Shown in pieces: positions 1 to 64,000 of a stretch of DNA of 64,000 bases; the stretch's first letter is position 1; the number at the start of each line of letters is the position of its first letter. A program made the translations under genes and the position numbers. The notes beneath the pieces are model-generated. The model was not told where the DNA came from, ran no database searches, and saw nothing but the letters and a program-made list of their open reading frames with translations. Source of the stretch: Bacteroidota bacterium (lineage in GTDB: Bacteria > Bacteroidota > Ignavibacteria > Palsa-1295); contig JAJPIO010000006.1 in NCBI GenBank assembly GCA_021324735.1, positions 203,667 through 267,666 of the forward strand, written 5' to 3'.

Positions 1-184
1 TCCATAGCGAGCGGAATTCACGCTTCTTGGCGCGACGATCGCGATAGGCATACTGACGACCTTTATCAACATGGTGCTTGGCAACGGTAAGAACGTTACC
101 ACGCATGCCCCAGTAGCCTTTACTGGCTTCAAGTACTTTCTTCCGGCGACGTTTCGCCTGAGGTAGGTTTTTAGCTCTTGGCAT
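1..184 (-). CDS. rplT: 50S ribosomal protein L20 (partial, C-terminus off window)
   Basis: L20 binds 23S rRNA early in large-subunit assembly. Reading from the ATG at 184, the first 61 codons give [16 protein letters not shown] followed by KGYWGMRGN and [20 protein letters not shown], the basic N-terminal half typical of bacterial L20. The rest lies beyond base 1. It is the last gene of the classical thrS-infC-rpmI-rplT order and follows rpmI after about 140 bases. In many bacteria L20 represses this operon at the rpmI leader; no specific operator was identified here. Identification is secure; only the C-terminal half is missing because of the window edge. Confidence 0.97.
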
Positions 185-325
185 TGTAGATTCTCAGATT
201 TTTGGGTTTAGAATGATGCCGCTCTGGAAGCATCTGAATCCTTATTCCGAAGAATAAAGATCGCCTTTTTAGAGGCGCTCTGAACGGCTTGAATTGTCAA
301 AGAAGGAGATCAAATCTCCAAAAAT

Positions 326-520
326 TTACTTACCGAGGAGAATACGGATATTCTTCTCATTTGCTGGCGCTACGAGGGTAGCCTGACGAAGACCGCGCTT
401 ACGCTTCTTCGATTTCGACGTCATAATATGGGCCTGGTACGCCTTTTCCCGCTTTAAATGGCCGCTTCCGGTCACTTTAAAGCGCTTCTTGGCGCCCGAT
501 TTTGTCTTCATTTTTGGCAT
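326..520 (-). CDS. rpmI: 50S ribosomal protein L35
   Basis: A small basic large-subunit protein of 64 residues, the normal length for L35. The start is set at the ATG at 520 because the family begins [18 protein letters not shown], which is exactly what is read here; a longer frame upstream to 556 adds 12 residues with no family match. AAGGGA lies a few bases upstream of this ATG and could serve as ribosome binding site. The body has [13 protein letters not shown] and the Lys/Arg-rich [10 protein letters not shown] segment of L35. It lies between infC and rplT on the same strand and is probably co-transcribed with both. Confidence 0.96.
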
Positions 521-608
521 AATTCCCTTAAAATTGAGACCGGCTAACAGGCCCAACTATTACTTAGTTCGAATATTCTCTTACAACAGCGCCTAGGGCC
601 GTTGAGCA

Positions 609-1475
609 TTACAATTCTGGCTCTTCCTCTGGCTTGGGAGCCGCTTTCGGCTCGGCCTTCTTGTCTTCGGCTTTCTTATCCTCGTTCTTCTTGCCCTCGC
701 CACTCTTTTTCTTTCCGGTCGGTGAGAGCACGATGGACATCATACGGCCCATCATGGAAACATCCTGATCGACCTTTGCGATGTCTTCCATCCGTGCCTT
801 AAAGTTTGCCAGCAGGTCTTCGCCAAACTGCTTATAGTTGACTTCACGACCTTTGAACTGGACGTAAGCCTTCACTTTATGTCCTTCTTCGATAAATGCA
901 CGGGCATGTCGAAGTTTGAACTCAAAGTCATGCGTATCAGTATGAGGATGGAAGCGTATTTCCTTTAGAAGTTGCTGATGAGAAGATTTTTTCGCCTGCT
1001 TCTCACGCTTTTGCTGCTCGTACTTCCACTTCCCGAACTCGATGATCTTGCAGACGGGAGGCTTAGCGTTCGGTACGATCTCGATCAGATCTTGCTGCTT
1101 GCTGCGAGCGATCTCCAATGCTTCTTTCGGCGACATAACACCGACCATCTGCCCATCTTCATCGATCACGCGAATTTCCGATACACGAATATTCTCGTTC
1201 ATACGAACGCCCGGATCGCGCGACGGCATGACGCGGCTGAACCGCTCCATGCGCTTTTGTACATTCGGATTAGGGCCAGTTCGTGGAGCACCCGGCGCAC
1301 CGCCCGCCGGGCGTGGCCGTAACACCGGCATTGAACTTGACGATGAAGGCGCATCAGTGGGATTGCGCTTCTTCAGCACCATTCCACCAATACTTACCTG
1401 CGGTGAGGGATCTTTGGGGTTGCCCGTTTCGGCATCTGGACCTTTTGGTGAGGCCTTCGTAACTAAATTGCTCAA
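609..1475 (-). CDS. infC: Translation initiation factor IF-3 with long N- and C-terminal extensions
   Basis: IF-3 binds the 30S subunit, prevents premature 50S joining and proofreads start codons. The N domain spans about residues 91-160 (RMNENIRVSEIRVIDEDGQ, PPVCKIIEFGKWKYE) and the C domain about 168-252 (KEIRFHPHTDTHDFEFKLRH, GRE, MMGRMMSIVLSP). The frame opens with TTG at 1475; an in-frame ATA at 1487 is also possible, and rare starts are usual for infC because IF-3 autoregulates through them. At 288 residues it is much longer than the usual 170-200: about 90 Pro/Ala/Ser-rich residues precede the N domain and a 35-residue Lys/Glu/Ala tail follows. The true start is uncertain. It sits between thrS and rpmI, with a hairpin terminator upstream. 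Confidence 0.95.
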   Translation of the reverse strand: MSNLVTKASPKGPDAETGNPKDPSPQVSIGGMVLKKRNPTDAPSSSSSMPVLRPRPAGGAPGAPRTGPNPNVQKRMERFSRVMPSRDPGVRMNENIRVSEIRVIDEDGQMVGVMSPKEALEIARSKQQDLIEIVPNAKPPVCKIIEFGKWKYEQQKREKQAKKSSHQQLLKEIRFHPHTDTHDFEFKLRHARAFIEEGHKVKAYVQFKGREVNYKQFGEDLLANFKARMEDIAKVDQDVSMMGRMMSIVLSPTGKKKSGEGKKNEDKKAEDKKAEPKAAPKPEEEPEL

Positions 1476-1492
1476 ATAATCAGTTATTCGTT

Positions 1493-1528
1493 AAAAATCG
1501 CACGACCTATGACTCTCATAGGTCGTGC
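1493..1528 (-). terminator. Rho-independent terminator or attenuator between thrS and infC
   Basis: A perfect 13-bp stem (GCACGACCTATGA at 1500-1512 with its complement at 1516-1528) closes a 3-base loop. On the minus strand it is followed by five T residues at 1497-1493. It lies just after the thrS stop and immediately before infC, so it either ends the thrS transcript or partly attenuates read-through into infC-rpmI-rplT. Confidence 0.85.
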
Positions 1529-1555
1529 CAACTGGATGAAAAAATATCAATGCGA

Positions 1556-3541
1556 TCATTCGGGGATCGCGCACTCTTGTTGAAGCATCGCTAATGCCTC
1601 CTCTAATGAAACCGTTCCGACATTACCTTTTCCGTGCCGTCGGATGGCAACCGAACGAGATTCACGCTCCTTCTCACCGACCACGAGCATAACCGGCACC
1701 TTCTTTACTTCCTGGTCACGTATGCGAGCGTTAACTTTTTCATTGGATGCGTCGAGTTTTACACGAATGCCTCGAGCCTCCAAGGCAGATCGCACCTCTT
1801 CCGCATAAGGCTGCTGTCCGTCGGTGATGGGAAGCACCGCTACCTGGACCGGCGCTAACCATGTCGGGAAGTTGCCGGCATAATGCTCGATAAGGAGGCT
1901 ACAGAATCGCTCGAACGACCCAAAAGGAGCGCGATGAATGACCACAGGGCGATGCTTCTGACCGTCCTGGCCGACAAACTCCATATTGAACCGCTCCGGC
2001 ATTACGTAATCTACCTGAACTGTACCGAGCTGCCATGAACGGCCCAGCGCATCCTTCATCATAAAGTCGATCTTGGGTCCATAGAAAGCTGCCTCTCCTT
2101 TGACCACTTTATATTCGAGCTTCATTATTTCAGCCGCTTCCACGAGATCGCGTTCTGCCTGTTCCCACTGAGCATCGTTTCCGCCATATTTCTCCGGATT
2201 ATTCTTATCGCGGAAAGAGAGTTGAATACGGATCTGTTCAAATCCTAACGTGCGCGAGACATACTGTGTAAGCTCGATCACGCGACACAGCTCATCCCGA
2301 AGTTGCTCCGGCGCCATGAATAAGTGTGCATCGTCCTGAGTAAACGATCGAACACGACTTAGCCCGCTTAATTCACCGGACTGTTCGTATCGATACACAG
2401 TACCAAACTCAGCCAATCGTACGGGTAGATCACGATATGATCTCGGCTTCGAGTTGTAGATCGTAAAATGATGCGGGCAATTCATCGGCTTGAGGAGATA
2501 GGCCTCGTTCTCAAGCTCGATAGGCGGGAATTGACTTTCCTTGTAATACGGATAGTGACCGCTGGTCTTATATAACTCGATATTGCCGATATGTGGAGTT
2601 ACAACCTGATCGTAACCGCGCTTAGCTTGGGCGCGACGCAAAAAAGTCTCCAATTGGTATCGCAATACAGCGCCGTTAGGAAGCCATACCGGAAGTCCGC
2701 CACCAACTTTGGGAGTGAGTAAAAATAATTCTAACTCTTTACCAAGCTTTTTATGGTCGCGCTTTTCAGCCTCTTCCCTGGCAGTCAAGAACTCATCGAG
2801 CTCTTTCTTAGTCGGAAAGCTGATACCGTAGACACGAGTGAGCATCGGGCGCTTTTCATCGCCACGCCAATAGGCGCCCGCGATCGAAAGCAGTTTCGGG
2901 AATTTGATCTTGCCAGTGCTAGGCACATGAGTGCCCCGGCATAAATCTACGAAATTTCCCTGCTCGTAAAAAGTGATCGGCTGACCTTGCAAGCCTTCCA
3001 GCAGCTCGAGCTTTAGCCAATCACCTTTGGCCTTAAAATACTCGATCGCTTCGGCGTATTCTTTCGGAATTCGGCGATATGGTACATCGCGCTTCGAAAG
3101 CTCGTACATCTTGTTTTCGATGACCTGAAGGTCTTCCGGAGTTAGCTTGACGCCTTCCGGCAACTCCATATCATAGTACCAGCCATTCTCGATGGGCGGA
3201 CCAATGCCGAATCTGGTGCCAGGGTATAACGCCTCGATGGCCTCGGCCATTAAGTGGGCCGAAGAGTGCCAGAAGATGCTCTTCCCTTCTTCATCGCGCC
3301 ACTGCACAATGCGAACCGCAGCATTATGATAAATAGGCGTAGCGAGATCGTATGGGACATCGTTAACAAAAAGTCCCAGCGACGCCTCGGCAAGGCGCGG
3401 AGAAATAGAGCGAGCGATATCCATTCCCGTCGTGCCGGACGGAAATTCTTTTACAGTCCCGTCCGGGAAAGTAATGTGAATCGGCTCGCCTGCAGCGACC
3501 TGCTCAATATTTGGTTGTGAGGTTTCAACGCTGGAATACAT
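1556..3541 (-). CDS. thrS: Threonine--tRNA ligase
   Basis: Class II aminoacyl-tRNA synthetase that charges tRNA-Thr. Domains in order: TGS (about 22-85, ITFPDGTVKEFPSG), editing/SAD domain with HSSAH near 92-96 and DLCRGTH near 199-205, catalytic core with MNCPHH near 353-358, RYEQSGELSGLSRVRSFTQDDAH and GPKIDF, then an anticodon-binding domain (VAVLPITDGQ to GTVSLEEA). The ATG at 3541 is preferred (661 residues); an in-frame TTG at 3550 would add three residues. Length and motifs are normal. It is first in thrS-infC-rpmI-rplT. No T-box leader or recognisable thrS operator was seen in the 45-base gap upstream. Confidence 0.97.
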   Translation of the reverse strand: MYSSVETSQPNIEQVAAGEPIHITFPDGTVKEFPSGTTGMDIARSISPRLAEASLGLFVNDVPYDLATPIYHNAAVRIVQWRDEEGKSIFWHSSAHLMAEAIEALYPGTRFGIGPPIENGWYYDMELPEGVKLTPEDLQVIENKMYELSKRDVPYRRIPKEYAEAIEYFKAKGDWLKLELLEGLQGQPITFYEQGNFVDLCRGTHVPSTGKIKFPKLLSIAGAYWRGDEKRPMLTRVYGISFPTKKELDEFLTAREEAEKRDHKKLGKELELFLLTPKVGGGLPVWLPNGAVLRYQLETFLRRAQAKRGYDQVVTPHIGNIELYKTSGHYPYYKESQFPPIELENEAYLLKPMNCPHHFTIYNSKPRSYRDLPVRLAEFGTVYRYEQSGELSGLSRVRSFTQDDAHLFMAPEQLRDELCRVIELTQYVSRTLGFEQIRIQLSFRDKNNPEKYGGNDAQWEQAERDLVEAAEIMKLEYKVVKGEAAFYGPKIDFMMKDALGRSWQLGTVQVDYVMPERFNMEFVGQDGQKHRPVVIHRAPFGSFERFCSLLIEHYAGNFPTWLAPVQVAVLPITDGQQPYAEEVRSALEARGIRVKLDASNEKVNARIRDQEVKKVPVMLVVGEKERESRSVAIRRHGKGNVGTVSLEEALAMLQQECAIPE

Positions 3542-3586
3542 ACGGGGCAAGTCAACGCAATTGTACCGCTGAGAATGCCCCGATTC

Positions 3587-5638
3587 CTATCGAATTATGT
3601 CAAATTTCCGGCTATGGATACCCGCGGAATCTGACCAGTTGATAAAATACGCGCCTGGGGATAGTAGCCTTACGTCGATTGACGTTAGATCGGTAGTTAT
3701 TACAGTTACTCGCGTAACCAAACGTCCGAGAGCATCATGTATCTCGACGGCAACAGGCAACTCTGACGAATTCTTTACAAACAGTTCGTTTTGCGTCGGG
3801 TTGGGATAGAACGAGAGCTCGTTTAGCACTTCACTCGGCTTCACATCTTCAAGACCGAGCACTTTCACCGCCCAATGCTGATCTTCGTTATTCGAGATAC
3901 ATGAAGTGTACGTGTTATCGGCGGTACGTATAGAGAGACGAAGAAGGTTGACATTGCTCGCGGTAAGATATTGCGTTTTCGGCAAAAAGACGGCCGTGCC
4001 GAGATTAGTGGGGTGCGTGGGAGTGGACGAAAGATCTTGAATTGCAAAATCCACTTCATCTCCGTGCGGCGTGATCGAACTAATATACCATCCACTCGGC
4101 GGAAAGTAACCGGCATACTTAACGATCGACGAATCAAAATTATAGGTGCCAGAAATTTCCTGAATATAAGGCCACAGCGAATCGAGATTGATCGAAGGGC
4201 CAATATCCACGACCATCTGAAGTGAATCCGGTTTCCCATAATAGGAACTTGCAATTTGGCGGTGAAGACTTACTGGGGTATGCCCCGAACCCGACAACTG
4301 ACTGATTAGTGTAATACTTGTATCTTCTTGCGCACCTCCGAGGTGATACTTAATATGTAAATGGGCAGTATCGATACTAGTGGCGGTGGGCGGAATATAC
4401 TGCAAATTAATACTATCTATTGCACTTAGATATCGAGGTAACGGTCTGTTATCATGCAACTGAAGCGCAGAAGATCCTTCTATCCATGCACTATCTAACG
4501 TTGGATGATCCGTTCCACAAGTTAAGACGCCTAAGATCACTGAAGTATCGATAGGATCGCACGAAGAAGCTTTGATTATATTTGTCGAATTAACAACAAG
4601 GGCGCGCCCACTTCCACCATCATAATAATCATAAAGTTTAAACGCGCCACCACGTGTATCGAACGCATAAACCATCGCCCCACATTCGATAGGCAGAACA
4701 AAGAACCTGCTATCGTTAAAATTCTGGGGTCCACCAAGGTTAGTCCAGGTAATACCGCCATCGGTTGAGCGGAGAACACCGGTAGTAGAATTTGGAGCAA
4801 GATTCTTGTTTACTTGAACGTATAAGTGCAATGAATCCACAACCCTTATATCTCCACTTGTCTCAAAATTGAACGAATGAAGTTCTTGCCACGTAGAGCC
4901 TTTATCCGTTGATTTAGTTACAAGGGTAGGAACCGCTTCGCCAGCGCAATAATAGGTACTTGTTCCTTTGACGGGGCCAATCCCCCACGACTCCTGTTGA
5001 AGTGGCAATTGATCCCACGTCACTCCCCCGTTAGTCGTCCGCTCCCACGGACCATTTCGAAAAACTGTTATAAGCCCATCGGTATCATTCAGGAATCCAA
5101 TACTGTTAGTTGCGCCTGGAAAAATTCGAGAGAATGATAGTCCTCTATCGAGCGAAACACCGCCAGTAATCCCATCATCAAGCTCAGTCAATATCAAAGC
5201 TTTCGAAGTCTGATATACACAGGTTCCCATTCCTGAGGTTGGCATTTCGCTCCAGAAGAGACCCCCATCTGTCGTATGCCACAATCGTTGGTTCTTAGTA
5301 GAACCCCACGGAAGAATGCTGGCCCAACCATTCTCACGATCCGTCATAAAAATCGAGCTGACTGACCCCATGTATCCAGTAGGTACATTCGTTGGTTGCC
5401 AGCTTTGGCCGCCGTTCGTAGTACGAAAAATACTAATGGGCTCGGGTTGAGAATTAGGGGCTCCGTAAGTAGCACCGGTTCCGATGAGACCGGATGTAGT
5501 ATCAAAAAAGAAGGAGCTGTTAATTAGGGTTGGCAAGGACGGCAATTGCTGCCAATTTTGAGCAACACACAGCGAGGGTATATTCAATAACACAACAGTT
5601 AAGAGACCAGTATTTCTACATATACGACTTAATAGCAT
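3587..5638 (-). CDS. Secreted Asp-box (BNR/YCF48-like) protein with T9SS sorting domain
   Basis: A 683-residue exported protein. A signal peptide covers about residues 1-26 and ends in CVAQ. Residues about 27-345 carry Asp-box-like repeats (TDGGLFWSE, TNGGVTWDQ, TDKGSTWQE, TDGGITWTN), which suggest a beta-propeller like YCF48 or sialidase folds; nothing shows enzymatic activity. A beta-rich middle contains a cysteine segment (SSCDPIDTSVILGVLTCG) like the anchor-D units of the next gene. The last 80 residues (LSFYPNPTQNELFV, LGRLV, SPGAYFINW, KFDIIR) form a type A T9SS sorting domain, so the protein is probably attached to or released from the outer membrane. It follows the 5713-10485 gene by 74 bases. 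Substrate unknown. Confidence 0.85.
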   Translation of the reverse strand: MLLSRICRNTGLLTVVLLNIPSLCVAQNWQQLPSLPTLINSSFFFDTTSGLIGTGATYGAPNSQPEPISIFRTTNGGQSWQPTNVPTGYMGSVSSIFMTDRENGWASILPWGSTKNQRLWHTTDGGLFWSEMPTSGMGTCVYQTSKALILTELDDGITGGVSLDRGLSFSRIFPGATNSIGFLNDTDGLITVFRNGPWERTTNGGVTWDQLPLQQESWGIGPVKGTSTYYCAGEAVPTLVTKSTDKGSTWQELHSFNFETSGDIRVVDSLHLYVQVNKNLAPNSTTGVLRSTDGGITWTNLGGPQNFNDSRFFVLPIECGAMVYAFDTRGGAFKLYDYYDGGSGRALVVNSTNIIKASSCDPIDTSVILGVLTCGTDHPTLDSAWIEGSSALQLHDNRPLPRYLSAIDSINLQYIPPTATSIDTAHLHIKYHLGGAQEDTSITLISQLSGSGHTPVSLHRQIASSYYGKPDSLQMVVDIGPSINLDSLWPYIQEISGTYNFDSSIVKYAGYFPPSGWYISSITPHGDEVDFAIQDLSSTPTHPTNLGTAVFLPKTQYLTASNVNLLRLSIRTADNTYTSCISNNEDQHWAVKVLGLEDVKPSEVLNELSFYPNPTQNELFVKNSSELPVAVEIHDALGRLVTRVTVITTDLTSIDVRLLSPGAYFINWSDSAGIHSRKFDIIR

Positions 5639-5712
5639 TGCCTCTTTCCTTCATTGAGATTACGATACGAACCGCTACTCACTGCTATAATAATTCATAA
5701 AACCCCTAAAAG

Positions 5713-8700
5713 TTACGGATGCGTGTTAATAAATTTTGCTCTTGCAACGTGTCCATCAGAATCTTCAATCCTTGCAAAGAATAGTCCCTCTGGCAAATTC
5801 GCCGATATAGCATAGTTACAAACACCGGCAGTCACGTGCAGCGACTCATTACTAAGTACTGTACCCAAAACATTAAAGACCTGCAAATGACCTACAAAAT
5901 TTTTCTCGGCTTCTACGCGTAGAATAAGATGGCTTCCCTCCATATAAGTGGAAATTGTGATCGGTAAACTTTCCAGCACTTTCCGTAGGGACGACTGACC
6001 GCATGTATTAATTATGTCAAAGTTAGTATCAGTGCTGGCAAACGCTTGTGCGGTACAACGCTCAAAGTCGGGATCTGAAGGATCCAATCGAAGTGAATCG
6101 AGTTCGATTGACGAATGTGTTGAATCAGCGACATAGGGAATAAACCAAAGCCTGGCGATCCGTCCGTCTGCTTCCTGATGAATAGGATTGCCGGTCACTG
6201 CAAAATGATATGACGCAACTCCGTTGGTAGCTGTCATATACTCATTTACCAAGTCTGGGCTTTCTGCATGTGTATAGGATAACAGATCCTGATTTGTGCG
6301 GAGGATAAACGATACATCGTTTACTCCATAGACACCAAGATTCCTTATAGTTCGAACATCATAATAAATAGGTGTGTCCGGTTTTGCACTTTCAGTCATT
6401 GGCACCAGTTCAAAGCCAATCGCGGCAGGATAATCAATTGAAAAAGAAAGTGGTATAGGAGACAACGGAGGATTTGAATTTGAATAAAACGTAAGATTCG
6501 CCTGATTTTTACTTACATGACCCGTAGTATCTACCAGCGCTAAGGTATGACAGGTATATAACGAATCGGGCGCGATCGTAATGGGGAAATTACCTGAAGG
6601 TATCATCTTAAAAAAGTGCTCATCAAAAGAAGCACTATCGATCGATAGAGTATCGCAGCCTTCGTTTCGTAAAATTATTGTTGTATCTGCTGAGGAGCAT
6701 AGCGTTAGCTTACCGAAATCGACCGATTGTATATCGCTACTAAGTATACGAGAACCACCTGTCACAAACGCCTGCAAAGAGACCGAGGTATCAGCTTTGT
6801 TGCCGTTTTGTGAATTCCAGTACTTAATTGGAATAGCCGAATTGCGATTTCCTTTGTTTTGCGGGGCTACGACAATAGAGACCGAACTGGAATCACCTGG
6901 ACCCAGACGAACGGATTCACTCCCTGACAAAGCTCTAAAGTCAGGATCACCTATAAGATCACCGATAGCAACGTCCAACGTATCACATCCTCGATTGTAT
7001 AATCTTACTATAAGTGTATCGCTCTTACAAAAAGAAAGTGAGGGCAGGCGTACTGAAGTATCTGATAAGCCCAAAGACTGCGTTGGCGCACTCGCACTCG
7101 CATGAACGGGAATCTCTATTCTCGGTTGTTGAATCCCTTTAATATAGGAGTCGAGAATTAGGATCGTCGTAATATCCTCCTGAACATTAGAAGAGAAATG
7201 CACAGCAATTATTGTGTCCGAATGTGGGGGAAGAGTGATTGGAAGAGTTACTCCTGAGAATTTCACATCACCGGCAGGAATAATATTGGCAGAAGTGATC
7301 TGAATGGTATCGCAGCCAGGATTATGCAATGAGACTATTGAATCACTGAAACTACAAAGCGCAACAGCTCCCATATTTAGGCTATCGGGCGAATAGGCTA
7401 AAAAGGTGGTTCGGACAGTCCCGAACAAGAAAATTTTTCCGTTCGCCGTTTTTCCACCATTCTTACTTGTGTAAAAGATCGACTGTGTATCCACTATACT
7501 ACTGGGGTGATACTTAATGTGCAGAGCAATGGAATCGCCTTTAGGGATCACCAACGGTAAAGCTGGTTGCGGACTGATAGAATAACTACCTGCTCCAATA
7601 AGCAATGAAGTCAAGAGCAAGGAATCACATCCGGTATTTTTCAGGTAGATTGTTGTATCAAGTTCATCGCAGGAATAGCCAGCACCAAAATTTATTCTTG
7701 AAGCGCTGGACGAAAGACTTGGTAATGCAGGAGATGCCTGTGCATTTATTGGGACATGAATACTGTCAATAAATCCTGTCGAACTGTAAAATAGCGATGC
7801 AGTTAAACTATCCGGATTTAAAGCGTCTGGCGTATAATGCACACGTACTTGAATCGAAGCGTTTGGGGCAACTTTTCGTGGCAAAGCTATCGATTGAAGG
7901 AAAAGAGAACGCCCTCCCAAGGAATGTAGGGAATCAACAGAAACAGTATCACATCCTTGGTTGGTAAAAGTAATTACTGTATCACCAGATGAACACTCGA
8001 TGACTGATCTCCACTGCAATTGATTCGCAGTTGGATAAAGTATAGGAACTGACGGAACAGAGCCGGCTACCAAAGAAATGATGGTATCAAATCCTGAACC
8101 TTGAGCTGATAATTTACCGAAAATGTGCAACCGAGCCCCGAATCCACCGATTCGATGATTGGGGTGAAAGATTATGTGTATTGAATCAGCCTTGCTATAG
8201 CTAATTGTGGTAGGGTATTTTTGCTTCGGATCAAGGTGGAATACGCCTGATGTGTCATTCTCTATTTTCACCGAGTCGACTTCAAATAATTGGCATCCAA
8301 TATTTAACAAGGTATAGGCGTCGCCGTCCTCACAATCTGGTGTAAGTGAAAAAGGAATCGGGTGAACGGATGGATACAGAGAACCCGATGAAGACGATAT
8401 TGCGAATAGGTCCAGCACTGTATCGTATTGAGTCCCAGCACTTAATAACGTGCCCCAAAGATGGGCTCGTGCGCCGAAAACACCACCTCGCCCATTCGGG
8501 TGGAATATGATGCGAATGGAATCCGAGCCATAGTAATCGATGACATGTGGCAATTGTGTCTTTGGATCGACAAAGAACACTCCGCCTGTATCAAATTGAA
8601 TTTTTAAAGAGTCTATTCTAAATTGGGAACAACCAATACTCAGGTATTCAAAAACACTTGTATCAATACATGCTGAAATCGGCTTAAAAGCGTTGCCAAT

Positions 8701-10485
8701 TGTATTAGGGCGAGAAGAAGCAATTTCTGAAATTGTAGATAACCTATTGGCGGCAGATTGAGACATAACCCATGAAGGTTGGCGCGTCGCAGTATCCGTG
8801 ATTGTGTAGGGTACCGACTGAACGGCTACTAAATAGGTTGTCTTCGTAGGATCAAACGAAAATACGTGCGACCATGAGTTACTACTATAGTTAGAAATAG
8901 AAGCGCTTAGAAGCCAGGGACCATTGCCTGTTTTTGAATAAACTCTAATAGAATCGCCGCTGCCAGTCCCTGTTAGCGTAACTGTGCCGGATGAAAATGC
9001 CGTCGTATCGGTAGAAAGTCCACGGTAGGTTGATGCAGCCGACGGTGTAACTGATGGGGAAACCGTCTGAGGACCGTCCACCCTTACTCTGCCTTGGCCA
9101 CCATTGCCAGCCAGAGAATGTGTATGTATTGATGTTCCACCTGCTACAGTGATCGATGGGAATGAACTTGCAAGTTTTGATTCGAGAATAACACCACCGC
9201 CACTTCCGCAGCCTCCAACAGAACCATGACCAACGCAACCGGAGCCGCCAGTTACTCCGCTTGCACCATTTGAAGAAATGGTCGTTCCAGAAAGCGAAAG
9301 CTTTGAACCGTACAATAGCAATGCCCCACCTCCTCCACCACCCGCCGCTCCGGGTGAAGAGCCGTCGCAAGTACAAAACTCATTACTACCTCCGCCGCCA
9401 CTCCCACCCATCAACGGAATAAGCATTGGATTACCGTTTACGATACCACCTCGCTCCGGCGTATTACCTCGCTCCCCTCGACCGTCCTCCCCAGCCGTCG
9501 CAAAACCACCTCCATTACCGTCACCTTCATGCTTATTATGATCTAATATTCCACCACTGCTGGAAATGAATGGATTACCCGAGCCGCCAAAATATTCACA
9601 TTGCGGTACATCGCTCGGCTCCGTAGGGATTCCATTGAGACCTATTCCACCAGCATTGACATTGCCAACTCCTCCCGTTCCCAGGCCGCCTGTTGCAGGA
9701 CACTTACCAGGCTCCGATTCTCCGGGACTGCCTCCGGTATAACCCGAACCGCCACTATCGGTGGTTGGTCCATCGCCCATACTTCCACCTCCACCACCAG
9801 GTCCAGCAGTTCTGCCGGAAGCATTGACAGAGATGAAAGCGCCAGAGACCAAATGAATTGGACCCTTCGACAAAATATTCGCCGGTAAAAAACCTTGATT
9901 GCCAATTTGAGCTGGATCACAATCGGCTGTCGATATTGTGTAAGTACTGCCTGATAAAATTAAAGAGTCAAAAAGGAGTGCACCTCGCTTTGAGCGAACT
10001 CCCCAAATACCGCCTGCGCCTAACACTCCGCTTAGGGATGTAACAATAGCTGGCGTGGGTCTGACGATAAAGAACGTATCGCTATTCGACGATTGACCAT
10101 TAACGATTACTTTGATCGGCACCCTAAAACCTGAATCGAGTGCACGCCAATCAGACGAATTAGGAATATGACAACTGCTGACAAAAATCTGCGTCGATAT
10201 TAGTCGGCCGTTCCAACTGACTACCACTGGCCCGATCGTTAACTTTGAAGTGTCCAACGGATTGCTACACATCACTCGAACAAAATCACCACTGTTATTT
10301 GCATATAGGCTATCTGGACCAAAAGAGCCAAGCCCATAGTACGGAGCAACGATCTCGACGTACGTGTTCATTTGATTTGTACCAATATCAGGTATGAGGT
10401 ACGAAATGACCGGAGATTGTGCTTTTACCGAAAATATCGGAAAAATAAAAAGAACAACGATGAGACCGAGGGACTTTCTAATCAT
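5713..10485 (-). CDS. Giant secreted protein with Gly-rich domain and choice-of-anchor-D repeats
   Basis: A 1590-residue exported protein. The signal peptide (1-22) ends in VKAQ. Residues 23-220 contain an Ig-like N-terminal region. Residues about 223-470 are extremely glycine-rich with scattered cysteines (GPGGGGGSMGDGP, GAAGGGGGGALLLYG). About 580-1370 hold six to seven repeats of roughly 110 residues whose hallmark is a cysteine, then S/DTTIYLKNTGCDSL and later SIALHIKYHPSS, as in choice-of-anchor-D/ASPM-SPD-2-Hydin folds. A cohesin-like segment follows, then a divergent T9SS-type tail (LPEGLFFARIEDSDGHVARA). Probably a surface adhesin or structural filament; function not known. Encoded just upstream of the Asp-box protein on the same strand. 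Confidence 0.82.
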   Translation of the reverse strand: MIRKSLGLIVVLFIFPIFSVKAQSPVISYLIPDIGTNQMNTYVEIVAPYYGLGSFGPDSLYANNSGDFVRVMCSNPLDTSKLTIGPVVVSWNGRLISTQIFVSSCHIPNSSDWRALDSGFRVPIKVIVNGQSSNSDTFFIVRPTPAIVTSLSGVLGAGGIWGVRSKRGALLFDSLILSGSTYTISTADCDPAQIGNQGFLPANILSKGPIHLVSGAFISVNASGRTAGPGGGGGSMGDGPTTDSGGSGYTGGSPGESEPGKCPATGGLGTGGVGNVNAGGIGLNGIPTEPSDVPQCEYFGGSGNPFISSSGGILDHNKHEGDGNGGGFATAGEDGRGERGNTPERGGIVNGNPMLIPLMGGSGGGGSNEFCTCDGSSPGAAGGGGGGALLLYGSKLSLSGTTISSNGASGVTGGSGCVGHGSVGGCGSGGGVILESKLASSFPSITVAGGTSIHTHSLAGNGGQGRVRVDGPQTVSPSVTPSAASTYRGLSTDTTAFSSGTVTLTGTGSGDSIRVYSKTGNGPWLLSASISNYSSNSWSHVFSFDPTKTTYLVAVQSVPYTITDTATRQPSWVMSQSAANRLSTISEIASSRPNTIGNAFKPISACIDTSVFEYLSIGCSQFRIDSLKIQFDTGGVFFVDPKTQLPHVIDYYGSDSIRIIFHPNGRGGVFGARAHLWGTLLSAGTQYDTVLDLFAISSSSGSLYPSVHPIPFSLTPDCEDGDAYTLLNIGCQLFEVDSVKIENDTSGVFHLDPKQKYPTTISYSKADSIHIIFHPNHRIGGFGARLHIFGKLSAQGSGFDTIISLVAGSVPSVPILYPTANQLQWRSVIECSSGDTVITFTNQGCDTVSVDSLHSLGGRSLFLQSIALPRKVAPNASIQVRVHYTPDALNPDSLTASLFYSSTGFIDSIHVPINAQASPALPSLSSSASRINFGAGYSCDELDTTIYLKNTGCDSLLLTSLLIGAGSYSISPQPALPLVIPKGDSIALHIKYHPSSIVDTQSIFYTSKNGGKTANGKIFLFGTVRTTFLAYSPDSLNMGAVALCSFSDSIVSLHNPGCDTIQITSANIIPAGDVKFSGVTLPITLPPHSDTIIAVHFSSNVQEDITTILILDSYIKGIQQPRIEIPVHASASAPTQSLGLSDTSVRLPSLSFCKSDTLIVRLYNRGCDTLDVAIGDLIGDPDFRALSGSESVRLGPGDSSSVSIVVAPQNKGNRNSAIPIKYWNSQNGNKADTSVSLQAFVTGGSRILSSDIQSVDFGKLTLCSSADTTIILRNEGCDTLSIDSASFDEHFFKMIPSGNFPITIAPDSLYTCHTLALVDTTGHVSKNQANLTFYSNSNPPLSPIPLSFSIDYPAAIGFELVPMTESAKPDTPIYYDVRTIRNLGVYGVNDVSFILRTNQDLLSYTHAESPDLVNEYMTATNGVASYHFAVTGNPIHQEADGRIARLWFIPYVADSTHSSIELDSLRLDPSDPDFERCTAQAFASTDTNFDIINTCGQSSLRKVLESLPITISTYMEGSHLILRVEAEKNFVGHLQVFNVLGTVLSNESLHVTAGVCNYAISANLPEGLFFARIEDSDGHVARAKFINTHP

Positions 10486-10579
10486 AAGCTCAATACGATT
10501 TAGAGTTATGAGACCATAACTCCAAACTTTTACTCGCAGTAAATCGTGCTGGACACGGCAAGCATAATTTATTGTCCTC

Positions 10580-11899
10580 TTATTCAGCGCCTTTTAGTCG
10601 GCTTTTCACATATGAGCTGGCATCAGCAATACCTCGTGACCACAGCTTTCCCGGCTTAATAGAAATTTCACGCCGTAAATAAAGTGAAAGCTGAACCGTC
10701 TGTACGATCGATCCAACCACGAACGCAATTGCTGGCCCTTTCAACGAATGTGTTACCGCAAGTAAAACCGTAGCAAGCGTAGCATTTACTAACAACGTCA
10801 CTAAAAACATTCGAAAGGCTTCCTTGATCTTCCCCATACCTGTCATCGTCACGTTGAAGACCATTTGAATCGGGAAAAAGAGAGCGGCAAGGAGCAGTAC
10901 TCTAAAAATAGGAATACTTGCGTCATACTTCGCCCCATAAAGGACATGATAAATAAATGGAGAACCGACTGCAAGCAATATTCCTGCTGGGATTAAAAGC
11001 AGGTAAAGAAATCCGACACTTTTCTCTACAATTGTTCTCAGCGTACTAAGATCACCTCGCGAATAGTACTTGCTAGACGCTGGAAAAACAAAGAGGGTCA
11101 TCGTCTCACGTACAACATCGAATCCACGGAATAGTAGTTTTGCACTATTATAAACAGCAGCACCGATCGCTCCTGTAAAAGCTGATACAATCAGCATATC
11201 AAAGTTTTGTTGAGCTGTTGAAACAACCCCCATTGCCGCCTGGTATCGAACAAACTCAGATATTCGGGACATCATTGCTCGTGAATAGCGGATACGATAT
11301 TGAATGAAGGGTCTGACAAGAATCATCGCAACTATCGAAGAAAGAAGTCCGGTCACCATCGTTACTTCTATCACTTCTTGAGCGGTCCGAATTTTACCAG
11401 ACGACAAGAGAACGATCAGCGCTATACTTGCAACTCCAAAATTTGCGAAGTCCACGAAGAAGATTTCCTTCATTCGAAACCGTGTTTGTAGGACCTTACC
11501 AAAAACGACTCGAGGCATTGTAAAAAGTGCGAATAGCGCCAAGTACGGTATAAGACCTTCCAACTCAGGAAGATTAAGAATGACGCTAACAACTCTCGGA
11601 AAGATCAATAGCAATATAAGAGCGCTGCCTAGAAACGCGATGAAAAGAATTGTCGTAACGGTAACGAGCTCTTCCAAAGTAACCTCTGGTTCGACCCCGA
11701 ATTTTACGATCGCCTGTAAGGCAAAACCATCTGAGAACGTAAAGAGAATTGTGAACAGTGTTTGAAAAACGCTTAAAGTACCGAATTCTGCCTGTGGCAG
11801 CGTACGCGCAGCTATTAATATTGCAATAGCATATAGTGAGGGTAATCCCCGAGAGGCAAATGCCCAGAGCCCTTTACCAAGATGTGAGCTGAACTTCAA
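10580..11899 (-). CDS. Polysaccharide flippase (Wzx/MOP superfamily)
   Basis: A 439-residue polytopic inner-membrane protein with about 12 to 14 hydrophobic helices. The opening (LWAFASRGLPSLYAIAILIAARTLPQAEFGTLSV) and FPASSKYYSRGD before a conserved mid-protein helix pair are typical of oligosaccharide flippases (PST/Wzx), which move lipid-linked glycans across the inner membrane. A basic C-terminus follows. It lies downstream of no clear glycosyltransferase set; its minus-strand neighbour is the giant secreted protein, while the divergent gene at 12019 encodes a kelch protein. Substrate cannot be inferred. MurJ is less likely given the length and lack of MurJ-type context. Confidence 0.82.
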   Translation of the reverse strand: MKFSSHLGKGLWAFASRGLPSLYAIAILIAARTLPQAEFGTLSVFQTLFTILFTFSDGFALQAIVKFGVEPEVTLEELVTVTTILFIAFLGSALILLLIFPRVVSVILNLPELEGLIPYLALFALFTMPRVVFGKVLQTRFRMKEIFFVDFANFGVASIALIVLLSSGKIRTAQEVIEVTMVTGLLSSIVAMILVRPFIQYRIRYSRAMMSRISEFVRYQAAMGVVSTAQQNFDMLIVSAFTGAIGAAVYNSAKLLFRGFDVVRETMTLFVFPASSKYYSRGDLSTLRTIVEKSVGFLYLLLIPAGILLAVGSPFIYHVLYGAKYDASIPIFRVLLLAALFFPIQMVFNVTMTGMGKIKEAFRMFLVTLLVNATLATVLLAVTHSLKGPAIAFVVGSIVQTVQLSLYLRREISIKPGKLWSRGIADASSYVKSRLKGAE

Positions 11900-12018
11900 G
11901 GCCGCAACAGATCAAAAAAAAACAATCGGCGAAAATTTCTTATTGGTCTGTAACAAACGTCATTCACATGTGTTCTTGCCTTGGAAGCGTGTTGTCCACA
12001 AAATTGGAGGCTTACATT

Positions 12019-13491
12019 ATGAGAAATGCTACAAAAATTCTCATTTGTGTCTTGTTTCTCGGCGCTTCAGCCGAAGCTTATTGCCAAACATGGCAATTTA
12101 CTGGTTCTCTCAGTTCAAAAAAGAGAACGGGTGTACTCACTACTTTGCCTAATCAAACCGCAATTTACGTAGGTGGTGCTGACCCATCTGGAAGCCCATT
12201 GACGACTTGCGAGCTGTACAATCCGGCAACTGGGTCGTGGTCATTAGCAGCATCAATGGCTATACCCCGAGAGAGGCATACATGTACCCTATTACCTGAT
12301 GGTCGATTAGTAGTTATCGCTGGTAATACTTCTCCAATCTACGATGTGAGCAGCCCAACGGCCTCAATAGAGATCTATGATTATGTAACGAATACCTGGT
12401 CGAGTGGAGAAGCATTGTCTGTAGCTCGGCAAAATCATACCGCTACACTCCTTCTGGATGGTACGATCCTCGTGGTCGGCGGCTACACAGGGAGTGGCAC
12501 GACCGCTTCTGCAGAAATTTATGATCCTTCAACGGGCACCTGCAAAACGGTTGCTCCAATGATCCTTAGTCGCCACGATCACTCTGCGACCCTGCTGAAT
12601 GATGGTCGCGTCTTAGTCATTGGCGGACGTTCGGGCGGATCGGGCAGCGATTACTTTACAGAATCGGAAATATATGATCCTTCGACTAACACGTGGACGG
12701 TCGTGGGAAACATGGCACAGGCGCGAATTAAAGGCTCGCTCATAACCTTCAGTGACGGAACTGTACTGGCGTCTGGTGGAAGAAATACTCCCAATACCAG
12801 CGCTCCTGGCTCCGAAGTGTTCCTCTCGCCTTTCACATCTTGGACATCCACTTCAGCGATGTTTCAACCCGTCACTTGGCAGACCAGTACATTATTACCG
12901 AACGATCGCTTTCTTGTTACGGGTGGGATCATCGATGCTAACTGGACCAGTTCTTTTTCCGCTGTAACTACACCGACCTGTGAATGGTACGATAAGCCTA
13001 ATCTCCGTTGGTTCTACGCTCCCTCAATGAATCAAGAACGGAGCTATCATGCAGCATGCTATATGCATCAAACTGTCAGTGAGACGCTCCCGACAGACTT
13101 CGTTTTGGTTGCAAGCGGCCTTATTGCGGACAATCAGTTTACTGAAACAGCCGAAATACTAAACGTGACAGACGACGCCATCTTGCAGTATAAGGCAATG
13201 CCACAAAATATGGCGGGAGTAAATGATCCCAAGACTTCCGGAACTGCTACCATTCTATATCTATCTCCAGACAGACCAGAGCTTGAATTATCTTTAACAG
13301 CGGCACAAGAAGTAACGATAGATATCTTCTCGACAGTTGGGACGCCCATTGCTAATATCGATGCAGGAACAGTCGATGCCGGACTTTCTTACATTCCACT
13401 CCAATCAAATATTCGTACACCTGGCACCTATTTCGCCCGCATGAATATAGCTGGGCAAAATAGGGTTCTCAAATTTACCGTTCTTAATTAG
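12019..13491 (+). CDS. Secreted kelch-repeat protein
   Basis: A 490-residue exported protein. The ATG at 12019 is chosen because TTGGAGG at 12004-12010 is one of the few clear Shine-Dalgarno sites in the window and because MRNATKILICVLFLGASAEAYCQ is a good signal peptide; the frame extends 17 codons further upstream without support. Kelch-type blades repeat through residues about 30-390 (DGTILVVGG, SAEIYDPSTGT, DGRVLVIGG, SEIYDPSTNTW), predicting a beta-propeller as in galactose-oxidase-like domains; no catalytic residues could be assigned. The tail (VTIDIFSTVGTPI, PGTYFARM, LKFTVLN) resembles a T9SS sorting domain, though its YPNP motif is missing. A bidirectional terminator follows. Confidence 0.8.
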   Translation: MRNATKILICVLFLGASAEAYCQTWQFTGSLSSKKRTGVLTTLPNQTAIYVGGADPSGSPLTTCELYNPATGSWSLAASMAIPRERHTCTLLPDGRLVVIAGNTSPIYDVSSPTASIEIYDYVTNTWSSGEALSVARQNHTATLLLDGTILVVGGYTGSGTTASAEIYDPSTGTCKTVAPMILSRHDHSATLLNDGRVLVIGGRSGGSGSDYFTESEIYDPSTNTWTVVGNMAQARIKGSLITFSDGTVLASGGRNTPNTSAPGSEVFLSPFTSWTSTSAMFQPVTWQTSTLLPNDRFLVTGGIIDANWTSSFSAVTTPTCEWYDKPNLRWFYAPSMNQERSYHAACYMHQTVSETLPTDFVLVASGLIADNQFTETAEILNVTDDAILQYKAMPQNMAGVNDPKTSGTATILYLSPDRPELELSLTAAQEVTIDIFSTVGTPIANIDAGTVDAGLSYIPLQSNIRTPGTYFARMNIAGQNRVLKFTVLN

Positions 13492-13510
13492 GCCAAACCC
13501 GTATAGGAAA

Positions 13511-13535
13511 GAGCCCGCGAAAACGCGGGCTCTTT
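13511..13535. terminator. Bidirectional rho-independent terminator
   Basis: A 9-bp GC-rich stem, GAGCCCGCG (13511-13519) with its complement at 13524-13532, closes an AAAA loop. It is followed by TTT on the plus strand and flanked by AAA on the other side. It sits between the converging kelch gene and dioxygenase gene and can serve both. Confidence 0.85.
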
Positions 13536-13539
13536 ATTC

Positions 13540-14406
13540 CTAGTGACCGCGTCTCTTTTTTGTGGCGGCGTAACGAGCAAGCTCTGGATATACTTTGGAA
13601 GGATCCCCGTACGCGTTACCGGCTAAATCTCGACCACGCGCAAGATAATTAATGTGAAGGTGCCCCAACTCTGATTTTCCACCCAGAGCCTTTACAGACG
13701 TCGGCATATAACGCATAGTATACCCAGTACGACGTCTTTGACTGAAATTTGGTGGACTTCCATGTATAAGACCGCTGTGATGAAGGCTGGCTTCATTCGC
13801 CATCAATTCACAGGGCACTGCCTTCGACTCATCGAAACGACCCCGTTTAATCTCAATTGGGAAAAGATTCTTTTCTTTATCGACCTCTTCGTATTCGGAG
13901 ACTCCGTTTCGATGCGTTCCTGGAATTACATACATGCATCCGTTTTCCACTGTTGAATCATCAATTGCAAGCCATACTGTCACGACCTCAATGGGAGATA
14001 TCATTTGCTTCCAATAGGTAGCATCCTCATGCCAAGGCACTCGCTTCCCATTTCCGCTGGGTTTCGAAATAAAATGACTTGAAAACAGAGCTATATTGGG
14101 CCCAATAATCGGCTCAACTAAATCAAGAATTTCATCCGCGAATAACCACTCAAACAATTTCGGATCAGTAAAATGGGGCACATCCATCTCTTCGGGACGA
14201 ATATGGTCTGGCAACTCCGCAAGCTTTTCCTCAAAATGTTCTTTTAATGCTTGAAATTTGCCAGCGGGAAGAACCGGGTTCTTATAAATCAAATATCCCC
14301 CTTGACGGAAATTCCTGACCTCCTCTTCACTCAATCGCGGCTTTTGAAATACATCATTCATAGCTTTATTTTGAATCTCCAAAGCGTTGTAAAAGCTCCC
14401 ATACAT
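13540..14406 (-). CDS. Phytanoyl-CoA dioxygenase (PhyH) family protein
   Basis: A 288-residue Fe(II)/2-oxoglutarate-dependent oxygenase of the PhyH family. The metal facial triad is visible: H126 and D128 in VPWHEDATYW and the distal histidine H215 in LIHGSPPN, followed by the 2-oxoglutarate-binding arginine near R226 (RRRTGYTMRYMP). GCMYVIPGTHRNG matches the conserved PhyH loop. Length is normal. The start at ATG 14406 is not certain; ATG 14361 (MNDVFQKPRLSEEE) is an alternative. It is divergent from the methyltransferase at 14468, with only about 60 bases between them. Likely hydroxylates a small metabolite or lipid; the substrate cannot be told. Confidence 0.88.
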   Translation of the reverse strand: MYGSFYNALEIQNKAMNDVFQKPRLSEEEVRNFRQGGYLIYKNPVLPAGKFQALKEHFEEKLAELPDHIRPEEMDVPHFTDPKLFEWLFADEILDLVEPIIGPNIALFSSHFISKPSGNGKRVPWHEDATYWKQMISPIEVVTVWLAIDDSTVENGCMYVIPGTHRNGVSEYEEVDKEKNLFPIEIKRGRFDESKAVPCELMANEASLHHSGLIHGSPPNFSQRRRTGYTMRYMPTSVKALGGKSELGHLHINYLARGRDLAGNAYGDPSKVYPELARYAATKKRRGH

Positions 14407-14467
14407 GGCACTCTATACCCCAGCAGTTAGTTTGCTTTCGGTCAATTATTAACCCTAAAATAACGAA

Positions 14468-15205
14468 ATGGGAGTCGACTACGAAACGATTAAAATGTAT
14501 AAGGTCAACAAGAACCTCTTCTTCGAAGGATGGGACGGGACCTTTTGGGAAATGGCTTTTAAAAAACTGCTAATGAGCATGACCTCGCTCACTGGTAAAG
14601 ATGTAAAGCCACTTTTTACAGATCGCGTTGTCGAATACCCTCTTCTGTTTCAGCATCTGAATCCAAACGCTAAGACCATCCTGGATTTTGGTTGCGTCGA
14701 GGATCTGCTCCCCATTCACTTTGCAAGTCTTGGGTATAAGGTCGATGGATTGGACTTTCGTAAGTACAGTTTTTCCCACCCCAATTTTAAATTCACCCAA
14801 GGAGATATCCTTACTTGGAATCCGCCTGAGAACCACTATGATATGGTTTGCTCGATATCAACCGTGGAACATGTTGGCTTGACCGGTTATGGCGATCCGG
14901 AAAAATCCGACGGTGATAAAGTTGCCATTCAAAAATTGTGGACAGCGCTCAAGCCCGGCGGCGATCTCATTCTGACGATGCCTGCGGGTAAAGCCACGAC
15001 TCGCCGCAATATGAGAATCTATGACCTTGATCGCATCAAGGAGGTCGTTCCAAATCCACGTATTGTTCGCTTCTTTGCCAAGCCTACGCGCTACGGTAAC
15101 TGGTCGGAAGTTAGTGCCGAAGAGATTAAAAACCTTGTCTACGAGGATTACGAAGCACCGCTTAGTCCGGGTCAGGGTGTAGCCTTTATCGTTTCTACCA
15201 AATAA
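14468..15205 (+). CDS. Class I SAM-dependent methyltransferase
   Basis: A 245-residue Rossmann-type methyltransferase. Motif I is ILDFGCVEDLLP at residues 71-82, an altered form of the usual GxGxG glycine loop (GCVED), and is followed by the acidic residue in VDGLDFR near D96. Motif post-II reads YDMVCSISTVEHVG and motif III reads ALKPGGDLILTMPAG. The C-terminal half shows no added catalytic domain. The gene ends three bases before the aldo/keto reductase gene, so the two are probably translated from one mRNA. The acceptor is unknown; polysaccharide or natural-product tailoring is possible given the dioxygenase nearby, but this is only inference. Confidence 0.85.
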   Translation: MGVDYETIKMYKVNKNLFFEGWDGTFWEMAFKKLLMSMTSLTGKDVKPLFTDRVVEYPLLFQHLNPNAKTILDFGCVEDLLPIHFASLGYKVDGLDFRKYSFSHPNFKFTQGDILTWNPPENHYDMVCSISTVEHVGLTGYGDPEKSDGDKVAIQKLWTALKPGGDLILTMPAGKATTRRNMRIYDLDRIKEVVPNPRIVRFFAKPTRYGNWSEVSAEEIKNLVYEDYEAPLSPGQGVAFIVSTK

Positions 15206-15208
15206 TTC

Positions 15209-16831
15209 GTGCTCATCACTCCTACCGGCGAGCTCCAGGAGCGCGCCGCTATCGTTACTGGCCGTGCCACGGCGGACGCAACCCGTGCCGTCGCTACTAA
15301 ACATGCCGATTGGTCGGCGGCTTACCATATCCTGGGCCGCACTGGACTCACCTGTAGCTCCGCGGGCTTTGGCTCCTATCGTGTCGATCGGCGCGTTCAG
15401 CAGCATCGGACGGCCCTTGCCAAAGCGCTTCAAATGGGTATCAATATCATCGATACCTCCTCCAATTATGCTACCGGCAATTCGGAACGGCTCATTGGCG
15501 AAGTGCTGGGCGGGCTCATTACTCAAGGCGCTATCCGCCGCGAAGAAGTGATCATCGTCTCGAAGGGTGGTTACATTCAAGGGGCGCTCTATGAAGAAAT
15601 GCAGCGCCGAGCTAATACACCTCATGCCGATTACTCCGCTGGCTCCGAGCTGTCCGAGATCGTACGCTACAATCAGGGGCTCTGGCACTCTATCCATCCG
15701 GACTTCCTTCGCGATCAGATCGATGAGTCGCTCGAGCGGCTGCAACTCGAAACTATCGACGTCTACCTGCTGCACAATCCCGAATACTTCGTACAGTGGG
15801 CTATTGGCGAAGGCCGCGCGGAGGACGAAGTTCGCGACGAGTATAATCGCCGCATCAAGCAAGCCTTCACCTACCTGGAATCCGAGGTTAAGCGAGGCCG
15901 AATCCAGTACTACGGGATCAGCTCCAACACCTTCCCGAAACCTGAAGAGTCGATCGACCGCACGTCGCTCGAACTCTCCTGGAATGCCGCCGAAGAAGTT
16001 GCCAAAGAGCTGAGCCTTACCGAGCACCACTTCGCAGTGGTCCAGTTTCCCCTCAACATCTTCGAGCCTGGAGCCGTAACCGAGCGGAACCAACATCGCT
16101 CGATGCAAACCGTACTCGAGTACGCTGCCGAAAAAGGGATCGGCGTCCTCATCAATCGGCCGCTCAACGCCATCGTCGGAAATCCCGAAGGCAAAGGCTC
16201 GCGGCTCATTCGGCTCGCCGATTATCCCAACCGCGAAATTCCACCGGACGAAGACATTGAGGACCTTGTCCATGATGTCAAGCTTCAGGAAGAAGAGCTT
16301 GTCCGCCAATCGCTTCCCTTCCTCGGCGAAGATCCGCAGTCGAAGGAAGCGGTCGAGAAATTCCTGACGCTCGGTCAAAACCTCGATGGCGATAACTGGA
16401 AGGAATTCGCTAGCGTCGAAGAGTGGCAGGAAATTTCCCGCAACATTCTCGCTCCGCGCATCCAGTATGCGTTCAATATCCTGCGACCCATCGCGGCCCA
16501 GAACCCACTGGTGATGGCCTCCTTGCAGAACTACGCCGAAGCGGTGGACGGCGTCCTCGAACACATTTCGAACTACTACTCGAACCGCGGCCACGACCGC
16601 TCCCAGAAGATCCACCGAGCATTGAATGCACTGATGGGTCCGGACTACGAGGGCCTCTCCCTCTCCCAAAAGGCGGTGCTCCTCATTCGAAGCTTGCCGC
16701 AGGTCTCCTCGGTACTGGTGGGAATGCGCTCCGAAGAGTACGTCGAGGATGTGGTATACGGGCTCCAGGCAAAGGCGCTTCCCAATGCTGCCGAACTCTG
16801 GCAGCGCCTTGCCACTGCCGGCGCTGAGTGA
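15209..16831 (+). CDS. Aldo/keto reductase, enlarged (540 residues)
   Basis: NAD(P)H-dependent oxidoreductase of the aldo/keto reductase superfamily. The catalytic tetrad can be placed: D82 and Y87 in INIIDTSSNYATGNSERLIG, K119 in VIIVSKGGY and H189 in DVYLLHNPEYF. GRIQYYGISSNTF and a C-terminal SSVLVGMRSEEYVEDVVYG fit the family. At 540 residues it is about 200 longer than usual, because a largely charged insert of roughly 150-200 residues (about 350-480) precedes the last barrel segment. Translation appears to begin at GTG 15209, three bases after the methyltransferase stop; later starts cannot be excluded. It is GC-richer than its upstream neighbours. Confidence 0.88.
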   Translation: MLITPTGELQERAAIVTGRATADATRAVATKHADWSAAYHILGRTGLTCSSAGFGSYRVDRRVQQHRTALAKALQMGINIIDTSSNYATGNSERLIGEVLGGLITQGAIRREEVIIVSKGGYIQGALYEEMQRRANTPHADYSAGSELSEIVRYNQGLWHSIHPDFLRDQIDESLERLQLETIDVYLLHNPEYFVQWAIGEGRAEDEVRDEYNRRIKQAFTYLESEVKRGRIQYYGISSNTFPKPEESIDRTSLELSWNAAEEVAKELSLTEHHFAVVQFPLNIFEPGAVTERNQHRSMQTVLEYAAEKGIGVLINRPLNAIVGNPEGKGSRLIRLADYPNREIPPDEDIEDLVHDVKLQEEELVRQSLPFLGEDPQSKEAVEKFLTLGQNLDGDNWKEFASVEEWQEISRNILAPRIQYAFNILRPIAAQNPLVMASLQNYAEAVDGVLEHISNYYSNRGHDRSQKIHRALNALMGPDYEGLSLSQKAVLLIRSLPQVSSVLVGMRSEEYVEDVVYGLQAKALPNAAELWQRLATAGAE

Positions 16832-16861
16832 TTTATATGTTTTAACCCGCTCCAAAAACAC

Positions 16862-16890
16862 AGAAGCCCGGCTTACTAAGCCGGGCTTCT
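16862..16890. terminator. Bidirectional rho-independent terminator
   Basis: A 14-bp stem, AGAAGCCCGGCTTA (16862-16875) with its complement at 16877-16890, in a very tight hairpin. Both flanks have short T or A runs. It lies between the converging aldo/keto reductase gene and rpmA. Confidence 0.85.
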
Positions 16891-16913
16891 TAATTTCCTT
16901 GAGTACTATTCGG

Positions 16914-17180
16914 TTAGGCATTGGCCGTCTGCGGATAGACGCTCACGCGCTGGCGATTCAAGCGGAAGCGCTCGAACTTCACGACGCCATCGGCGACCGC
17001 GAACAGCGTATCGTCCTTCGCGCGCATGACGTTCTCGCCCGGATGGTACTTCGTACCGCGCTGGCGAATAATAATATTACCGGACTTGACGAACTCGCCA
17101 CCGTACTTCTTTACACCTAATCGTTGTGCATGGGAATCGCGACCATTGCGCGTCGATCCCATTCCTTTTTTATGAGCCAT
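16914..17180 (-). CDS. rpmA: 50S ribosomal protein L27
   Basis: An 88-residue large-subunit protein near the peptidyl-transferase centre. [42 protein letters not shown] and [16 protein letters not shown] are the standard L27 blocks. The mature-type N-terminus begins directly AHKKG, so no cleavable Firmicutes-type leader is present. It follows rplU on the same strand in the usual rplU-rpmA order, but the spacer of 121 bases is unusually long and is filled with two kinds of short repeat (17186-17213 and 17231-17290). Confidence 0.97.
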
Positions 17181-17185
17181 TGTAA

Positions 17186-17213
17186 GTCCTGAGTGCTAAG
17201 TCCTAAATGCTAA
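17186..17213. repeat. Period-7 heptamer tract
   Basis: Four imperfect heptamers in register: GTCCTGA, GTGCTAA, GTCCTAA, ATGCTAA. The same unit type recurs at 28133-28160, 28264-28290 and 28569-28588, always in spacers between translation genes. Confidence 0.8.
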
Positions 17214-17230
17214 GTTCTCTCGTTATCCTG

Positions 17231-17290
17231 TGATCGATCCTGCTAATCCTTTTAATCCTGAAAATCCTGGTCTAATCCAGAGAATCCTGG
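17231..17290. repeat. AATCCTG-type period-9 tract
   Basis: AATCC recurs with starts at 17245, 17254, 17263, 17274 and 17283, giving a period of about 9 bases. A second tract of the same type, in inverted orientation, lies at 35655-35702 upstream of ahcY. Confidence 0.75.
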
Positions 17291-17301
17291 TTCAGGAGTG
17301 G

Positions 17302-17574
17302 TCAGAATTGGATCGCTACTTCGGTGAAGCGCGGCGTATGGCCGTTCGTCTTGCGATAGCGCTTGCGACGCTTCTTGTGGAAGACGATCACTTTCTCGCC
17401 ACGGGTATGACCGAGGACGGTTGCGATCGGCGCCGAGTTGCCATCATTGAACAGAACGTTCGTGATCGGCACTTCCTGGCCTTCCTTCGCATCCTTCATG
17501 TAAGGCACGCGGAGGGTCTTCGTGGTACCGTCTATTTTGAACTGTTCTCCTGAAATTTCGACGATGGCAAGCAT
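17302..17574 (-). CDS. rplU: 50S ribosomal protein L21 (short form)
   Basis: L21 binds 23S rRNA with L20. MLAIVEISGEQFKI at the start and VLGHTRGEKVIVFHKKRRKRYRKTNGHTPRFTEV near the end are the diagnostic blocks. At 90 residues it is about 10-13 shorter than most L21 proteins; the missing residues map to the loop after the NVLFNDGNSA segment, where others have a longer GTPYV-like linker. The reading frame is intact, so this is a compact variant and not a damaged gene. It precedes rpmA. Confidence 0.95.
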   Translation of the reverse strand: MLAIVEISGEQFKIDGTTKTLRVPYMKDAKEGQEVPITNVLFNDGNSAPIATVLGHTRGEKVIVFHKKRRKRYRKTNGHTPRFTEVAIQF

Positions 17575-17792
17575 AGTATCAGTAACGAGTTATAAGTAAC
17601 GGGCTGCAGCGGAAAAGCCTATTCCCATTATGGAAGCGCCTGAAATGCCTCTGGACGCTAAAAAGTTCGGAATATTTCGATTTTCCACTTATTATCCTGC
17701 TATCATTCTCGTTGCCAATCTCCAAAGGATTGCTTCGTCGGACTTTTCCGCTTCCGCTCCAAAGTCCTTCTCGCAATGACGCCTCCTTATGC

Positions 17793-18290
17793 TTAATTAT
17801 TCTCATCCTTAGCTTTCGGCAGGTCCCGGTAATCGCTGGTCGATTTCACGATGGAATCCACGTACTCGACCAGCTCTTTCAGGTGGTAGTTGTTCGGATG
17901 AAGGCTATCGAGGGAGCCGACCCAGCGGACGGTGTGGTCGAGGGTATCGGCGGCGATCCGGATCATTTGGGGTGTGCCCCTGCCCGATTCCTCCTTGTGG
18001 TGGAAGCTCTCCGGCATGTCGTAGAAATGCAGCACTAAGGCTTTATTCAGGATCAGAAGCTGCTGGCTGGGATCGAGCTCGATGTGGTCCGTCTGGGCGT
18101 AGCGGCCCGGTTCGAGCTCCTTTTTATAAGAGTGGCTGTACGTGCTGAATTCGTTCTTATTCGGATACTGGTAGTTCACGTCCACATGGATAATACCCTT
18201 CTGCGGTGGCTTTTCGCTCTTGAAGTTGATAACGCATCCGGCGACGACGCTCAGGCCGAGCACTAAACCGGCAATCGAGACTCTTCTCAT
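17793..18290 (-). CDS. Putative lipoprotein, function unknown
   Basis: A 165-residue protein with a lipoprotein signal: MRRVSIAGLVLGLSVVAGC, lipobox VAGC with the cysteine at about 19. The mature part is hydrophilic (KSEKPPQKGIIHVDVNYQYPNKNEF, LLILNKALVLHFYDMPESFHHKEE) and ends in charged residues. I do not recognise a family. It is placed upstream of rplU on the same strand with about 220 bases between, so it is probably a separate transcription unit. Confidence 0.7.
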   Translation of the reverse strand: MRRVSIAGLVLGLSVVAGCVINFKSEKPPQKGIIHVDVNYQYPNKNEFSTYSHSYKKELEPGRYAQTDHIELDPSQQLLILNKALVLHFYDMPESFHHKEESGRGTPQMIRIAADTLDHTVRWVGSLDSLHPNNYHLKELVEYVDSIVKSTSDYRDLPKAKDENN

Positions 18291-18498
18291 TGTTCTAATC
18301 GACAGGTCAAAAAAATTCTATTTTGTTTTTCGTTCAAAATTCATGAACCGTGTTTTTTGAGCGAGACAAGATAGGGGCAAAATATTAATCGGACGATTCA
18401 TCCAAAATTCGAAAATAATAGAACAAAAACTATATAAATTAGTTCCAGATTTTCAGAATTTCCGGGTTTTTCTTGAAATTGCGGCGGTCGATCGCGTG
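18291..18498. other. AT-rich spacer without genes
   Basis: No coding region is supported. Around 18324-18358 there is TTTTGTTTTTCGTT followed by TTCATGAAC, a motif also found near 58527-58563. The rest is AT-rich and may hold promoters for the lipoprotein gene on the minus strand. Confidence 0.5.
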
Positions 18499-18595
18499 GG
18501 TCGAGCGTCCTCGCTCGACCATTTCTTGGATGGAGAGATTATAGTCTCCCCACCGGACAGGTAGGTCGGGTACGATATCGAGCGGGGACGCTCGA
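18499..18595. repeat. Inverted pair of REP-like palindromes
   Basis: GGTCGAGCG-TCCT-CGCTCGACC (18499-18520) and, in the opposite orientation, TCGAGCG-GGGA-CGCTCGA (18578-18595), separated by about 57 bases. The paired orientation resembles bacterial interspersed mosaic (BIME-like) units. No gene lies between them. Confidence 0.75.
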
Positions 18596-18651
18596 CCTAT
18601 GCGCTACTCTATTTCCAAATCCCAAGCTCTTTAAGCGTTCCTAAATTTCTG

Positions 18652-18659
18652 TATATTTG
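18652..18659 (+). promoter_or_regulatory. Bacteroidota-type -7 promoter element
   Basis: TATATTTG matches the TAnnTTTG -7 consensus known for Bacteroidota and lies 30 bases before the channel gene ATG. No convincing -33 TTTG element was found upstream, so this is tentative. Confidence 0.4.
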
Positions 18660-18688
18660 CCTCTGTGTAAAATTGTCCCGAATGCCCT

Positions 18689-19579
18689 ATGAGTTTCGAT
18701 GCCCTTGCTACCACATGGCGTGCTCGTCCTCGATCCCTTCAAGAATGGCGTTATAGTGTGTACCATTTATTTCATGGGGTGAAATATGAAACGATAATAC
18801 AACGCGTTGTTCGACTCTCGATTGCTATTGCAATTTGCGTCAGCATAGCAGTTGCAATTTTTGAGAGTGAGCCCGATCTCAAGCCAGGATATAGAGACTT
18901 ACTTGACGCTGTTCAGATGGCAGTAATTATCATGTTCAGCGTAGAATACATTTTACGCATCTGGACAATTACAATCGAAGAGCGTTACAAGCAGCCATTT
19001 ATTGGGCGGCTTCGCTATGCCCTTTCGTTTATGGCTCTCATTGATCTGGTTGTTATCCTGCCATTTTACTTACCAATTTTTAGTGGTGACAACCTCACAT
19101 TTTTGAGAGCACTACGTTTATTCGTTCTATTTCGAATTATCAAACTTGGCAAATACTCCGAATCGCTTCACTTGATCGGCAAAGTGTTAAAGCTAAAGCG
19201 ACATGAACTTATCGCGTCATTGTTTGCGGTTGTTCTTCTGCTTATCTGTGCTTCCATCCTCATGTATCTCATTGAGCATCCGGTTCAACCCAATGCTTTC
19301 AAGAGTATTCCAGATTCGATATGGTGGGCAATTGCCACAATAACAACCGTCAGTTCATACAGTCCAATTATGCCGATAACAGAAGCTGGGAGAATCTTGG
19401 CTGCTTTGATAAGCCTACTCGGTTTTACTGCGATTGGACTTCCAGCCGGGATTTTTGCGTCGGGGCTACTGGACATTTATCACCGTGAATTAAAGCATCG
19501 TGTTCACCGCTGCCCTCACTGCGCAAAAGCCTTCAGTCCATCAGATTTACAGTTCGTTGAAGAAGAACCTGTAACGTAA
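18689..19579 (+). CDS. Six-TM voltage-gated-channel-like protein with non-canonical selectivity filter
   Basis: A 296-residue inner-membrane protein with the Kv-type ion transport layout. Helices S1-S6 span about residues 40-262. S4 is LRALRLFVLFRIIKLGKY (139-156), retaining several spaced basic residues of a voltage sensor. The pore helix reads SIWWAIATITTV and S6 reads AALISLLGFTAIGLPAGIFASG. The filter, TTVGYGD in potassium channels, is TTVSSYSP here (219-226), with both glycines lost and one extra residue. The codons at 19343-19366 are in a clean frame, so this is not an obvious sequencing error. After S6, HRCPHCAKAF (274-282) looks like half a zinc knuckle. Ion selectivity is doubtful. 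Followed 30 bases later by a small secreted protein gene. Confidence 0.85.
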   Translation: MSFDALATTWRARPRSLQEWRYSVYHLFHGVKYETIIQRVVRLSIAIAICVSIAVAIFESEPDLKPGYRDLLDAVQMAVIIMFSVEYILRIWTITIEERYKQPFIGRLRYALSFMALIDLVVILPFYLPIFSGDNLTFLRALRLFVLFRIIKLGKYSESLHLIGKVLKLKRHELIASLFAVVLLLICASILMYLIEHPVQPNAFKSIPDSIWWAIATITTVSSYSPIMPITEAGRILAALISLLGFTAIGLPAGIFASGLLDIYHRELKHRVHRCPHCAKAFSPSDLQFVEEEPVT

Positions 19580-19609
19580 TGCCTTTTTTCAATATCATCG
19601 GAGGCACCT

Positions 19610-19861
19610 ATGAAACGTTTCTTGTTACCTGTACTCCTATTCTCGCTATTCCTCGTGAGCGGGACCGCCATTGTTCCGGCGGCGAACGTGCATCATCAGA
19701 TCGAGAGTAAGAAAGATGTAACGGTTTACATTACAAATACAGGACACCGCTACCATCGGGCGGGTTGTCGCTATCTGAGACGTTCCTGTATCAAGACAAC
19801 AATGTCAAAGGCGAAGAAAATGGGACTCACGCCCTGCAAAGTATGTCAACCTCCTGAATAA
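19610..19861 (+). CDS. Small exported protein with Ada-like metal-binding motif
   Basis: An 83-residue protein with a signal peptide (MKRFLLPVLLFSLFLVSGTAIVPA) and a mature domain reading VYITNTGHRYHRAGCRYLRR, then TPCKVCQPP. The spacing YHxxxCxxL followed by CxxC matches the small zinc-site domain often attached to exported nucleases and ComEC-like proteins. Here it stands alone, without a nuclease. GGAGG six bases before the ATG is a clear Shine-Dalgarno site. A role in metal or DNA binding outside the cytoplasm is inference from the motif. Confidence 0.75.
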   Translation: MKRFLLPVLLFSLFLVSGTAIVPAANVHHQIESKKDVTVYITNTGHRYHRAGCRYLRRSCIKTTMSKAKKMGLTPCKVCQPPE

Positions 19862-19889
19862 ATATACTCCCAGCAACCCCTTGAATTAA

Positions 19890-20012
19890 ATGAGTTCTGG
19901 GGTGCATAACACCGAAGGAACTCTCGACCTCTCGCATGAACCAACCGGCCCGTACTTCGTACGGGCCGTAACGAAGGATGGTATCATCGTTCGTAAAATT
20001 GTAAAACAATAA
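19890..20012 (+). pseudogene. Orphan C-terminal fragment of a T9SS sorting domain
   Basis: A 40-codon frame from ATG 19890 to TAA 20010-20012 ends in PTGPYFVRAVTKDG, then IIVRKIVKQ. This is the last half of a type A sorting domain (compare GTYFVRAVT-DG-KIVK endings), including the preceding TLDLSHEPTG. There is no signal peptide and no cargo domain. The frame is stopped upstream at 19887. It is best read as the remnant of a deleted T9SS substrate gene. A chance ATG starts it and expression is not expected. A hairpin (19946-19955 with 19959-19968) lies inside it by coincidence of codons. Confidence 0.6.
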
Positions 20013-20047
20013 TTGCTGGTTTAGGACATATTAGAGACCTTCCAAAA

Positions 20048-20081
20048 TTAAAAAAGCCCCCACGCAAAATGCGCGGAGGCT
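20048..20081 (-). terminator. Rho-independent terminator of the DUF6252-like gene
   Basis: On the minus strand AGCCTCCGCGCA pairs with TGCGTGGGGGCT (two G-U pairs), loop TTT, followed by a run of six T residues. It is 24 bases after the stop of the lipoprotein gene. Confidence 0.85.
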
Positions 20082-20104
20082 CTGGTGAAAAAGAAAGCTT
20101 TGTC

Positions 20105-20566
20105 TTACATCTGCTTGATGTCGAGATCGAACTTGCCGTTGGTTATCTTCACGGTGCTCGCCCCCATCGTGCCCATGGCGGTGAAGTTGAACGTTCCGGT
20201 TATGTGGCTCGAGGTCCAGCTTGTGACGACAACGGAGCCGCTATCGGCAACGTACGAAGCGCCGTTATTCGTATACCCCACGACGATCTTACCACCCATC
20301 ACATCATAGGTACCGGTTTGGGAAACACCTTGATTGAAGCCGATCGAGATCGTCTGCTTGTCCATACCTGCAGCGGCAATGCTCGTCATTTGCATTTGCG
20401 AGGTGTAGATCGCAGCGGCAGAAGCATTAGCGGACCAGGGCGAACCAGCGATCGTGGCAGTCACACCGGAAGAGCTCGACGTACTACTATCCGTGCTGCT
20501 TTTGCAGCCAGCGAGTACGACGATGGAAAGAATGGAAGCAAGAAATAGGGAAATAGTAGTTTTCAT
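20105..20566 (-). CDS. Lipoprotein, DUF6252-like
   Basis: A 153-residue lipoprotein. The ATG at 20566 gives MKTTISLFLASILSIVVLAGC, with lipobox LAGC; a 12-codon upstream extension in the same frame adds nothing recognisable. A Ser/Thr-rich linker follows. The mature domain reads ATIAGSPWSANASAAAIYT, ISIGFNQG, GTYDVMGG and GTFNFTAMG, ending ITNGKFDLDI, the pattern of the DUF6252 beta-sandwich family. The cysteine is not followed by a clear sorting signal. Function unknown. It has its own terminator. Confidence 0.75.
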   Translation of the reverse strand: MKTTISLFLASILSIVVLAGCKSSTDSSTSSSSGVTATIAGSPWSANASAAAIYTSQMQMTSIAAAGMDKQTISIGFNQGVSQTGTYDVMGGKIVVGYTNNGASYVADSGSVVVTSWTSSHITGTFNFTAMGTMGASTVKITNGKFDLDIKQM

Positions 20567-20696
20567 TGTTAGACAACATAAGTGAAAAAGGACAGCGCAC
20601 AACCCTGGGTATCAAGGTGAGCATCCTTAAAAACGAATTCGGCGCACCAATCCTGACACAAGCGCCGAATTTATTTTATCTTGATCGGGAGGTCGA

Positions 20697-22337
20697 TCAC
20701 TTGCGTGCTATTTCCATCGCCTTTTCGAGGACTTCATCCCTCCCGGCACGAAGGCCGGCGATCGTTGGGTGGACTTCGATATCCGGCACAATACCGACGC
20801 GTTGAGTGGGCTTACCATTAGGATAGAAGACTCCGAGACCGCTGAACATCGTGGTGATACCGCCCGGCAATTTTACTTCGGTTACATTGCCATCGGCACC
20901 CGCGGTCTGGCTGCCGATCACCGTAGCACCAGGCACAGCCTGCAGCATCATACAGGTAAACTCCGCATGCGATTGCGTCTCTTCGTTCGTCAGAATAACG
21001 ACCTTACCCCGAAAGAGCTTCTTCTTTTCGAGCATCGGGCCGTTATAATCTTCTGTTTCGAAGTGTCCCGGATAAGTGAGCGTTGGATGACGGAATGCAA
21101 CCCACGGCGTCTTCACATCGAGATACTTCCCGATCTCATACATCGTGCCTTGCGGATAATTGCGGACATCGAAAACGATCGCTTTGGTATTTATCAGCTC
21201 TGTCATCGCTCGATCGGCTTCCGCCTTCGTGAGCTTTCCCATGTGAACGTAGCCGATATTGCCGGCCATAATTTTCCAATGTTTCGCCGTGTCCGTTTCA
21301 CGGTTTGCTTCCAGCTCGTAGTTAGTAAGTGGTTTAACATTACACGACTGAACACCGGAGGCCGAGCGATAAACAACAGCAACGGAATCGCGGCGAGGAG
21401 TGCGGTTCAGCATTCTGCAAACATTTCGATCCCGTGAAGCCGGGTTCGAGCTCGGCACGAGACCGGCATATCGCGCGCGCAACGAATCGACGTTTACACC
21501 AGCGATAGAAATGATCTCATCACCAGGAGAGAGCGCTGGAGCGAACATCTTTCTTCGTCTTGCAACCACCACTCTTCCATCTACTACCGCAGGACGAAAT
21601 GGAAGCGTGTAATATCCGAACAAAGAATCGGAGAACGAGCTATGGGTGTACGAATGAGAGTCGTGAATACTCGAACATAGCTCCATCATCGTAAGGGTGT
21701 AGTCTTCCCTGTTCTTTGCCTCGATCACTTTCGGAATAAATCGGACCAACACAGAATCCCACGGCTCCCCGATCACATCTTTATCCGGCGCGAAATATTC
21801 GATGATGTTCCAATACCGTGCAAGCGCGAGCGCTCGTACCGCTTCCGAGGGATACGCATCGCTATAGTGCGAAGTGTCCATACTCACATCGGGATTTTGT
21901 GCCGGATACTCACCAACGTATGCTTGCGCTGCGGGGACGTTCAGGTTACTCCAGATGGAGTCGAGGGACTCTGCGAGCGGTGCAGTTAAGTACCTCGCGT
22001 CCGTCTTCCACGATCTTCGAACGAGCGATAATTCGCCCCCCATACTCATGGGTCGATAGCCATAGGATCTTACTCCGCCGGCTGCTTGCAGAAGATCGCC
22101 CACGACCTCTACCAATTCATCACTATTCGTGCAACGCGCCGCTTTAGGATACTCCATAAGAAAGACGGCATCCCAATCCAATTTACCGTGCGTTACCGTT
22201 GGATGGTAATATTTGAGGAATCCCCATACTTTGCAATACTCTGCAAAATAGGGTGTGGATACAGTTGTAAACGTATGGCTGCAACCGAGCAACCCAATAA
22301 GAACAGCGACCAGCATGACGACTGTAAGGCGAGACAT
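20697..22337 (-). CDS. S41 family (C-terminal processing) peptidase, lipoprotein
   Basis: A 546-residue protease of the S41/tail-specific family, tethered by a lipoprotein signal (MSRLTVVMLVAVLIGLLGC). ATG 22337 is chosen over the TTG two codons upstream. The N-terminal half (LKYYHPTVTHGKLDWDAVF) is the helical region common to Bacteroidota S41 proteins. A PDZ-like segment (ALSPGDEIISIAGVNVDSLRARY) and then the catalytic core follow: the nucleophile serine lies in NEETQSHAEF and the downstream part reads VIGSQTAGADGNVTEVKLPGG, with FYPNGKPTQRVGIVPDIEVHPT closing the domain. It probably degrades or trims periplasmic proteins. The nearby YihY gene is on the same strand, 84 bases upstream. Confidence 0.88.
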   Translation of the reverse strand: MSRLTVVMLVAVLIGLLGCSHTFTTVSTPYFAEYCKVWGFLKYYHPTVTHGKLDWDAVFLMEYPKAARCTNSDELVEVVGDLLQAAGGVRSYGYRPMSMGGELSLVRRSWKTDARYLTAPLAESLDSIWSNLNVPAAQAYVGEYPAQNPDVSMDTSHYSDAYPSEAVRALALARYWNIIEYFAPDKDVIGEPWDSVLVRFIPKVIEAKNREDYTLTMMELCSSIHDSHSYTHSSFSDSLFGYYTLPFRPAVVDGRVVVARRRKMFAPALSPGDEIISIAGVNVDSLRARYAGLVPSSNPASRDRNVCRMLNRTPRRDSVAVVYRSASGVQSCNVKPLTNYELEANRETDTAKHWKIMAGNIGYVHMGKLTKAEADRAMTELINTKAIVFDVRNYPQGTMYEIGKYLDVKTPWVAFRHPTLTYPGHFETEDYNGPMLEKKKLFRGKVVILTNEETQSHAEFTCMMLQAVPGATVIGSQTAGADGNVTEVKLPGGITTMFSGLGVFYPNGKPTQRVGIVPDIEVHPTIAGLRAGRDEVLEKAMEIARK

Positions 22338-22420
22338 TTTCAAAAGGCGAGACAGTCGAAGAAAAAAGGAGATGACCTAACCGGGTACCAGGGAGAAGAA
22401 ATCCGGAATGAGTGTATGGG

Positions 22421-23416
22421 CTAGCTCTTCCCTTCCCCCGCCGCTTTGGTGGGGTTCGGCTTCGCCTGTTCGTATTCTTCGAGTGTTTTTTCTTCGAGGA
22501 CTGCGCTGCCGGGATGCTTCATATCCGGCGCCGATTGCGGTACGGCTAAGACTGCCACCGGCTGTACTTCATGCCGCTCTTTGTAGAGCCATCCGACTTC
22601 TGCACCGATCAGGAATGCAAGCGCAGCGTAGTAGACCCAGAGTGAAATACCGACCAAGAAGGCATACGTCCCATAGAGTGTACCGATGGAGCTAATGTGC
22701 GTCATGTAATAGCCGAAAGCAAATCTCATGGCTTCCGTTAAGATGACCGACGTTCCTGCCGCAACGAATATGACTTTCCGCGAAAGTCGTTGGTGCGGCA
22801 GCATTCGGAACAGGATCCCGTACAGGAGCACCGAAAGTCCGAGCGAAATAAATCGTGGCGTCGTCGTATTCACGATGTGCGCCAGCCACGAGGGCAATAT
22901 CTCGCTACCCAACTTCTGCAAGAGATCGGCGATCGGTGAAAGAAGCGTCGACGAAAGCAAGAGCACCAGGATAACGATCATGAGCACGAAGTCGAGCAGC
23001 TTTTGATAGACGGCGTTCTTTTTCGTTGGCAGGTTGAGCACAGCATTAAGCGATGTTCTTAGCGTCGAGAATAAAATGCTCGCCAACCAAAAGAGAGTGA
23101 CGATACCGATGATACCGGCGATGGTACTCTCATGGCCGATCTTCGTTAGCTCCTTCGTTAGCCATACGCGAACGTCCTGCTCGTAGACCGGCACCGGAAA
23201 AGAATCGGTGATATAGCCGACCACATAAGCAACGGCTTTCTCGCTGGTAAGCGTAGCGGAAAACACATAGAAGATCACCAGCGAGAGCGGCAACACGCAG
23301 TATAGCACGTTGAATGCGATGCCCGCGGCGAGCAGAAAGCAATGGTCCTCATCGGTATAATTGTAAATACCGACGGAATAGTATTTAATGGAGTCCCAGA
23401 TCCGTTGAAGCTTCAA
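22421..23416 (-). CDS. YihY/BrkB family inner-membrane protein
   Basis: A 331-residue membrane protein with about six helices, of the YihY/virulence factor BrkB family that was once misnamed RNase BN. The family blocks AAGIAFNVLYCVLPLSLVIFY, WLASILFSTLRTSLNAVLN, SIGTLYGTYAFLVGISLWVYYAALAFLIGAE are clear. A 55-residue hydrophilic tail rich in Pro, Glu and Lys follows the last helix. No ATG is available near the N-terminus, so translation seems to start at TTG 23416. The biochemical role of the family is not settled. Confidence 0.85.
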   Translation of the reverse strand: MKLQRIWDSIKYYSVGIYNYTDEDHCFLLAAGIAFNVLYCVLPLSLVIFYVFSATLTSEKAVAYVVGYITDSFPVPVYEQDVRVWLTKELTKIGHESTIAGIIGIVTLFWLASILFSTLRTSLNAVLNLPTKKNAVYQKLLDFVLMIVILVLLLSSTLLSPIADLLQKLGSEILPSWLAHIVNTTTPRFISLGLSVLLYGILFRMLPHQRLSRKVIFVAAGTSVILTEAMRFAFGYYMTHISSIGTLYGTYAFLVGISLWVYYAALAFLIGAEVGWLYKERHEVQPVAVLAVPQSAPDMKHPGSAVLEEKTLEEYEQAKPNPTKAAGEGKS

Positions 23417-23526
23417 ATCGGTCGTTCGTTACGAGGCAATGCAAAATTACGACGCAAAACCAGCAGACCAGTGCCGGATTCCCGCTTTCATGGGAATGAC
23501 AGCCTGTAACTCGGCTGTTTTGCCGG

Positions 23527-23567
23527 TTTGCAGACGCTTCCTAATGTGGCTTGCAGACGCCTTCTTA
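23527..23567 (+). repeat. Direct repeat upstream of the PNGase F-like gene
   Basis: TTGCAGACGCTTCCTAA at about 23528 and TTGCAGACGCCTTCTTA at about 23551 are near copies about 23 bases apart, just upstream of the ATG at 23584. They may be a regulator site or local duplication. Confidence 0.45.
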
Positions 23568-23583
23568 TATAATTGATTCGAGC

Positions 23584-26500
23584 ATGAAGTATATCCTTGT
23601 CCTCGCTTCCGTATTCGCCATTCTCATTACAGCAAAACCATCCTTATCGCAAACGCGCGATACCGTGGTCGTGCAAACACTGACCTACGACTCCATCGGC
23701 CGGGCGGGCGTCTTTCACTTTCCGGATACGGGCACCTACGAACGAGTGTTGCTCGATTACAGCATGCGCTGCAAGCACGCGCTCGTTACAACGCAGCATG
23801 CGCCGAATGACGTCGGCTGCGGCGAGTGGGATTATAATTGCGAGACCTACGTCTGGGACTCGACCCGCACCGATTCGCTGAAAAACAAATGGCCCTCCGC
23901 GCTCATCTCGAATTACCCCACCTATACCAAATTCCCGTGGACGACGAACCCGATATACACCGTTACGCGCCGCGACCTAAAGAATGTCTCGTACAGTCCC
24001 TATCCTTCATTCAACGTCGTTCAAACTACCGGTGGGCCAACACAGGTAATATTTAATAAGCCGTATGGTCGTATGTTGATGACCTACACAGGAAGTGAAC
24101 TGACGTCTTTCGGACTGAAGGCAGGAAAGATCTATGGACTGCGGCTGAATGTACAGCAAGGCTCAGCTACCATTGGCGATCTCCGAGTTCGCATGCGTTC
24201 TGGTAAATCACTCGTCATGGGAGAGATGCTCTCGCGGGATGACACTCTTGCGGAAGTCTATCGCAACTCGTGCTCGCTATTAACCGGCACCGACTCCCTC
24301 CTCTTCTATACACCATTCACCTGGGATGGGACATCGGATATCGCTATTGAAGTTAGTTACACGGGTCTTGCCGGTTCGATCACCATGTTTGGCGGACCAA
24401 CCTTCGGATTGCTTTCGTCAGCCACGAATGAGTATGCGATGAGCTTCGCAAGTTCGGAGCTTGTTCCGCTTCCAAAGAGCGCTCTCGATTCACTGCAAAA
24501 TGCGATCACGATCGCGTTCTGGGCATACGGTGATACGCTGCATCTTCCCGGCACTGGTACAGTACTCTGTGAGGGTCTGGATGACCAAAATCACCGCCAG
24601 GTAAATATTCATTTGCCGTGGAGCGATAATACGGTGTATTGGGATTGCGGCTCGGATGCGGCCGGCAACTTCGATCGCATTCAAAAATCGGCACCTAACT
24701 CGGCTGCGGCTGGCAAGTGGAATCACTGGGTCTTTACTAAAGATGCTGTAAGTGGCAAAATGGCGATCTATCTTAACGGGTCATTATGGATGAATGATAC
24801 TGGCAAACACCGCCAAATTCGTCCCACACGAATGATGCTCGGCGGAGCGATCAGTTCGCTAACAGGATACTTCGGCGAACTGCGTGAGTTCGCCATGTTC
24901 AATTACGTACTCGATTCGAACCAGATCAAACGGCTCATGCAGTTTGATTCTATTCCACCGTCCTCGGGACTCGTGTCATACTATAAATTCGATGAGGGCA
25001 GCGGAAGCAAACTTTATAATAGCGCCGGAGGCAAAGCTGCGAGCACGCTTATCGGCGTACCAGTGTGGCGCCATATGCGCGGTCAGGATCTGCCTAATCA
25101 ATTCCAGAGCGTTGGCCGGCCAAACTTAAGCTTCCTTCAACTTACGACTACCCCTGCCCCGACTATCAGCGACCGCTATACTTACGACACTCTTCCCGAG
25201 CACGCTCATTTCGTAATCGAGTATAATATCGGCCACAATTATGCATTCCATGCAAATGACTCGGGGCATGCAATAGATACCATTTTCGGACGGTATCTCG
25301 CGACCAGGGAATACAATCGAGATGAGCGTGGAATAAAGTATGATTCGACGAGTATTGCTGCAATGGATACCGTCTCGCCTAATTATCTATACTATTTTAC
25401 TCGTGGACCGCAGAAGTTCGAACTCATGTCGTTCGTAACACCGTATGGCATTGGGCTCGACCTTGGTAAGACCGGACAGATGTGGGAGTTCGACGTCACC
25501 GATTATCTGCCGATACTTAAAGGTTGGAAGCGCCTCTCGATGGAGCGCGGCTCCGGACAAGAAGAATTCGACCTGCGATTCCTCTTTATCAAAGGTACGC
25601 CGGCGCGTAATGTACTGAACATGCAGCAGGTCTGGCCGATGACCGAAGAGAATTACCAGACCATTATGGCGAACGACCGCTATGAACCGCGTAAAGTCTA
25701 TCTCGATCCAGCCGCAAAAGCATTCAAGGTCCGTTCATACATTACTGGGCACGGAGCGGAAGTCAATAACACAGGTGGCGAATTCCATCCGCAGACGCAC
25801 TATATTTCTATCGATTCTCTGAAGTACGAACGGCTCGTGTGGAAGATATGCTCGGCGGACCCGCTTTACCCACAAGGCGGCACCTGGACGCTCAATCGCG
25901 CTGGCTGGTGCCCAGGAATGGCGACCGATCTTGCCGAGTATGAGGTCACCGGCAAAGTTAAACCAGGCGATTCGGTCCTTATGGATTACGGCGTGGAAGG
26001 CGGTGCTGGCGATTCCCGCTACGATCCGTCGACACAGCTTGTGACCTACAGCGCGCCAAACTTCACGCTCAATGCCGGCATCGTCGATATCGAGCGGCCA
26101 TCGAATCGTATTGCGTTTGGCCGCATCAATCCGGCATGCGATCTTCCGATCATCGTCATTCGTAATAATGGCTCACAGCCACTTACTTCGTTAAACTTCG
26201 AATATTATGTCGATGGAGGTCCGCATAAAACCTATTCGTGGAGCGGAAATTTGAAGTTCATGGATACGCAAGCCGTCGTACTGCCCGTTGATTCACTTGG
26301 CTTCTGGACGAGCGCACAGACAGGATTATTCCATGTCAATATTTCACAACCGAATGGTGGTACCGATCAATACGATGCAGATAATCACTACTCGTCCGTG
26401 TATACTCAGCCGCCTGCATACACTGGCATTGTGGTGCTGAATCTCTACACGAATAACGATCCGCAGGATAACTATTATGAGATCCGTAATCTGAAAGGCG

Positions 26501-27033
26501 ATACCGTCTTCCAAAACGGCGGCTTCGATCCAACGACGAGCTATTATGACTCGCTAATGCTACCGGTCGGCTGTTACACGATGGTCTTTCACGATGATGG
26601 TGAAGATGGTCTTTCGTATTGGGCCAATCCAAGTCAAGGCACGGGATACCTTCGCTTCCGGCAAACTTCGAAGACGGGAAAGATCCTTAAGACCTTCCAA
26701 CCGGATTTCGGCAAGATCATCAACTACGATTTCCAGATCACGCAATCTCCGCTGGGAGTGACGGAGCCGAACGTACCCTATCGCCGTATCTCGATCTACC
26801 CGAATCCGGCACAATCCTATCTAAGGGTGCAAATGGCCGGCTATCCAGGGGAGATGATCGCCGTCGAGATACTCGATGTCTCCGGTCGATCGATCGAACG
26901 AGAGCAGCGAATGACCGATGCCGATGGCAACTTTGGCACCACGTTGGACTTAAAGCAGCTGGCCCGCGGTAATTACTTCGTGAAAATTACCGATAGTAAA
27001 GGCTCGATGACGAGGCCCTTTGTAGTACAGTAA
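23584..27033 (+). CDS. PNGase F-like protein with LamG domain and T9SS sorting domain
   Basis: A 1149-residue exported protein. MKYILVLASVFAILITAKPSLSQ is the signal peptide; ATG 23584 is preferred over a TTG at 23551. The region to about residue 120 (VFHFPDTGTYERVLLDYSM, GCGEWDYNCETYVWD) and the later block LVWKICSADPLYPQGGTWTL with RAGWCPG match the two beta-sandwich domains of peptide-N-glycosidase F relatives. Between them, about 270-450, lies a LamG/concanavalin-like domain (ITIAFWAYGD, KWNHWVFTKDAVSGKMAIYLNG). The last 85 residues (ISIYPNPAQSYLRV, VSGRSIERE, LARGNYFVKITD) form a T9SS sorting domain. Glycan release at the cell surface is plausible but the catalytic aspartate and glutamates were not assigned. 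Confidence 0.85.
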   Translation: MKYILVLASVFAILITAKPSLSQTRDTVVVQTLTYDSIGRAGVFHFPDTGTYERVLLDYSMRCKHALVTTQHAPNDVGCGEWDYNCETYVWDSTRTDSLKNKWPSALISNYPTYTKFPWTTNPIYTVTRRDLKNVSYSPYPSFNVVQTTGGPTQVIFNKPYGRMLMTYTGSELTSFGLKAGKIYGLRLNVQQGSATIGDLRVRMRSGKSLVMGEMLSRDDTLAEVYRNSCSLLTGTDSLLFYTPFTWDGTSDIAIEVSYTGLAGSITMFGGPTFGLLSSATNEYAMSFASSELVPLPKSALDSLQNAITIAFWAYGDTLHLPGTGTVLCEGLDDQNHRQVNIHLPWSDNTVYWDCGSDAAGNFDRIQKSAPNSAAAGKWNHWVFTKDAVSGKMAIYLNGSLWMNDTGKHRQIRPTRMMLGGAISSLTGYFGELREFAMFNYVLDSNQIKRLMQFDSIPPSSGLVSYYKFDEGSGSKLYNSAGGKAASTLIGVPVWRHMRGQDLPNQFQSVGRPNLSFLQLTTTPAPTISDRYTYDTLPEHAHFVIEYNIGHNYAFHANDSGHAIDTIFGRYLATREYNRDERGIKYDSTSIAAMDTVSPNYLYYFTRGPQKFELMSFVTPYGIGLDLGKTGQMWEFDVTDYLPILKGWKRLSMERGSGQEEFDLRFLFIKGTPARNVLNMQQVWPMTEENYQTIMANDRYEPRKVYLDPAAKAFKVRSYITGHGAEVNNTGGEFHPQTHYISIDSLKYERLVWKICSADPLYPQGGTWTLNRAGWCPGMATDLAEYEVTGKVKPGDSVLMDYGVEGGAGDSRYDPSTQLVTYSAPNFTLNAGIVDIERPSNRIAFGRINPACDLPIIVIRNNGSQPLTSLNFEYYVDGGPHKTYSWSGNLKFMDTQAVVLPVDSLGFWTSAQTGLFHVNISQPNGGTDQYDADNHYSSVYTQPPAYTGIVVLNLYTNNDPQDNYYEIRNLKGDTVFQNGGFDPTTSYYDSLMLPVGCYTMVFHDDGEDGLSYWANPSQGTGYLRFRQTSKTGKILKTFQPDFGKIINYDFQITQSPLGVTEPNVPYRRISIYPNPAQSYLRVQMAGYPGEMIAVEILDVSGRSIEREQRMTDADGNFGTTLDLKQLARGNYFVKITDSKGSMTRPFVVQ

Positions 27034-27061
27034 GGTACCGGAGTAATAGTTTTGCATTAAG

Positions 27062-27099
27062 ATCACGAGCCGGGCTTAGCCGCCCGGCTCGTGATTTTT
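27062..27099 (+). terminator. Rho-independent terminator after the PNGase F-like gene
   Basis: A 14-bp stem, ATCACGAGCCGGGC (27062-27075) with its complement (27082-27095), loop TTAGCC, followed by five T residues. Confidence 0.9.
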
Positions 27100-27356
27100 G
27101 GCAAAAACCGGCGTTCTGGAACCGAAACCGGGCAGGTTTTGTCTATCCGCCCGCTGTGGGGTTCCGGAATCCGATGAAACGGATTTTATACTACCCCCGG
27201 CTTTTTTTTCGCGGTTTTGTGTTTTTCTTCTCCTTCTGGAGAAGGAAGCGCACTTTTGGCGTTTTTGCTCTGCAAATGGCGCTTTGGAGTACGCAGGGCG
27301 AGGGGCACAGGCTGTGACATGGTTCATCCCTCCCCTCTTGGCAAAAGTTTTCATGC
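27100..27356. other. Spacer without genes before tRNA-Gly
   Basis: No protein gene is supported. The only structure seen is a small hairpin, CTTCTCC-TTCT-GGAGAAG (27227-27244), after a T-rich run. The promoter of the tRNA gene is presumably in the last 60 bases but no clear element was found. Confidence 0.4.
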
Positions 27357-27432
27357 GCGGGAGTAACTCAGTTGGTAGAGTCACAGCCTTCCAAGCTGTT
27401 GGTCGCGGGTTCGAGTCCCGTCTCCCGCTCCA
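27357..27432 (+). tRNA. tRNA-Gly (anticodon TCC)
   Basis: Cloverleaf: acceptor GCGGGAG (27357-27363) pairs with CTCCCGC (27422-27428), D-arm AGTTGGTAGAGT region, anticodon loop CTTCCAA with anticodon TCC, T-loop GGTTCGAGTCC. Discriminator is U at 27429 and CCA (27430-27432) is encoded. It decodes GGA/GGG. Confidence 0.95.
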
Positions 27433-27493
27433 GGGGAAAGTATGAGGTGTGATCGATGAAGTAAGAAGTGCTTCATCCTTCGCTGTAGACATC

Positions 27494-27521
27494 CTTCATA
27501 CTTCATGCTTCATAATTCATA
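27494..27521 (+). repeat. Period-7 heptamer tract between tRNA-Gly and zinc-ribbon gene
   Basis: Heptamers CTTCATA, CTTCATG, CTTCATA, ATTCATA in register. Just upstream, GATGAAG and CTTCATC form an inverted pair around 27455-27478. Same period as the GTGCTAA tracts but different unit. Confidence 0.75.
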
Positions 27522-27527
27522 CTTGTT

Positions 27528-27830
27528 ATGACCCCAGCAAAGTTATGCGGAGATTGCGGTACGCAGATGGAGGTCAATCCGGACCTCTTTGCGTTACCGG
27601 GGCTTGATACAGTAGCTAACGCCGATGGCCAGGCAGCTGGTCTGCAATTCAATTTCAATCGGGCGTTGCCGGTAACGGTCTATATCTGCCCGAATTGCGG
27701 ACGATTCAAGTTCATCTCAGCGATCTTCTTGAATAACGTTCAACTGTCGACGCCGGCAGGCTCGGAGAATGCGGTGCCAGATGAAGTAGCGCAGGACGAG
27801 TCTCTGAACGATCCAAAAAAGTTTTACTGA
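27528..27830 (+). CDS. Small zinc-ribbon protein, function unknown
   Basis: A 100-residue protein with two CxxC pairs: CGDCG at residues 7-11 and CPNCG near 54-58, which together would bind one zinc. The spacer between them is hydrophobic to neutral ([28 protein letters not shown]), and the tail is acidic. The family is not recognised. It lies seven bases upstream of rpmG on the same strand and is probably co-transcribed with it; a ribosome- or nucleic-acid-related role would be guesswork. Confidence 0.7.
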
Positions 27831-27837
27831 TACGACC

Positions 27838-27987
27838 ATGAGAGACATTATTACACTCGAGTGCACCGTCTGCAAGATGCGTAATTACTCGACCACGAAG
27901 AACAAGCGCAAACAATCGGGACGAGTAGAATACACCAAATTCTGCCCGCGCGATAACAAGCGGACGCTCCACAAGGAGACGAAGTAA
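27838..27987 (+). CDS. rpmG: 50S ribosomal protein L33
   Basis: A 49-residue ribosomal protein: [44 protein letters not shown]. The CxxC pair at 9-12 and the second cysteine in KFCPRDNK, where the usual CxxC has become C with R-D, make it a partly degenerate zinc (C+/C-) type. It is directly upstream of tRNA-Trp and secE, the usual bacterial order. The gene is short enough to be missed by automated callers. Confidence 0.95.
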
Positions 27988-27994
27988 CTGGTAG

Positions 27995-28013
27995 GACAGG
28001 CCTTCAGCCTGTC
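27995..28013. repeat. REP-like palindrome
   Basis: GACAGGC-CTTCA-GCCTGTC between rpmG and tRNA-Trp. A weaker inverted arm, GGCAGGC-to-GTCTGTCC, follows at 28028-28046. May act as a transcription terminator or processing site. Confidence 0.6.
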
Positions 28014-28050
28014 TCGATCCTCGTTGCGGCAGGCCAAACGTCTGTCCAAT

Positions 28051-28123
<73 letters not shown>

Positions 28124-28132
28124 CACCGTTCA

Positions 28133-28160
28133 GTGCTTAGTGCTGAGTGCTAAGTGCTGA
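28133..28160 (+). repeat. Period-7 heptamer tract, left arm
   Basis: Heptamers GTGCTTA, GTGCTGA, GTGCTAA, GTGCTGA. The last 14 bases (28147-28160) are the exact inverse complement of 28277-28290, so the two arms can pair across the 116-base spacer. Confidence 0.85.
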
Positions 28161-28170
28161 CGAAATCACT

Positions 28171-28234
28171 GGCTTCCTTACGGTGTCAATTATTGGCTTC
28201 CCTTGTGGCGCCAACATTGGCTTCCTTACGGTGC
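28171..28234 (+). repeat. 24-base tandem repeat, three copies
   Basis: GGCTTCCTTACGGTG-type units begin at 28171, 28195 and 28219, with period 24. The middle copy is GGCTTCCCTTGTGGCGCC. It lies between the two heptamer arms upstream of secE. Confidence 0.8.
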
Positions 28235-28263
28235 CTTTGAACTTCATAATTTCGTGCCGCTAA

Positions 28264-28290
28264 GCACGTTGAACACTCAGCACTTAGCAC
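28264..28290 (-). repeat. Period-7 heptamer tract, right arm
   Basis: On the minus strand GTGCTAA, GTGCTGA, GTGTTCA. Inverse complement of the left arm at 28147-28160 over 14 bases. Ends seven bases before the secE ATG. Confidence 0.8.
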
Positions 28291-28297
28291 TATTACG

Positions 28298-28534
28298 ATG
28301 GCAGAAACAACAACATTGCCCCAGGCGGGTGATAAGCAAGGCTTGAAGGAGAAATCCTTCTCGTTCTTTACGGACGTCTCCCGCGAAATGAAAAAGGTCA
28401 GTTGGCCGAAGCGCGAAGAGCTTCAGGATGCGACCATTATTACGCTCGTGCTGTGCGTAGTGCTCGCGCTCTTCACCTTTGGCGTCGATAAGATCTTTGA
28501 AACGATCATTCGAGGCATTTTCCGATTATTTTAA
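28298..28534 (+). CDS. secE: Protein translocase subunit SecE
   Basis: A 78-residue subunit of the SecYEG channel. The conserved amphipathic segment FFTDVSREMKKVSWPKREE and the single C-terminal membrane helix IITLVLCVVLALFTFGVDKI (about 47-66) are typical of the short bacterial form. It lies between tRNA-Trp and nusG in the classical order. Its leader contains the heptamer arms and the 24-base tandem repeat, so the spacing from tRNA-Trp (174 bases) is larger than usual. Confidence 0.96.
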   Translation: MAETTTLPQAGDKQGLKEKSFSFFTDVSREMKKVSWPKREELQDATIITLVLCVVLALFTFGVDKIFETIIRGIFRLF

Positions 28535-28568
28535 GTCCAGTTCTGATCGAGATACCATCTTGCTTAGA

Positions 28569-28588
28569 ATGTAGGACTCAGGACTTTT
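28569..28588 (-). repeat. Short heptamer tract between secE and nusG
   Basis: GTCCTGA and GTCCTAC on the minus strand, two copies of the period-7 unit seen in the neighbouring spacers. It ends eight bases before the nusG ATG. Confidence 0.6.
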
Positions 28589-28595
28589 AACTATT

Positions 28596-29150
28596 ATGGT
28601 AACAGAGCCGCAGGCAACCACGCTAAAATGGTACGCGCTTCGGACCTACACCGGTCACGAATCGAAAGTCAAGGCCTTCATCGAAGATGAAGTGAAGCGC
28701 CGCGGCATGGCCGAACGCGTCCCCGAAGTCGTCATTCCGAACGAGAAGGTCTACGAAGTTCGCGAAGGTAAAAAGCGTACGAAGACCAAGAGCTTTCTTC
28801 CGGGTTACATTCTCATCGAAGCAGCACTCGATAAGAAGTTGATCGATCTTATTCTTTCGATCCCGGGCGTCGTAAGCTTCGTCGGTCCGACGAAAACGCA
28901 GCCAACCGCCCTTCAGCCCGACGAGATGCGCCGCATCCTCGGTAAGGTCGAAGAGAAGCGTGGCATTGAATCGCCGGAAGTGCGCTACCATCTTGGCCAG
29001 CCCGTCAAAGTTATCGACGGACCATTCTCCGGCTTTGGCGCGCAGATCAAAGAGATCAACGAGGACAAGCAAAAGCTTAAGGTCGAGGTCTCCATCTTCG
29101 GTCGCAAAACGCCGGTCGAACTCGACTACGCGCAGGTCGAAGCAGAGTAA
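28596..29150 (+). CDS. nusG: Transcription termination/antitermination protein NusG
   Basis: NusG binds RNA polymerase and couples it to the ribosome or Rho. The NGN domain (about 10-115: KWYALRTYTGHESKVKAFIE, KSFLPGYILIE, IPGVVSFVG) and a KOW domain (about 131-184: GQPVKVIDGPFSGFGAQIKEI, VSIFGRKTPVELDYAQVE) are complete, at 184 residues. It follows secE by 61 bases. Unlike the usual arrangement, no rplK or rplA follows; a terminator lies immediately downstream. Confidence 0.97.
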   Translation: MVTEPQATTLKWYALRTYTGHESKVKAFIEDEVKRRGMAERVPEVVIPNEKVYEVREGKKRTKTKSFLPGYILIEAALDKKLIDLILSIPGVVSFVGPTKTQPTALQPDEMRRILGKVEEKRGIESPEVRYHLGQPVKVIDGPFSGFGAQIKEINEDKQKLKVEVSIFGRKTPVELDYAQVEAE

Positions 29151-29173
29151 GATTTAATAAGACATAATTAGGA

Positions 29174-29202
29174 GCCTCTTATTTTTGGTAAGAGGCTTTT
29201 TT
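29174..29202 (+). terminator. Rho-independent terminator after nusG
   Basis: GCCTCTTA (29174-29181) pairs with TAAGAGGC (29189-29196), loop of seven bases, followed by six T residues. Confidence 0.85.
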
Positions 29203-29240
29203 GTTTTTAGTAGTTATATTCGGATTCTGCTAGATGGAAC

Positions 29241-29279
29241 AGCCCTCATCCCCAACCCTTCTCCCGCTGGGAGAAGGGC
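29241..29279. repeat. Left REP-like palindrome flanking the DUF559 gene
   Basis: Contains AGCCCTCATCCCCAACC followed by a hairpin, CTTCTCCC-GCT-GGGAGAAG. It is an inverted copy of the element at 29743-29783. Confidence 0.85.
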
Positions 29280-29292
29280 GCAGGACGGAGCC

Positions 29293-29595
29293 TTACTCCT
29301 TAACATCGTCTATTTTGCTTGCTATCTCCTGCAGAACGGCATCTATATTCGTTTCAACTTCTTCATTCCTGAATCGAATGAACCGTATGTTGTGGTTCTC
29401 TATAAGTTTTTGTCGCCACTCATCCTCTTCTCTTTGATTATCGTGAATCGATCCATCTAATTCGATCGCTAATCGAGCTTTATACGAAAAGAAATCGACG
29501 ATCCATTTGCCAATTGGATGTTGTCTGCGAAATTTGTGATCTATGAATCGACGGTTTCGAAGCTCTGTCCACAGTATTTTTTCAGCAGGCGTCAT
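29293..29595 (-). CDS. DUF559 (Vsr-like endonuclease fold) domain protein
   Basis: A 100-residue protein of the DUF559 family, distantly related to Vsr-type very-short-patch repair endonucleases of the PD-(D/E)XK fold. FRRQHPIGKWIVDFFSYKARLAIELDGSIHD and the later RFIRFRNEEVETNIDAVLQEI are the family blocks; D (in VDF) and E-x-D (in IELDG) are the likely metal ligands. It is a stand-alone domain. It sits alone between two inverted copies of a CCCTCATCCCC palindrome and is not embedded in an operon. Its job is unknown; see the finding on the repeats. Confidence 0.85.
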   Translation of the reverse strand: MTPAEKILWTELRNRRFIDHKFRRQHPIGKWIVDFFSYKARLAIELDGSIHDNQREEDEWRQKLIENHNIRFIRFRNEEVETNIDAVLQEIASKIDDVKE

Positions 29596-29742
29596 GGTCT
29601 TTCGTAATTCACGAGCCCGAGAGACGGCTTGCCCTGTTGCACGCTCAGGCGTCCAAATTTTATCCGGAAGTTTTTTTCATAGTACTTGGGAGGAGATAAT
29701 CAAGCGATACAAAAATAAAGCGTCTCAGAGATATTCACAGCT

Positions 29743-29783
29743 CCCCTTCTCCCAGGGGGAGAAGGGGCTGGGGGATGAGGGCT
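29743..29783. repeat. Right REP-like palindrome flanking the DUF559 gene
   Basis: CCCCTTCTCCC-AGG-GGGAGAAGGGG hairpin followed by CTGGGGGATGAGGGCT. It is the inverse complement, with a few changes, of the left copy. Confidence 0.85.
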
Positions 29784-29802
29784 CTCGGAAACAAATATGA
29801 CC

Positions 29803-31914
29803 TTAGCGCCCGAGTATAAATTTTGAGCTTACGACGGTTGCACTCGTAGCGAGTCTGACGAAGTAGATCCCACTCGGTAAATTTGAAATATCCATTGCAA
29901 GGTTCTCTGAAGTGCTTGTCAGCGAGTATTGTTCACTTCCCACGCGCTCCCCTAATAAATCGTACACCTCAACCTGGACCGGCTCACTTCGAGATGCCTT
30001 CACTTTGATCTCTGCCGAATTCCCCGTGACTTCAACACCGAGAAGCTGTATCATCGGCTCACCCGACATCATTGCTCGAAAGAGCGTATCGCCGCAGGCA
30101 GAGACCGATACAGTTGGCGGAATCGGCAGCGAGGCGGTTCCGGCGCAACCATCGAACTCGGCATCGTTCAAACGCAGATCAGAAAGAGTGTATGCTGTCG
30201 ATGAGTTGGTACTGATGTCGGCCACATAATCGATCTCGGCAACAATAGAATTTGGCAGAAGCGGCGTCCCCTCTGCTCTCGAGACAGCAAGTCGCTCTGT
30301 ACCATTACCATGCGATTCACTAATGATCGACCAGGGCGCGAGTGCTCGCACATTCGCAAACGACAATACATTATTGTCATAGCTCGATTGAAACTCGATG
30401 GAATCGAGGTTCACGAGTTGATCGACTGAATCAGTTAGATGCACTGTAAATCTTACGGTGTCCCCTGCTCGGACATTTACACTCTTTGCATCATTCGCAA
30501 GAATATTGATCGGCGTAATAATACCAGGAGCATTTATGATCGCCGTAATTGCAACAGTGTCATAAATATCCTTGCCGTTTGCGAAGTAATGGAGGTAAAG
30601 TGTAGTCGAGTCCGATGAACGGTCCAGCGGGCGATGGCCGATCACCAGTGGATAATAATCCTGGATCGCATGAGGAAGACTATCGTGCGGGTAAATGACA
30701 AAGCGATCGCCAGACTTAAGCGTTGCCGATTCGAGTATTGCCGGGATACAATCGTTTTGGTAGATCACATAGATCGTCGTATCGAGATCGGCGCAGGATG
30801 TTGATACTATGTTGACTCGCTTCGTCGAAGCGATCGGAGCGGTAAAGGCAATGCCTCCGCCAAATTTTGTTGTATCTTCAACATAGCGCCAGAGACGGAC
30901 GCTATCCCGCCCGGCTGTATCGCGCAACGCATAAACGTAGGTCCCTTTTACATAGAAGCGCGTGTCTGCTCTATTGAACGGCCCCGACCTACCCTTCCCG
31001 TCTGTAAGCAGCGCCCAATTTACGCCATCGGTGGACCTCAATATTCCCTTCGCATTATCATTCGCATAAATGCTTGCCTGAAGATAAAGCGTCCCGCAAG
31101 AGCCTTCCCGCATCGTACCGGTGATCGAAGGTACGGTCGCAACCGAATTAAAACTCTTACCAAAATCAGTCGATTGAAAAACAGAAGCTTGATGATCTAA
31201 CGGATGCGAACCTCCCGCCTCTGCTCCGGCCCAAAACACATTTCTGAATGTATCAGCAAGCGGCTGCCATGTTTCGTAGGCTGATCTGGAGATCGAAGAC
31301 CATGTCATTCCGCCGTCGGTGGTTAGGTAGTCCAGGTAATCGCCTTCTTCTGTCGTAACGATACCGGTATCCAGGTTCAGGAAAACGACTGCGTTAAAGT
31401 TATCGCCTTTAAGCAGAGTCGTCCAACTTGCTCCATCGTCCTTGGAGTAGCACAACTTACCATTACCGAAGCGAATACCCCATCCGGAGAGAAAAAGCGT
31501 TTTGCTGGACGCGAGATAATATATCGCGGTACCTTCATCGACCGGATTACCCTGGGAGTGCCAGTTCAGACCGCCATCGGTTGTTTTATACAGTGTAGTG
31601 TTCGACGAAAGCCAGTTGACAAACCAACCCGTGAGCGAATCCTTGAAGACAAAATCTCTCGCTTGAAAATCGTAATCATCGACAATCGTCGGATTCCACG
31701 TTTCACCGCCATCCGAGGTACGATAGACCATGTGGTTGCAACCAACAAAACCAACCCGCGGGGGGCCTGGTAGATCAATAAAATGTACCGTATAGGCAAG
31801 GTCCGGAAAGACCGCTAATTGTTGCCACTCCTTCTCGATAATCTGGGCGTGCGACACGGAAAGCAGGCTGAGCAGCAGGATCAGACTGAGGGAAGTAGCT
31901 CGGAAGGCACGCAT
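29803..31914 (-). CDS. Secreted Asp-box protein with cohesin-like region and T9SS sorting domain
   Basis: A 703-residue exported protein. Signal peptide residues 1-23 end in VSHA. Residues about 24-345 have six or more Asp-box-like turns (TSDGGETWNP, TTDGGLNWHS, TTDGGMTWSS, STDGVNWAL), predicting a YCF48/sialidase-like beta-propeller. A cysteine-containing region (STSCADLDTTIYVIYQNDC) resembles anchor-D units. Residues about 475-595 are cohesin-like (VRFTVHLTDSV, EIDYVADIST). The C-terminal 80 residues (QVEVYDLLGERVGSEQ, LPSGIYFVRLATS) form a T9SS sorting domain. It is a cousin of the 3587-5638 protein. Its divergent neighbour is the IgGFc-binding-type protein. Confidence 0.85.
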   Translation of the reverse strand: MRAFRATSLSLILLLSLLSVSHAQIIEKEWQQLAVFPDLAYTVHFIDLPGPPRVGFVGCNHMVYRTSDGGETWNPTIVDDYDFQARDFVFKDSLTGWFVNWLSSNTTLYKTTDGGLNWHSQGNPVDEGTAIYYLASSKTLFLSGWGIRFGNGKLCYSKDDGASWTTLLKGDNFNAVVFLNLDTGIVTTEEGDYLDYLTTDGGMTWSSISRSAYETWQPLADTFRNVFWAGAEAGGSHPLDHQASVFQSTDFGKSFNSVATVPSITGTMREGSCGTLYLQASIYANDNAKGILRSTDGVNWALLTDGKGRSGPFNRADTRFYVKGTYVYALRDTAGRDSVRLWRYVEDTTKFGGGIAFTAPIASTKRVNIVSTSCADLDTTIYVIYQNDCIPAILESATLKSGDRFVIYPHDSLPHAIQDYYPLVIGHRPLDRSSDSTTLYLHYFANGKDIYDTVAITAIINAPGIITPINILANDAKSVNVRAGDTVRFTVHLTDSVDQLVNLDSIEFQSSYDNNVLSFANVRALAPWSIISESHGNGTERLAVSRAEGTPLLPNSIVAEIDYVADISTNSSTAYTLSDLRLNDAEFDGCAGTASLPIPPTVSVSACGDTLFRAMMSGEPMIQLLGVEVTGNSAEIKVKASRSEPVQVEVYDLLGERVGSEQYSLTSTSENLAMDISNLPSGIYFVRLATSATVVSSKFILGR

Positions 31915-31980
31915 GCGGAGAATCTAACCATCTATTCCAAATAAAGTTACATTCTTGCAGAACATCCGTATTTTCGCATA

Positions 31981-33318
31981 ATGCAGTTACGATCTATCCG
32001 CCGTCTCTTACTCTGTTTCATCGTTCTCACTTTATCGGTGCCCTCTTTTGCTCAAGGCTATCGTGGTACTGATTTCTGGCTTGCGTTTCCGCAGAATGCG
32101 GTCGTTGAAGGAAACAAGGTATTAAATACGTCGCTCTTTATTGCATCAGAGGTTCGGACGAAAGGCACCGTCACAGTTGGTGATAGCATTATTCCCTTTA
32201 CCGTCGAAACGGGAGCGTCGATCAGGATCGATCTCGATACAAACATTGAAATTCAAAGCAACGGTGTCACCGAAAAGAAGGCGGTACACCTTGTGTGCGA
32301 CCACGATATCTCCCTGTATGCTGTAAGTCACCGCGCGGCCAGCACTGATAGCTACATGGCAATACCGACGGAATATCTTGGTACTGAATACGTGATCGCC
32401 GGGTATACAACGCTTCCAAATGGTCTAACGGGTTTTACCTCTCAGGCGGTTATACTGGCGACGGAGAACAATACCATTGTTACGATAAAACTTGTAGCTC
32501 CAGCGAGGACCGGTCAACCGGCAGGCAGGAATGTCGAGTTCGTTCTTAATAAGGGCGAGACGTTTCAAATTAAAGGTTCTCTTTTATCCGGCGATCTCAC
32601 CGGTTCTTCTATCACTTCTACAAAACCCGTTGCAGTATTTACGGGGCATGGTTGCGCTCAAGTACCACCCACCAAGCGCTTTTGCGATATGCTGTTGGAA
32701 GAAGAACCGCCCGCTAATGATTGGGGGAAGGATTATGTCCTTACCAAATTCAGCGGCAAAGATTATTACGTCGCACGAGTGATCGCGCAAGAGGATTCAA
32801 CGAAAGTGTTTGTGAACGGGATTGCACGAGGCACACTTGCAAAAGGTACCTTCCTTGAGATTGACAGCTTCCACTTCGATGCGCTCATCCACGCATCACA
32901 GCCGGTATTGGTGGCGCAGTACGCAACAAGCTCGGAAGCCGATACCATAAAGATCGGCGACCCATTTATGCTCCTGGCCGTCCCAAGCGATCGCGGACTA
33001 ATAGAGCTAACTACCAATTCTGTAACTTCTGGCGGTTTCCAGCATTATTTGAATATCGTGGTGCCGGATAGCGGAGCGAAGACCTTACGAGTCGACGGAG
33101 CCTTGATCGGTACAGGACAACCGCCCATGGGCGTAACGGTGGAGTCCGTCCGTCCCTTCGCCCCCGCCAAAGCAACTATTTTATCCTTGCGTGTTCCTGA
33201 AGGGAGACATATGATAAGTTGCTCGGCACCCGTGGAGGTGTATTCCTATGGCTTCGGAGTTGGCAATGAGGATTACGATTCCTATGGTCACGCGTGCGGG
33301 ATGCGGCTCAGTAAATAG
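31981..33318 (+). CDS. Secreted IgGFc-binding-type protein
   Basis: A 445-residue exported protein. Signal peptide residues about 1-25 end in SFAQ. The rest matches the IgGFc-binding N-terminal domain family common in Bacteroidota surface proteins (GYRGTDFWLAFPQN, HDISLYAVSHRAASTDSYMA, TEYLGTEYVIAGYTT, VAVFTGHGCAQVP). It has no C-terminal T9SS sorting domain, unlike neighbours. The binding partner is unknown; despite the name, these proteins need not bind antibody. The next gene starts 40 bases downstream and is probably in the same operon. Confidence 0.8.
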   Translation: MQLRSIRRLLLCFIVLTLSVPSFAQGYRGTDFWLAFPQNAVVEGNKVLNTSLFIASEVRTKGTVTVGDSIIPFTVETGASIRIDLDTNIEIQSNGVTEKKAVHLVCDHDISLYAVSHRAASTDSYMAIPTEYLGTEYVIAGYTTLPNGLTGFTSQAVILATENNTIVTIKLVAPARTGQPAGRNVEFVLNKGETFQIKGSLLSGDLTGSSITSTKPVAVFTGHGCAQVPPTKRFCDMLLEEEPPANDWGKDYVLTKFSGKDYYVARVIAQEDSTKVFVNGIARGTLAKGTFLEIDSFHFDALIHASQPVLVAQYATSSEADTIKIGDPFMLLAVPSDRGLIELTTNSVTSGGFQHYLNIVVPDSGAKTLRVDGALIGTGQPPMGVTVESVRPFAPAKATILSLRVPEGRHMISCSAPVEVYSYGFGVGNEDYDSYGHACGMRLSK

Positions 33319-33358
33319 GTCGGTATACTATTGCTATAGTCCAAAACTTAACGGTCTT

Positions 33359-34855
33359 ATGAAACTCAGCGTTGTAGTTACACTGTGTCTTCTTGCTCTG
33401 AGTGCGCGCGCCCAATTGGTCGAATCTACGGTCGATGTTGCTCCGCAATTCCGCTCTGTGATCGATACTGGTCATAAGGTGATGCTTCCTTCCGGTTATA
33501 CGATGAGCGTATACTGGGCAGGCAAACTGCAACGCCCGCGGTTTATGGCGATACGCCCCGGTGGCCGCCTTTTCGTTGCGGATATGAATGCCAGCAGCGT
33601 CTGGGCTCTTATCGATACCAATAATGATGGCGTCGCCGATTCTATCTATGCCGCTACCCCACAAGTTGATACGGCGCATAGCATTGCTTTCTTTAACGAC
33701 GCTCTCTATGTAGCAGAGCCTGGCCGCGTTCGCAAATTTCGCGATGTAAACGGGGACGGGTATTATGAAGCTGAAGATCCTTTTATCACCGGCATTGGCG
33801 ATACGGGCTATTACAATCACTTTACAAGAACAATACTCTTTGACAGGATCAACAGTGCGTTGTATGTGAGTGTCGGCGCATCCTGCAACGCCTGTCGGGA
33901 AGGTGATCCGGAACGCGCCACCATACTTCGATTTAATTTGGATGGGACTGGCAGGCGGGTGTATGCCAGTGGCTTACGTAATGCGATAGGGCTTGCGCTT
34001 CAGACCAACCGCTCCTCCGGACCACCTCAAGCCACACTCTGGGCCACCAATGCAGACCGTGACGCACTCGGAGCGGACGATCCGCCCGAGATCATCACGC
34101 AGGTCCAGGATGGCGGCTTTTACGGTTGGCCCTTCGCCTATGGAGATCATAAATGGGATGATTTTCAAGCCACCACAGAGTATCAAGCGATGCAACCGCT
34201 TACGCCACTCGACTCCTTGCGCGTAAGCCAAATGCAGGTCGGCACGGTGCAAATACATGCTCATTCAACGCCGATGGCAATAATGTTCTATCGCGATGAG
34301 AACGGCAATTATCCCTATGCGCTTGTTGCCATACACGGTTCATCACAAGGCGGACGAAAGGTTGCTGTCGGCTATAAAGTGGTAAAGCTATGGTATGATG
34401 ATTCGATCGCCGAAGGCTGGCGCGTCGATGATTTCCTTACCGGCTTCCTGACGGATTCGGTCAACTACAAATATTGGGGCCGCCCGTGCGGACTCGCCGA
34501 GGATACCGCCGGCAATGTCTATCTCTCGAGCGATCAAGGTATTCCGGTGATCTATCGTATTTCGAAGTTGCCTTCCGGTGTCTCGCATCATGTGCCTGCT
34601 ATGGAAGCCTCTATTTCGTTCTATCCAAATCCGGCGTCAGAGAAGTTGATCGTTTCTTTTGCCAATATTTCTGGTCCTGTAACGGTTGACTTGCTTGATC
34701 CTCTCGGTCGCGTAGTGCAAACGATCTTTAATGATCAAGCAAACGCTGAAAACAGATTTGAACTTAGCACGAGCGATCTCTCACGAGGAGTTTATGCGAT
34801 AAGGCTACTTAGCTTACGGGGAGAAGTGATAAAGAAAGTTGTGGTGCTGAAATAA
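33359..34855 (+). CDS. PQQ-dependent sugar dehydrogenase-like secreted protein with T9SS sorting domain
   Basis: A 498-residue exported protein. ATG 33359 gives a signal peptide MKLSVVVTLCLLALSARAQ; the frame runs upstream into the previous gene's stop region without support. The central 370 residues show the glucose/sorbosone dehydrogenase beta-propeller pattern (RPRFMAIRPGGRLFVADMNA, ASGLRNAIGLALQ, DGGFYGWPFAYGD, YALVAIHGSSQGGRKVAVGY). YNHFTRTILFD and a CNACREGD segment are present. The tail (ISFYPNPASEKLIVSF, LDPLGRVVQ, LSRGVYAIRLLS) is a T9SS sorting domain. PQQ binding is inferred from family resemblance only. Confidence 0.82.
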   Translation: MKLSVVVTLCLLALSARAQLVESTVDVAPQFRSVIDTGHKVMLPSGYTMSVYWAGKLQRPRFMAIRPGGRLFVADMNASSVWALIDTNNDGVADSIYAATPQVDTAHSIAFFNDALYVAEPGRVRKFRDVNGDGYYEAEDPFITGIGDTGYYNHFTRTILFDRINSALYVSVGASCNACREGDPERATILRFNLDGTGRRVYASGLRNAIGLALQTNRSSGPPQATLWATNADRDALGADDPPEIITQVQDGGFYGWPFAYGDHKWDDFQATTEYQAMQPLTPLDSLRVSQMQVGTVQIHAHSTPMAIMFYRDENGNYPYALVAIHGSSQGGRKVAVGYKVVKLWYDDSIAEGWRVDDFLTGFLTDSVNYKYWGRPCGLAEDTAGNVYLSSDQGIPVIYRISKLPSGVSHHVPAMEASISFYPNPASEKLIVSFANISGPVTVDLLDPLGRVVQTIFNDQANAENRFELSTSDLSRGVYAIRLLSLRGEVIKKVVVLK

Positions 34856-34885
34856 ACTGATATAAAAGAAAAGTGTGGCGGTGTA

Positions 34886-34909
34886 GCTCGGAACGGCCTC
34901 GTTCCGAGC
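34886..34909. repeat. REP-like palindrome downstream of the RAYT gene
   Basis: GCTCGGAACG-GCCT-CGTTCCGAGC, 10-bp stem, 22 bases from the transposase stop. It shares the GGAACG/CGTTCC core with the copy at 35541-35563, in the opposite orientation. Confidence 0.85.
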
Positions 34910-34930
34910 CACTTCATTTCAAGTAGATTC

Positions 34931-35491
34931 TTAATCGAAGCCCTGAAGCTTTGGACTAAGGTATGTCCATCGATGCTCGCGCCAGTGCTTTACGATCCTT
35001 GCCTTGACTGGATTATTCAGGACATACGCAACGGCATAGCCGAAGCGGCCTTTCCTGATAACATGGTCGTAGCCTTCATGTTGCCAAAAGTCGCCGTGCC
35101 GATTTAGAATCTTATTGCACTCTTTGCCAGTCCACCCTTTTAGTTCACGAAGAATATCATACAGCACTCCTTCGGGCGGCAGCTCAATGATCATATGAAC
35201 GTGGTTCGACATGATCGAGTAGGCATGCAATATATACTTGGAGCCATCACGATGGTGGATTGCTTCTGCAACGATCTCAGCAATGCGTTCTTCTGCCAAA
35301 TATCGGGGTCCGGATTGAATCATGTGGAGCAATCGCTCGTATTCGAGAAATTGCCCGGAAAGGAGAAGCTTATTTAGCATTTCCTCATCGCGTGGTAGTG
35401 AACCGGCTAGGCGGAAGGTAAGGAAATATGGCCGATCGTTCGGAAGGTAGTGCGGCAACTTTTGTCGATAATAACCTTTAGGGATGGACAT
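34931..35491 (-). CDS. REP-associated tyrosine transposase (RAYT, Y1_Tnp family)
   Basis: A 186-residue single-strand HUH transposase of the REP-associated type. The HUH metal motif is H97-V-H99 in SIMSNHVHMIIELPP. The conserved FWQHEGYDHVIRK block (135-147) and AYVLNNPVKARIVKHWREHRWT (155-176) are the RAYT signatures; Y141 or Y156 is the likely catalytic tyrosine. The opening YYRQKLPHYLPNDRPYFLTFRL is also typical. It is intact and flanked by inverted REP-like palindromes sharing a GGAACG core. RAYTs are usually domesticated and act on their REPs. Confidence 0.9.
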   Translation of the reverse strand: MSIPKGYYRQKLPHYLPNDRPYFLTFRLAGSLPRDEEMLNKLLLSGQFLEYERLLHMIQSGPRYLAEERIAEIVAEAIHHRDGSKYILHAYSIMSNHVHMIIELPPEGVLYDILRELKGWTGKECNKILNRHGDFWQHEGYDHVIRKGRFGYAVAYVLNNPVKARIVKHWREHRWTYLSPKLQGFD

Positions 35492-35540
35492 GTTGCAAAA
35501 CTACATAACTTATAAAGCGTTTTGTTGAGGAGGCGTATTC

Positions 35541-35563
35541 TCAGGGAACGAGCCGTTCCCTGA
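35541..35563. repeat. REP-like palindrome upstream of the RAYT gene
   Basis: TCAGGGAACG-AGC-CGTTCCCTGA, 10-bp stem, 50 bases upstream of the RAYT ATG. Inverted relative to the downstream copy. Confidence 0.85.
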
Positions 35564-35654
35564 TACACAAATTCGGTTTTGCCATTCCCCGAACTCACCC
35601 GTATTCCTTGCTGTTCACGGCCCGAATCCACAACCAGATTCAGATTCTGAACCT

Positions 35655-35702
35655 GGATTTTACTGGATTTGAAGGGATTCTCAGGATTGATTACCCGGAT
35701 TT
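35655..35702 (-). repeat. AATCCTG-type tract upstream of ahcY
   Basis: GGATT occurs at 35655, 35665, 35675, 35684 and 35697, period about 10. On the minus strand this is the same unit as at 17231-17290. Confidence 0.7.
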
Positions 35703-35741
35703 CCAAGATTAACAATACTTGCACGATTAGTCGGAAAAGCA

Positions 35742-37022
35742 ATGGATTTTAAAGAAGGACACTATAAAGTTCGCGATCTCAAACTTGCCGACGCAGGCCG
35801 CCGGCAAATCGAATGGGCGGAAAGCCGCATGCCGGTGCTTATGAAGCTCCGCGAAACGTATTCGAAGACGAAGCCGCTCGCCGGCTACCGCATCGCGGGT
35901 TGCTTGCACGTCACGAAGGAGACGGCCGTACTTATCGAGACGCTTCGCGCCGCCGGTGCAGAGGTCGCGTGGTCGGGTTGCAATCCCCTTTCGACGAACG
36001 ACGAAGTAGCTGCCGCACTTGCCAAGGAAGGCGTGCAGATCTACGCCTGGTATGGCATGAACGTCGAAGAATTCTACTGGTGCATCGAGCGCTCGCTCGA
36101 TTTCCATCCGAACCTGACGCTCGATGACGGCGCCGACCTCATCTTCACCGTCCATAACAAGTTTCAACATCATCTCGATGAGATCATCGGTGGTACCGAA
36201 GAAACCACGACCGGCGTACATCGCCTTCGCGCTATGTCCGCCGATGGCAAGCTTCGTTATCCGGTTATCGCCGTTAACGATGCCGAGACCAAGTGGGATT
36301 TCGACAACGTCTACGGCACAGGCCAATCGACGCTCGATGGTGTCATCCGCGCTACGTCGGTCTTGCTCGCTGGCAAGAACGTCGTTATCGCCGGTTACGG
36401 ACATTGCGGCAAGGGTGTCGCAATGCGCGCCAAAGGCATGGGCGCCAATGTGATCGTCACCGAGATCAAGCCGACCGCCGCGCTCAAAGCGACGCTCGAA
36501 GGCATGACCGTTCTCCCGATGGATGAAGCCGCGAAGATCGGCGATGTCTTTATCACAGCGACCGGTGTGAAGGACGTTATCGTCGACCGCCACTTCGATG
36601 TGATGAAGGACGGCGCCATCGTCGCCAACACGGGCCACTACGATTGCGAGATCAACATCCCGCACTTGGAAGAGCGCTCGGCAACGCACCGCACGATCCG
36701 CCCGAATTGCGATGAGTATCTCCTTTCCGGCAACCGCCGCGTCTACTTGCTCGCTCAGGGCCGCCTCGTGAACCTCGCCGCTGCCGAAGGACATCCTTCC
36801 GAAGTTATGGATATGAGCTTCGCGAACCAGTTCTTGAGTCAGCTTCGTCTCGTCCGCGTGGACAAGGGCGAAGAAGTAATGGAGCGCGGACTCGTTTACG
36901 ATATCCCGAACGAGCAGGACCAGGAGCTCGCAGCACTCAAGCTCGCGACGAACGGCATCTCGATCGACGAGCTCACCGAAGAGCAAAAGGCCTACGCGAT
37001 GGATTACGCGGCAGGTACCTAA
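35742..37022 (+). CDS. ahcY: Adenosylhomocysteinase
   Basis: NAD-dependent hydrolase that splits S-adenosylhomocysteine into adenosine and homocysteine, removing the inhibitor made by methyltransferases. At 426 residues it is the compact form without the about 40-residue insertion of many proteobacterial enzymes. Substrate-domain residues include LHVTKETA (55-62) and CNPLSTND (80-87). The NAD site is GYGHCGKG (218-225), and GHYDCEINIPHLEE plus LAAAEGHPSEVMDMSFANQ are also standard. No SAH riboswitch was recognised upstream; the spacer instead holds an AATCCTG-type tract. It is GC-rich compared with neighbours. Confidence 0.97.
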   Translation: MDFKEGHYKVRDLKLADAGRRQIEWAESRMPVLMKLRETYSKTKPLAGYRIAGCLHVTKETAVLIETLRAAGAEVAWSGCNPLSTNDEVAAALAKEGVQIYAWYGMNVEEFYWCIERSLDFHPNLTLDDGADLIFTVHNKFQHHLDEIIGGTEETTTGVHRLRAMSADGKLRYPVIAVNDAETKWDFDNVYGTGQSTLDGVIRATSVLLAGKNVVIAGYGHCGKGVAMRAKGMGANVIVTEIKPTAALKATLEGMTVLPMDEAAKIGDVFITATGVKDVIVDRHFDVMKDGAIVANTGHYDCEINIPHLEERSATHRTIRPNCDEYLLSGNRRVYLLAQGRLVNLAAAEGHPSEVMDMSFANQFLSQLRLVRVDKGEEVMERGLVYDIPNEQDQELAALKLATNGISIDELTEEQKAYAMDYAAGT

Positions 37023-37031
37023 CCCGCCCTC

Positions 37032-37059
37032 GTAGGCTTAACCTGAAGGTTACGGCTAC
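37032..37059. repeat. Palindromic repeat, copy 1 of a pair
   Basis: GTAGGCTTAACCT-GA-AGGTTACGGCTAC. TAACCT pairs with AGGTTA, and GTAG pairs with CTAC. A relative with CGTAACCT-AA-AGGTTACG and the same GGCTAC tail lies at 39983-40006. Confidence 0.75.
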
Positions 37060-37070
37060 AAATTTGCTCA

Positions 37071-37099
37071 GCCCTCTCCCTGTGAGAGGGCTTCTTATT
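37071..37099 (+). terminator. Rho-independent terminator after ahcY
   Basis: GCCCTCTC (37071-37078) pairs with GAGAGGGC (37084-37091), loop CCTGT, followed by TTCTTATTT. Confidence 0.75.
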
Positions 37100-37140
37100 T
37101 GTCCTCATACTTTCAGGATTTTTTAAGGGCTGACAACAAC

Positions 37141-37662
37141 TTAGAACTCCCACCCGAGGCCGAACTTCAATCCGCGACGGAAGGTATATGAGCCGACAAC
37201 GTAGATATGACTCGGTTCGCTCGTCTTGATCCTCGCGTCGGGTCCGACGTTAAACCACTGCTTAATTACTTCATCGTTCTCTGCTTCGAGCCATCGGGCC
37301 CTACTGAGTAACGCGACAATACCTAAATAAACCGTTTGAGACACCGCATAGCCAAGATGCACCCCGTATGCCTGTTCTTCCGTCATCGCGTATGGCGTGA
37401 AAGGAGCGTCTACAGGGGCCATTTCTGAGTTTGTAACTTGTACGAAACCGAGATCGTAGGCACTCCATTCAACTCCTGCATAGAAACGCTGGTAATGCAC
37501 ACCTGCTTCAGCGCCAAATCCTGGCCCTACCAAACCAGTAAAATTGACACAAACATTGGCACCCACATAAGGTGTATGCCACTGGGCAACACTGCTTTCC
37601 GAAGAAAGCAGTGAGAGCGCAACAGATAATAAAAAGACAACTCTCTTCACACGACAACACAT
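37141..37662 (-). CDS. Small outer-membrane beta-barrel-like protein
   Basis: A 173-residue exported protein. Its C-terminal half (VGPDARIKTS, YTFRRGLKFGLGWEF) ends with an aromatic residue like a barrel strand and shares the pattern with the genes at 58663 and 59234, making three paralogues. A signal peptide (VVFLLSVALSLLSSESSVAQ) is present. The ATG at 37662 lies inside a 9-bp hairpin (37658-37666 with 37671-37679), so GTG 37650 could be the real start. The family was not recognised; a porin-like or structural role is only suggested by the barrel pattern. Confidence 0.7.
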   Translation of the reverse strand: MCCRVKRVVFLLSVALSLLSSESSVAQWHTPYVGANVCVNFTGLVGPGFGAEAGVHYQRFYAGVEWSAYDLGFVQVTNSEMAPVDAPFTPYAMTEEQAYGVHLGYAVSQTVYLGIVALLSRARWLEAENDEVIKQWFNVGPDARIKTSEPSHIYVVGSYTFRRGLKFGLGWEF

Positions 37663-37762
37663 CTGCCAAAGCAGATGTGCTTATTCAAAGGCACTTAGTA
37701 GCTGGCTCCGTTCCATCGGTTTAGCACATAAAAATGCGCTTCCCATTCCCGAGAAGTAGCGC

Positions 37763-38710
37763 TTACTGAAAATTGATCGTCCCGTGCAACTCGCTTGGGA
37801 TATCTCCTAACGCGTGGCCGATGAGCAACGCAAGCGCATAACTGATGACGAACGCGAACGTAACAATGAACGAACAGGCGAAAATACTTGCAAGCGTCCG
37901 CATTACGAGTTTCAAGCCGCGGTCGGCATAATATCCCCGAAGTGCGAAGAAGAGGTAGACACAAAACAGTACTGCACTTATCGGTATAAGATATTGGTGC
38001 AGCCACAGGATCGCTGGAATCGCAATGAGATACGCAAATGAAAAGAAGTAGAGTGAGAATATCAGGTGCTCGACGTACAAGAGCTTTCGCTTACGGTAGA
38101 GCAGCCAGAGGAATAGCGCAAAGACCGGTGTCGAACAAATGAGAAGCGCATACGGACCGACCTCCTGCACACGCTCGTTTATTTTCTCGCTCACATTCTG
38201 GAATTCGTTCACGTCCGGCACGCTCGGCTTCTCGCCACGAGCGACCTCCTGTTCACGGATCTTGGTAAAGACCGAGTCGATCTGCTCGCGTTTTGCCGTA
38301 TCGTGTAGTTCTCCTGACAGTCGGCTTCGAAGCGTGTACCCCAGCGCGATGAAGAAAAGAAAACCAATGACAATATGAAGCCGAAGCGGTGAAAGATAGC
38401 GCTTGCGGCGCCCCGCGACGAACTCCTTCGCCAGGAATCCCGGATGGAAGAGAAGCGCTGGTATCGAGTTAAAAAATTTTGTGTCGAGCGAAAGTATCTC
38501 CTGGGCGATATCCTGCAGGTAATGCCGGATACGGAGCACGCGCGGCTCCATCATCTCGCCGCACTTGGGACAATATGCTTCCGAACTCTCCGCGCCACAA
38601 TTCGGGCACGGCCTGGCGATTACCAAATCCCGAACGCGATTGGATTCTACCGCGACATCCGACATAACAGCTTCCGACATAACACTTTCTGATACAACAC
38701 TTTGCGACAT
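37763..38710 (-). CDS. DUF3667 domain membrane protein
   Basis: A 315-residue protein of the DUF3667 family. A zinc-ribbon-like N-terminal motif CPNCGAESSEAYCPKCGE (about 35-52) is followed by a helical domain with HYLQDIAQEILSLDTKF, LLFHPGFLAKEFVAGRRKRYLSP and four or five membrane helices. The first 20 residues are a five-residue repeat (MSQSV, VSESV, MSEAV, MSDVA) encoded by a 15-base tandem at 38651-38710, so the true start may be any of several in-frame ATGs. Function unknown. It is divergent from the AI-2E permease gene. Confidence 0.8.
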   Translation of the reverse strand: MSQSVVSESVMSEAVMSDVAVESNRVRDLVIARPCPNCGAESSEAYCPKCGEMMEPRVLRIRHYLQDIAQEILSLDTKFFNSIPALLFHPGFLAKEFVAGRRKRYLSPLRLHIVIGFLFFIALGYTLRSRLSGELHDTAKREQIDSVFTKIREQEVARGEKPSVPDVNEFQNVSEKINERVQEVGPYALLICSTPVFALFLWLLYRKRKLLYVEHLIFSLYFFSFAYLIAIPAILWLHQYLIPISAVLFCVYLFFALRGYYADRGLKLVMRTLASIFACSFIVTFAFVISYALALLIGHALGDIPSELHGTINFQ

Positions 38711-38859
38711 GGACTACTTATACGAAGCGCACATAGGGTTCGTGCCCAGGATCACCACTCTCCATTCCCCACTCATTTTCGCTTATCCACTCTGCTCTTT
38801 TTCCGTATACGATTGTTATAGGATCGGTCCTCGGATCGGCCCTCCAAAACAGAACGAAA

Positions 38860-39912
38860 ATGGCACAATTGGTCCGCCATCGCGCTCAGGCGAATCTCAC
38901 CCTTCGCCGGCTGATTATCTATACCAGTTTTATCTCGGGAATCGTACTTTTGTGGGTGGCGCACGCGGTGTTCCTGCTCGTGTTCGCCGGCCTGCTCTTC
39001 GGCATCTTCTTAGAGGGCCTCACCCGCCTCGTTTCCCGCTGGACACATCTTAAACATAGCTGGTCGCTAACGATCACGGTACTCGCCTTCTTCGCGATCT
39101 CGTTTGCTTCCTTCGCCCTACTTCTGCCCGGCATCATCGATCAGCTCGTAGCCTTGCAACTGGAGCTGCCGCAAGCGGTCACCCGGCTCGAGCAATACAT
39201 TGGGCAATACCAATGGGGACGAGACGTTCTACAAACGGTGCCAAACGTCCGGGAGCTATTAGGTGAGTCGAAGTCGCTGTTCTCGCAATTTATGGGAGCG
39301 CTCTCGACCACAATTAGTGTAGCCGTGCAGGCAACCCTCGTCGTGGTGATCGGGATCTACCTCGCCGCCGAGCCCGAGCAATATTCAGAGACGATCGTTC
39401 GGCTGTTCGCAAGGCGATACCGCGAGCGTGTAAAACGGACGCTCCATAACGTCCGCGAACGAATGTGGTGGTGGCTTATCAGCGTCGGACTCTCGGCGCT
39501 CTTCATCACCATTCTCACCTATATCGGTCTTAGGTTGCTCGGCATTCCGCTCGCTCTTTCGCTCGCCATTCTGACAGGTCTTCTCGCGTTTATTCCGAAC
39601 TTCGGTCATATCCTAAGCGCGATCCCACCAACGCTCCTGGCACTCATGGCCGGACCGGTGCAAGCGTTACTGGTTATCCTACTCTTTTTCGTGATCCAAT
39701 TTGTGGAGTCGAACGTCCTTACGCCATTGCTTCATCGTAAGACGATCCGTATGCTGCCGGTCATTGGTGTAGCGGCACAGTTAACGTTCGGTTTGCTATT
39801 TGGCTTTATGGGCTTGCTTCTGGCCGATCCACTGATGGCTACCGTGCTGGTGATCCTGGAAAGCGTCGAAGAGGAGCGAGATAAACAGAATATCGAGGAC
39901 CGTAAATCGTAG
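38860..39912 (+). CDS. AI-2E family transporter (UPF0118)
   Basis: A 350-residue inner-membrane permease of the AI-2E/UPF0118 family, with eight predicted helices. Typical blocks are VFAGLLFGIFLEGLTRLVSR, LLPGIIDQLVALQ, IPLALSLAILTGLLAFIPNFG and FVESNVLTPLLHRK. Members export signal molecules, sodium or other substrates, so the name does not fix the cargo here. The start at ATG 38860 leaves a 15-residue basic lead. The stop is followed by repeats at 39909-40006. Confidence 0.9.
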   Translation: MAQLVRHRAQANLTLRRLIIYTSFISGIVLLWVAHAVFLLVFAGLLFGIFLEGLTRLVSRWTHLKHSWSLTITVLAFFAISFASFALLLPGIIDQLVALQLELPQAVTRLEQYIGQYQWGRDVLQTVPNVRELLGESKSLFSQFMGALSTTISVAVQATLVVVIGIYLAAEPEQYSETIVRLFARRYRERVKRTLHNVRERMWWWLISVGLSALFITILTYIGLRLLGIPLALSLAILTGLLAFIPNFGHILSAIPPTLLALMAGPVQALLVILLFFVIQFVESNVLTPLLHRKTIRMLPVIGVAAQLTFGLLFGFMGLLLADPLMATVLVILESVEEERDKQNIEDRKS

Positions 39913-40006
39913 GCATAGGCTTTAGCCTACGCCTTGCGGATGGCTCAGTGCCATACGATCAATTTATCATCACGCCCAACACCGTAACCTAAAGGTTACG
40001 GCTACC
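39909..40006. repeat. Palindromic repeats after the AI-2E permease gene
   Basis: GTAGGC at 39909-39914 can pair with GCCTAC at 39925-39930, around GGCTTTAGCC. A second palindrome, CGTAACCT-AA-AGGTTACG, lies at 39983-40000 and continues GGCTAC, as in copy 1 at 37032-37059. Confidence 0.7.
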
Positions 40007-40140
40007 AATTAGAGCGAGATAGCATAATTTCGTGGAAAACCGATAAGAGTACGCAATTTGACCTAATTATTTCACCGGAATGTGTAACCTTTTCCGGTTC
40101 AAGGTTTTTTTCAAGGACTGATGTGTTCTCGGTTTAGGTC

Positions 40141-41976
40141 ATGAAATCGCTCTTCGTCTTCATTGTGCTTGTTGTCACCCTTGCCTCTGCGGGGGCACAA
40201 ACGATGCGCGTCTCACCGGAAGCATATGAGGCGACACTAAAGCAAGTTATTACGGAAGCCCCGCGCGGGCAGGAGTTGTACGAGAACTCCGATGGCTTCG
40301 CCCGATTTGCACGAGCTAAAACCGCCGCTCGATTGGGCATTCTTCCTCCGAACTGGGCGAATATGCGAAATAGCCAATTCAGTTCTCTTGGCGACCTCAA
40401 ATCGGTGACAACCGATATTAGCAACGACACTGCGGATCAGGACGAGGCGAGTATCGCTATCTGTCGCACAAATCCGCAACTGATCGTGGCAGGAGCGAAC
40501 GATCTGTGGGCCGCCCTTGGGCAGTCGATGCCCGCTTATGTCAGCACGGATGCTGGGCATTCGTGGACGACCTACCGCCTACCCATTGCAAACGATCTCG
40601 GCTGCCAGGCCTATGGCGATCCGATGATCGTTTGTGATGATAAAGGGACGTTCTATTACTCTTTTCTTCTCAACTCGGCGGAGAATATTCATACGAGTGG
40701 AATGCTTTCGGATCTGATCGTCGCACACAGCACGGATGGGATCCACTGGATATTGGGTAATCCTGTAGTCGGCAATACAAAGTTTGGATTTTCTGAAGAA
40801 GATAAAGAGACAATTGCCGTCGATCGCGATCCATACAGCCCCTACTATGGCCGCCTCTATATCGCCTGGATGCATTACTCCGGCTCGGCCAGCTATCTCG
40901 ATAAACGAATGATCGCCTATAGCGACGATAAAGGAATGACCTGGTCGAAGCCGATGGTGATGAATACAACGTATGGGTATTTTTCCTTGCTTCGCGTTGG
41001 GCGAGGCGGCACTGTGTTCTTCGCATCGAGCCATCGGGATTCGATCACAGCTCGCGGCACGAATCATGCGATGATGGTCTCGCATGATGGCGGCTCTACA
41101 TTCACAGAGCATGTGATCGCGCCATTTACGAATTATCCGCAAGGCTCCTACATCAACCAGCTTAAAGGAAGCATTAAAGCTTTCCCGTATATCAATTTCG
41201 ATGTGGACCCATCGAATAATACCGTGTATGCTGTTTATGGCAGCTATCAAGGCTCCTTCCAGGGTCCCGGATATGCCGAACAATTTCTCGTGACCTCCTC
41301 CGATGAAGGCACGACATGGAGTTCGCCCTTCCAGATCGGCTCGCAGAACCTACTCAACAGCGATCACTTTCAGCCTTGGGTCACGTTCGATCCCGTCATC
41401 GACCGGGCACGCGTGTCGCTCTATAGCTCAGAAGAAGATGCGTCCAACCTGCTCACTCGGATGGTCGCATTCGATCTTTCTTCTCCACGAACACCGCAGC
41501 CTTTAGGTACGGACCTGTTCGACCCGAGCATTATCATCGGCACTGGGCAACATCGTCCGTTTATCGGCGACTATACAGGTGGCGATGCTTATAACGGTAC
41601 GTTCGCCGCCGCCTGGACCCAGGCAAATAAAGCTACTAATACAAGTGGTGGTGATATCTACGCTTATGTTGAAGATAGCTCCAACCAACCGATCATCAAG
41701 AAGATAAACGACGTTCAAATCTCCTTCGATGGGCCATTCGGAAATCCGGTCTTTACAACATCCGTAGCGTTCTCAATCACCTCGAATACTACCATACCGG
41801 CAGAGATACAGTTGTATGATGCCGCCGGCCGTGAGTGTTTATCAAAAGAAATTGCTATCTCACCAGGTACGCAATCCGTCACGCTCGATACGCATTTACT
41901 GGCTACGGGTGCATATCGAGCGATTCTCTCTTTTTCCGATCAAAAGATCGTCCGCAGCATTTCAATTCTGTATTAA
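40141..41976 (+). CDS. Sialidase-like secreted protein with T9SS sorting domain
   Basis: A 611-residue exported protein. Signal peptide residues 1-19 end in SAGA. The central 420 residues show a sialidase-type beta-propeller with Asp-box turns (STDAGHSWTTY, STDGIHWIL, SDDKGMTWSKP, SHDGGSTFTEH, SSDEGTTWSSP) and the exo-sialidase-like blocks YGDPMIVCDDKGTFYYSF and DKETIAVDRDPYSP. Catalytic residues of true neuraminidases were not found, so it may be a non-hydrolytic relative. The C-terminus (IQLYDAAGRECLSKE, ATGAYRAILSF) is a T9SS sorting domain. The gene ends overlapping the heptosyltransferase gene tail-to-tail by four bases. Confidence 0.83.
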   Translation: MKSLFVFIVLVVTLASAGAQTMRVSPEAYEATLKQVITEAPRGQELYENSDGFARFARAKTAARLGILPPNWANMRNSQFSSLGDLKSVTTDISNDTADQDEASIAICRTNPQLIVAGANDLWAALGQSMPAYVSTDAGHSWTTYRLPIANDLGCQAYGDPMIVCDDKGTFYYSFLLNSAENIHTSGMLSDLIVAHSTDGIHWILGNPVVGNTKFGFSEEDKETIAVDRDPYSPYYGRLYIAWMHYSGSASYLDKRMIAYSDDKGMTWSKPMVMNTTYGYFSLLRVGRGGTVFFASSHRDSITARGTNHAMMVSHDGGSTFTEHVIAPFTNYPQGSYINQLKGSIKAFPYINFDVDPSNNTVYAVYGSYQGSFQGPGYAEQFLVTSSDEGTTWSSPFQIGSQNLLNSDHFQPWVTFDPVIDRARVSLYSSEEDASNLLTRMVAFDLSSPRTPQPLGTDLFDPSIIIGTGQHRPFIGDYTGGDAYNGTFAAAWTQANKATNTSGGDIYAYVEDSSNQPIIKKINDVQISFDGPFGNPVFTTSVAFSITSNTTIPAEIQLYDAAGRECLSKEIAISPGTQSVTLDTHLLATGAYRAILSFSDQKIVRSISILY

Positions 41977-42983
41977 GGCAGAGATTCTTCATGCAGGAGT
42001 CCCATGGCTCGTTCGAATACCATTTCGATCGAGATCTCCTTCATACAGGCATGAGTGTAGATCGGACACCGTTCGCTTCCGTGTGATGTGCAAGGCCGGC
42101 ACCATAATCCCTGCAACTCGATCGTTTCCCCTGCGGCTCTCGGAGGGGCGAACCCAAATGCTGGTACGGTGGGCCCGAAGATCGTGAGCACTTTGGTCCC
42201 TACGGCAACCGCCACATGCGATGGTGCACTGTCGTTCGTAATAAGCATGGAACATTGCGCAATCACGGCAGCCGATCCTGCAAACGGTAATTTACCGGTC
42301 AGATCGAGAACATTATCTCCACAGGCGGCGGAAATCTTTGCTCCAACTTCGGACTCATCTCTTCCACCAATTACGACCACCCTCGATCCATTCGAGATCA
42401 GTTTTTTCGCAAGGTTTACAAATTTATCATCCCCCCACTTTTTAGTAGCCCAAACGCTACCGGGAGCAAGCGCGACGACCGGTCCTGGCTCGTGAAAGAA
42501 TGCAGCAAACTCTGGGATCGGTGGCGGAGTCAATCTCGGTAATGCCAGCGTATCTACACCATCTCGAATAGCAGTGAGCGGGAAAATCGCTCGTTCGTAC
42601 CGGTTGCTCCATCCTGAATCAACGATGGTATGAGTCAGTCCGGCATGAGTCATGGAAGAGAATCCAACTTTATGCTTGACATCGATGAGTGATGCTAACG
42701 CCTGACTCCGTCGCGAACTATGGAGCAGAAAGAGGGTATCACAATTAAGCTGACGAAGCTCTTCCGCTTTCTTTTTAAGCCCGGCTATTCCACGTTCTTC
42801 GCCTCGTTTATCATAGGGAATCACTCGATCGACATCCGGCGAGTATGAGATGATATCCGCAGCCTCGGGACGCACCAAGTATGAAACGTGAGCATTCGGA
42901 TCTAATTGTTTGATCGCATGGGCAAGACTTAGCGAGACGATCGCATCACCTAAGAAGGCTGTTTCGATTACAAGTGCCCGCAT
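41973..42983 (-). CDS. ADP-heptose:LPS heptosyltransferase-like glycosyltransferase (GT9)
   Basis: A 336-residue glycosyltransferase of family GT9 that adds heptose or a related sugar to the LPS core. MRALVIETAFLGDAIVSLSL, VALAPGSVWATKKWGDDKF and LITNDSAPSHVAVAVGTKVLTIFGPT are the family motifs. The C-terminus has a paired-cysteine stretch (CRPCTSHGSERCP) common in this clade. It follows the LpxL-like gene by 12 bases, so the cluster ends with lipid A and core functions. Acceptor unproved; waaF or waaC relatives are the closest types. Confidence 0.88.
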   Translation of the reverse strand: MRALVIETAFLGDAIVSLSLAHAIKQLDPNAHVSYLVRPEAADIISYSPDVDRVIPYDKRGEERGIAGLKKKAEELRQLNCDTLFLLHSSRRSQALASLIDVKHKVGFSSMTHAGLTHTIVDSGWSNRYERAIFPLTAIRDGVDTLALPRLTPPPIPEFAAFFHEPGPVVALAPGSVWATKKWGDDKFVNLAKKLISNGSRVVVIGGRDESEVGAKISAACGDNVLDLTGKLPFAGSAAVIAQCSMLITNDSAPSHVAVAVGTKVLTIFGPTVPAFGFAPPRAAGETIELQGLWCRPCTSHGSERCPIYTHACMKEISIEMVFERAMGLLHEESLP

Positions 42984-42995
42984 TTATCTCTTACA

Positions 42996-43805
42996 TTAGC
43001 TCGCGTGTTTCCATCGACGATGTTGCCACAACCACAATTCCGGTTTCTCTCGAATTGCCTGCTCGAGGATCGCCGTATGGCGCGCTGTTAACTCGCGTAC
43101 ATTATCTTCGGACGTTCCAATAAGGTCATCGAATGGCACTTCAATGAACTTGCAGCAGTACCCTTTCAGCGTCCGTTCATACGGTTGCAGAAAAAGAATC
43201 GGCGCTCGTGTGGCAAGTGCCAAACGAGCCGTACCGGGAAACGTGGGTGTACTCTTTCCAAAAAATGGCACTCGAACATCATCCGGACCGGCGGATTGAT
43301 CTCCCAAGATCGCTAATATCTCTTTGTTTCCAAGCGCCCGATAGATCGTACGAACATCCCCGGCATTGAGCATCCGATTGCCAAACCGCGTACGCATTCG
43401 GACCATGAAATTTTCGGCGATCGAAGAACGCTGGTTCTTAATAATAACGTCGAGCGGACGATCTATCCGCAGCGCACAACCTAAGGCAAGCCATTCCCAA
43501 TCAGCCAAATGTCCCGATAATAGTATTGCTCCATTCTGTCGAGAAATAGCTTTTATGACGACCTCTAAGTTGTTAATTTCCAATCCATTATAAATGGCTA
43601 CGCGAGGACCAAAACGAAGAAATAGGAATTCAAAAAAAACACGGCCAAGGTTGGCAAAACACCGAACGGCTATCCGTTTTTTCTTCGAATCGCTTAGGTC
43701 TGGAAAGGCCAGAGCAAGGTTCTCCATCGTCACCTGGCGGCGAATGCCGGCATAAAACGCCAGCCGGCCAAGGAAGCCGCCGAGCACTCGGAGAACCAGG
43801 AGCAT
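42996..43805 (-). CDS. Lipid A biosynthesis acyltransferase (LpxL/HtrB-like)
   Basis: A 269-residue lysophospholipid acyltransferase-type enzyme that adds a secondary acyl chain to lipid A. The HX4E catalytic motif is H99-L-A-D-W-E104 in ILLSGHLADWEW; later blocks AILGDQSAG and FFGKSTPTFPGTARLALAT also fit the family. The ATG at 43805 overlaps the stop of the upstream GWxTD gene as TAATG, indicating translational coupling; a TTG further upstream (43841) is less likely. A hydrophobic N-terminal helix anchors it in the inner membrane. Confidence 0.88.
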   Translation of the reverse strand: MLLVLRVLGGFLGRLAFYAGIRRQVTMENLALAFPDLSDSKKKRIAVRCFANLGRVFFEFLFLRFGPRVAIYNGLEINNLEVVIKAISRQNGAILLSGHLADWEWLALGCALRIDRPLDVIIKNQRSSIAENFMVRMRTRFGNRMLNAGDVRTIYRALGNKEILAILGDQSAGPDDVRVPFFGKSTPTFPGTARLALATRAPILFLQPYERTLKGYCCKFIEVPFDDLIGTSEDNVRELTARHTAILEQAIREKPELWLWQHRRWKHAS

Positions 43806-45265
43806 TAGTGTGCCAGTCGTAACGCTTCGCGCGTTTGCCAATCCGGTTCGTAGTTCTCCCCGATCACATTCGAGTGGACAAGGAAGTAATTGCCACCACC
43901 CTGCCGGTCGAGAAATGCGAACTGAGGGAAATTGCCATCGCGTAAGCGCATCTCAGAATTACGATCGTATTCCCAAATAATGTACGGCTTAAGGCTGGGA
44001 TCAAATGTCACGGTCGTTACACGCGCCGGCGGACCATACGTGATCCAGATTCGCCCACGATCCGTCTTCCATCCTGGCGTCTTCTGATACTTGAATTGAG
44101 TTTCTGCTTCCCCTAAACGCTTGAGGAAAAGCCGGTATGCATCGAACGGCTGTGCGGAGTGATGGATCGCATCCTGCTGTCGCCAGAACGTAAAAAGAAA
44201 ATGCTGCTTGCTATCGAGGGTCGTTAATTTCTTGGCAGCTTTTTGATCTAACTCGCTCCCCCAATACATCGATTGTGGCAGACGCTCGTTTATTTCCGCC
44301 TCCGTCATCTTTGCGAAGTCAGAGCCAGCGAACAGTTCAGAATCGTTAAGCGCGGAAGCCGTAGGCCGCTCCGGAGCTTCCTCGGAGAGCTTCATCCCGG
44401 ACGAGTAGTAGAATTGTTTTTCGGCTTCGGCAACAATAGCGTCTTCCGACTTCACACGAATCCGCAGCTTATAGGAATCGCTTGCGAGACCATCGATGTC
44501 GATTCCTTCCATGATCGGAAGCGACTCACCGAGCAATGCTACGCGTTGCGTGTTGGAGACGACCTCTTTTCCGTTAGCATCGACCACCGCCGTTATTACA
44601 TTAACGCTCTGCGCCGGATCGACAGACGCGTGAGGTACATACAGCTCGCTATAGAAAAACAGCTTCGTATAATTCTCACCATACACAGCGGAGGGATTAG
44701 GAGTATAGATGTAACCTGATTTCTCAAAGGGCGACGCTGCCCCATTTGACTTTTCCATAGAGGAGCCAAACTCGATACCGCCTAAAGCAAACTTTGTGCG
44801 ATCGTGGTCTGGAATGGTGACCGGAATGACGATCGTATCATATATCGCCTTACCATCTTTGCTGCCTCGATCCCACAAAAACGCGGCGAAAGTCAAAGGT
44901 GCATAGACAACCGGGAATACCATTGTTCCAAGCAACTTATTCGCCCCAACAGAATCCAATTGCTGCTGGGTACCGGAAAAACGAACGGTATCACGAATAT
45001 CTTTTTTATCCGCGACGGCTCCGTTTTGCCATATCTCGATCCGGGCCGCGATAGGAGCGGTCCATGTATTATTAACCTGCTTAAATGCAAGCGCTCGCTC
45101 GAGAACACCATAATCGACTTCTACCTCGATACGAGTGCTATCATATCTAAAGGCAATTGCATCGACCTCGAGTGGACTTTGGGCGCGAAGAGACGTGGAA
45201 GCAATAAGACCGATCAACGCGAGAAGTGCAACGGAGTATTTCATAGCTGTTATGTTACGAGACAT
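43805..45265 (-). CDS. GWxTD domain protein
   Basis: A 486-residue exported protein with the GWxTD signature (TPGWKTDRGRIWITYGPPARV) near residue 405, in a family seen in Chlorobi, Ignavibacteria and Acidobacteria. A signal peptide (VALLALIGLIASTSLRA) follows either ATG 45265 or ATG 45244. The N-terminal part is beta-rich and lacks recognised domains. The family has no settled function; here it sits downstream of a PorV-like gene and upstream of lipid A/LPS genes, suggesting envelope work. Confidence 0.85.
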   Translation of the reverse strand: MSRNITAMKYSVALLALIGLIASTSLRAQSPLEVDAIAFRYDSTRIEVEVDYGVLERALAFKQVNNTWTAPIAARIEIWQNGAVADKKDIRDTVRFSGTQQQLDSVGANKLLGTMVFPVVYAPLTFAAFLWDRGSKDGKAIYDTIVIPVTIPDHDRTKFALGGIEFGSSMEKSNGAASPFEKSGYIYTPNPSAVYGENYTKLFFYSELYVPHASVDPAQSVNVITAVVDANGKEVVSNTQRVALLGESLPIMEGIDIDGLASDSYKLRIRVKSEDAIVAEAEKQFYYSSGMKLSEEAPERPTASALNDSELFAGSDFAKMTEAEINERLPQSMYWGSELDQKAAKKLTTLDSKQHFLFTFWRQQDAIHHSAQPFDAYRLFLKRLGEAETQFKYQKTPGWKTDRGRIWITYGPPARVTTVTFDPSLKPYIIWEYDRNSEMRLRDGNFPQFAFLDRQGGGNYFLVHSNVIGENYEPDWQTREALRLAH

Positions 45266-45317
45266 TGGCTATAGGTTTCATTAAGGAGAGACTGGGCTAA
45301 ACGCGATTTGAAAACGA

Positions 45318-45358
45318 CAAAAAGTAAGGCGTTCTTCTCGAACAAAGAAGAACGCCTT
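45318..45358 (-). terminator. Rho-independent terminator after the PorV-like gene
   Basis: A 12-bp stem, AAGGCGTTCTTC (45326-45337) with its complement (45347-45358), loop TCGAACAAA, followed on the minus strand by ACTTTTTG. Confidence 0.85.
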
Positions 45359-45383
45359 CTATAAAGATCAAGCAGGCATTAGG

Positions 45384-46457
45384 CTATTGGAAATTAGCGC
45401 TAATCGAGATTCTGTGAATTCCTCCAAGGCTCCTGGTGGTGTTGAATGCATAGTCCACCGTACCAGAGAAGTCCTCACTCTTATAATGGAAACCGGCGCC
45501 GATACCAAGACCAAGCTGGTCCTGATTAAAGGCATATCCGGCGCGGAATGCTGCCATATCATTCCAAATGTATTCGCCGCCGAGATTAAGCTGCTCGGGG
45601 CCATCGGAATGAGTTGAGAAATCGAAGTCGACATTGAGCTTTTGATTCTCCACTTTGCCCTGGAATACATCGCTCGCAACGCCGATACGGAAGATAAGCG
45701 GCAGGGGGAAGTTACCAGTCGTATAGCTACCGGTCAGCATGGACTGTACCGAGTTAATGCCTGTGTTCGAAGAAAGGAACGACAAGCTATTACCGGTAAA
45801 GTTACGATCAGAACCGAGGTTCGAAAGGTCCATCGCGATCTTCATATTATAGAAGTCGGTAACGTACTGCGAACCGGCGTCAAACGCAAGACCATCGGCA
45901 GACATATCGAGAATAGAACTTCTCAGGTATTTTCCTGTCGCACCGAAGGAAAAGCGATCGGTCAACGAACCGGCGATCGTGACACCAAATGAAAGATCGT
46001 TCGCATTGAACGTCCCTGCATTTGCATCATTCTGGATCGTAGCAAAATTAAGGCTGCCATAGTCCACCATGGTAAGTGAAACACCGGCACGATATCGTTC
46101 GCTAATAGGCATTGTAACACCGATAAAATTGTGCGTTACATTGCCAAACCAATGCGTGTAGGATGCGCCTACATTGACGCCGGGAAGCCGTGCAATGCCT
46201 GCCGGATTCCAATAGAGAGCGGTAATGTCATCGGCAAGTGCGCTGTAGGCACCACCCATAGCCGCAGAACGAGCTCCGACCCACAACTTTGCGAACGTAG
46301 AACCTGAAGCACCAACGTTAGTAAAGTTAGGACCTGTTGTGCCAGTTGTTGTGCCACCTTGTGCCCGGACAGTAGTGCCGGCGGCGACCGTAAGCAATCC
46401 AACGCCCAGCACCGTTGCTACTCTTTTTGCCAAGCCTCGATTTACGTATATCTTCAT
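45384..46457 (-). CDS. PorV/PorQ family outer-membrane protein
   Basis: A 357-residue outer-membrane beta-barrel of the PorV/PorQ (UPF0164) family. Signal peptide residues about 1-32. AKLWVGARSAAMGGAYSALADDITALYWNPAGIARLPG is the family fingerprint; the rest is alternating beta strands to FSGTVDYAF and a terminal phenylalanine-containing strand. In T9SS bacteria PorV shuttles substrates to the attachment complex. Several similar paralogues occur per genome, so this may be a non-T9SS relative. It lies between the 1339-residue secreted protein and the GWxTD gene. Confidence 0.86.
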   Translation of the reverse strand: MKIYVNRGLAKRVATVLGVGLLTVAAGTTVRAQGGTTTGTTGPNFTNVGASGSTFAKLWVGARSAAMGGAYSALADDITALYWNPAGIARLPGVNVGASYTHWFGNVTHNFIGVTMPISERYRAGVSLTMVDYGSLNFATIQNDANAGTFNANDLSFGVTIAGSLTDRFSFGATGKYLRSSILDMSADGLAFDAGSQYVTDFYNMKIAMDLSNLGSDRNFTGNSLSFLSSNTGINSVQSMLTGSYTTGNFPLPLIFRIGVASDVFQGKVENQKLNVDFDFSTHSDGPEQLNLGGEYIWNDMAAFRAGYAFNQDQLGLGIGAGFHYKSEDFSGTVDYAFNTTRSLGGIHRISISANFQ

Positions 46458-46553
46458 GTCAACGCTTGATGTAAACTCTATAAACTCTTTCTTATCGTTA
46501 CTTGAACCAATGTAGCCCTCTTTACAAAGAAAGAGGGCTTGTACGGGTCGTCG

Positions 46554-49500
46554 TTATTTGATATTGTTAATGTGGCCCGAGGTCGGTACAATGACCGCAA
46601 ATTTTGTAACGGTCTCGGCGATCTCGGCATTCGTGCTCGGATCCTTCGCGATCACTCGCGCGAAGAGTACCTGGCTGCCAACACGCTGCTTGCCACTGGT
46701 GAGCAGATTCCACTCTTCCACCGACGAACGATCGGTTAGTGACGTGCTACCATTGGAATTGGTCGTATAGCCAATATGCTCGAGCGTATTGATAAGCGTA
46801 CCATCAAGCGCATAGATCTCGATCGTTGCGCGCGGTGGAAGACGCGTGAAGTAAAGCTTCGCGTTATCCGGCGATGTTTGTCCGATATGCGTTACGATAT
46901 ACGGATTCGGTACAACTTGTACCTGATCGAGTATCGAAGACGTATAGTTGCTGGAATTCGAAAGGTCGGTATTCGCTCCATGCTCCGTAACAATACGGAA
47001 TTGCGCATTCGGGAATGGAAGGTTCTTCGCAATACCCGTGAATGATAGCGTGACCTTATCGCCAGGCACAAAGTCCTTCGTATGCGGATTCACATGCGAG
47101 CCAGTACCTGCGATCGTATCTCCCGTCGTCGCACGGTCTGCAATCTCCGGCGCATTAAATATCAACTCGGCGCCACCAACCTTTAAGCGGTGTACCACGA
47201 GATGATGATTGTGTTGCGCATCAGCATTACTGCTATCCTCGAGCAATGGGAAGTAATATGGTCCTGTCGTTCCGTTCGATGTCTGTGCGGCATTTTGGAA
47301 AGCCGGTTGTGCATTGATATGTACGGCATCGAATGCAGCCGGATCGTAATAATGCCAGGCATCTACTTCGTAGTAACCGGGCTGCGGTACTCGCATTGTA
47401 TCCGGATCATCATATTTCGGGAACGGCAGGCTATCCGGAGCCTGGAATAGGACATCGCTATAGTAGCGCCCATCGACCTCATACATGAGTTCGTTGAGGC
47501 TATCCTTTACATGTCGTAGAACCGCCGCCGGACAATTCGAAAGCGATACGGTGATCGGCATGACGGTCGGCGTAATTGCACCACCCGGCATTTGGATCGG
47601 TATCGGACTTGGCATCGTGTTGCCAAACTTCACATCGTACGAGGCTTCACCGAGGCCACCGATAAACGCAGGCCGCGTGCTCTTTGCCGTATAATGATAC
47701 TGCGGCTTGCGAGAAATGAACGTACCCGTATCGCCAGACGACTTAATCAGTGTGTCGAGCGTATAGGTCGTATCTCCTCTCGTGATGACGTCCCCTTGAT
47801 TGTGGCCGATCAACACGAGTGTCTTTTGATTCAATGTGATCGGTGGGCGCTGTACCGAGTCGCCAGGCAGATTGTATATATTCTGGTTCGGATCGTTCGC
47901 CGAACCAAAATTCGTACGCTGCGAAAGGCGCAAGATCTGCGGATCACCCTGACCACTGACCGACACCGACTTCAACCGGTACGGTGAGCATAACTGCTCA
48001 AATGAGATATCCGCAAGAACGTGGAACGCCTGCCCGACGGTCTGGTTCGGAGCGAAGAGCGAGTTATCGGTCGAGAACTGCGACGTAAAGGTCGAGTCAC
48101 AGTTCACAGTACCGTTCACGTGAAGTGTGATCGCTCCCAACTGGGTCTGTGGGAAGTAATACGGCGATGCCATCGTCGTATGATTATTATTGATCTTGTT
48201 TACACTATCCGATATATCCACCAGCAAGAAAAGTGGGCTCTGGTTATGCACCAGTTCCGGATAATGAGCATATTCATTCCAGCGAGGCTGGAAGCTTACA
48301 TATATCACATCGTTGGTAAATAGCTGCGCAAAGCGACCTGTATCTACGATATCCAATCGAACATCCTGCAGGCCACCGGCCAAGCAACTACCTGCTATAT
48401 TACTTGCAGTATCGCCATTGAATGTTGTAAGGTACGCCGGCTTCGACGGCTCCCCTACCACAGCATTCTTATTATTAACGATAGCCGTGTAAAGCGGTCC
48501 CGTATGGTTGACCGAATCGTACTCATCGTATGCGATCAGATAATAGTAGTACTTCACACCATTGTACAATCCTTCCGTACCAGTGAGGATACCATCGTGG
48601 TTGTCATCACCCACATCAAGGTACGAATGAGGGATCGGATGTGGAGTCGAATTTAAACGTGTATAATGGATGTGATTGAAATGGCCTTTGCTATCAAAGA
48701 CGGAGTCGCTGCGAAAATCATAGAGATGCCAATCACCCAGCATAACGTCTGGATTGATACCGTCCGGACGGATCGTGCTATCATGATCACTGCGGGTGGA
48801 ACGCCATAACTGGTAACCCATAAATGGCAGGGTTGCCTCTTTACGGATATTCGTATCGGGAACGCTGAGCAGGCTGCTGACCGGATCGAAACTGTGCTCG
48901 GCACTGGAGTCCCACGTTACCAATACAGCACGATCGAGCGATTGCGTTTTTACGATCGGGATGTTCGGTGGAACAGGCGAAAGGAAGTGATTTACGAAAT
49001 AACCATAGGTTGTATCGAGCTTGCCCGATGAATCCGGCTTTATAGAAAGTAGGGTAGAATCGACTTCGCCAAAAACCTGGTGAGCAAAGTCGCTAAGAAG
49101 AAGCAGTGCCCCCAAATTCGTCTTCGGGTCGGTCTTACTATCGCGAGCGATCGTAATACCTACAACAGTTTCGACTGAGCGATGGGGCGGAAGCGTGAAT
49201 GGACCGGTCGCCATTAAGAGGCGTTTATCCTGGTACACATTATCCCATTTTTCGTGTCGGCCTGAAGACACGAAATCGTACCGCAGGTCCTGTGTCGAAG
49301 GATCGTTAAGAAGAATCCAGTTTTTGAATGTCGAAAGCCCTCGCTGATTCTTTTGGAATAAACTATTGGGTCCATAGCCACGTAAGGCAGCACTATCGTC
49401 GTTGGGTATAATATTACCGACGGAGTCGATAACCGGGCTTTCGAGGAAGCTAAAGCCTACCATTCCATAAGCGCCACCATCGCAGGACACCTGTGGGTTA

Positions 49501-50573
49501 CGGAATTGATAGCCCATATTCAACTTTGTCGGGTCTGATCGATACGGCTGACGCAACTGAGCCACATATGTCGGATTGGCGTTAGCCTTCACTACGCTAT
49601 CATCGATATAGCTATTACCATCATCCTGGGAAGCATTATTACATGCCGTACCAAGATCTGGATCAAATGCGGGGGCCATCCAGCAGTCGAGCAAGGAATC
49701 GCTCGAAGAATTCGTGACCTTCTGGCGAAGGAAGATCATGTCACGATACCGGCCAAAGCTCCAGGAATAGATCGCCTCGATAACATCAAGGCCGAACGGA
49801 TACCCTTGACCAGGACGGTATTCCGGGTTGTTGCTTGGATCCGCGTCGGTATAAATATTCACAATATCTTCTTCGGAGATGATCGCCGGGAGTGCCTTTT
49901 TACCGATCTTATCGAGACCGCGGGCTGTAGTCAGCTTATTAGCATCTCGCATCGTCACATCGGAGATGTAATCACCGAAGTAAAAATTGCGCTTAAGGGT
50001 CTTAGTCGCGCTGGTGTCCCACAAGGGCCATGCATAATACGGTGAAGGAACAACTGACGACGAGCCCGAAAGATACTGGCCAGAGGTCTTATCATACCGT
50101 GGACCAACATAGCTGATATATTTCGCAGCCGGAGTAGAACCATCATCGCCAACCGTCTTACCGACCTGGCTCGCCTCACCTTCGATGTACCAACCGGCAC
50201 CCGAATTCGGATTATATCCAAGTTCGCATAGCTTGCGGCGTTTGCCCTGAATTTCCTTCTTCGTGGCGAACCAAAGGCCCTCACCAAAAATGTAGCTATC
50301 TCCTGAACCGCGCGGCCAGAATAGCCCTTCTGCATTACCCGAACCAGCATTGAACAATACACCGCGGTTCGTGTAATAGAACTCGATGTTGCTGTAGGCA
50401 TTGGTCTGCCGGAGGAAGTTCTGCGGCTCGGCGCCTTTCTTGTTGTCCTTCGGAGTGGGCCGAGCGGCAAGCTTAGTGGTGCTCGCGAGCACCATGCCAA
50501 CGAGCGCCAGCGCCATCAGCATTTGCGTAGCTCGTCCGAGCTCCATTCGACGTACTTGAATCATACTTCTCAT
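46554..50573 (-). CDS. Very large secreted protein, TonB-receptor partner candidate
   Basis: A 1339-residue exported protein of unrecognised family. An N-terminal signal (ATQMLMALALVGMVLASTTKLAA) precedes a region rich in Gly, Asn and Tyr (GRGVLFNAGSG-like text), and multiple beta-rich segments with the pair NNPEYRPGQGYPFG and DPDLGTACNNASQDDGNS. The last 110 residues (VVPNPYIVTHIGQ, LYFTRLPPRATIEIYALDGTL, EWNLLTSGKQRVGSQVLFARV) resemble a FlgD-Ig or T9SS sorting fold but lack the standard YPNP start. It sits between a TonB receptor and the PorV-like protein, which points to an outer-membrane complex. Confidence 0.7.
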   Translation of the reverse strand: MRSMIQVRRMELGRATQMLMALALVGMVLASTTKLAARPTPKDNKKGAEPQNFLRQTNAYSNIEFYYTNRGVLFNAGSGNAEGLFWPRGSGDSYIFGEGLWFATKKEIQGKRRKLCELGYNPNSGAGWYIEGEASQVGKTVGDDGSTPAAKYISYVGPRYDKTSGQYLSGSSSVVPSPYYAWPLWDTSATKTLKRNFYFGDYISDVTMRDANKLTTARGLDKIGKKALPAIISEEDIVNIYTDADPSNNPEYRPGQGYPFGLDVIEAIYSWSFGRYRDMIFLRQKVTNSSSDSLLDCWMAPAFDPDLGTACNNASQDDGNSYIDDSVVKANANPTYVAQLRQPYRSDPTKLNMGYQFRNPQVSCDGGAYGMVGFSFLESPVIDSVGNIIPNDDSAALRGYGPNSLFQKNQRGLSTFKNWILLNDPSTQDLRYDFVSSGRHEKWDNVYQDKRLLMATGPFTLPPHRSVETVVGITIARDSKTDPKTNLGALLLLSDFAHQVFGEVDSTLLSIKPDSSGKLDTTYGYFVNHFLSPVPPNIPIVKTQSLDRAVLVTWDSSAEHSFDPVSSLLSVPDTNIRKEATLPFMGYQLWRSTRSDHDSTIRPDGINPDVMLGDWHLYDFRSDSVFDSKGHFNHIHYTRLNSTPHPIPHSYLDVGDDNHDGILTGTEGLYNGVKYYYYLIAYDEYDSVNHTGPLYTAIVNNKNAVVGEPSKPAYLTTFNGDTASNIAGSCLAGGLQDVRLDIVDTGRFAQLFTNDVIYVSFQPRWNEYAHYPELVHNQSPLFLLVDISDSVNKINNNHTTMASPYYFPQTQLGAITLHVNGTVNCDSTFTSQFSTDNSLFAPNQTVGQAFHVLADISFEQLCSPYRLKSVSVSGQGDPQILRLSQRTNFGSANDPNQNIYNLPGDSVQRPPITLNQKTLVLIGHNQGDVITRGDTTYTLDTLIKSSGDTGTFISRKPQYHYTAKSTRPAFIGGLGEASYDVKFGNTMPSPIPIQMPGGAITPTVMPITVSLSNCPAAVLRHVKDSLNELMYEVDGRYYSDVLFQAPDSLPFPKYDDPDTMRVPQPGYYEVDAWHYYDPAAFDAVHINAQPAFQNAAQTSNGTTGPYYFPLLEDSSNADAQHNHHLVVHRLKVGGAELIFNAPEIADRATTGDTIAGTGSHVNPHTKDFVPGDKVTLSFTGIAKNLPFPNAQFRIVTEHGANTDLSNSSNYTSSILDQVQVVPNPYIVTHIGQTSPDNAKLYFTRLPPRATIEIYALDGTLINTLEHIGYTTNSNGSTSLTDRSSVEEWNLLTSGKQRVGSQVLFARVIAKDPSTNAEIAETVTKFAVIVPTSGHINNIK

Positions 50574-50625
50574 TATTCTATAAAACTTCGATTGTTTGTG
50601 AGCGTAGAGTTAAGCGTTCCTGCCG

Positions 50626-53600
50626 TTAGAAGCGAATGGTTGCATTGAAATAGACCCGGCGCGGCACCTGGTAATTCGTACGGCGATTAAAGTTATCGGT
50701 ACGGTACCGTGTGTAAGCGATCTGTTGCTCAGCCACGCTAACGCGACCATCGTGGTTAAGATCGATCCTTGGGTTATAGTAGAGATTGCCCAAAGCATCA
50801 ATGGAATTACCACGGAGATTCGTGGGATCGTTGTAATAATCAAGGGCCGCACCCAACTGCCCGGTCGTTCCATCATTATCACCTTGACCGGTGACCGGAT
50901 AAACGCTGATCGGATTTGTCTGATTGAACAAGTTGATCACTTCAAGCTGGAGATCGAGGAAGATATTCTTCATGCTTGCACCGAAGAGATCTTCGAACGG
51001 CACCGTGCGAGTAAGCGTAGCATCGGTCTGGAAATAATCCGGCTCACGTTCGCCATTAATATCGCCGATCTGAGCACCACGCAGATTAACTTTCGTATAT
51101 GGTGTACCGGACTGATATTCCGTGGTAGTCTGTAGCGAGAACCACTGCAAAAGCTTACTGCCGAAAAGTGTCGGTCCCTCGCCCTTATTGTAGTTCAAAT
51201 TAAAGAGCAACGATGCGACATGTGTGCGATCGTAGCTGAATGGGAACGGCGAAAGCGGGAGCGTCGCCTGCTGCGAGCCTGGATCCTGATTGATCAGGTT
51301 CTGGTATGCTTCCGTGGCCGAAGATGACGTACCCTTAGCAGAGGAATAGGTGTACTGCAATTTTGCAGAATAGTTATCAGACATCCTCTTTTCCGCCACG
51401 AGCTCGATCGCTCTCGAGCTACCATACTGGTCATCCGTATAGATCGTATAGCCACTGGCAAGAAGCGGGCTCGATACGGACTCTAATCCTGACTGATTAC
51501 GAAGATCCTTGTAGATACCTGTTATGCTGAACGCGAAGACATCCGAAAGCTGCGTGTTGAAACCAACATCGATCTCCTTGGTACGCTCGGCAGCGAGACC
51601 GGCATTACCAATGATCTGATTTCCACGAATGAGTGCACGGTTAAGAGCATTTAAATCGCCACCCGCAGTATTCGTCAATACGTCATTAAGGTTCGGCTGC
51701 TTGAAATACCAGTTATATCCAAAATTGAAGGTCGTCTGATCTGTAACCGCGTACGTGATAGCAAGCCGTGGAGAAAGCTGCGTTTGGACCGGGGCCTTCG
51801 ATACGCCATTCGCGATCGGGTTATAGACATTGTTGATCTGGTATGCATCCGACTGATACATGTCAAAGCGAAGACCCGGGGCGAATGTAATATCGCTAAA
51901 CTCCATCTTGTCTGTAGCGTAAATAGCTGCGGTATAAGGATGGACCTGGAAGGAATCTTTGAACGGATTCGGATCCCATGGGAGATCATTCTCGTACTTA
52001 TAGATCGACATCAAGTTGCCTTCAAAACCGGTATTTAACTGATGTGAACCAAGCTGGATCGAATACTGACCGCTGAATTGCGATTGCCCAGAGTTCCGAA
52101 TAACGAATCCAGAATTATTACCTGCAACTGCAAATAATCCGGCTACACCGTAACCGTTCGCACTCGACTGGATGATCGTACCACCTTCAATATGTCCGGT
52201 AAACGGATTAATCCCTGTCGGTGAACCAGTAGTAAATGGCTTCGTAGGATCGGACGGGTCCGGAATTTGACGGCTAACCGGCGTATAAATATCGACAATA
52301 CCATCCGGTTGCTTTGTTACACTGCGATCGATATCATTATAGGTGTAGTTGTCTGCTACCGATAAGAATTGTGGGGAATGGAATACATCAAGCGGCTGAG
52401 AATGATCGTACTTCCCAAGTTGAATATCGTAAATAGAATACGAACCGGTCAACTCCAAAACGCCCGAACCGATCTCACCACGAGCCGTAAGAGAATAGAC
52501 GTTATTTACCTGTTGTTCTGCTGGGATGTAGTAAGGATCCTCATACAATGTACCCCAACCACCCAATTCATCGGTCTCAGACGAAAGCTCTGTATTAGCA
52601 GAAACGCTGAAGCCCAACGCATTAAAGCTTAACTTACCGGTCGCAGAACGGCGGAAACGTGCTGTATTTGGGATCTCACCCAGGTTATTACCCAGTGGAT
52701 CGATCACGCCGAGGCCCTCATTCGAAAACGTTGGATCCGTAAAGATCGTATAATGACTGAACGTATTAATTCGAGCCGTTCCAAAAAACTTGATATCATC
52801 CGTAAAGACGGGGCCTCCTAAGCCAACTTCATAGATATTATCGCCGAGCGGCATCATTTTGAAGCCATTTCCACTCGTGCCAAAAAGGCTTGGAATCTCA
52901 GTGCGATAGTGAGCCGTGAGCTCTAACTGGTTACCACCAGCCTTCGTCTGCGTGTTGATCTCTCCGCCCGTGAAACCACCTTTCGAGGCATCAGCAGAAC
53001 CGGTTACAACGTCCACTTCCGAAATAGCAAGACGAGAGATCGATTGCTGGAGCGAGCCTGCGCGTCCCGTAAGAGGATCGGTGATCTCTACACCATTAAC
53101 GCGGATCGAGTTAGAAGTACCGCGGCTTCCATGGAAGCTGATACCACCTCCGGCATTATCCTGAACCGCGCCTGGAGTAAGCTTGATAATTTCGTCAATG
53201 CGCTGGCGGCCTGCAATACTCATAAAGCTGTTCTGCGTGTATTGCGATTCGATCACCGTCTTCGTCTTTTCGACCAGCGGCGCCTGCGCAGTTACAATGA
53301 CTGTACGCTCCTTCGTACCAAGCTTGAATGAAAGCGATGTCGTAATATCCGCTCGTACTCGAACATGCTTGACGGTATCCGGAATATAACCGGCATACTT
53401 CGCGACAACGGTATAATTCTGATCTGGGGCAACATTAATGATCGTAGCAACGCCATCATCTTTCGTGAATGCCCCCTGCCTGGTCTCCAGTACCTGGACC
53501 GTAGCACGCAATAACGGCTCGCCGGATTTGGCATCCGTTATTTTGGCCGTGATCTTGCCATACTGAGCATAGGCCGTCGATCCGCCAAGGGTATAGGCCA

Positions 53601-53691
53601 CGATAAATAATGCTGGCAAGGCCATACGCCGAACGGCGGCACTTGCACTACGTAATCCACGATCGATCATCCGTCGAGAAATCGGGTTCAT
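50626..53691 (-). CDS. TonB-dependent receptor with CarboxypepD_reg-like N-terminal domain
   Basis: A 1021-residue outer-membrane receptor. ATG 53691 is preferred. Signal peptide about 20-44 (ALPALFIVAYTLGGSTAYAQ). The CarboxypepD_reg-like beta-sandwich (KITDAKSGEPLLRATVQVL to TTSLSFKLG) precedes a plug domain (DEIIKLTPGAVQDNAGGG, NSIRVNGVEITDP, EVDVVTGSADASKGGFTGGE) and the 22-strand barrel ending RRVYFNATIRF with terminal Phe. A clear TonB box was not identified. It is first in the minus-strand gene cluster running to 41973 and is SusC-like, but no SusD gene is present. Confidence 0.9.
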   Translation of the reverse strand: MNPISRRMIDRGLRSASAAVRRMALPALFIVAYTLGGSTAYAQYGKITAKITDAKSGEPLLRATVQVLETRQGAFTKDDGVATIINVAPDQNYTVVAKYAGYIPDTVKHVRVRADITTSLSFKLGTKERTVIVTAQAPLVEKTKTVIESQYTQNSFMSIAGRQRIDEIIKLTPGAVQDNAGGGISFHGSRGTSNSIRVNGVEITDPLTGRAGSLQQSISRLAISEVDVVTGSADASKGGFTGGEINTQTKAGGNQLELTAHYRTEIPSLFGTSGNGFKMMPLGDNIYEVGLGGPVFTDDIKFFGTARINTFSHYTIFTDPTFSNEGLGVIDPLGNNLGEIPNTARFRRSATGKLSFNALGFSVSANTELSSETDELGGWGTLYEDPYYIPAEQQVNNVYSLTARGEIGSGVLELTGSYSIYDIQLGKYDHSQPLDVFHSPQFLSVADNYTYNDIDRSVTKQPDGIVDIYTPVSRQIPDPSDPTKPFTTGSPTGINPFTGHIEGGTIIQSSANGYGVAGLFAVAGNNSGFVIRNSGQSQFSGQYSIQLGSHQLNTGFEGNLMSIYKYENDLPWDPNPFKDSFQVHPYTAAIYATDKMEFSDITFAPGLRFDMYQSDAYQINNVYNPIANGVSKAPVQTQLSPRLAITYAVTDQTTFNFGYNWYFKQPNLNDVLTNTAGGDLNALNRALIRGNQIIGNAGLAAERTKEIDVGFNTQLSDVFAFSITGIYKDLRNQSGLESVSSPLLASGYTIYTDDQYGSSRAIELVAEKRMSDNYSAKLQYTYSSAKGTSSSATEAYQNLINQDPGSQQATLPLSPFPFSYDRTHVASLLFNLNYNKGEGPTLFGSKLLQWFSLQTTTEYQSGTPYTKVNLRGAQIGDINGEREPDYFQTDATLTRTVPFEDLFGASMKNIFLDLQLEVINLFNQTNPISVYPVTGQGDNDGTTGQLGAALDYYNDPTNLRGNSIDALGNLYYNPRIDLNHDGRVSVAEQQIAYTRYRTDNFNRRTNYQVPRRVYFNATIRF

Positions 53692-53825
53692 TGTTACACT
53701 GGAAAAAACTATCATCAACTTTTGGGAGCTTTTCCTATGCTCTGTCGAACGCTATTCGCATCCGGTGCAGGAACACATGAAAACCTTTTAAGTCGCAGAA
53801 TGCACGAAAAAACTTGATGCAGGCG

Positions 53826-53861
53826 AAAAAAACGTGGCCCTCACCTATCACAGTGAGGGCC
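53826..53861 (-). terminator. Rho-independent terminator after the 53872-55977 gene
   Basis: GGCCCTCAC (53836-53844) pairs with GTGAGGGCC (53853-53861); on the minus strand it is followed by ACG and seven T residues. Confidence 0.88.
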
Positions 53862-53871
53862 GGGATTATAC

Positions 53872-55977
53872 TTATCGGATCAAAGACATACACTTTGAAA
53901 CACTCTGACCCTCCGCTTGCAGCGTATAGCGATAGACGCCATCCGGAAGTCCTGCCGCATTGAAGGTCGCTTCATGCTCGCCCGGTCCGAACTTGCCATT
54001 TGCAAGCGTTGCGATCGGACGACCGAGAACATCTTCCACTGTCAGCACGACGTTCGTCGTTGCATCGAGCGAGAAGTGAATTGTCGTCGAGGCGGTAAAT
54101 GGATTCGGATTGTTCTGAGCGAATGTTAAAACAGTAGGCGGCAACGAATGCACCGCATTGGTCGAGGCCGTCGTTGAATACCCGTAATAAAGCGTATCAA
54201 AACCAAAAATACCCCATCGCCACATATTGCCAGCGGCAGTGTCAACGGTGAACAGGGTATTATATACCGCCGAGCCATTAACGATAGGATTAAAGTCTGA
54301 GACCTGTGGCGCACGGTAATCGTATGATTGCCCCGAACCGGTACTGATCACATCATCATTTGTCTTATAATGTATGACATCCGTCCAGTTTTGCCCTCCA
54401 TCCGTAGTTTCAATGTAATACAACGATCCATATGGATATGACAAGATTGAATCATTACCATTGAAAGCACCACCTGGATCGTCATAAACTACTTCGGAAT
54501 CGCCATTCGCATAACCTTGAAAGAAAATCGCAAATCGGTTTTGATCAGAGGTGCGTCCAACGGTTAGGAAAGACATCAATGCCACCTCACCAGCCCCCAG
54601 TTGCTCATTCTCATACGTTGTTAGTCCACCGAAGGGGAGATAAAAATCTAACGTATGGGGTGCAGAGGTAGGGTTGAGACGCGTATTACCGATGATCGGT
54701 TGTGGACCGTTGCCGGCGGCAGAGTCAAGAAGATACATGGCAAAGGTAGCTGGAAAATAGGAAAGTCCTCCGTTTGGAGTAATTGAATCTTCCACTGCTG
54801 TATACGCGAACATAGGATCCTCGCCCTTAAACCAGAACTCCATCGATTGCTGCAACCAAAGAGTGCGGGCTGGGAAATTAGGGTCAACCTGACCGCCGGC
54901 ATGCACTAACGGTGCTAGCGGTTTGGTCCACGTCTTTCCGCCATCGTATGATTCAGCGAAATAGAGGGCCTGTGCGCCGCCATCTGGTTTTTGCGAATTG
55001 TCTCGAATATTCTTCCAGAACAGCCCTATTTTGCCACTTGGCGCAACAGCGATGCGATATTCGCCGCCTATCGTGGCACCGGCGGTGTCGTAAGTCGGAT
55101 CTCCCGACCCCGGCAAAGCGAACCAACCGTTGAACGTCGCGCTCCCACCTTCCTGAAGTGTAAACGAACCGAACTGAATACCAGCGGTATCTGGGGTCGT
55201 CGTTAATTTCGGAGAGATCGTACCAGCCACATAAACAGTGGTGTAATCGGGTGAAAAGGCGATCGCCGGCCATATAATATCTGAAACCGTGTCACGGAAT
55301 CCAGGCTTTTTAGGATAAGCATTCCGGCGAATAGCCATATTTTGCGAGAAATTGCCGTCACCCGGATTCCCCTTCTCGATCCAAAGTCCAATCTTAACAC
55401 TATCCGGATTAACTCCATCTTTAGCAAAAACTTTGTGTGCTGCAATTACCGGAATCCACTTACCATCACTGCGATGCATTAAGCGCATATCAGGATATCC
55501 TGTCTTCGTATCGCTAAAGACGACAGGTGCTTTCCACGTTTTTCCTGCGTCACTGCTGAACGTATAGAAACACCGACGGCTCGGTACAGCGCCAGCAGTC
55601 GAGCCAGTATCTGCGTCGGATGGATCAAGCGCGCTTACGATGACCGCATGAATATTATTGGTATTCGAAGGGTCAACCTGAATATTGTGAAGAGACTTCC
55701 CATTTGATTGAAATGGGAATGTTCCGGTAACCGGCAAAAGCGTCGTACCAGGGAGCGAAATCATCGGACTCAAGGGAGACGGATGAAAGGCGTTCAGGTT
55801 TTGGTAGTTGTGCTGAGCCGCTTGTTTGAAAGCGACGGAACCCGATTCATTCGGGAATCGAAGAGTGCCAAGGTTCGGAGACGGACCACGAAGCGAGGCA
55901 CCAGATTGTGCACTTGCAGATGAAACAATTGCAAGTGAAACAGCGAATAAAGCAAGCTGTAAAAAAACCTTCTTCAT
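53872..55977 (-). CDS. Secreted Asp-box protein with T9SS sorting domain
   Basis: A 701-residue exported protein; ATG 55977 gives signal peptide MKKVFLQLALFAVSLAIVSS, ending in ASAQ. Asp-box turns (SSDAGKTWKAP, SYDGGKTWTKP, TTDGGQNWTDV) in residues about 110-560 predict a propeller of sialidase-like type. The tail (LTFAQNNPNPFTASTTIHFSL, VLGRPIATL, LPDGVYRYTLQA) is a T9SS sorting domain of the NPNPF kind. It has no close neighbour in an operon; a terminator follows at 53826-53861. Confidence 0.84.
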   Translation of the reverse strand: MKKVFLQLALFAVSLAIVSSASAQSGASLRGPSPNLGTLRFPNESGSVAFKQAAQHNYQNLNAFHPSPLSPMISLPGTTLLPVTGTFPFQSNGKSLHNIQVDPSNTNNIHAVIVSALDPSDADTGSTAGAVPSRRCFYTFSSDAGKTWKAPVVFSDTKTGYPDMRLMHRSDGKWIPVIAAHKVFAKDGVNPDSVKIGLWIEKGNPGDGNFSQNMAIRRNAYPKKPGFRDTVSDIIWPAIAFSPDYTTVYVAGTISPKLTTTPDTAGIQFGSFTLQEGGSATFNGWFALPGSGDPTYDTAGATIGGEYRIAVAPSGKIGLFWKNIRDNSQKPDGGAQALYFAESYDGGKTWTKPLAPLVHAGGQVDPNFPARTLWLQQSMEFWFKGEDPMFAYTAVEDSITPNGGLSYFPATFAMYLLDSAAGNGPQPIIGNTRLNPTSAPHTLDFYLPFGGLTTYENEQLGAGEVALMSFLTVGRTSDQNRFAIFFQGYANGDSEVVYDDPGGAFNGNDSILSYPYGSLYYIETTDGGQNWTDVIHYKTNDDVISTGSGQSYDYRAPQVSDFNPIVNGSAVYNTLFTVDTAAGNMWRWGIFGFDTLYYGYSTTASTNAVHSLPPTVLTFAQNNPNPFTASTTIHFSLDATTNVVLTVEDVLGRPIATLANGKFGPGEHEATFNAAGLPDGVYRYTLQAEGQSVSKCMSLIR

Positions 55978-56136
55978 AAGCAATATCAAAAATAGGTGAT
56001 TACGGCACGAAAACGCATGCGACGTGACCGCCGTAACGAGTTTAGCTCTGCAAAATAACGCTTTTTTGAGCCGGAGGAATGAAATTCATCTTTCCATAAC
56101 CGTCTGACAGACACTCGCGCCCTCACTCGAGAACAC

Positions 56137-56733
56137 TTAAACCTGCTTCTGGTCGCGCAAAATCGCCGTTTGAACGATGAATTTTCGAAGATCGGCTATT
56201 CCTTTACCTTTTTCGCTCGAAGTCGCAAAAACTGGTAAATCGCTGCCGAGCATTGCTCTTAATGATTTTTGATGAGCGGCCATTTCGTCCTGACGAATCT
56301 TATCCGTCTTGGTCAGGACAATGAAGAACGGCAAGCGATTCTCCATGAACCACCGAAGCACCATCATGTCGCTTTCAAGCTCGGGATGACGCGAGTCGAT
56401 CAGCAGACCAATGCCCTGTAATTCTTTTCGTTCAAGAAAGTAGCGTTCGGCAACCAAAGCCCAATCCATACGCTCCGACTTCGACTGCTTCGCATAGCCG
56501 AAACCCGGCATATCGACAAGATAAAATTCGCCGTTCACATCGAAGTAATTCAACAAGCGGGTCTTGCCGGGCGTCGAACTGGTCTTTGCCAATTGCTTCT
56601 TCCCAGCAAGCGCATTAATAAGCGAGGATTTCCCCACGTTCGAGCGTCCGATCAGCGCGATCTCCGGCTTGCCGTCGTGCGGCAAGGAATTCATCTCTGC
56701 AAAAGACCTTATAAATCTCGCTTCGAATTTCAC
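56137..56733 (-). CDS. engB: Ribosome biogenesis GTPase YihA/YsxC
   Basis: A 198-residue GTPase of the TrmE-Era-EngA-EngB class needed for 50S assembly. G1 is GRSNVGKS (29-36), G2/G3 include TPGKTRLLNYFDVNGEFYLVDMPGFGYA, G4 is TKTDK, and TSSEKGKGI supplies G5. The start codon is GTG at 56733 (MKFEARFIRSF). It lies downstream of rplI on the same strand, past a terminator hairpin at 56738-56773. Confidence 0.95.
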   Translation of the reverse strand: MKFEARFIRSFAEMNSLPHDGKPEIALIGRSNVGKSSLINALAGKKQLAKTSSTPGKTRLLNYFDVNGEFYLVDMPGFGYAKQSKSERMDWALVAERYFLERKELQGIGLLIDSRHPELESDMMVLRWFMENRLPFFIVLTKTDKIRQDEMAAHQKSLRAMLGSDLPVFATSSEKGKGIADLRKFIVQTAILRDQKQV

Positions 56734-56737
56734 GGCG

Positions 56738-56773
56738 GAAAAGAAAAGAGGCGGATATAATTATCCGCCTCTT
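56738..56773 (-). terminator. Rho-independent terminator between rplI and engB
   Basis: A 12-bp stem, AAGAGGCGGATA (56746-56757) with its complement (56762-56773), loop TAAT; minus-strand continuation TTTCTTTTCC. Confidence 0.8.
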
Positions 56774-56792
56774 AACAGAATATCGTTATCGC

Positions 56793-57236
56793 TTACTCCG
56801 AGATCACATTTACCCGGAACGTACCCTGCACGCCATGCTTCAGGCGGACCGTCACCTCATGCGCGCCAAGCGTACGGATCGGCTCATCGAGGACGATCAT
56901 TCGTCGATCGACATCGTAGCCCTGACGCATCAGGCCATCGGAGATCATCTGCGCGGTGACGGAGCCATAGAGGCGATCTTCTTCGCCAACCCGCATCGGG
57001 ATCGTTACGGTTACGCCTTCCATCTTCTTCGCATATTCTTCGGCCGAGACCTTCTCGCGTTCAACGACACGAGCACGAATTTTCATCTCATGCTCGATCT
57101 TGCGAAGCGCCCCTTCCGTCGCTACATACGCAAGCTGGCGCGGCACGAGGAAGTTGCGAGCATAGCCCGCCTTGACATTGACTGCTTCGCCCGCGTTGCC
57201 GAGCTTTGCTACATCTTCCCGTAAAATTACCTTCAT
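56793..57236 (-). CDS. rplI: 50S ribosomal protein L9
   Basis: A 147-residue protein with the two L9 domains: N-terminal VILREDVAKLGNAGEAVNVKAGYARNFLVPRQLA (2-36) and, after the long helix, VTIPMRVGEEDRLYGSVTAQMISDGL with VRLKHGVQG. It lies downstream of ssb, separated by 55 bases, in a rpsF-ssb-rplI order. rpsR, normally between them, is absent from this spacer. Confidence 0.96.
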   Translation of the reverse strand: MKVILREDVAKLGNAGEAVNVKAGYARNFLVPRQLAYVATEGALRKIEHEMKIRARVVEREKVSAEEYAKKMEGVTVTIPMRVGEEDRLYGSVTAQMISDGLMRQGYDVDRRMIVLDEPIRTLGAHEVTVRLKHGVQGTFRVNVISE

Positions 57237-57291
57237 CTCTCGTTACTCGTTTTACTCGTTTAACAAAATTTTTCGTTGACCACCGTCGCTC

Positions 57292-57852
57292 TTATAGCTG
57301 ACTGTAATCGTTGCTTCGAGGGCGGAGCTTCAGCTCCATTCCCTGCTGCTCCTGCGGACGCTCGGAGAAGATCTCACGGACCCCTCCTTCATCGAAGCCG
57401 GCTGCGAAGTATCCATCGCCGTCTTCCAGTTGCGCCTCTGCATACTCAAATTCTTCTCCCGATACCAGCACACCAGGACATTCCGGCGCGCTTAGATCGG
57501 TATGCTCCTGCTTGTTCAGAAATTGAATGCGGTGCGCTTTGATCTCAACGACCGTTCGAGCACCGCCATCTTCCCCATGCCATGTCCGGCTCTGCAGTTC
57601 ACCATCGACGAGCACAGCGCTTCCCTTTCGAAGCTTCGCCATGCAGCTATCTGCAAGTTTACTCCATGCGACGACCCCGACATAGCAGACATCCTCCGCC
57701 CACTGGTTGCTCGCATCGCGATAACGATGATTCGAAGCAAGGCAGAAATTGATGACCGGGATTCCGCTCGCCGTTTTACGGATCTGCGGATCCTTCGTTA
57801 AGTTGCCGGCAATCAACACATGATTGACTTCCGGCATTTTTAAGCACGCCAT
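57292..57852 (-). CDS. ssb: Single-stranded DNA-binding protein with atypical C-terminus
   Basis: A 186-residue OB-fold protein. LIAGNLTKDPQIRKTASGIPVINFCLASNHRY and SCMAKLRKGSAVLVDGELQSRTW are the standard SSB blocks. The first ATG (57852) or the one five codons later (57837) could be used. The C-terminal third is acidic and aromatic (EFEYAEAQLEDGDGYFAAGFDEGG) and ends RPRSNDYSQL, without the DDDIPF-type tip that recruits partner proteins. A second ssb elsewhere may cover that role; this is inference. Confidence 0.9.
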   Translation of the reverse strand: MACLKMPEVNHVLIAGNLTKDPQIRKTASGIPVINFCLASNHRYRDASNQWAEDVCYVGVVAWSKLADSCMAKLRKGSAVLVDGELQSRTWHGEDGGARTVVEIKAHRIQFLNKQEHTDLSAPECPGVLVSGEEFEYAEAQLEDGDGYFAAGFDEGGVREIFSERPQEQQGMELKLRPRSNDYSQL

Positions 57853-57877
57853 GGTCGATCGAGGAAATTAATCTAAC

Positions 57878-58264
57878 TTACAGCGCGGCTTCCTGAGCCT
57901 GACCAGCCGCTTCTCGTTTCGCAGCCACTTCTTCCGCGCGTTTCTTCATCGCTACCCGGCCTTTGACTGCCGACTCCGGCATCGCGAGCGTAAGGAAGCG
58001 AATAACATTCTCATCCAAATTGTACATACGCTCGAGACGCGATATTAACGCTCCCGGAGCGGTAAAATGGGCGGAGACATACACGCCTTGCGTTTCTTTC
58101 TCGATGGTATAGGCCAGCTTGCGGCGGCCCCAACGCTCTATCTCGATGATCGAGCCGCCGTTCTTCTTGATAAAGTCTTCGGCTTTCGAGATGATCGGCT
58201 CTACATCTTTGTCTTCGAGCGAGCCTTTAATAATAAATGTCGATTCGTATCTGCTATCTGCCAT
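57878..58264 (-). CDS. rpsF: 30S ribosomal protein S6
   Basis: A 128-residue S6: RYESTFIIKGSLEDKDVEPI, SIIEIERWGRRKLAYTIEKETQGVYV and ERMYNLDENVIRFLTLAMP are diagnostic, with a charged Lys/Ala tail. It is first of the rpsF-ssb-rplI-engB group. S6 usually pairs with S18, but rpsR is not found in this cluster. The long upstream spacer has a palindrome (58320-58370). Confidence 0.96.
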   Translation of the reverse strand: MADSRYESTFIIKGSLEDKDVEPIISKAEDFIKKNGGSIIEIERWGRRKLAYTIEKETQGVYVSAHFTAPGALISRLERMYNLDENVIRFLTLAMPESAVKGRVAMKKRAEEVAAKREAAGQAQEAAL

Positions 58265-58319
58265 TATTACTTCCTATGGATACCCACCCACGCGAACCGC
58301 GATAAGTGGCTTGGTAGCC

Positions 58320-58370
58320 CCAAAACGCCTCTGAGCCTCCGGCTAAAGCCCTACGGCAAAGCCGTTTTGG
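58320..58370. repeat. Inverted repeat in the rpsF leader region
   Basis: CCAAAACG (58320-58327) pairs with CGTTTTGG (58363-58370), enclosing GGCTAAAGCC-like and CGGCAAAGCCG-like hairpins. It could be a REP-like element or a regulatory hairpin of the rpsF mRNA; a known S6:S18 leader motif was not evident. Confidence 0.55.
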
Positions 58371-58662
58371 AGCAGGAATTTTGCCCCGCATAACACGGGA
58401 AGCGGGCTAAACAATTAATGGATAAAGAGGTTTCATAGTACGACCCATTCCCCTTACACTTTCCAATTGAACACAAAATTGAGTTTTGTTTTCATAATTC
58501 TCCTTCTTAGCGAAAGAAATGTTATAGAATTTTGTTTTTGTTTTTCGTTGTAATTTCATGAACGGCGAAAAACCGAGTTCCCTAAATTCCAAAATTTTGA
58601 GAATTACCGCTCGATCTCGAGGTAAAACGGATGTACCTGAGGCGCGTCCCTACCGATTGTTT
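58371..58662. other. Spacer without supported genes
   Basis: A short frame at 58407-58592 is not supported (low-complexity Lys/Asn-rich text). The stretch 58527-58563 shares TTTTGTTTTTCGTT and TTCATGAAC with the 18324-18358 spacer. Confidence 0.45.
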
Positions 58663-59187
58663 TCAAAACATATAGCCCAAACCAAACTTAAAACCACGCC
58701 GAACCGTGAGTGCTAAGGCTAGATAGAGATGCCCTTGCGCCAAACCCGCGTAGCGAAAATCGGGACCAATATTTAAGTAGTGATTGGTATAGGTGACCCA
58801 ACCAGCAACGGTATCTCCTCTGCCCCACAATTCGTTACTACTCAAAATAACGACGCCAAGATAATAGACATTATCTATAACATATCCGGCATGAATACCC
58901 CAGAATTGCTCCGTGGAAATAGGTGCAGGCCGAGGAACGCTGCCGGGAGTGGGGTCCCAAGTAACTGACCTGCCTGCTTGGTACGAGTACGTTCCATATT
59001 CGCCACCGACATAAAACTGAAAAAAACGAAGCCCTGCCTCGATACCCCAACCGAAATGAACGTTTGTATCCATGCTGCCACTGACACCAAGGTATGGCGC
59101 AAAACTTTGTTCTTGGCAATAGCAATTACTTCCTTTAGTTAATAAGCAAGCATTCACTAGACCGAAAATAAGTAGAAACTTACCCAT
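58663..59187 (-). CDS. Small outer-membrane beta-barrel-like protein, paralogue 2
   Basis: A 174-residue exported protein with a signal peptide (MGKFLLIFGLVNACLL) at ATG 59187; ATG 59223 is an alternative. Sequence GWGIEAGLRFFQFYVGGEYG and HYLNIGPDFRYAG, ending LTVRRGFKFGLGYMF, parallels the genes at 59234 and 37141. Barrel-type aromatic-ended strands suggest an outer-membrane location. Function is unknown; it is directly downstream of its closest neighbour (59234) on the same strand, so it probably arose by tandem duplication. Confidence 0.72.
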   Translation of the reverse strand: MGKFLLIFGLVNACLLTKGSNCYCQEQSFAPYLGVSGSMDTNVHFGWGIEAGLRFFQFYVGGEYGTYSYQAGRSVTWDPTPGSVPRPAPISTEQFWGIHAGYVIDNVYYLGVVILSSNELWGRGDTVAGWVTYTNHYLNIGPDFRYAGLAQGHLYLALALTVRRGFKFGLGYMF

Positions 59188-59233
59188 TATGGTCGCACGA
59201 AGCAATATATTCGTTCGCGACATAACTGTCACA

Positions 59234-59704
59234 TTAAAAAAGGATGTTAATACCTGCATCCAGTCCTCGTCGAACCGTATACGCTAAAGCAAACAAAACA
59301 CGATTCCATGCTTGCACCCTCACATCCGGGCCAAGATTGAACCATGTGTTCGATCTCCCGTCTACGTAATAATCCTTACTAGACAAGAATGTAACACCAA
59401 GATATATCAGGTCATTAATAACTGCGCCTCCATGTGCACCATAATAATCTTCGTAAATTGGATGGTACGTCTCACCGGCCGGTAAAGAGACGGTAGTAAT
59501 TTCGTGACCATACCTTCCGTATTCGGCACCAGCATACCAGGTTCCGATTTTTACTCCTCCATCGATCCCCCATCCGGGAGCAGAAACACCCCAAAAATTT
59601 AGTGAACCACCTATGTATGGATGTAGCTTCGAAGCTTGACCATAGCCGGAGCTTCCGGCCCAGCAAGTCGTTACAAGCATAAACGATATTGAAAAATGTC
59701 GCAT
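59234..59704 (-). CDS. Small outer-membrane beta-barrel-like protein, paralogue 3
   Basis: A 156-residue exported protein (MRHFSISFMLVTTCWAGSSGYGQ signal). GWGIDGGVKIGTWYAGAEYGRYG and TWFNLGPDVRVQAWNRVLFALAYTVRRGLDAG follow the same pattern as the 58663 and 37141 products. Aromatic-rich strands end INILF. Tandem with 58663. No family name was recognised. Confidence 0.72.
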   Translation of the reverse strand: MRHFSISFMLVTTCWAGSSGYGQASKLHPYIGGSLNFWGVSAPGWGIDGGVKIGTWYAGAEYGRYGHEITTVSLPAGETYHPIYEDYYGAHGGAVINDLIYLGVTFLSSKDYYVDGRSNTWFNLGPDVRVQAWNRVLFALAYTVRRGLDAGINILF

Positions 59705-59720
59705 AGAACGAATACTTCAA

Positions 59721-60491
59721 TCAATGCTCGACCACAATCCGACGGGTTACGACATAGCCGTTTAAAGAAAGGCGCAGGTAATAGGTGCCCGAAGGAAGGT
59801 CGCCAACGTAAAGTGAGGTTTGCCGTACATCCGGAACATCCAATGACTTATTGCCAACCACATCGAACAGTTCTCCCCGGACTTGTGCCTTTTCGTCTTC
59901 GGAGGCGACCACCACGCGGATCTCATCTCGTGCAGGATTTGGCAAGATGCCATCGATAGTAGACATGGATACTCCGCGAAGAAATTTCTGAAGCGTAGGA
60001 TCTGAACACTTAAGAAGCTCATAGATGGAGCCGGTATCAGCACCAAGCACGACCGCACTATACGACTGATCACCCGGATTAACAGCCAGATCGGTCAAAC
60101 GAAGTTGCGTGTAAGTTGTATCTGTAACCATCGCCTGAAACCTAAGCGATGCAATGGGCTTCGAGGGGTCGAGCTTCAGATTTTTGCCAATAATAGATAT
60201 TGGTACCGAAACCTCGCGCCCACTGAACGTGCGCGGGCCGATCGTGAGACCCGGCGGATTAGTGGACTCATAAGAAAGCAGGTCATCCAGATAATGAAGC
60301 GTAAACTGGATCGTATCAATACCGACATTTGAAAGTGCCTTGTCTGGATAAATGCCAATCGTAATCGACGACGATGTTAGAACCGTATCCCTCGATGGCC
60401 CGAAGTGAAGGGTGACTGAATCGCGTTGCGCATTCGCAATCAGTGGCAACGCCAGTACAAAGAGAACAACGAGTATTTGACCGAAGCGCAT
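59721..60491 (-). CDS. Short secreted protein with cohesin-like domain and T9SS sorting domain
   Basis: A 256-residue exported protein. Signal peptide residues 1-21 end in IANA. Residues 22-150 are cohesin-like (ITIGIYPDKALSNVGIDTIQFTLHY, ASLRFQAMVTD). From about 175 on (GILPNPARDEIRVVV, ELFDVVGNKSLDV, LPSGTYYLRLSLNG) it is a T9SS sorting domain of the LPNPA type. It is the smallest T9SS substrate in the window. It lies 16 bases upstream of the 59234 barrel gene, likely in one transcript. Confidence 0.82.
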   Translation of the reverse strand: MRFGQILVVLFVLALPLIANAQRDSVTLHFGPSRDTVLTSSSITIGIYPDKALSNVGIDTIQFTLHYLDDLLSYESTNPPGLTIGPRTFSGREVSVPISIIGKNLKLDPSKPIASLRFQAMVTDTTYTQLRLTDLAVNPGDQSYSAVVLGADTGSIYELLKCSDPTLQKFLRGVSMSTIDGILPNPARDEIRVVVASEDEKAQVRGELFDVVGNKSLDVPDVRQTSLYVGDLPSGTYYLRLSLNGYVVTRRIVVEH

Positions 60492-60608
60492 AAGATGTTG
60501 AGGACTGCTTCGCTAACAAGAACGCTCGAGGCATATGTCGGTTACAAAATATCTTGTCGTGGCACCCGCTTTACATACACTACCTCAGGCCGCCAGATTT
60601 GGCGCTAA

Positions 60609-61244
60609 TTACTTAATTATTACACTAATTCCGATACTCACGCTGAACCCGTCCGAAGTAAAAGAGATAGGTTTGTTGTAAGTGGTGTCCGTTGTACCAC
60701 CCGAAGTTAGGTGTTGGTACTGAAGCGTTATCGGGAAAGCGACAGACTCCGTCGTCAGGAATTGGACACCGAAACCGAATGACATATTCCAAAATGGAGA
60801 TGGAAGCGGAGGACTTGGAAGTTCGCCTGTTCCTGGACCTTCCGTATCTCTCCAGGAATATAAATCACTTATAGGAAGAACATAACTCGCACCGAGACCG
60901 AACCACCATTCTGTACTTGGCTTTGTTCTGTCCTGTGACATTACGAAGTAGGTGCGAAAGCCAAGCTCAAATTCGACTGACTGAAGGCTGAGCGTCTGCT
61001 CGACATAGGTCTCTTCGACTCCATTTTTCTCCGTTGAAAGAGTCCTAACCGAATAATCGGCTCCCAACGTAAGTCCAAATCTACCAAACCGGCGCTCAGT
61101 CGCTATACGAGCTTCTCCGCCCATGCCAGCAAAATCATTTATTGCAGCGGAAAAGCTAATGTCCTGAGTATAAAGTGGTGCCTGCGCAGAGGCATTCGAC
61201 CAAGAAAATAGAAGCGCAACAACTGACAGACACAACAACTTCAT
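60609..61244 (-). CDS. Outer-membrane beta-barrel-like protein
   Basis: A 211-residue exported protein with a signal peptide (MKLLCLSVVALLFSWSNASAQ). Alternating strands with aromatic girdle residues (GRFGLTLGADYSVRTL, VEFELGFRTYFVM, WWFGLGASYVL, NMSFGFGVQFL, FSVSIGISVIIK) indicate a small outer-membrane barrel. It is not obviously a paralogue of the 58663/59234 pair. Function unknown. Confidence 0.72.
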   Translation of the reverse strand: MKLLCLSVVALLFSWSNASAQAPLYTQDISFSAAINDFAGMGGEARIATERRFGRFGLTLGADYSVRTLSTEKNGVEETYVEQTLSLQSVEFELGFRTYFVMSQDRTKPSTEWWFGLGASYVLPISDLYSWRDTEGPGTGELPSPPLPSPFWNMSFGFGVQFLTTESVAFPITLQYQHLTSGGTTDTTYNKPISFTSDGFSVSIGISVIIK

Positions 61245-61360
61245 CGGCAGTCGAACCTTATAGTCGGCTCAATAAATCCGATGCTAATGTGCTTCAAACC
61301 ACGCTACCTGATACCTCCTTCGACGTCGATTAGCAAGGTCGTCTTCATGCGGTTAGCATG

Positions 61361-61786
61361 TCATGGCACTCGCTTTACATACACCAACTCCGCATCGCCT
61401 TCATCCAAATTCTCGATGATGCCGCTGGGTTGGTAGCCGAGTTTTGCGAGAAGTGCTTGCATCGGCTTGTTCGATTCGTTTGTCGAGGTGAAGAGCTTCG
61501 GCGTCATACAAACGGACTCGATGTGCCGGACCAGTGCTGTGCCGATCCCCTGCCGACGATGATCGGTGGTAGTAGTTAGCATCGCAATAAAGCCGTTATC
61601 GTAAAACGAATATTCGAGAGCTGCATATCCTACAACGTTGCCGTCAACTATCGCGACATAACACGCGCCAGACCCGATCCACCGCTCTATGGCCTTCTTC
61701 CGCTCGGGATGAGTGCGACAATAGTCATCGATCGCAAGAATCGCGTGCAGATCGTCTGACGTGGCTGAGCGAATGGAAAGACTCAC
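61361..61786 (-). CDS. GNAT family N-acetyltransferase
   Basis: A 141-residue acetyltransferase. The acetyl-CoA-binding motif A is R76-R-Q-G-I-G-T-A83 in TTDHRRQGIGTALVRHIES; VVGYAALEYSFYDNGFIAML and LFTSTNESNKPMQALLAKLGY are the other family elements. The start is GTG 61786. The substrate (protein, peptide or small amine) cannot be told. The end of the gene, encoding ELVYVKRVP, has a near copy of 20 bases at 60561-60580. Confidence 0.85.
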   Translation of the reverse strand: MSLSIRSATSDDLHAILAIDDYCRTHPERKKAIERWIGSGACYVAIVDGNVVGYAALEYSFYDNGFIAMLTTTTDHRRQGIGTALVRHIESVCMTPKLFTSTNESNKPMQALLAKLGYQPSGIIENLDEGDAELVYVKRVP

Positions 61787-61801
61787 GGTTATTAAAACAG
61801 T

Positions 61802-62378
61802 CCGAAGGGTGAAAGATGCATCAACGACGCTTTAAGCTGGAAAGTCCGTAGGACGAAAGATGCAATAGCGAAGGCCTTTAGGCCTGGGAAACTGGGTCAC
61901 AACATGCGTTAAAAAGTCCGGAGGACGACAGAATGATCGTTTACCGGCAATGTCTGTCTTTTGCTCCGTAGGAGCATAATAGTTGTAGCCGCCGGTTTCA
62001 ACCGGCGGATTGGGTACCACCAAAGCCCGACGCGCTCCGTAGGAGCCGCATATTAGCCGATCGCCGCAAAATCGAATAGATATCGCTCATCATACACAAT
62101 TCCAAACGCCTTGAGAAGTGCTACGTCCTTTGACAGCGAATACGAGATGGACGTATAGCTGGGTTTAGGTATTTGCCATTAGAGAACGAGGTTACGCTCC
62201 TACGGAGCTTGTATTCTAACGATCTCCATTACCGCCGGTTGAAACCGGCGGCTACAACTATTACGCTCCAACGGAGCGGGCCCAAACGGAATGTCTGTCG
62301 TCCTCCGGACTCTATTTCAAAACTTCGTCTCGAATTCCAGCGCTAAAGCGCTTCGCTATGGTCTATCGCCCTTCGGGC
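61802..62378. mobile_element. Mirrored palindrome array around a deleted IS200-like transposase
   Basis: Six palindrome modules occur to the left of a transposase remnant and again, in reverse order and inverted, to its right. Left: CCGAAGGG (61802), GCGAAGGCCTTTAGGCCTGG (61868), GTCCGGAGGACGACAGA (61916), GCTCCGTAGGAGC (61963), CCGCCGGTTTCAACCGGCGG (61989), GCTCCGTAGGAGC (62034). Right: GCTCCTACGGAGC (62196), CCGCCGGTTGAAACCGGCGG (62232), GCTCCAACGGAGC (62265), TCTGTCGTCCTCCGGAC (62294), GCGCTAAAGCGCTTCGCTAT (62340), GCCCTTCGGGC (62368). The blocks 61963-62008 and 62232-62277 are inverse complements with two mismatches in 46 bases. It looks like a MITE-like non-autonomous element. Confidence 0.8.
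62053..62179 (-). pseudogene. Internally deleted IS200-like TnpA (Y1 HUH transposase) remnant
   Basis: On the minus strand, ATG 62179 reads MANT, then a TAA where the family has tyrosine, then TQLYVHLVFAVKGR, the opening of IS200-like transposases. Within about six codons the frame changes and reads KDVALLKAFGIVYDERYLFDF, the typical C-terminal end, with stop TAA at 62053-62055. The middle, about 100 codons with the HUH motif and catalytic tyrosine, is missing. So the core cannot encode an active enzyme. Confidence 0.75.
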
Positions 62379-62435
62379 TCGATTCCTCTAACCGGACGAA
62401 AATATTCCGCGGTTCTCAAACATCTACATACTTAA

Positions 62436-62466
62436 AAAACAAAAGGGCATGCTGTGATGCATGCCC
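62436..62466 (-). terminator. Rho-independent terminator after the pyrophosphatase gene
   Basis: GGGCATGC (62445-62452) pairs with GCATGCCC (62459-62466), loop TGTGAT; minus-strand continuation TTTTGTTTTTT. Confidence 0.85.
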
Positions 62467-62492
62467 CTCTGAGGTGAGTATGGAAAGCTCTG

Positions 62493-64000
<1,508 letters not shown>

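Follow-up and report, generated by a model that had tools for sequence, protein, structure and literature searches.

What joins a gene for a small DUF559 protein to the two near-identical hairpins that bracket it in opposite orientation? The arrangement lies in a 64-kb stretch of DNA from a bacterium of the phylum Bacteroidota, the whole of which we call the window. A preliminary description, made from the letters alone, likened it to RAYT genes between REPs and proposed that DUF559 proteins might be linked to such palindromes, for instance by recognising or spreading them. Here we examine the unit itself, then its occurrence, evolution and movement in other genomes, and finally what could drive it.

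The DUF559 unit of the window

The DUF559 gene does lie between two inverted hairpins, as seen in the sequence, in a PF04480 match, and with a detector that looks for a homopyrimidine stem of at least 8 bases plus a matching mirror segment. Calling the flanking elements hairpins was correct as far as it went, but they are more than that, since each carries a third, mirror-symmetric segment on its outer side. The features are as follows.

29242..29782: whole putative mobile unit (element, DUF559 gene, element), 541 bp, read from the sequence and the detector
29242..29253, plus strand: left outer "head" or third-strand segment, GCCCTCATCCCC; mirror match to the purine arm 10/10, gap 3
29256..29278: left hairpin, CCCTTCTCCC-GCT-GGGAGAAGGG, from the triplex-hairpin detector
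29293..29595, minus strand: DUF559 nuclease ORF from the first in-frame ATG, 100 aa, PF04480 match
29671..29680, minus strand: ATG followed by seven A, likely the original start codon, one base out of frame
29743..29767: right hairpin, CCCCTTCTCCC-AGG-GGGAGAAGGGG, from the triplex-hairpin detector
29771..29782, plus strand: right outer third-strand segment, GGGGATGAGGGC; mirror match 11/11 over 29771-29781, gap 3
34931-35491, minus strand: Y1_Tnp (RAYT-like) gene, E 1.1e-7

The left element reads CCCTCATCCCC-AA-CCCTTCTCCC-GCT-GGGAGAAGGG at 29243-29278, and the right one, inverted relative to it, reads CCCCTTCTCCC-AGG-GGGAGAAGGGG-CTG-GGGGATGAGGG at 29743-29781. Extended by one base at either side, the ends of the unit form a perfect 12-bp inverted repeat, GCCCTCATCCCC at 29242-29253 and its inverted copy GGGGATGAGGGC at 29771-29782, and we therefore take the unit as 29242-29782. 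Both elements score 1.0 with a gap of 3, as in the architecture of BoxC/PIT/TM repeats, and a detector scan of the 64-kb window finds these two triplex-capable hairpins only; the background in such loci is ~0.02 per kb.

The match of the gene to PF04480 (DUF559) is strong (E 3.7e-31; 107.7 bits against a curated Pfam cut-off of 20.6). Its best start codon, the ATG at 29680-29678 on the minus strand, is off by one base across a run of seven A, so that 29293-29595 is the only intact ATG frame, while the open frame reaches 29676 and was returned as 127 aa by the genome search. The offset is a frameshift, a slippage site or a sequencing error, and this copy may be frameshifted or may start at an internal ATG. 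The DUF559 family belongs to the PD-(D/E)XK-type nucleases and is akin to Vsr (PMC1189080), and its solved relatives are 3HRL, a Neisseria DUF559 protein, and the mobile-intron nuclease 3R3P (I-Bth0305I; E 1.4e-7). Identification of the gene as a Vsr mismatch endonuclease was rejected, as the Pfam scan gave no match to PF03852 and Vsr loci lack such elements. Models of defence systems gave only weak, fold-level matches to DUF559. Relatives appear in just two phage records, a near-absence that argues against a phage-borne role. In the window's phylum, about half of the genomes sampled contain the family.

The genome from which the window comes has three copies of the exact stem type, of which the window's DUF559 gene accounts for two. 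A related stem type is present in nine copies, including two at a second DUF559 gene, and a third DUF559 gene has a hairpin variant of its own. The same genome holds a solitary triplex element inside a 450-aa ORF (L297, C9, 1487-1522), possibly an in-frame solitary insertion, and a DUF559 unit whose reading frame continues across the downstream hairpin and into RNase HI (L074, C16, gene 9645-10538).

The window was also said to contain a true RAYT with its own pair of palindromes. A RAYT-like Y1 transposase gene is indeed there, but the hairpins near it, CGGAACGGCCTCGTTCCG and CAGGGAACGAGCCGTTCCCTG, are unrelated to the elements that flank DUF559.

The flanking elements have the architecture of BoxC/PIT/TM repeats

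The elements beside DUF559 genes consist of a pyrimidine arm, a complementary purine arm and, three bases further out, a segment that mirrors the purine arm (with T allowed over A). This segment fits its own purine arm in 172 of 192 elements, against a mean of 55 when flanks were swapped between loci, and among elements with asymmetric arms the mirror fit beats a direct-repeat fit 91:8. Arm and third segment thus change together. This is the "intrastrand triplex" architecture of the BoxC/PIT/TM repeats, which were described in E. coli in the 1990s and which Holder and co-workers later examined as intrastrand-triplex motifs (PMC4666352). Such motifs occur in more than 260 genomes, with 23 copies in MG1655, and the E. 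coli sequence was shown to form a triplex in vitro; copies vary strongly in presence and absence between E. coli strains and have been linked to genome instability (PMC4666352). The authors of that study, the largest to date, saw no gene for mobility in the neighbourhood of the E. coli copies (PMC4666352). The window elements depart from the exact E. coli consensus, CCCTCNCCCN3-6GGGNGAGGGN3GGGNGAGGG (PMC4666352), in that their stem CCCTTCTCCC is one base longer and their third segment is GGGGATGAGGG. The two kinds of element share the pyrimidine arm, the purine arm, the mirror purine segment and the gap of 3, and both occur alone or paired in inversion and are unstable between strains. The difference is that BoxC/PIT/TM repeats were published as orphans, whereas those studied here bracket a nuclease gene.

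Elements are specifically associated with DUF559 genes

Our first sample joined two sets of DUF559 loci, 40 stand-alone ones of the window's phylum and 80 drawn from a collection of 84,980 species; the latter came from a narrower search alignment and lean to proteins with RRQH and DFYC motifs. An element was counted when it lay within about 300 bp of the gene, and a single definition of triplex-capable was used throughout. At least one element flanks 74 of 100 stand-alone DUF559 genes, compared with 15 of 782 other ORFs in the same loci (OR 146, p ~1e-69), and elements lie on both sides of 37/100 and 0/782, respectively. About a quarter of stand-alone DUF559 genes have no element under this strict definition. 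In a second sample, from gammaproteobacteria, elements accompany 27 of 30 DUF559 genes (21 on both sides), none of 30 genes for Vsr, the closest well-known nuclease family, and none of 30 Y1 transposase genes. The excess of palindromes near DUF559 that the preliminary description had put forward as its check is therefore present in both samples.

The sampled loci span Bacteroidota, Chloroflexota, Cyanobacteriota, several proteobacterial groups, Planctomycetota, Patescibacteria and others, and the DUF559 locus of Neisseria gonorrhoeae has four such elements downstream. A subgroup of DUF559 genes (L036, L092) is flanked by a different and larger palindromic repeat, CCACCTCCGCCAGCGGAGGA, which departs from the triplex rule and itself recurs in the vicinity of the gene.

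The association extends to whole genomes. The published E. coli BoxC pattern was searched in 229 gammaproteobacterial genomes and is found in 35 of the 54 that have DUF559, against 21 of the 175 that do not (OR 13.5, p 1e-13, a statistic that ignores kinship), with means of 10.8 and 1.0 copies. The reversed pattern has zero matches in these 229 genomes. Among gammaproteobacteria, Vsr does not co-occur with BoxC (OR 1.6, p 0.28), and Y1 transposases co-occur with the pattern weakly. BoxC-bearing genomes that lack DUF559 could reflect loss of the gene, incomplete assemblies or another enzyme. Two gammaproteobacterial genomes, G215 and G217, have 30 and 43 BoxC-type copies, and no strong DUF559 match was found in them.

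E. coli has one DUF559 gene, ycjD, and the published TMECO/BoxC copy 9 (1,351,239-1,351,204) sits between ycjD and fabI. The gene is present in 3,362 of 5,426 E. coli genomes. When strains were sampled at an even spread, those with ycjD had 11-22 BoxC-like places (median 15) and those without it 2-12 (median 4), a contrast that follows phylogroups and is thus only supportive. We considered ycjD-less strains as examples of a clean empty site and rejected this, because they hold eefRABC at that position.

Protein and hairpin evolve together

The DUF559 protein is under purifying selection: dN/dS between related copies is 0.04-0.43, and for a copy embedded in LeuRS it is ~0.05. The flanking hairpins follow the phylogeny of the protein and match each other. 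Protein distance correlates with arm distance (Mantel r 0.19; 0/2000 permutations as high), and does so across phyla as well, in the comparison of Bacteroidota with others (r 0.21; 2/2000). In 20 of 48 loci the left and right elements of the gene are identical, where random pairs would be so in 4%. Elements that neighbour each other on the same side mostly form inverted pairs with outer heads, as in REPINs.

These observations bear on the possibility that DUF559 is only a passenger, cargo between two elements that are moved by another enzyme or by host recombination. PD-(D/E)XK nucleases are not transposases, and elements without DUF559 are found both in the same genomes and in genomes that lack the gene, as one would expect of elements with some other engine. 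A passive cassette would not, however, explain why the cargo is always DUF559, with 0/782 other genes bracketed on both sides, why no Y1 transposase or Vsr gene has a flanking element (0/30 each), or why protein and hairpin type co-vary even between phyla. We consider the passenger explanation unlikely.

The unit moves as a whole and inserts in frame within genes

Another genome carries two DUF559 copies whose similarity, 85%, extends precisely from one hairpin to the other and gives way to unrelated sequence beyond them, so what moved was the whole unit. At the hutU-hutI site, four related genomes hold a unit and others hold none (one occupied row, G169, was misaligned and left out of the comparison). 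One genome at this site has kept the hairpin pair but lost the gene between short direct repeats, which gives a gene-less derivative of the unit.

Long DUF559 ORFs look at first like ordinary C-terminal fusions; this reading was rejected, since Pfam shows that most are insertions inside host proteins. In-frame inserts lie between or within domains of LeuRS, MetH, RecG, HrpA, ValRS, HsdM and HsdR, in MetH at three positions, and DUF559 is also fused ahead of HisF and of RNase HI. The inserts in five of these proteins are listed here.

LeuRS: L056, L058, L064-L067 (L056, L066 and L067 recognised by eye, the others by Pfam)
MetH: L062, L063, L115, L129, L171 (L063 and L171 recognised by eye, the others by Pfam)
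RecG: L070, L071 (L071 recognised by eye, L070 by Pfam)
HrpA: L120 (Pfam)
ValRS: L136 (Pfam)

Many in-frame inserts have elements on both sides, and translation through these yields linkers such as PSPSGRGEGE. The hairpins can be free of stop codons when read through, which makes in-frame landing inside genes possible. Of 99 genomes of one genus, ~92 carry leuS without an interruption, whereas in a few an in-frame insert of ~455 bp takes the place of a short loop. Two cyanobacterial plasmid loci (L399, L400) have DUF559 beside pieces of a DUF1156 gene and are perhaps further insertions. An intein was ruled out as an identity for the inserts, because 17 in-frame or fused cases, when scanned with Pfam, have host domains and DUF559 only, and no splicing (Hint) domain around the nuclease. 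No clear target-site duplication was seen at hrpB-mrcB, lldD-trmL or leuS, in comparisons between diverged genomes; at leuS and at hrpB-mrcB of E. coli, a few bases seem to have been replaced.

Uninterrupted relatives at leuS and other coding sites have no element at all, and whole units thus enter element-free sites. This matters for a variant of homing, in which DUF559 would cut gene-less copies of the element and repair by annealing would copy the gene in, making the nuclease a parasite of the repeats and not their engine. It would suit the solved relative 3R3P, a homing endonuclease of a mobile intron, and the frequent identity of the two elements, which is expected if a single site is split. 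But homing of this kind needs an element at the target, contrary to the empty coding sites, and the number of element copies tracks the presence of DUF559. We regard this variant as quite improbable.

The same inserts speak to a purely regulatory role, in which the elements would be terminators or other hairpins that control DUF559 expression and take no part in mobility. The hairpins are close to both ends of the gene, as such a role would have it. Against it, the same elements occur alone elsewhere, their co-varying mirror segment would be superfluous for a terminator, they lie inside ORFs on both sides of in-frame DUF559 domains, and PIT/BoxC elements had neither promoter nor terminator activity in published tests (PMC4666352), all of which leaves a regulatory explanation highly improbable. 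Chance placement of C-rich intergenic hairpins beside an unrelated gene, for which one could cite the few such hairpins elsewhere in the genomes (0.02 per kb), is refuted by the enrichment beside DUF559 and its independent replication.

A proposed mechanism

The DUF559 gene and its two BoxC/PIT/TM-kind, triplex-capable elements probably constitute a minimal mobile unit, with solitary copies as its non-autonomous offspring. In the cycle that we envisage, the elements would fold when single-stranded, for example at replication forks, and the DUF559 protein would recognise its own type of folded element and then nick or cut it. PD-(D/E)XK enzymes by themselves join no strands, and insertion must therefore rely on host repair, which would copy or re-insert the element, either by itself or as a pair with the gene in between. 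Solitary BoxC/TM copies would be to DUF559 what REPs are to RAYTs, and units would sometimes land in frame inside genes and persist there as extra domains.

DUF559 units resemble the REP/REPIN-RAYT system in that short palindromes, often in inverted pairs with outer heads, flank a single small enzyme gene and have solitary copies elsewhere. To this extent the parallel drawn at the outset stands. Enzyme and tag do not follow it: RAYTs are Y1 HUH transposases and DUF559 is of PD-(D/E)XK type, and DUF559 units also insert in frame inside genes. A GTAG or CGTC tag on the palindrome is a trait of RAYT-REP systems (PMC3733652), and neither window hairpin has one beside it. We therefore rejected membership of this system for the DUF559 unit. 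Insertion sequences differ in that DUF559 units contain no transposase gene, only DUF559 between the ends. Vsr-like (EDxHD) homing endonucleases such as 3R3P share with DUF559 a detectable sequence relationship and the logic of a selfish nuclease, but they reside in introns and inteins, and DUF559 has triplex-hairpin ends and no intron or splicing domain. The in-frame units are also reminiscent of Rickettsia palindromic elements, palindromic DNA that lies in frame within protein-coding genes and is translated. To our knowledge, those elements have no nuclease gene of their own and are unrelated in sequence to DUF559 units.

Among 5.4 million open-access papers, the scope of our search, 14 mention DUF559 by name and none connects it with these repeats; subscription papers and preprints lie outside it. 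It seems likely that DUF559 genes with BoxC/TM hairpins form an unrecognised class of mobile elements, spread over many phyla, that would work by a nuclease acting on a triplex-capable fold together with host repair, would give off non-autonomous BoxC copies, and have repeatedly become an in-frame domain of proteins such as LeuRS and MetH. The inserts in essential or conserved enzymes may confuse the annotation of those proteins. The evidence suggests that the DUF559 nuclease is the missing engine that spreads BoxC-type repeats, which gives a candidate enzyme to BoxC/PIT/TM repeats, long known yet unexplained. DUF559, a family of unknown function, would gain a role that can be tested, with ycjD at hand in E. 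coli K-12, and the unit itself is one that survives inside essential genes as a translated domain.
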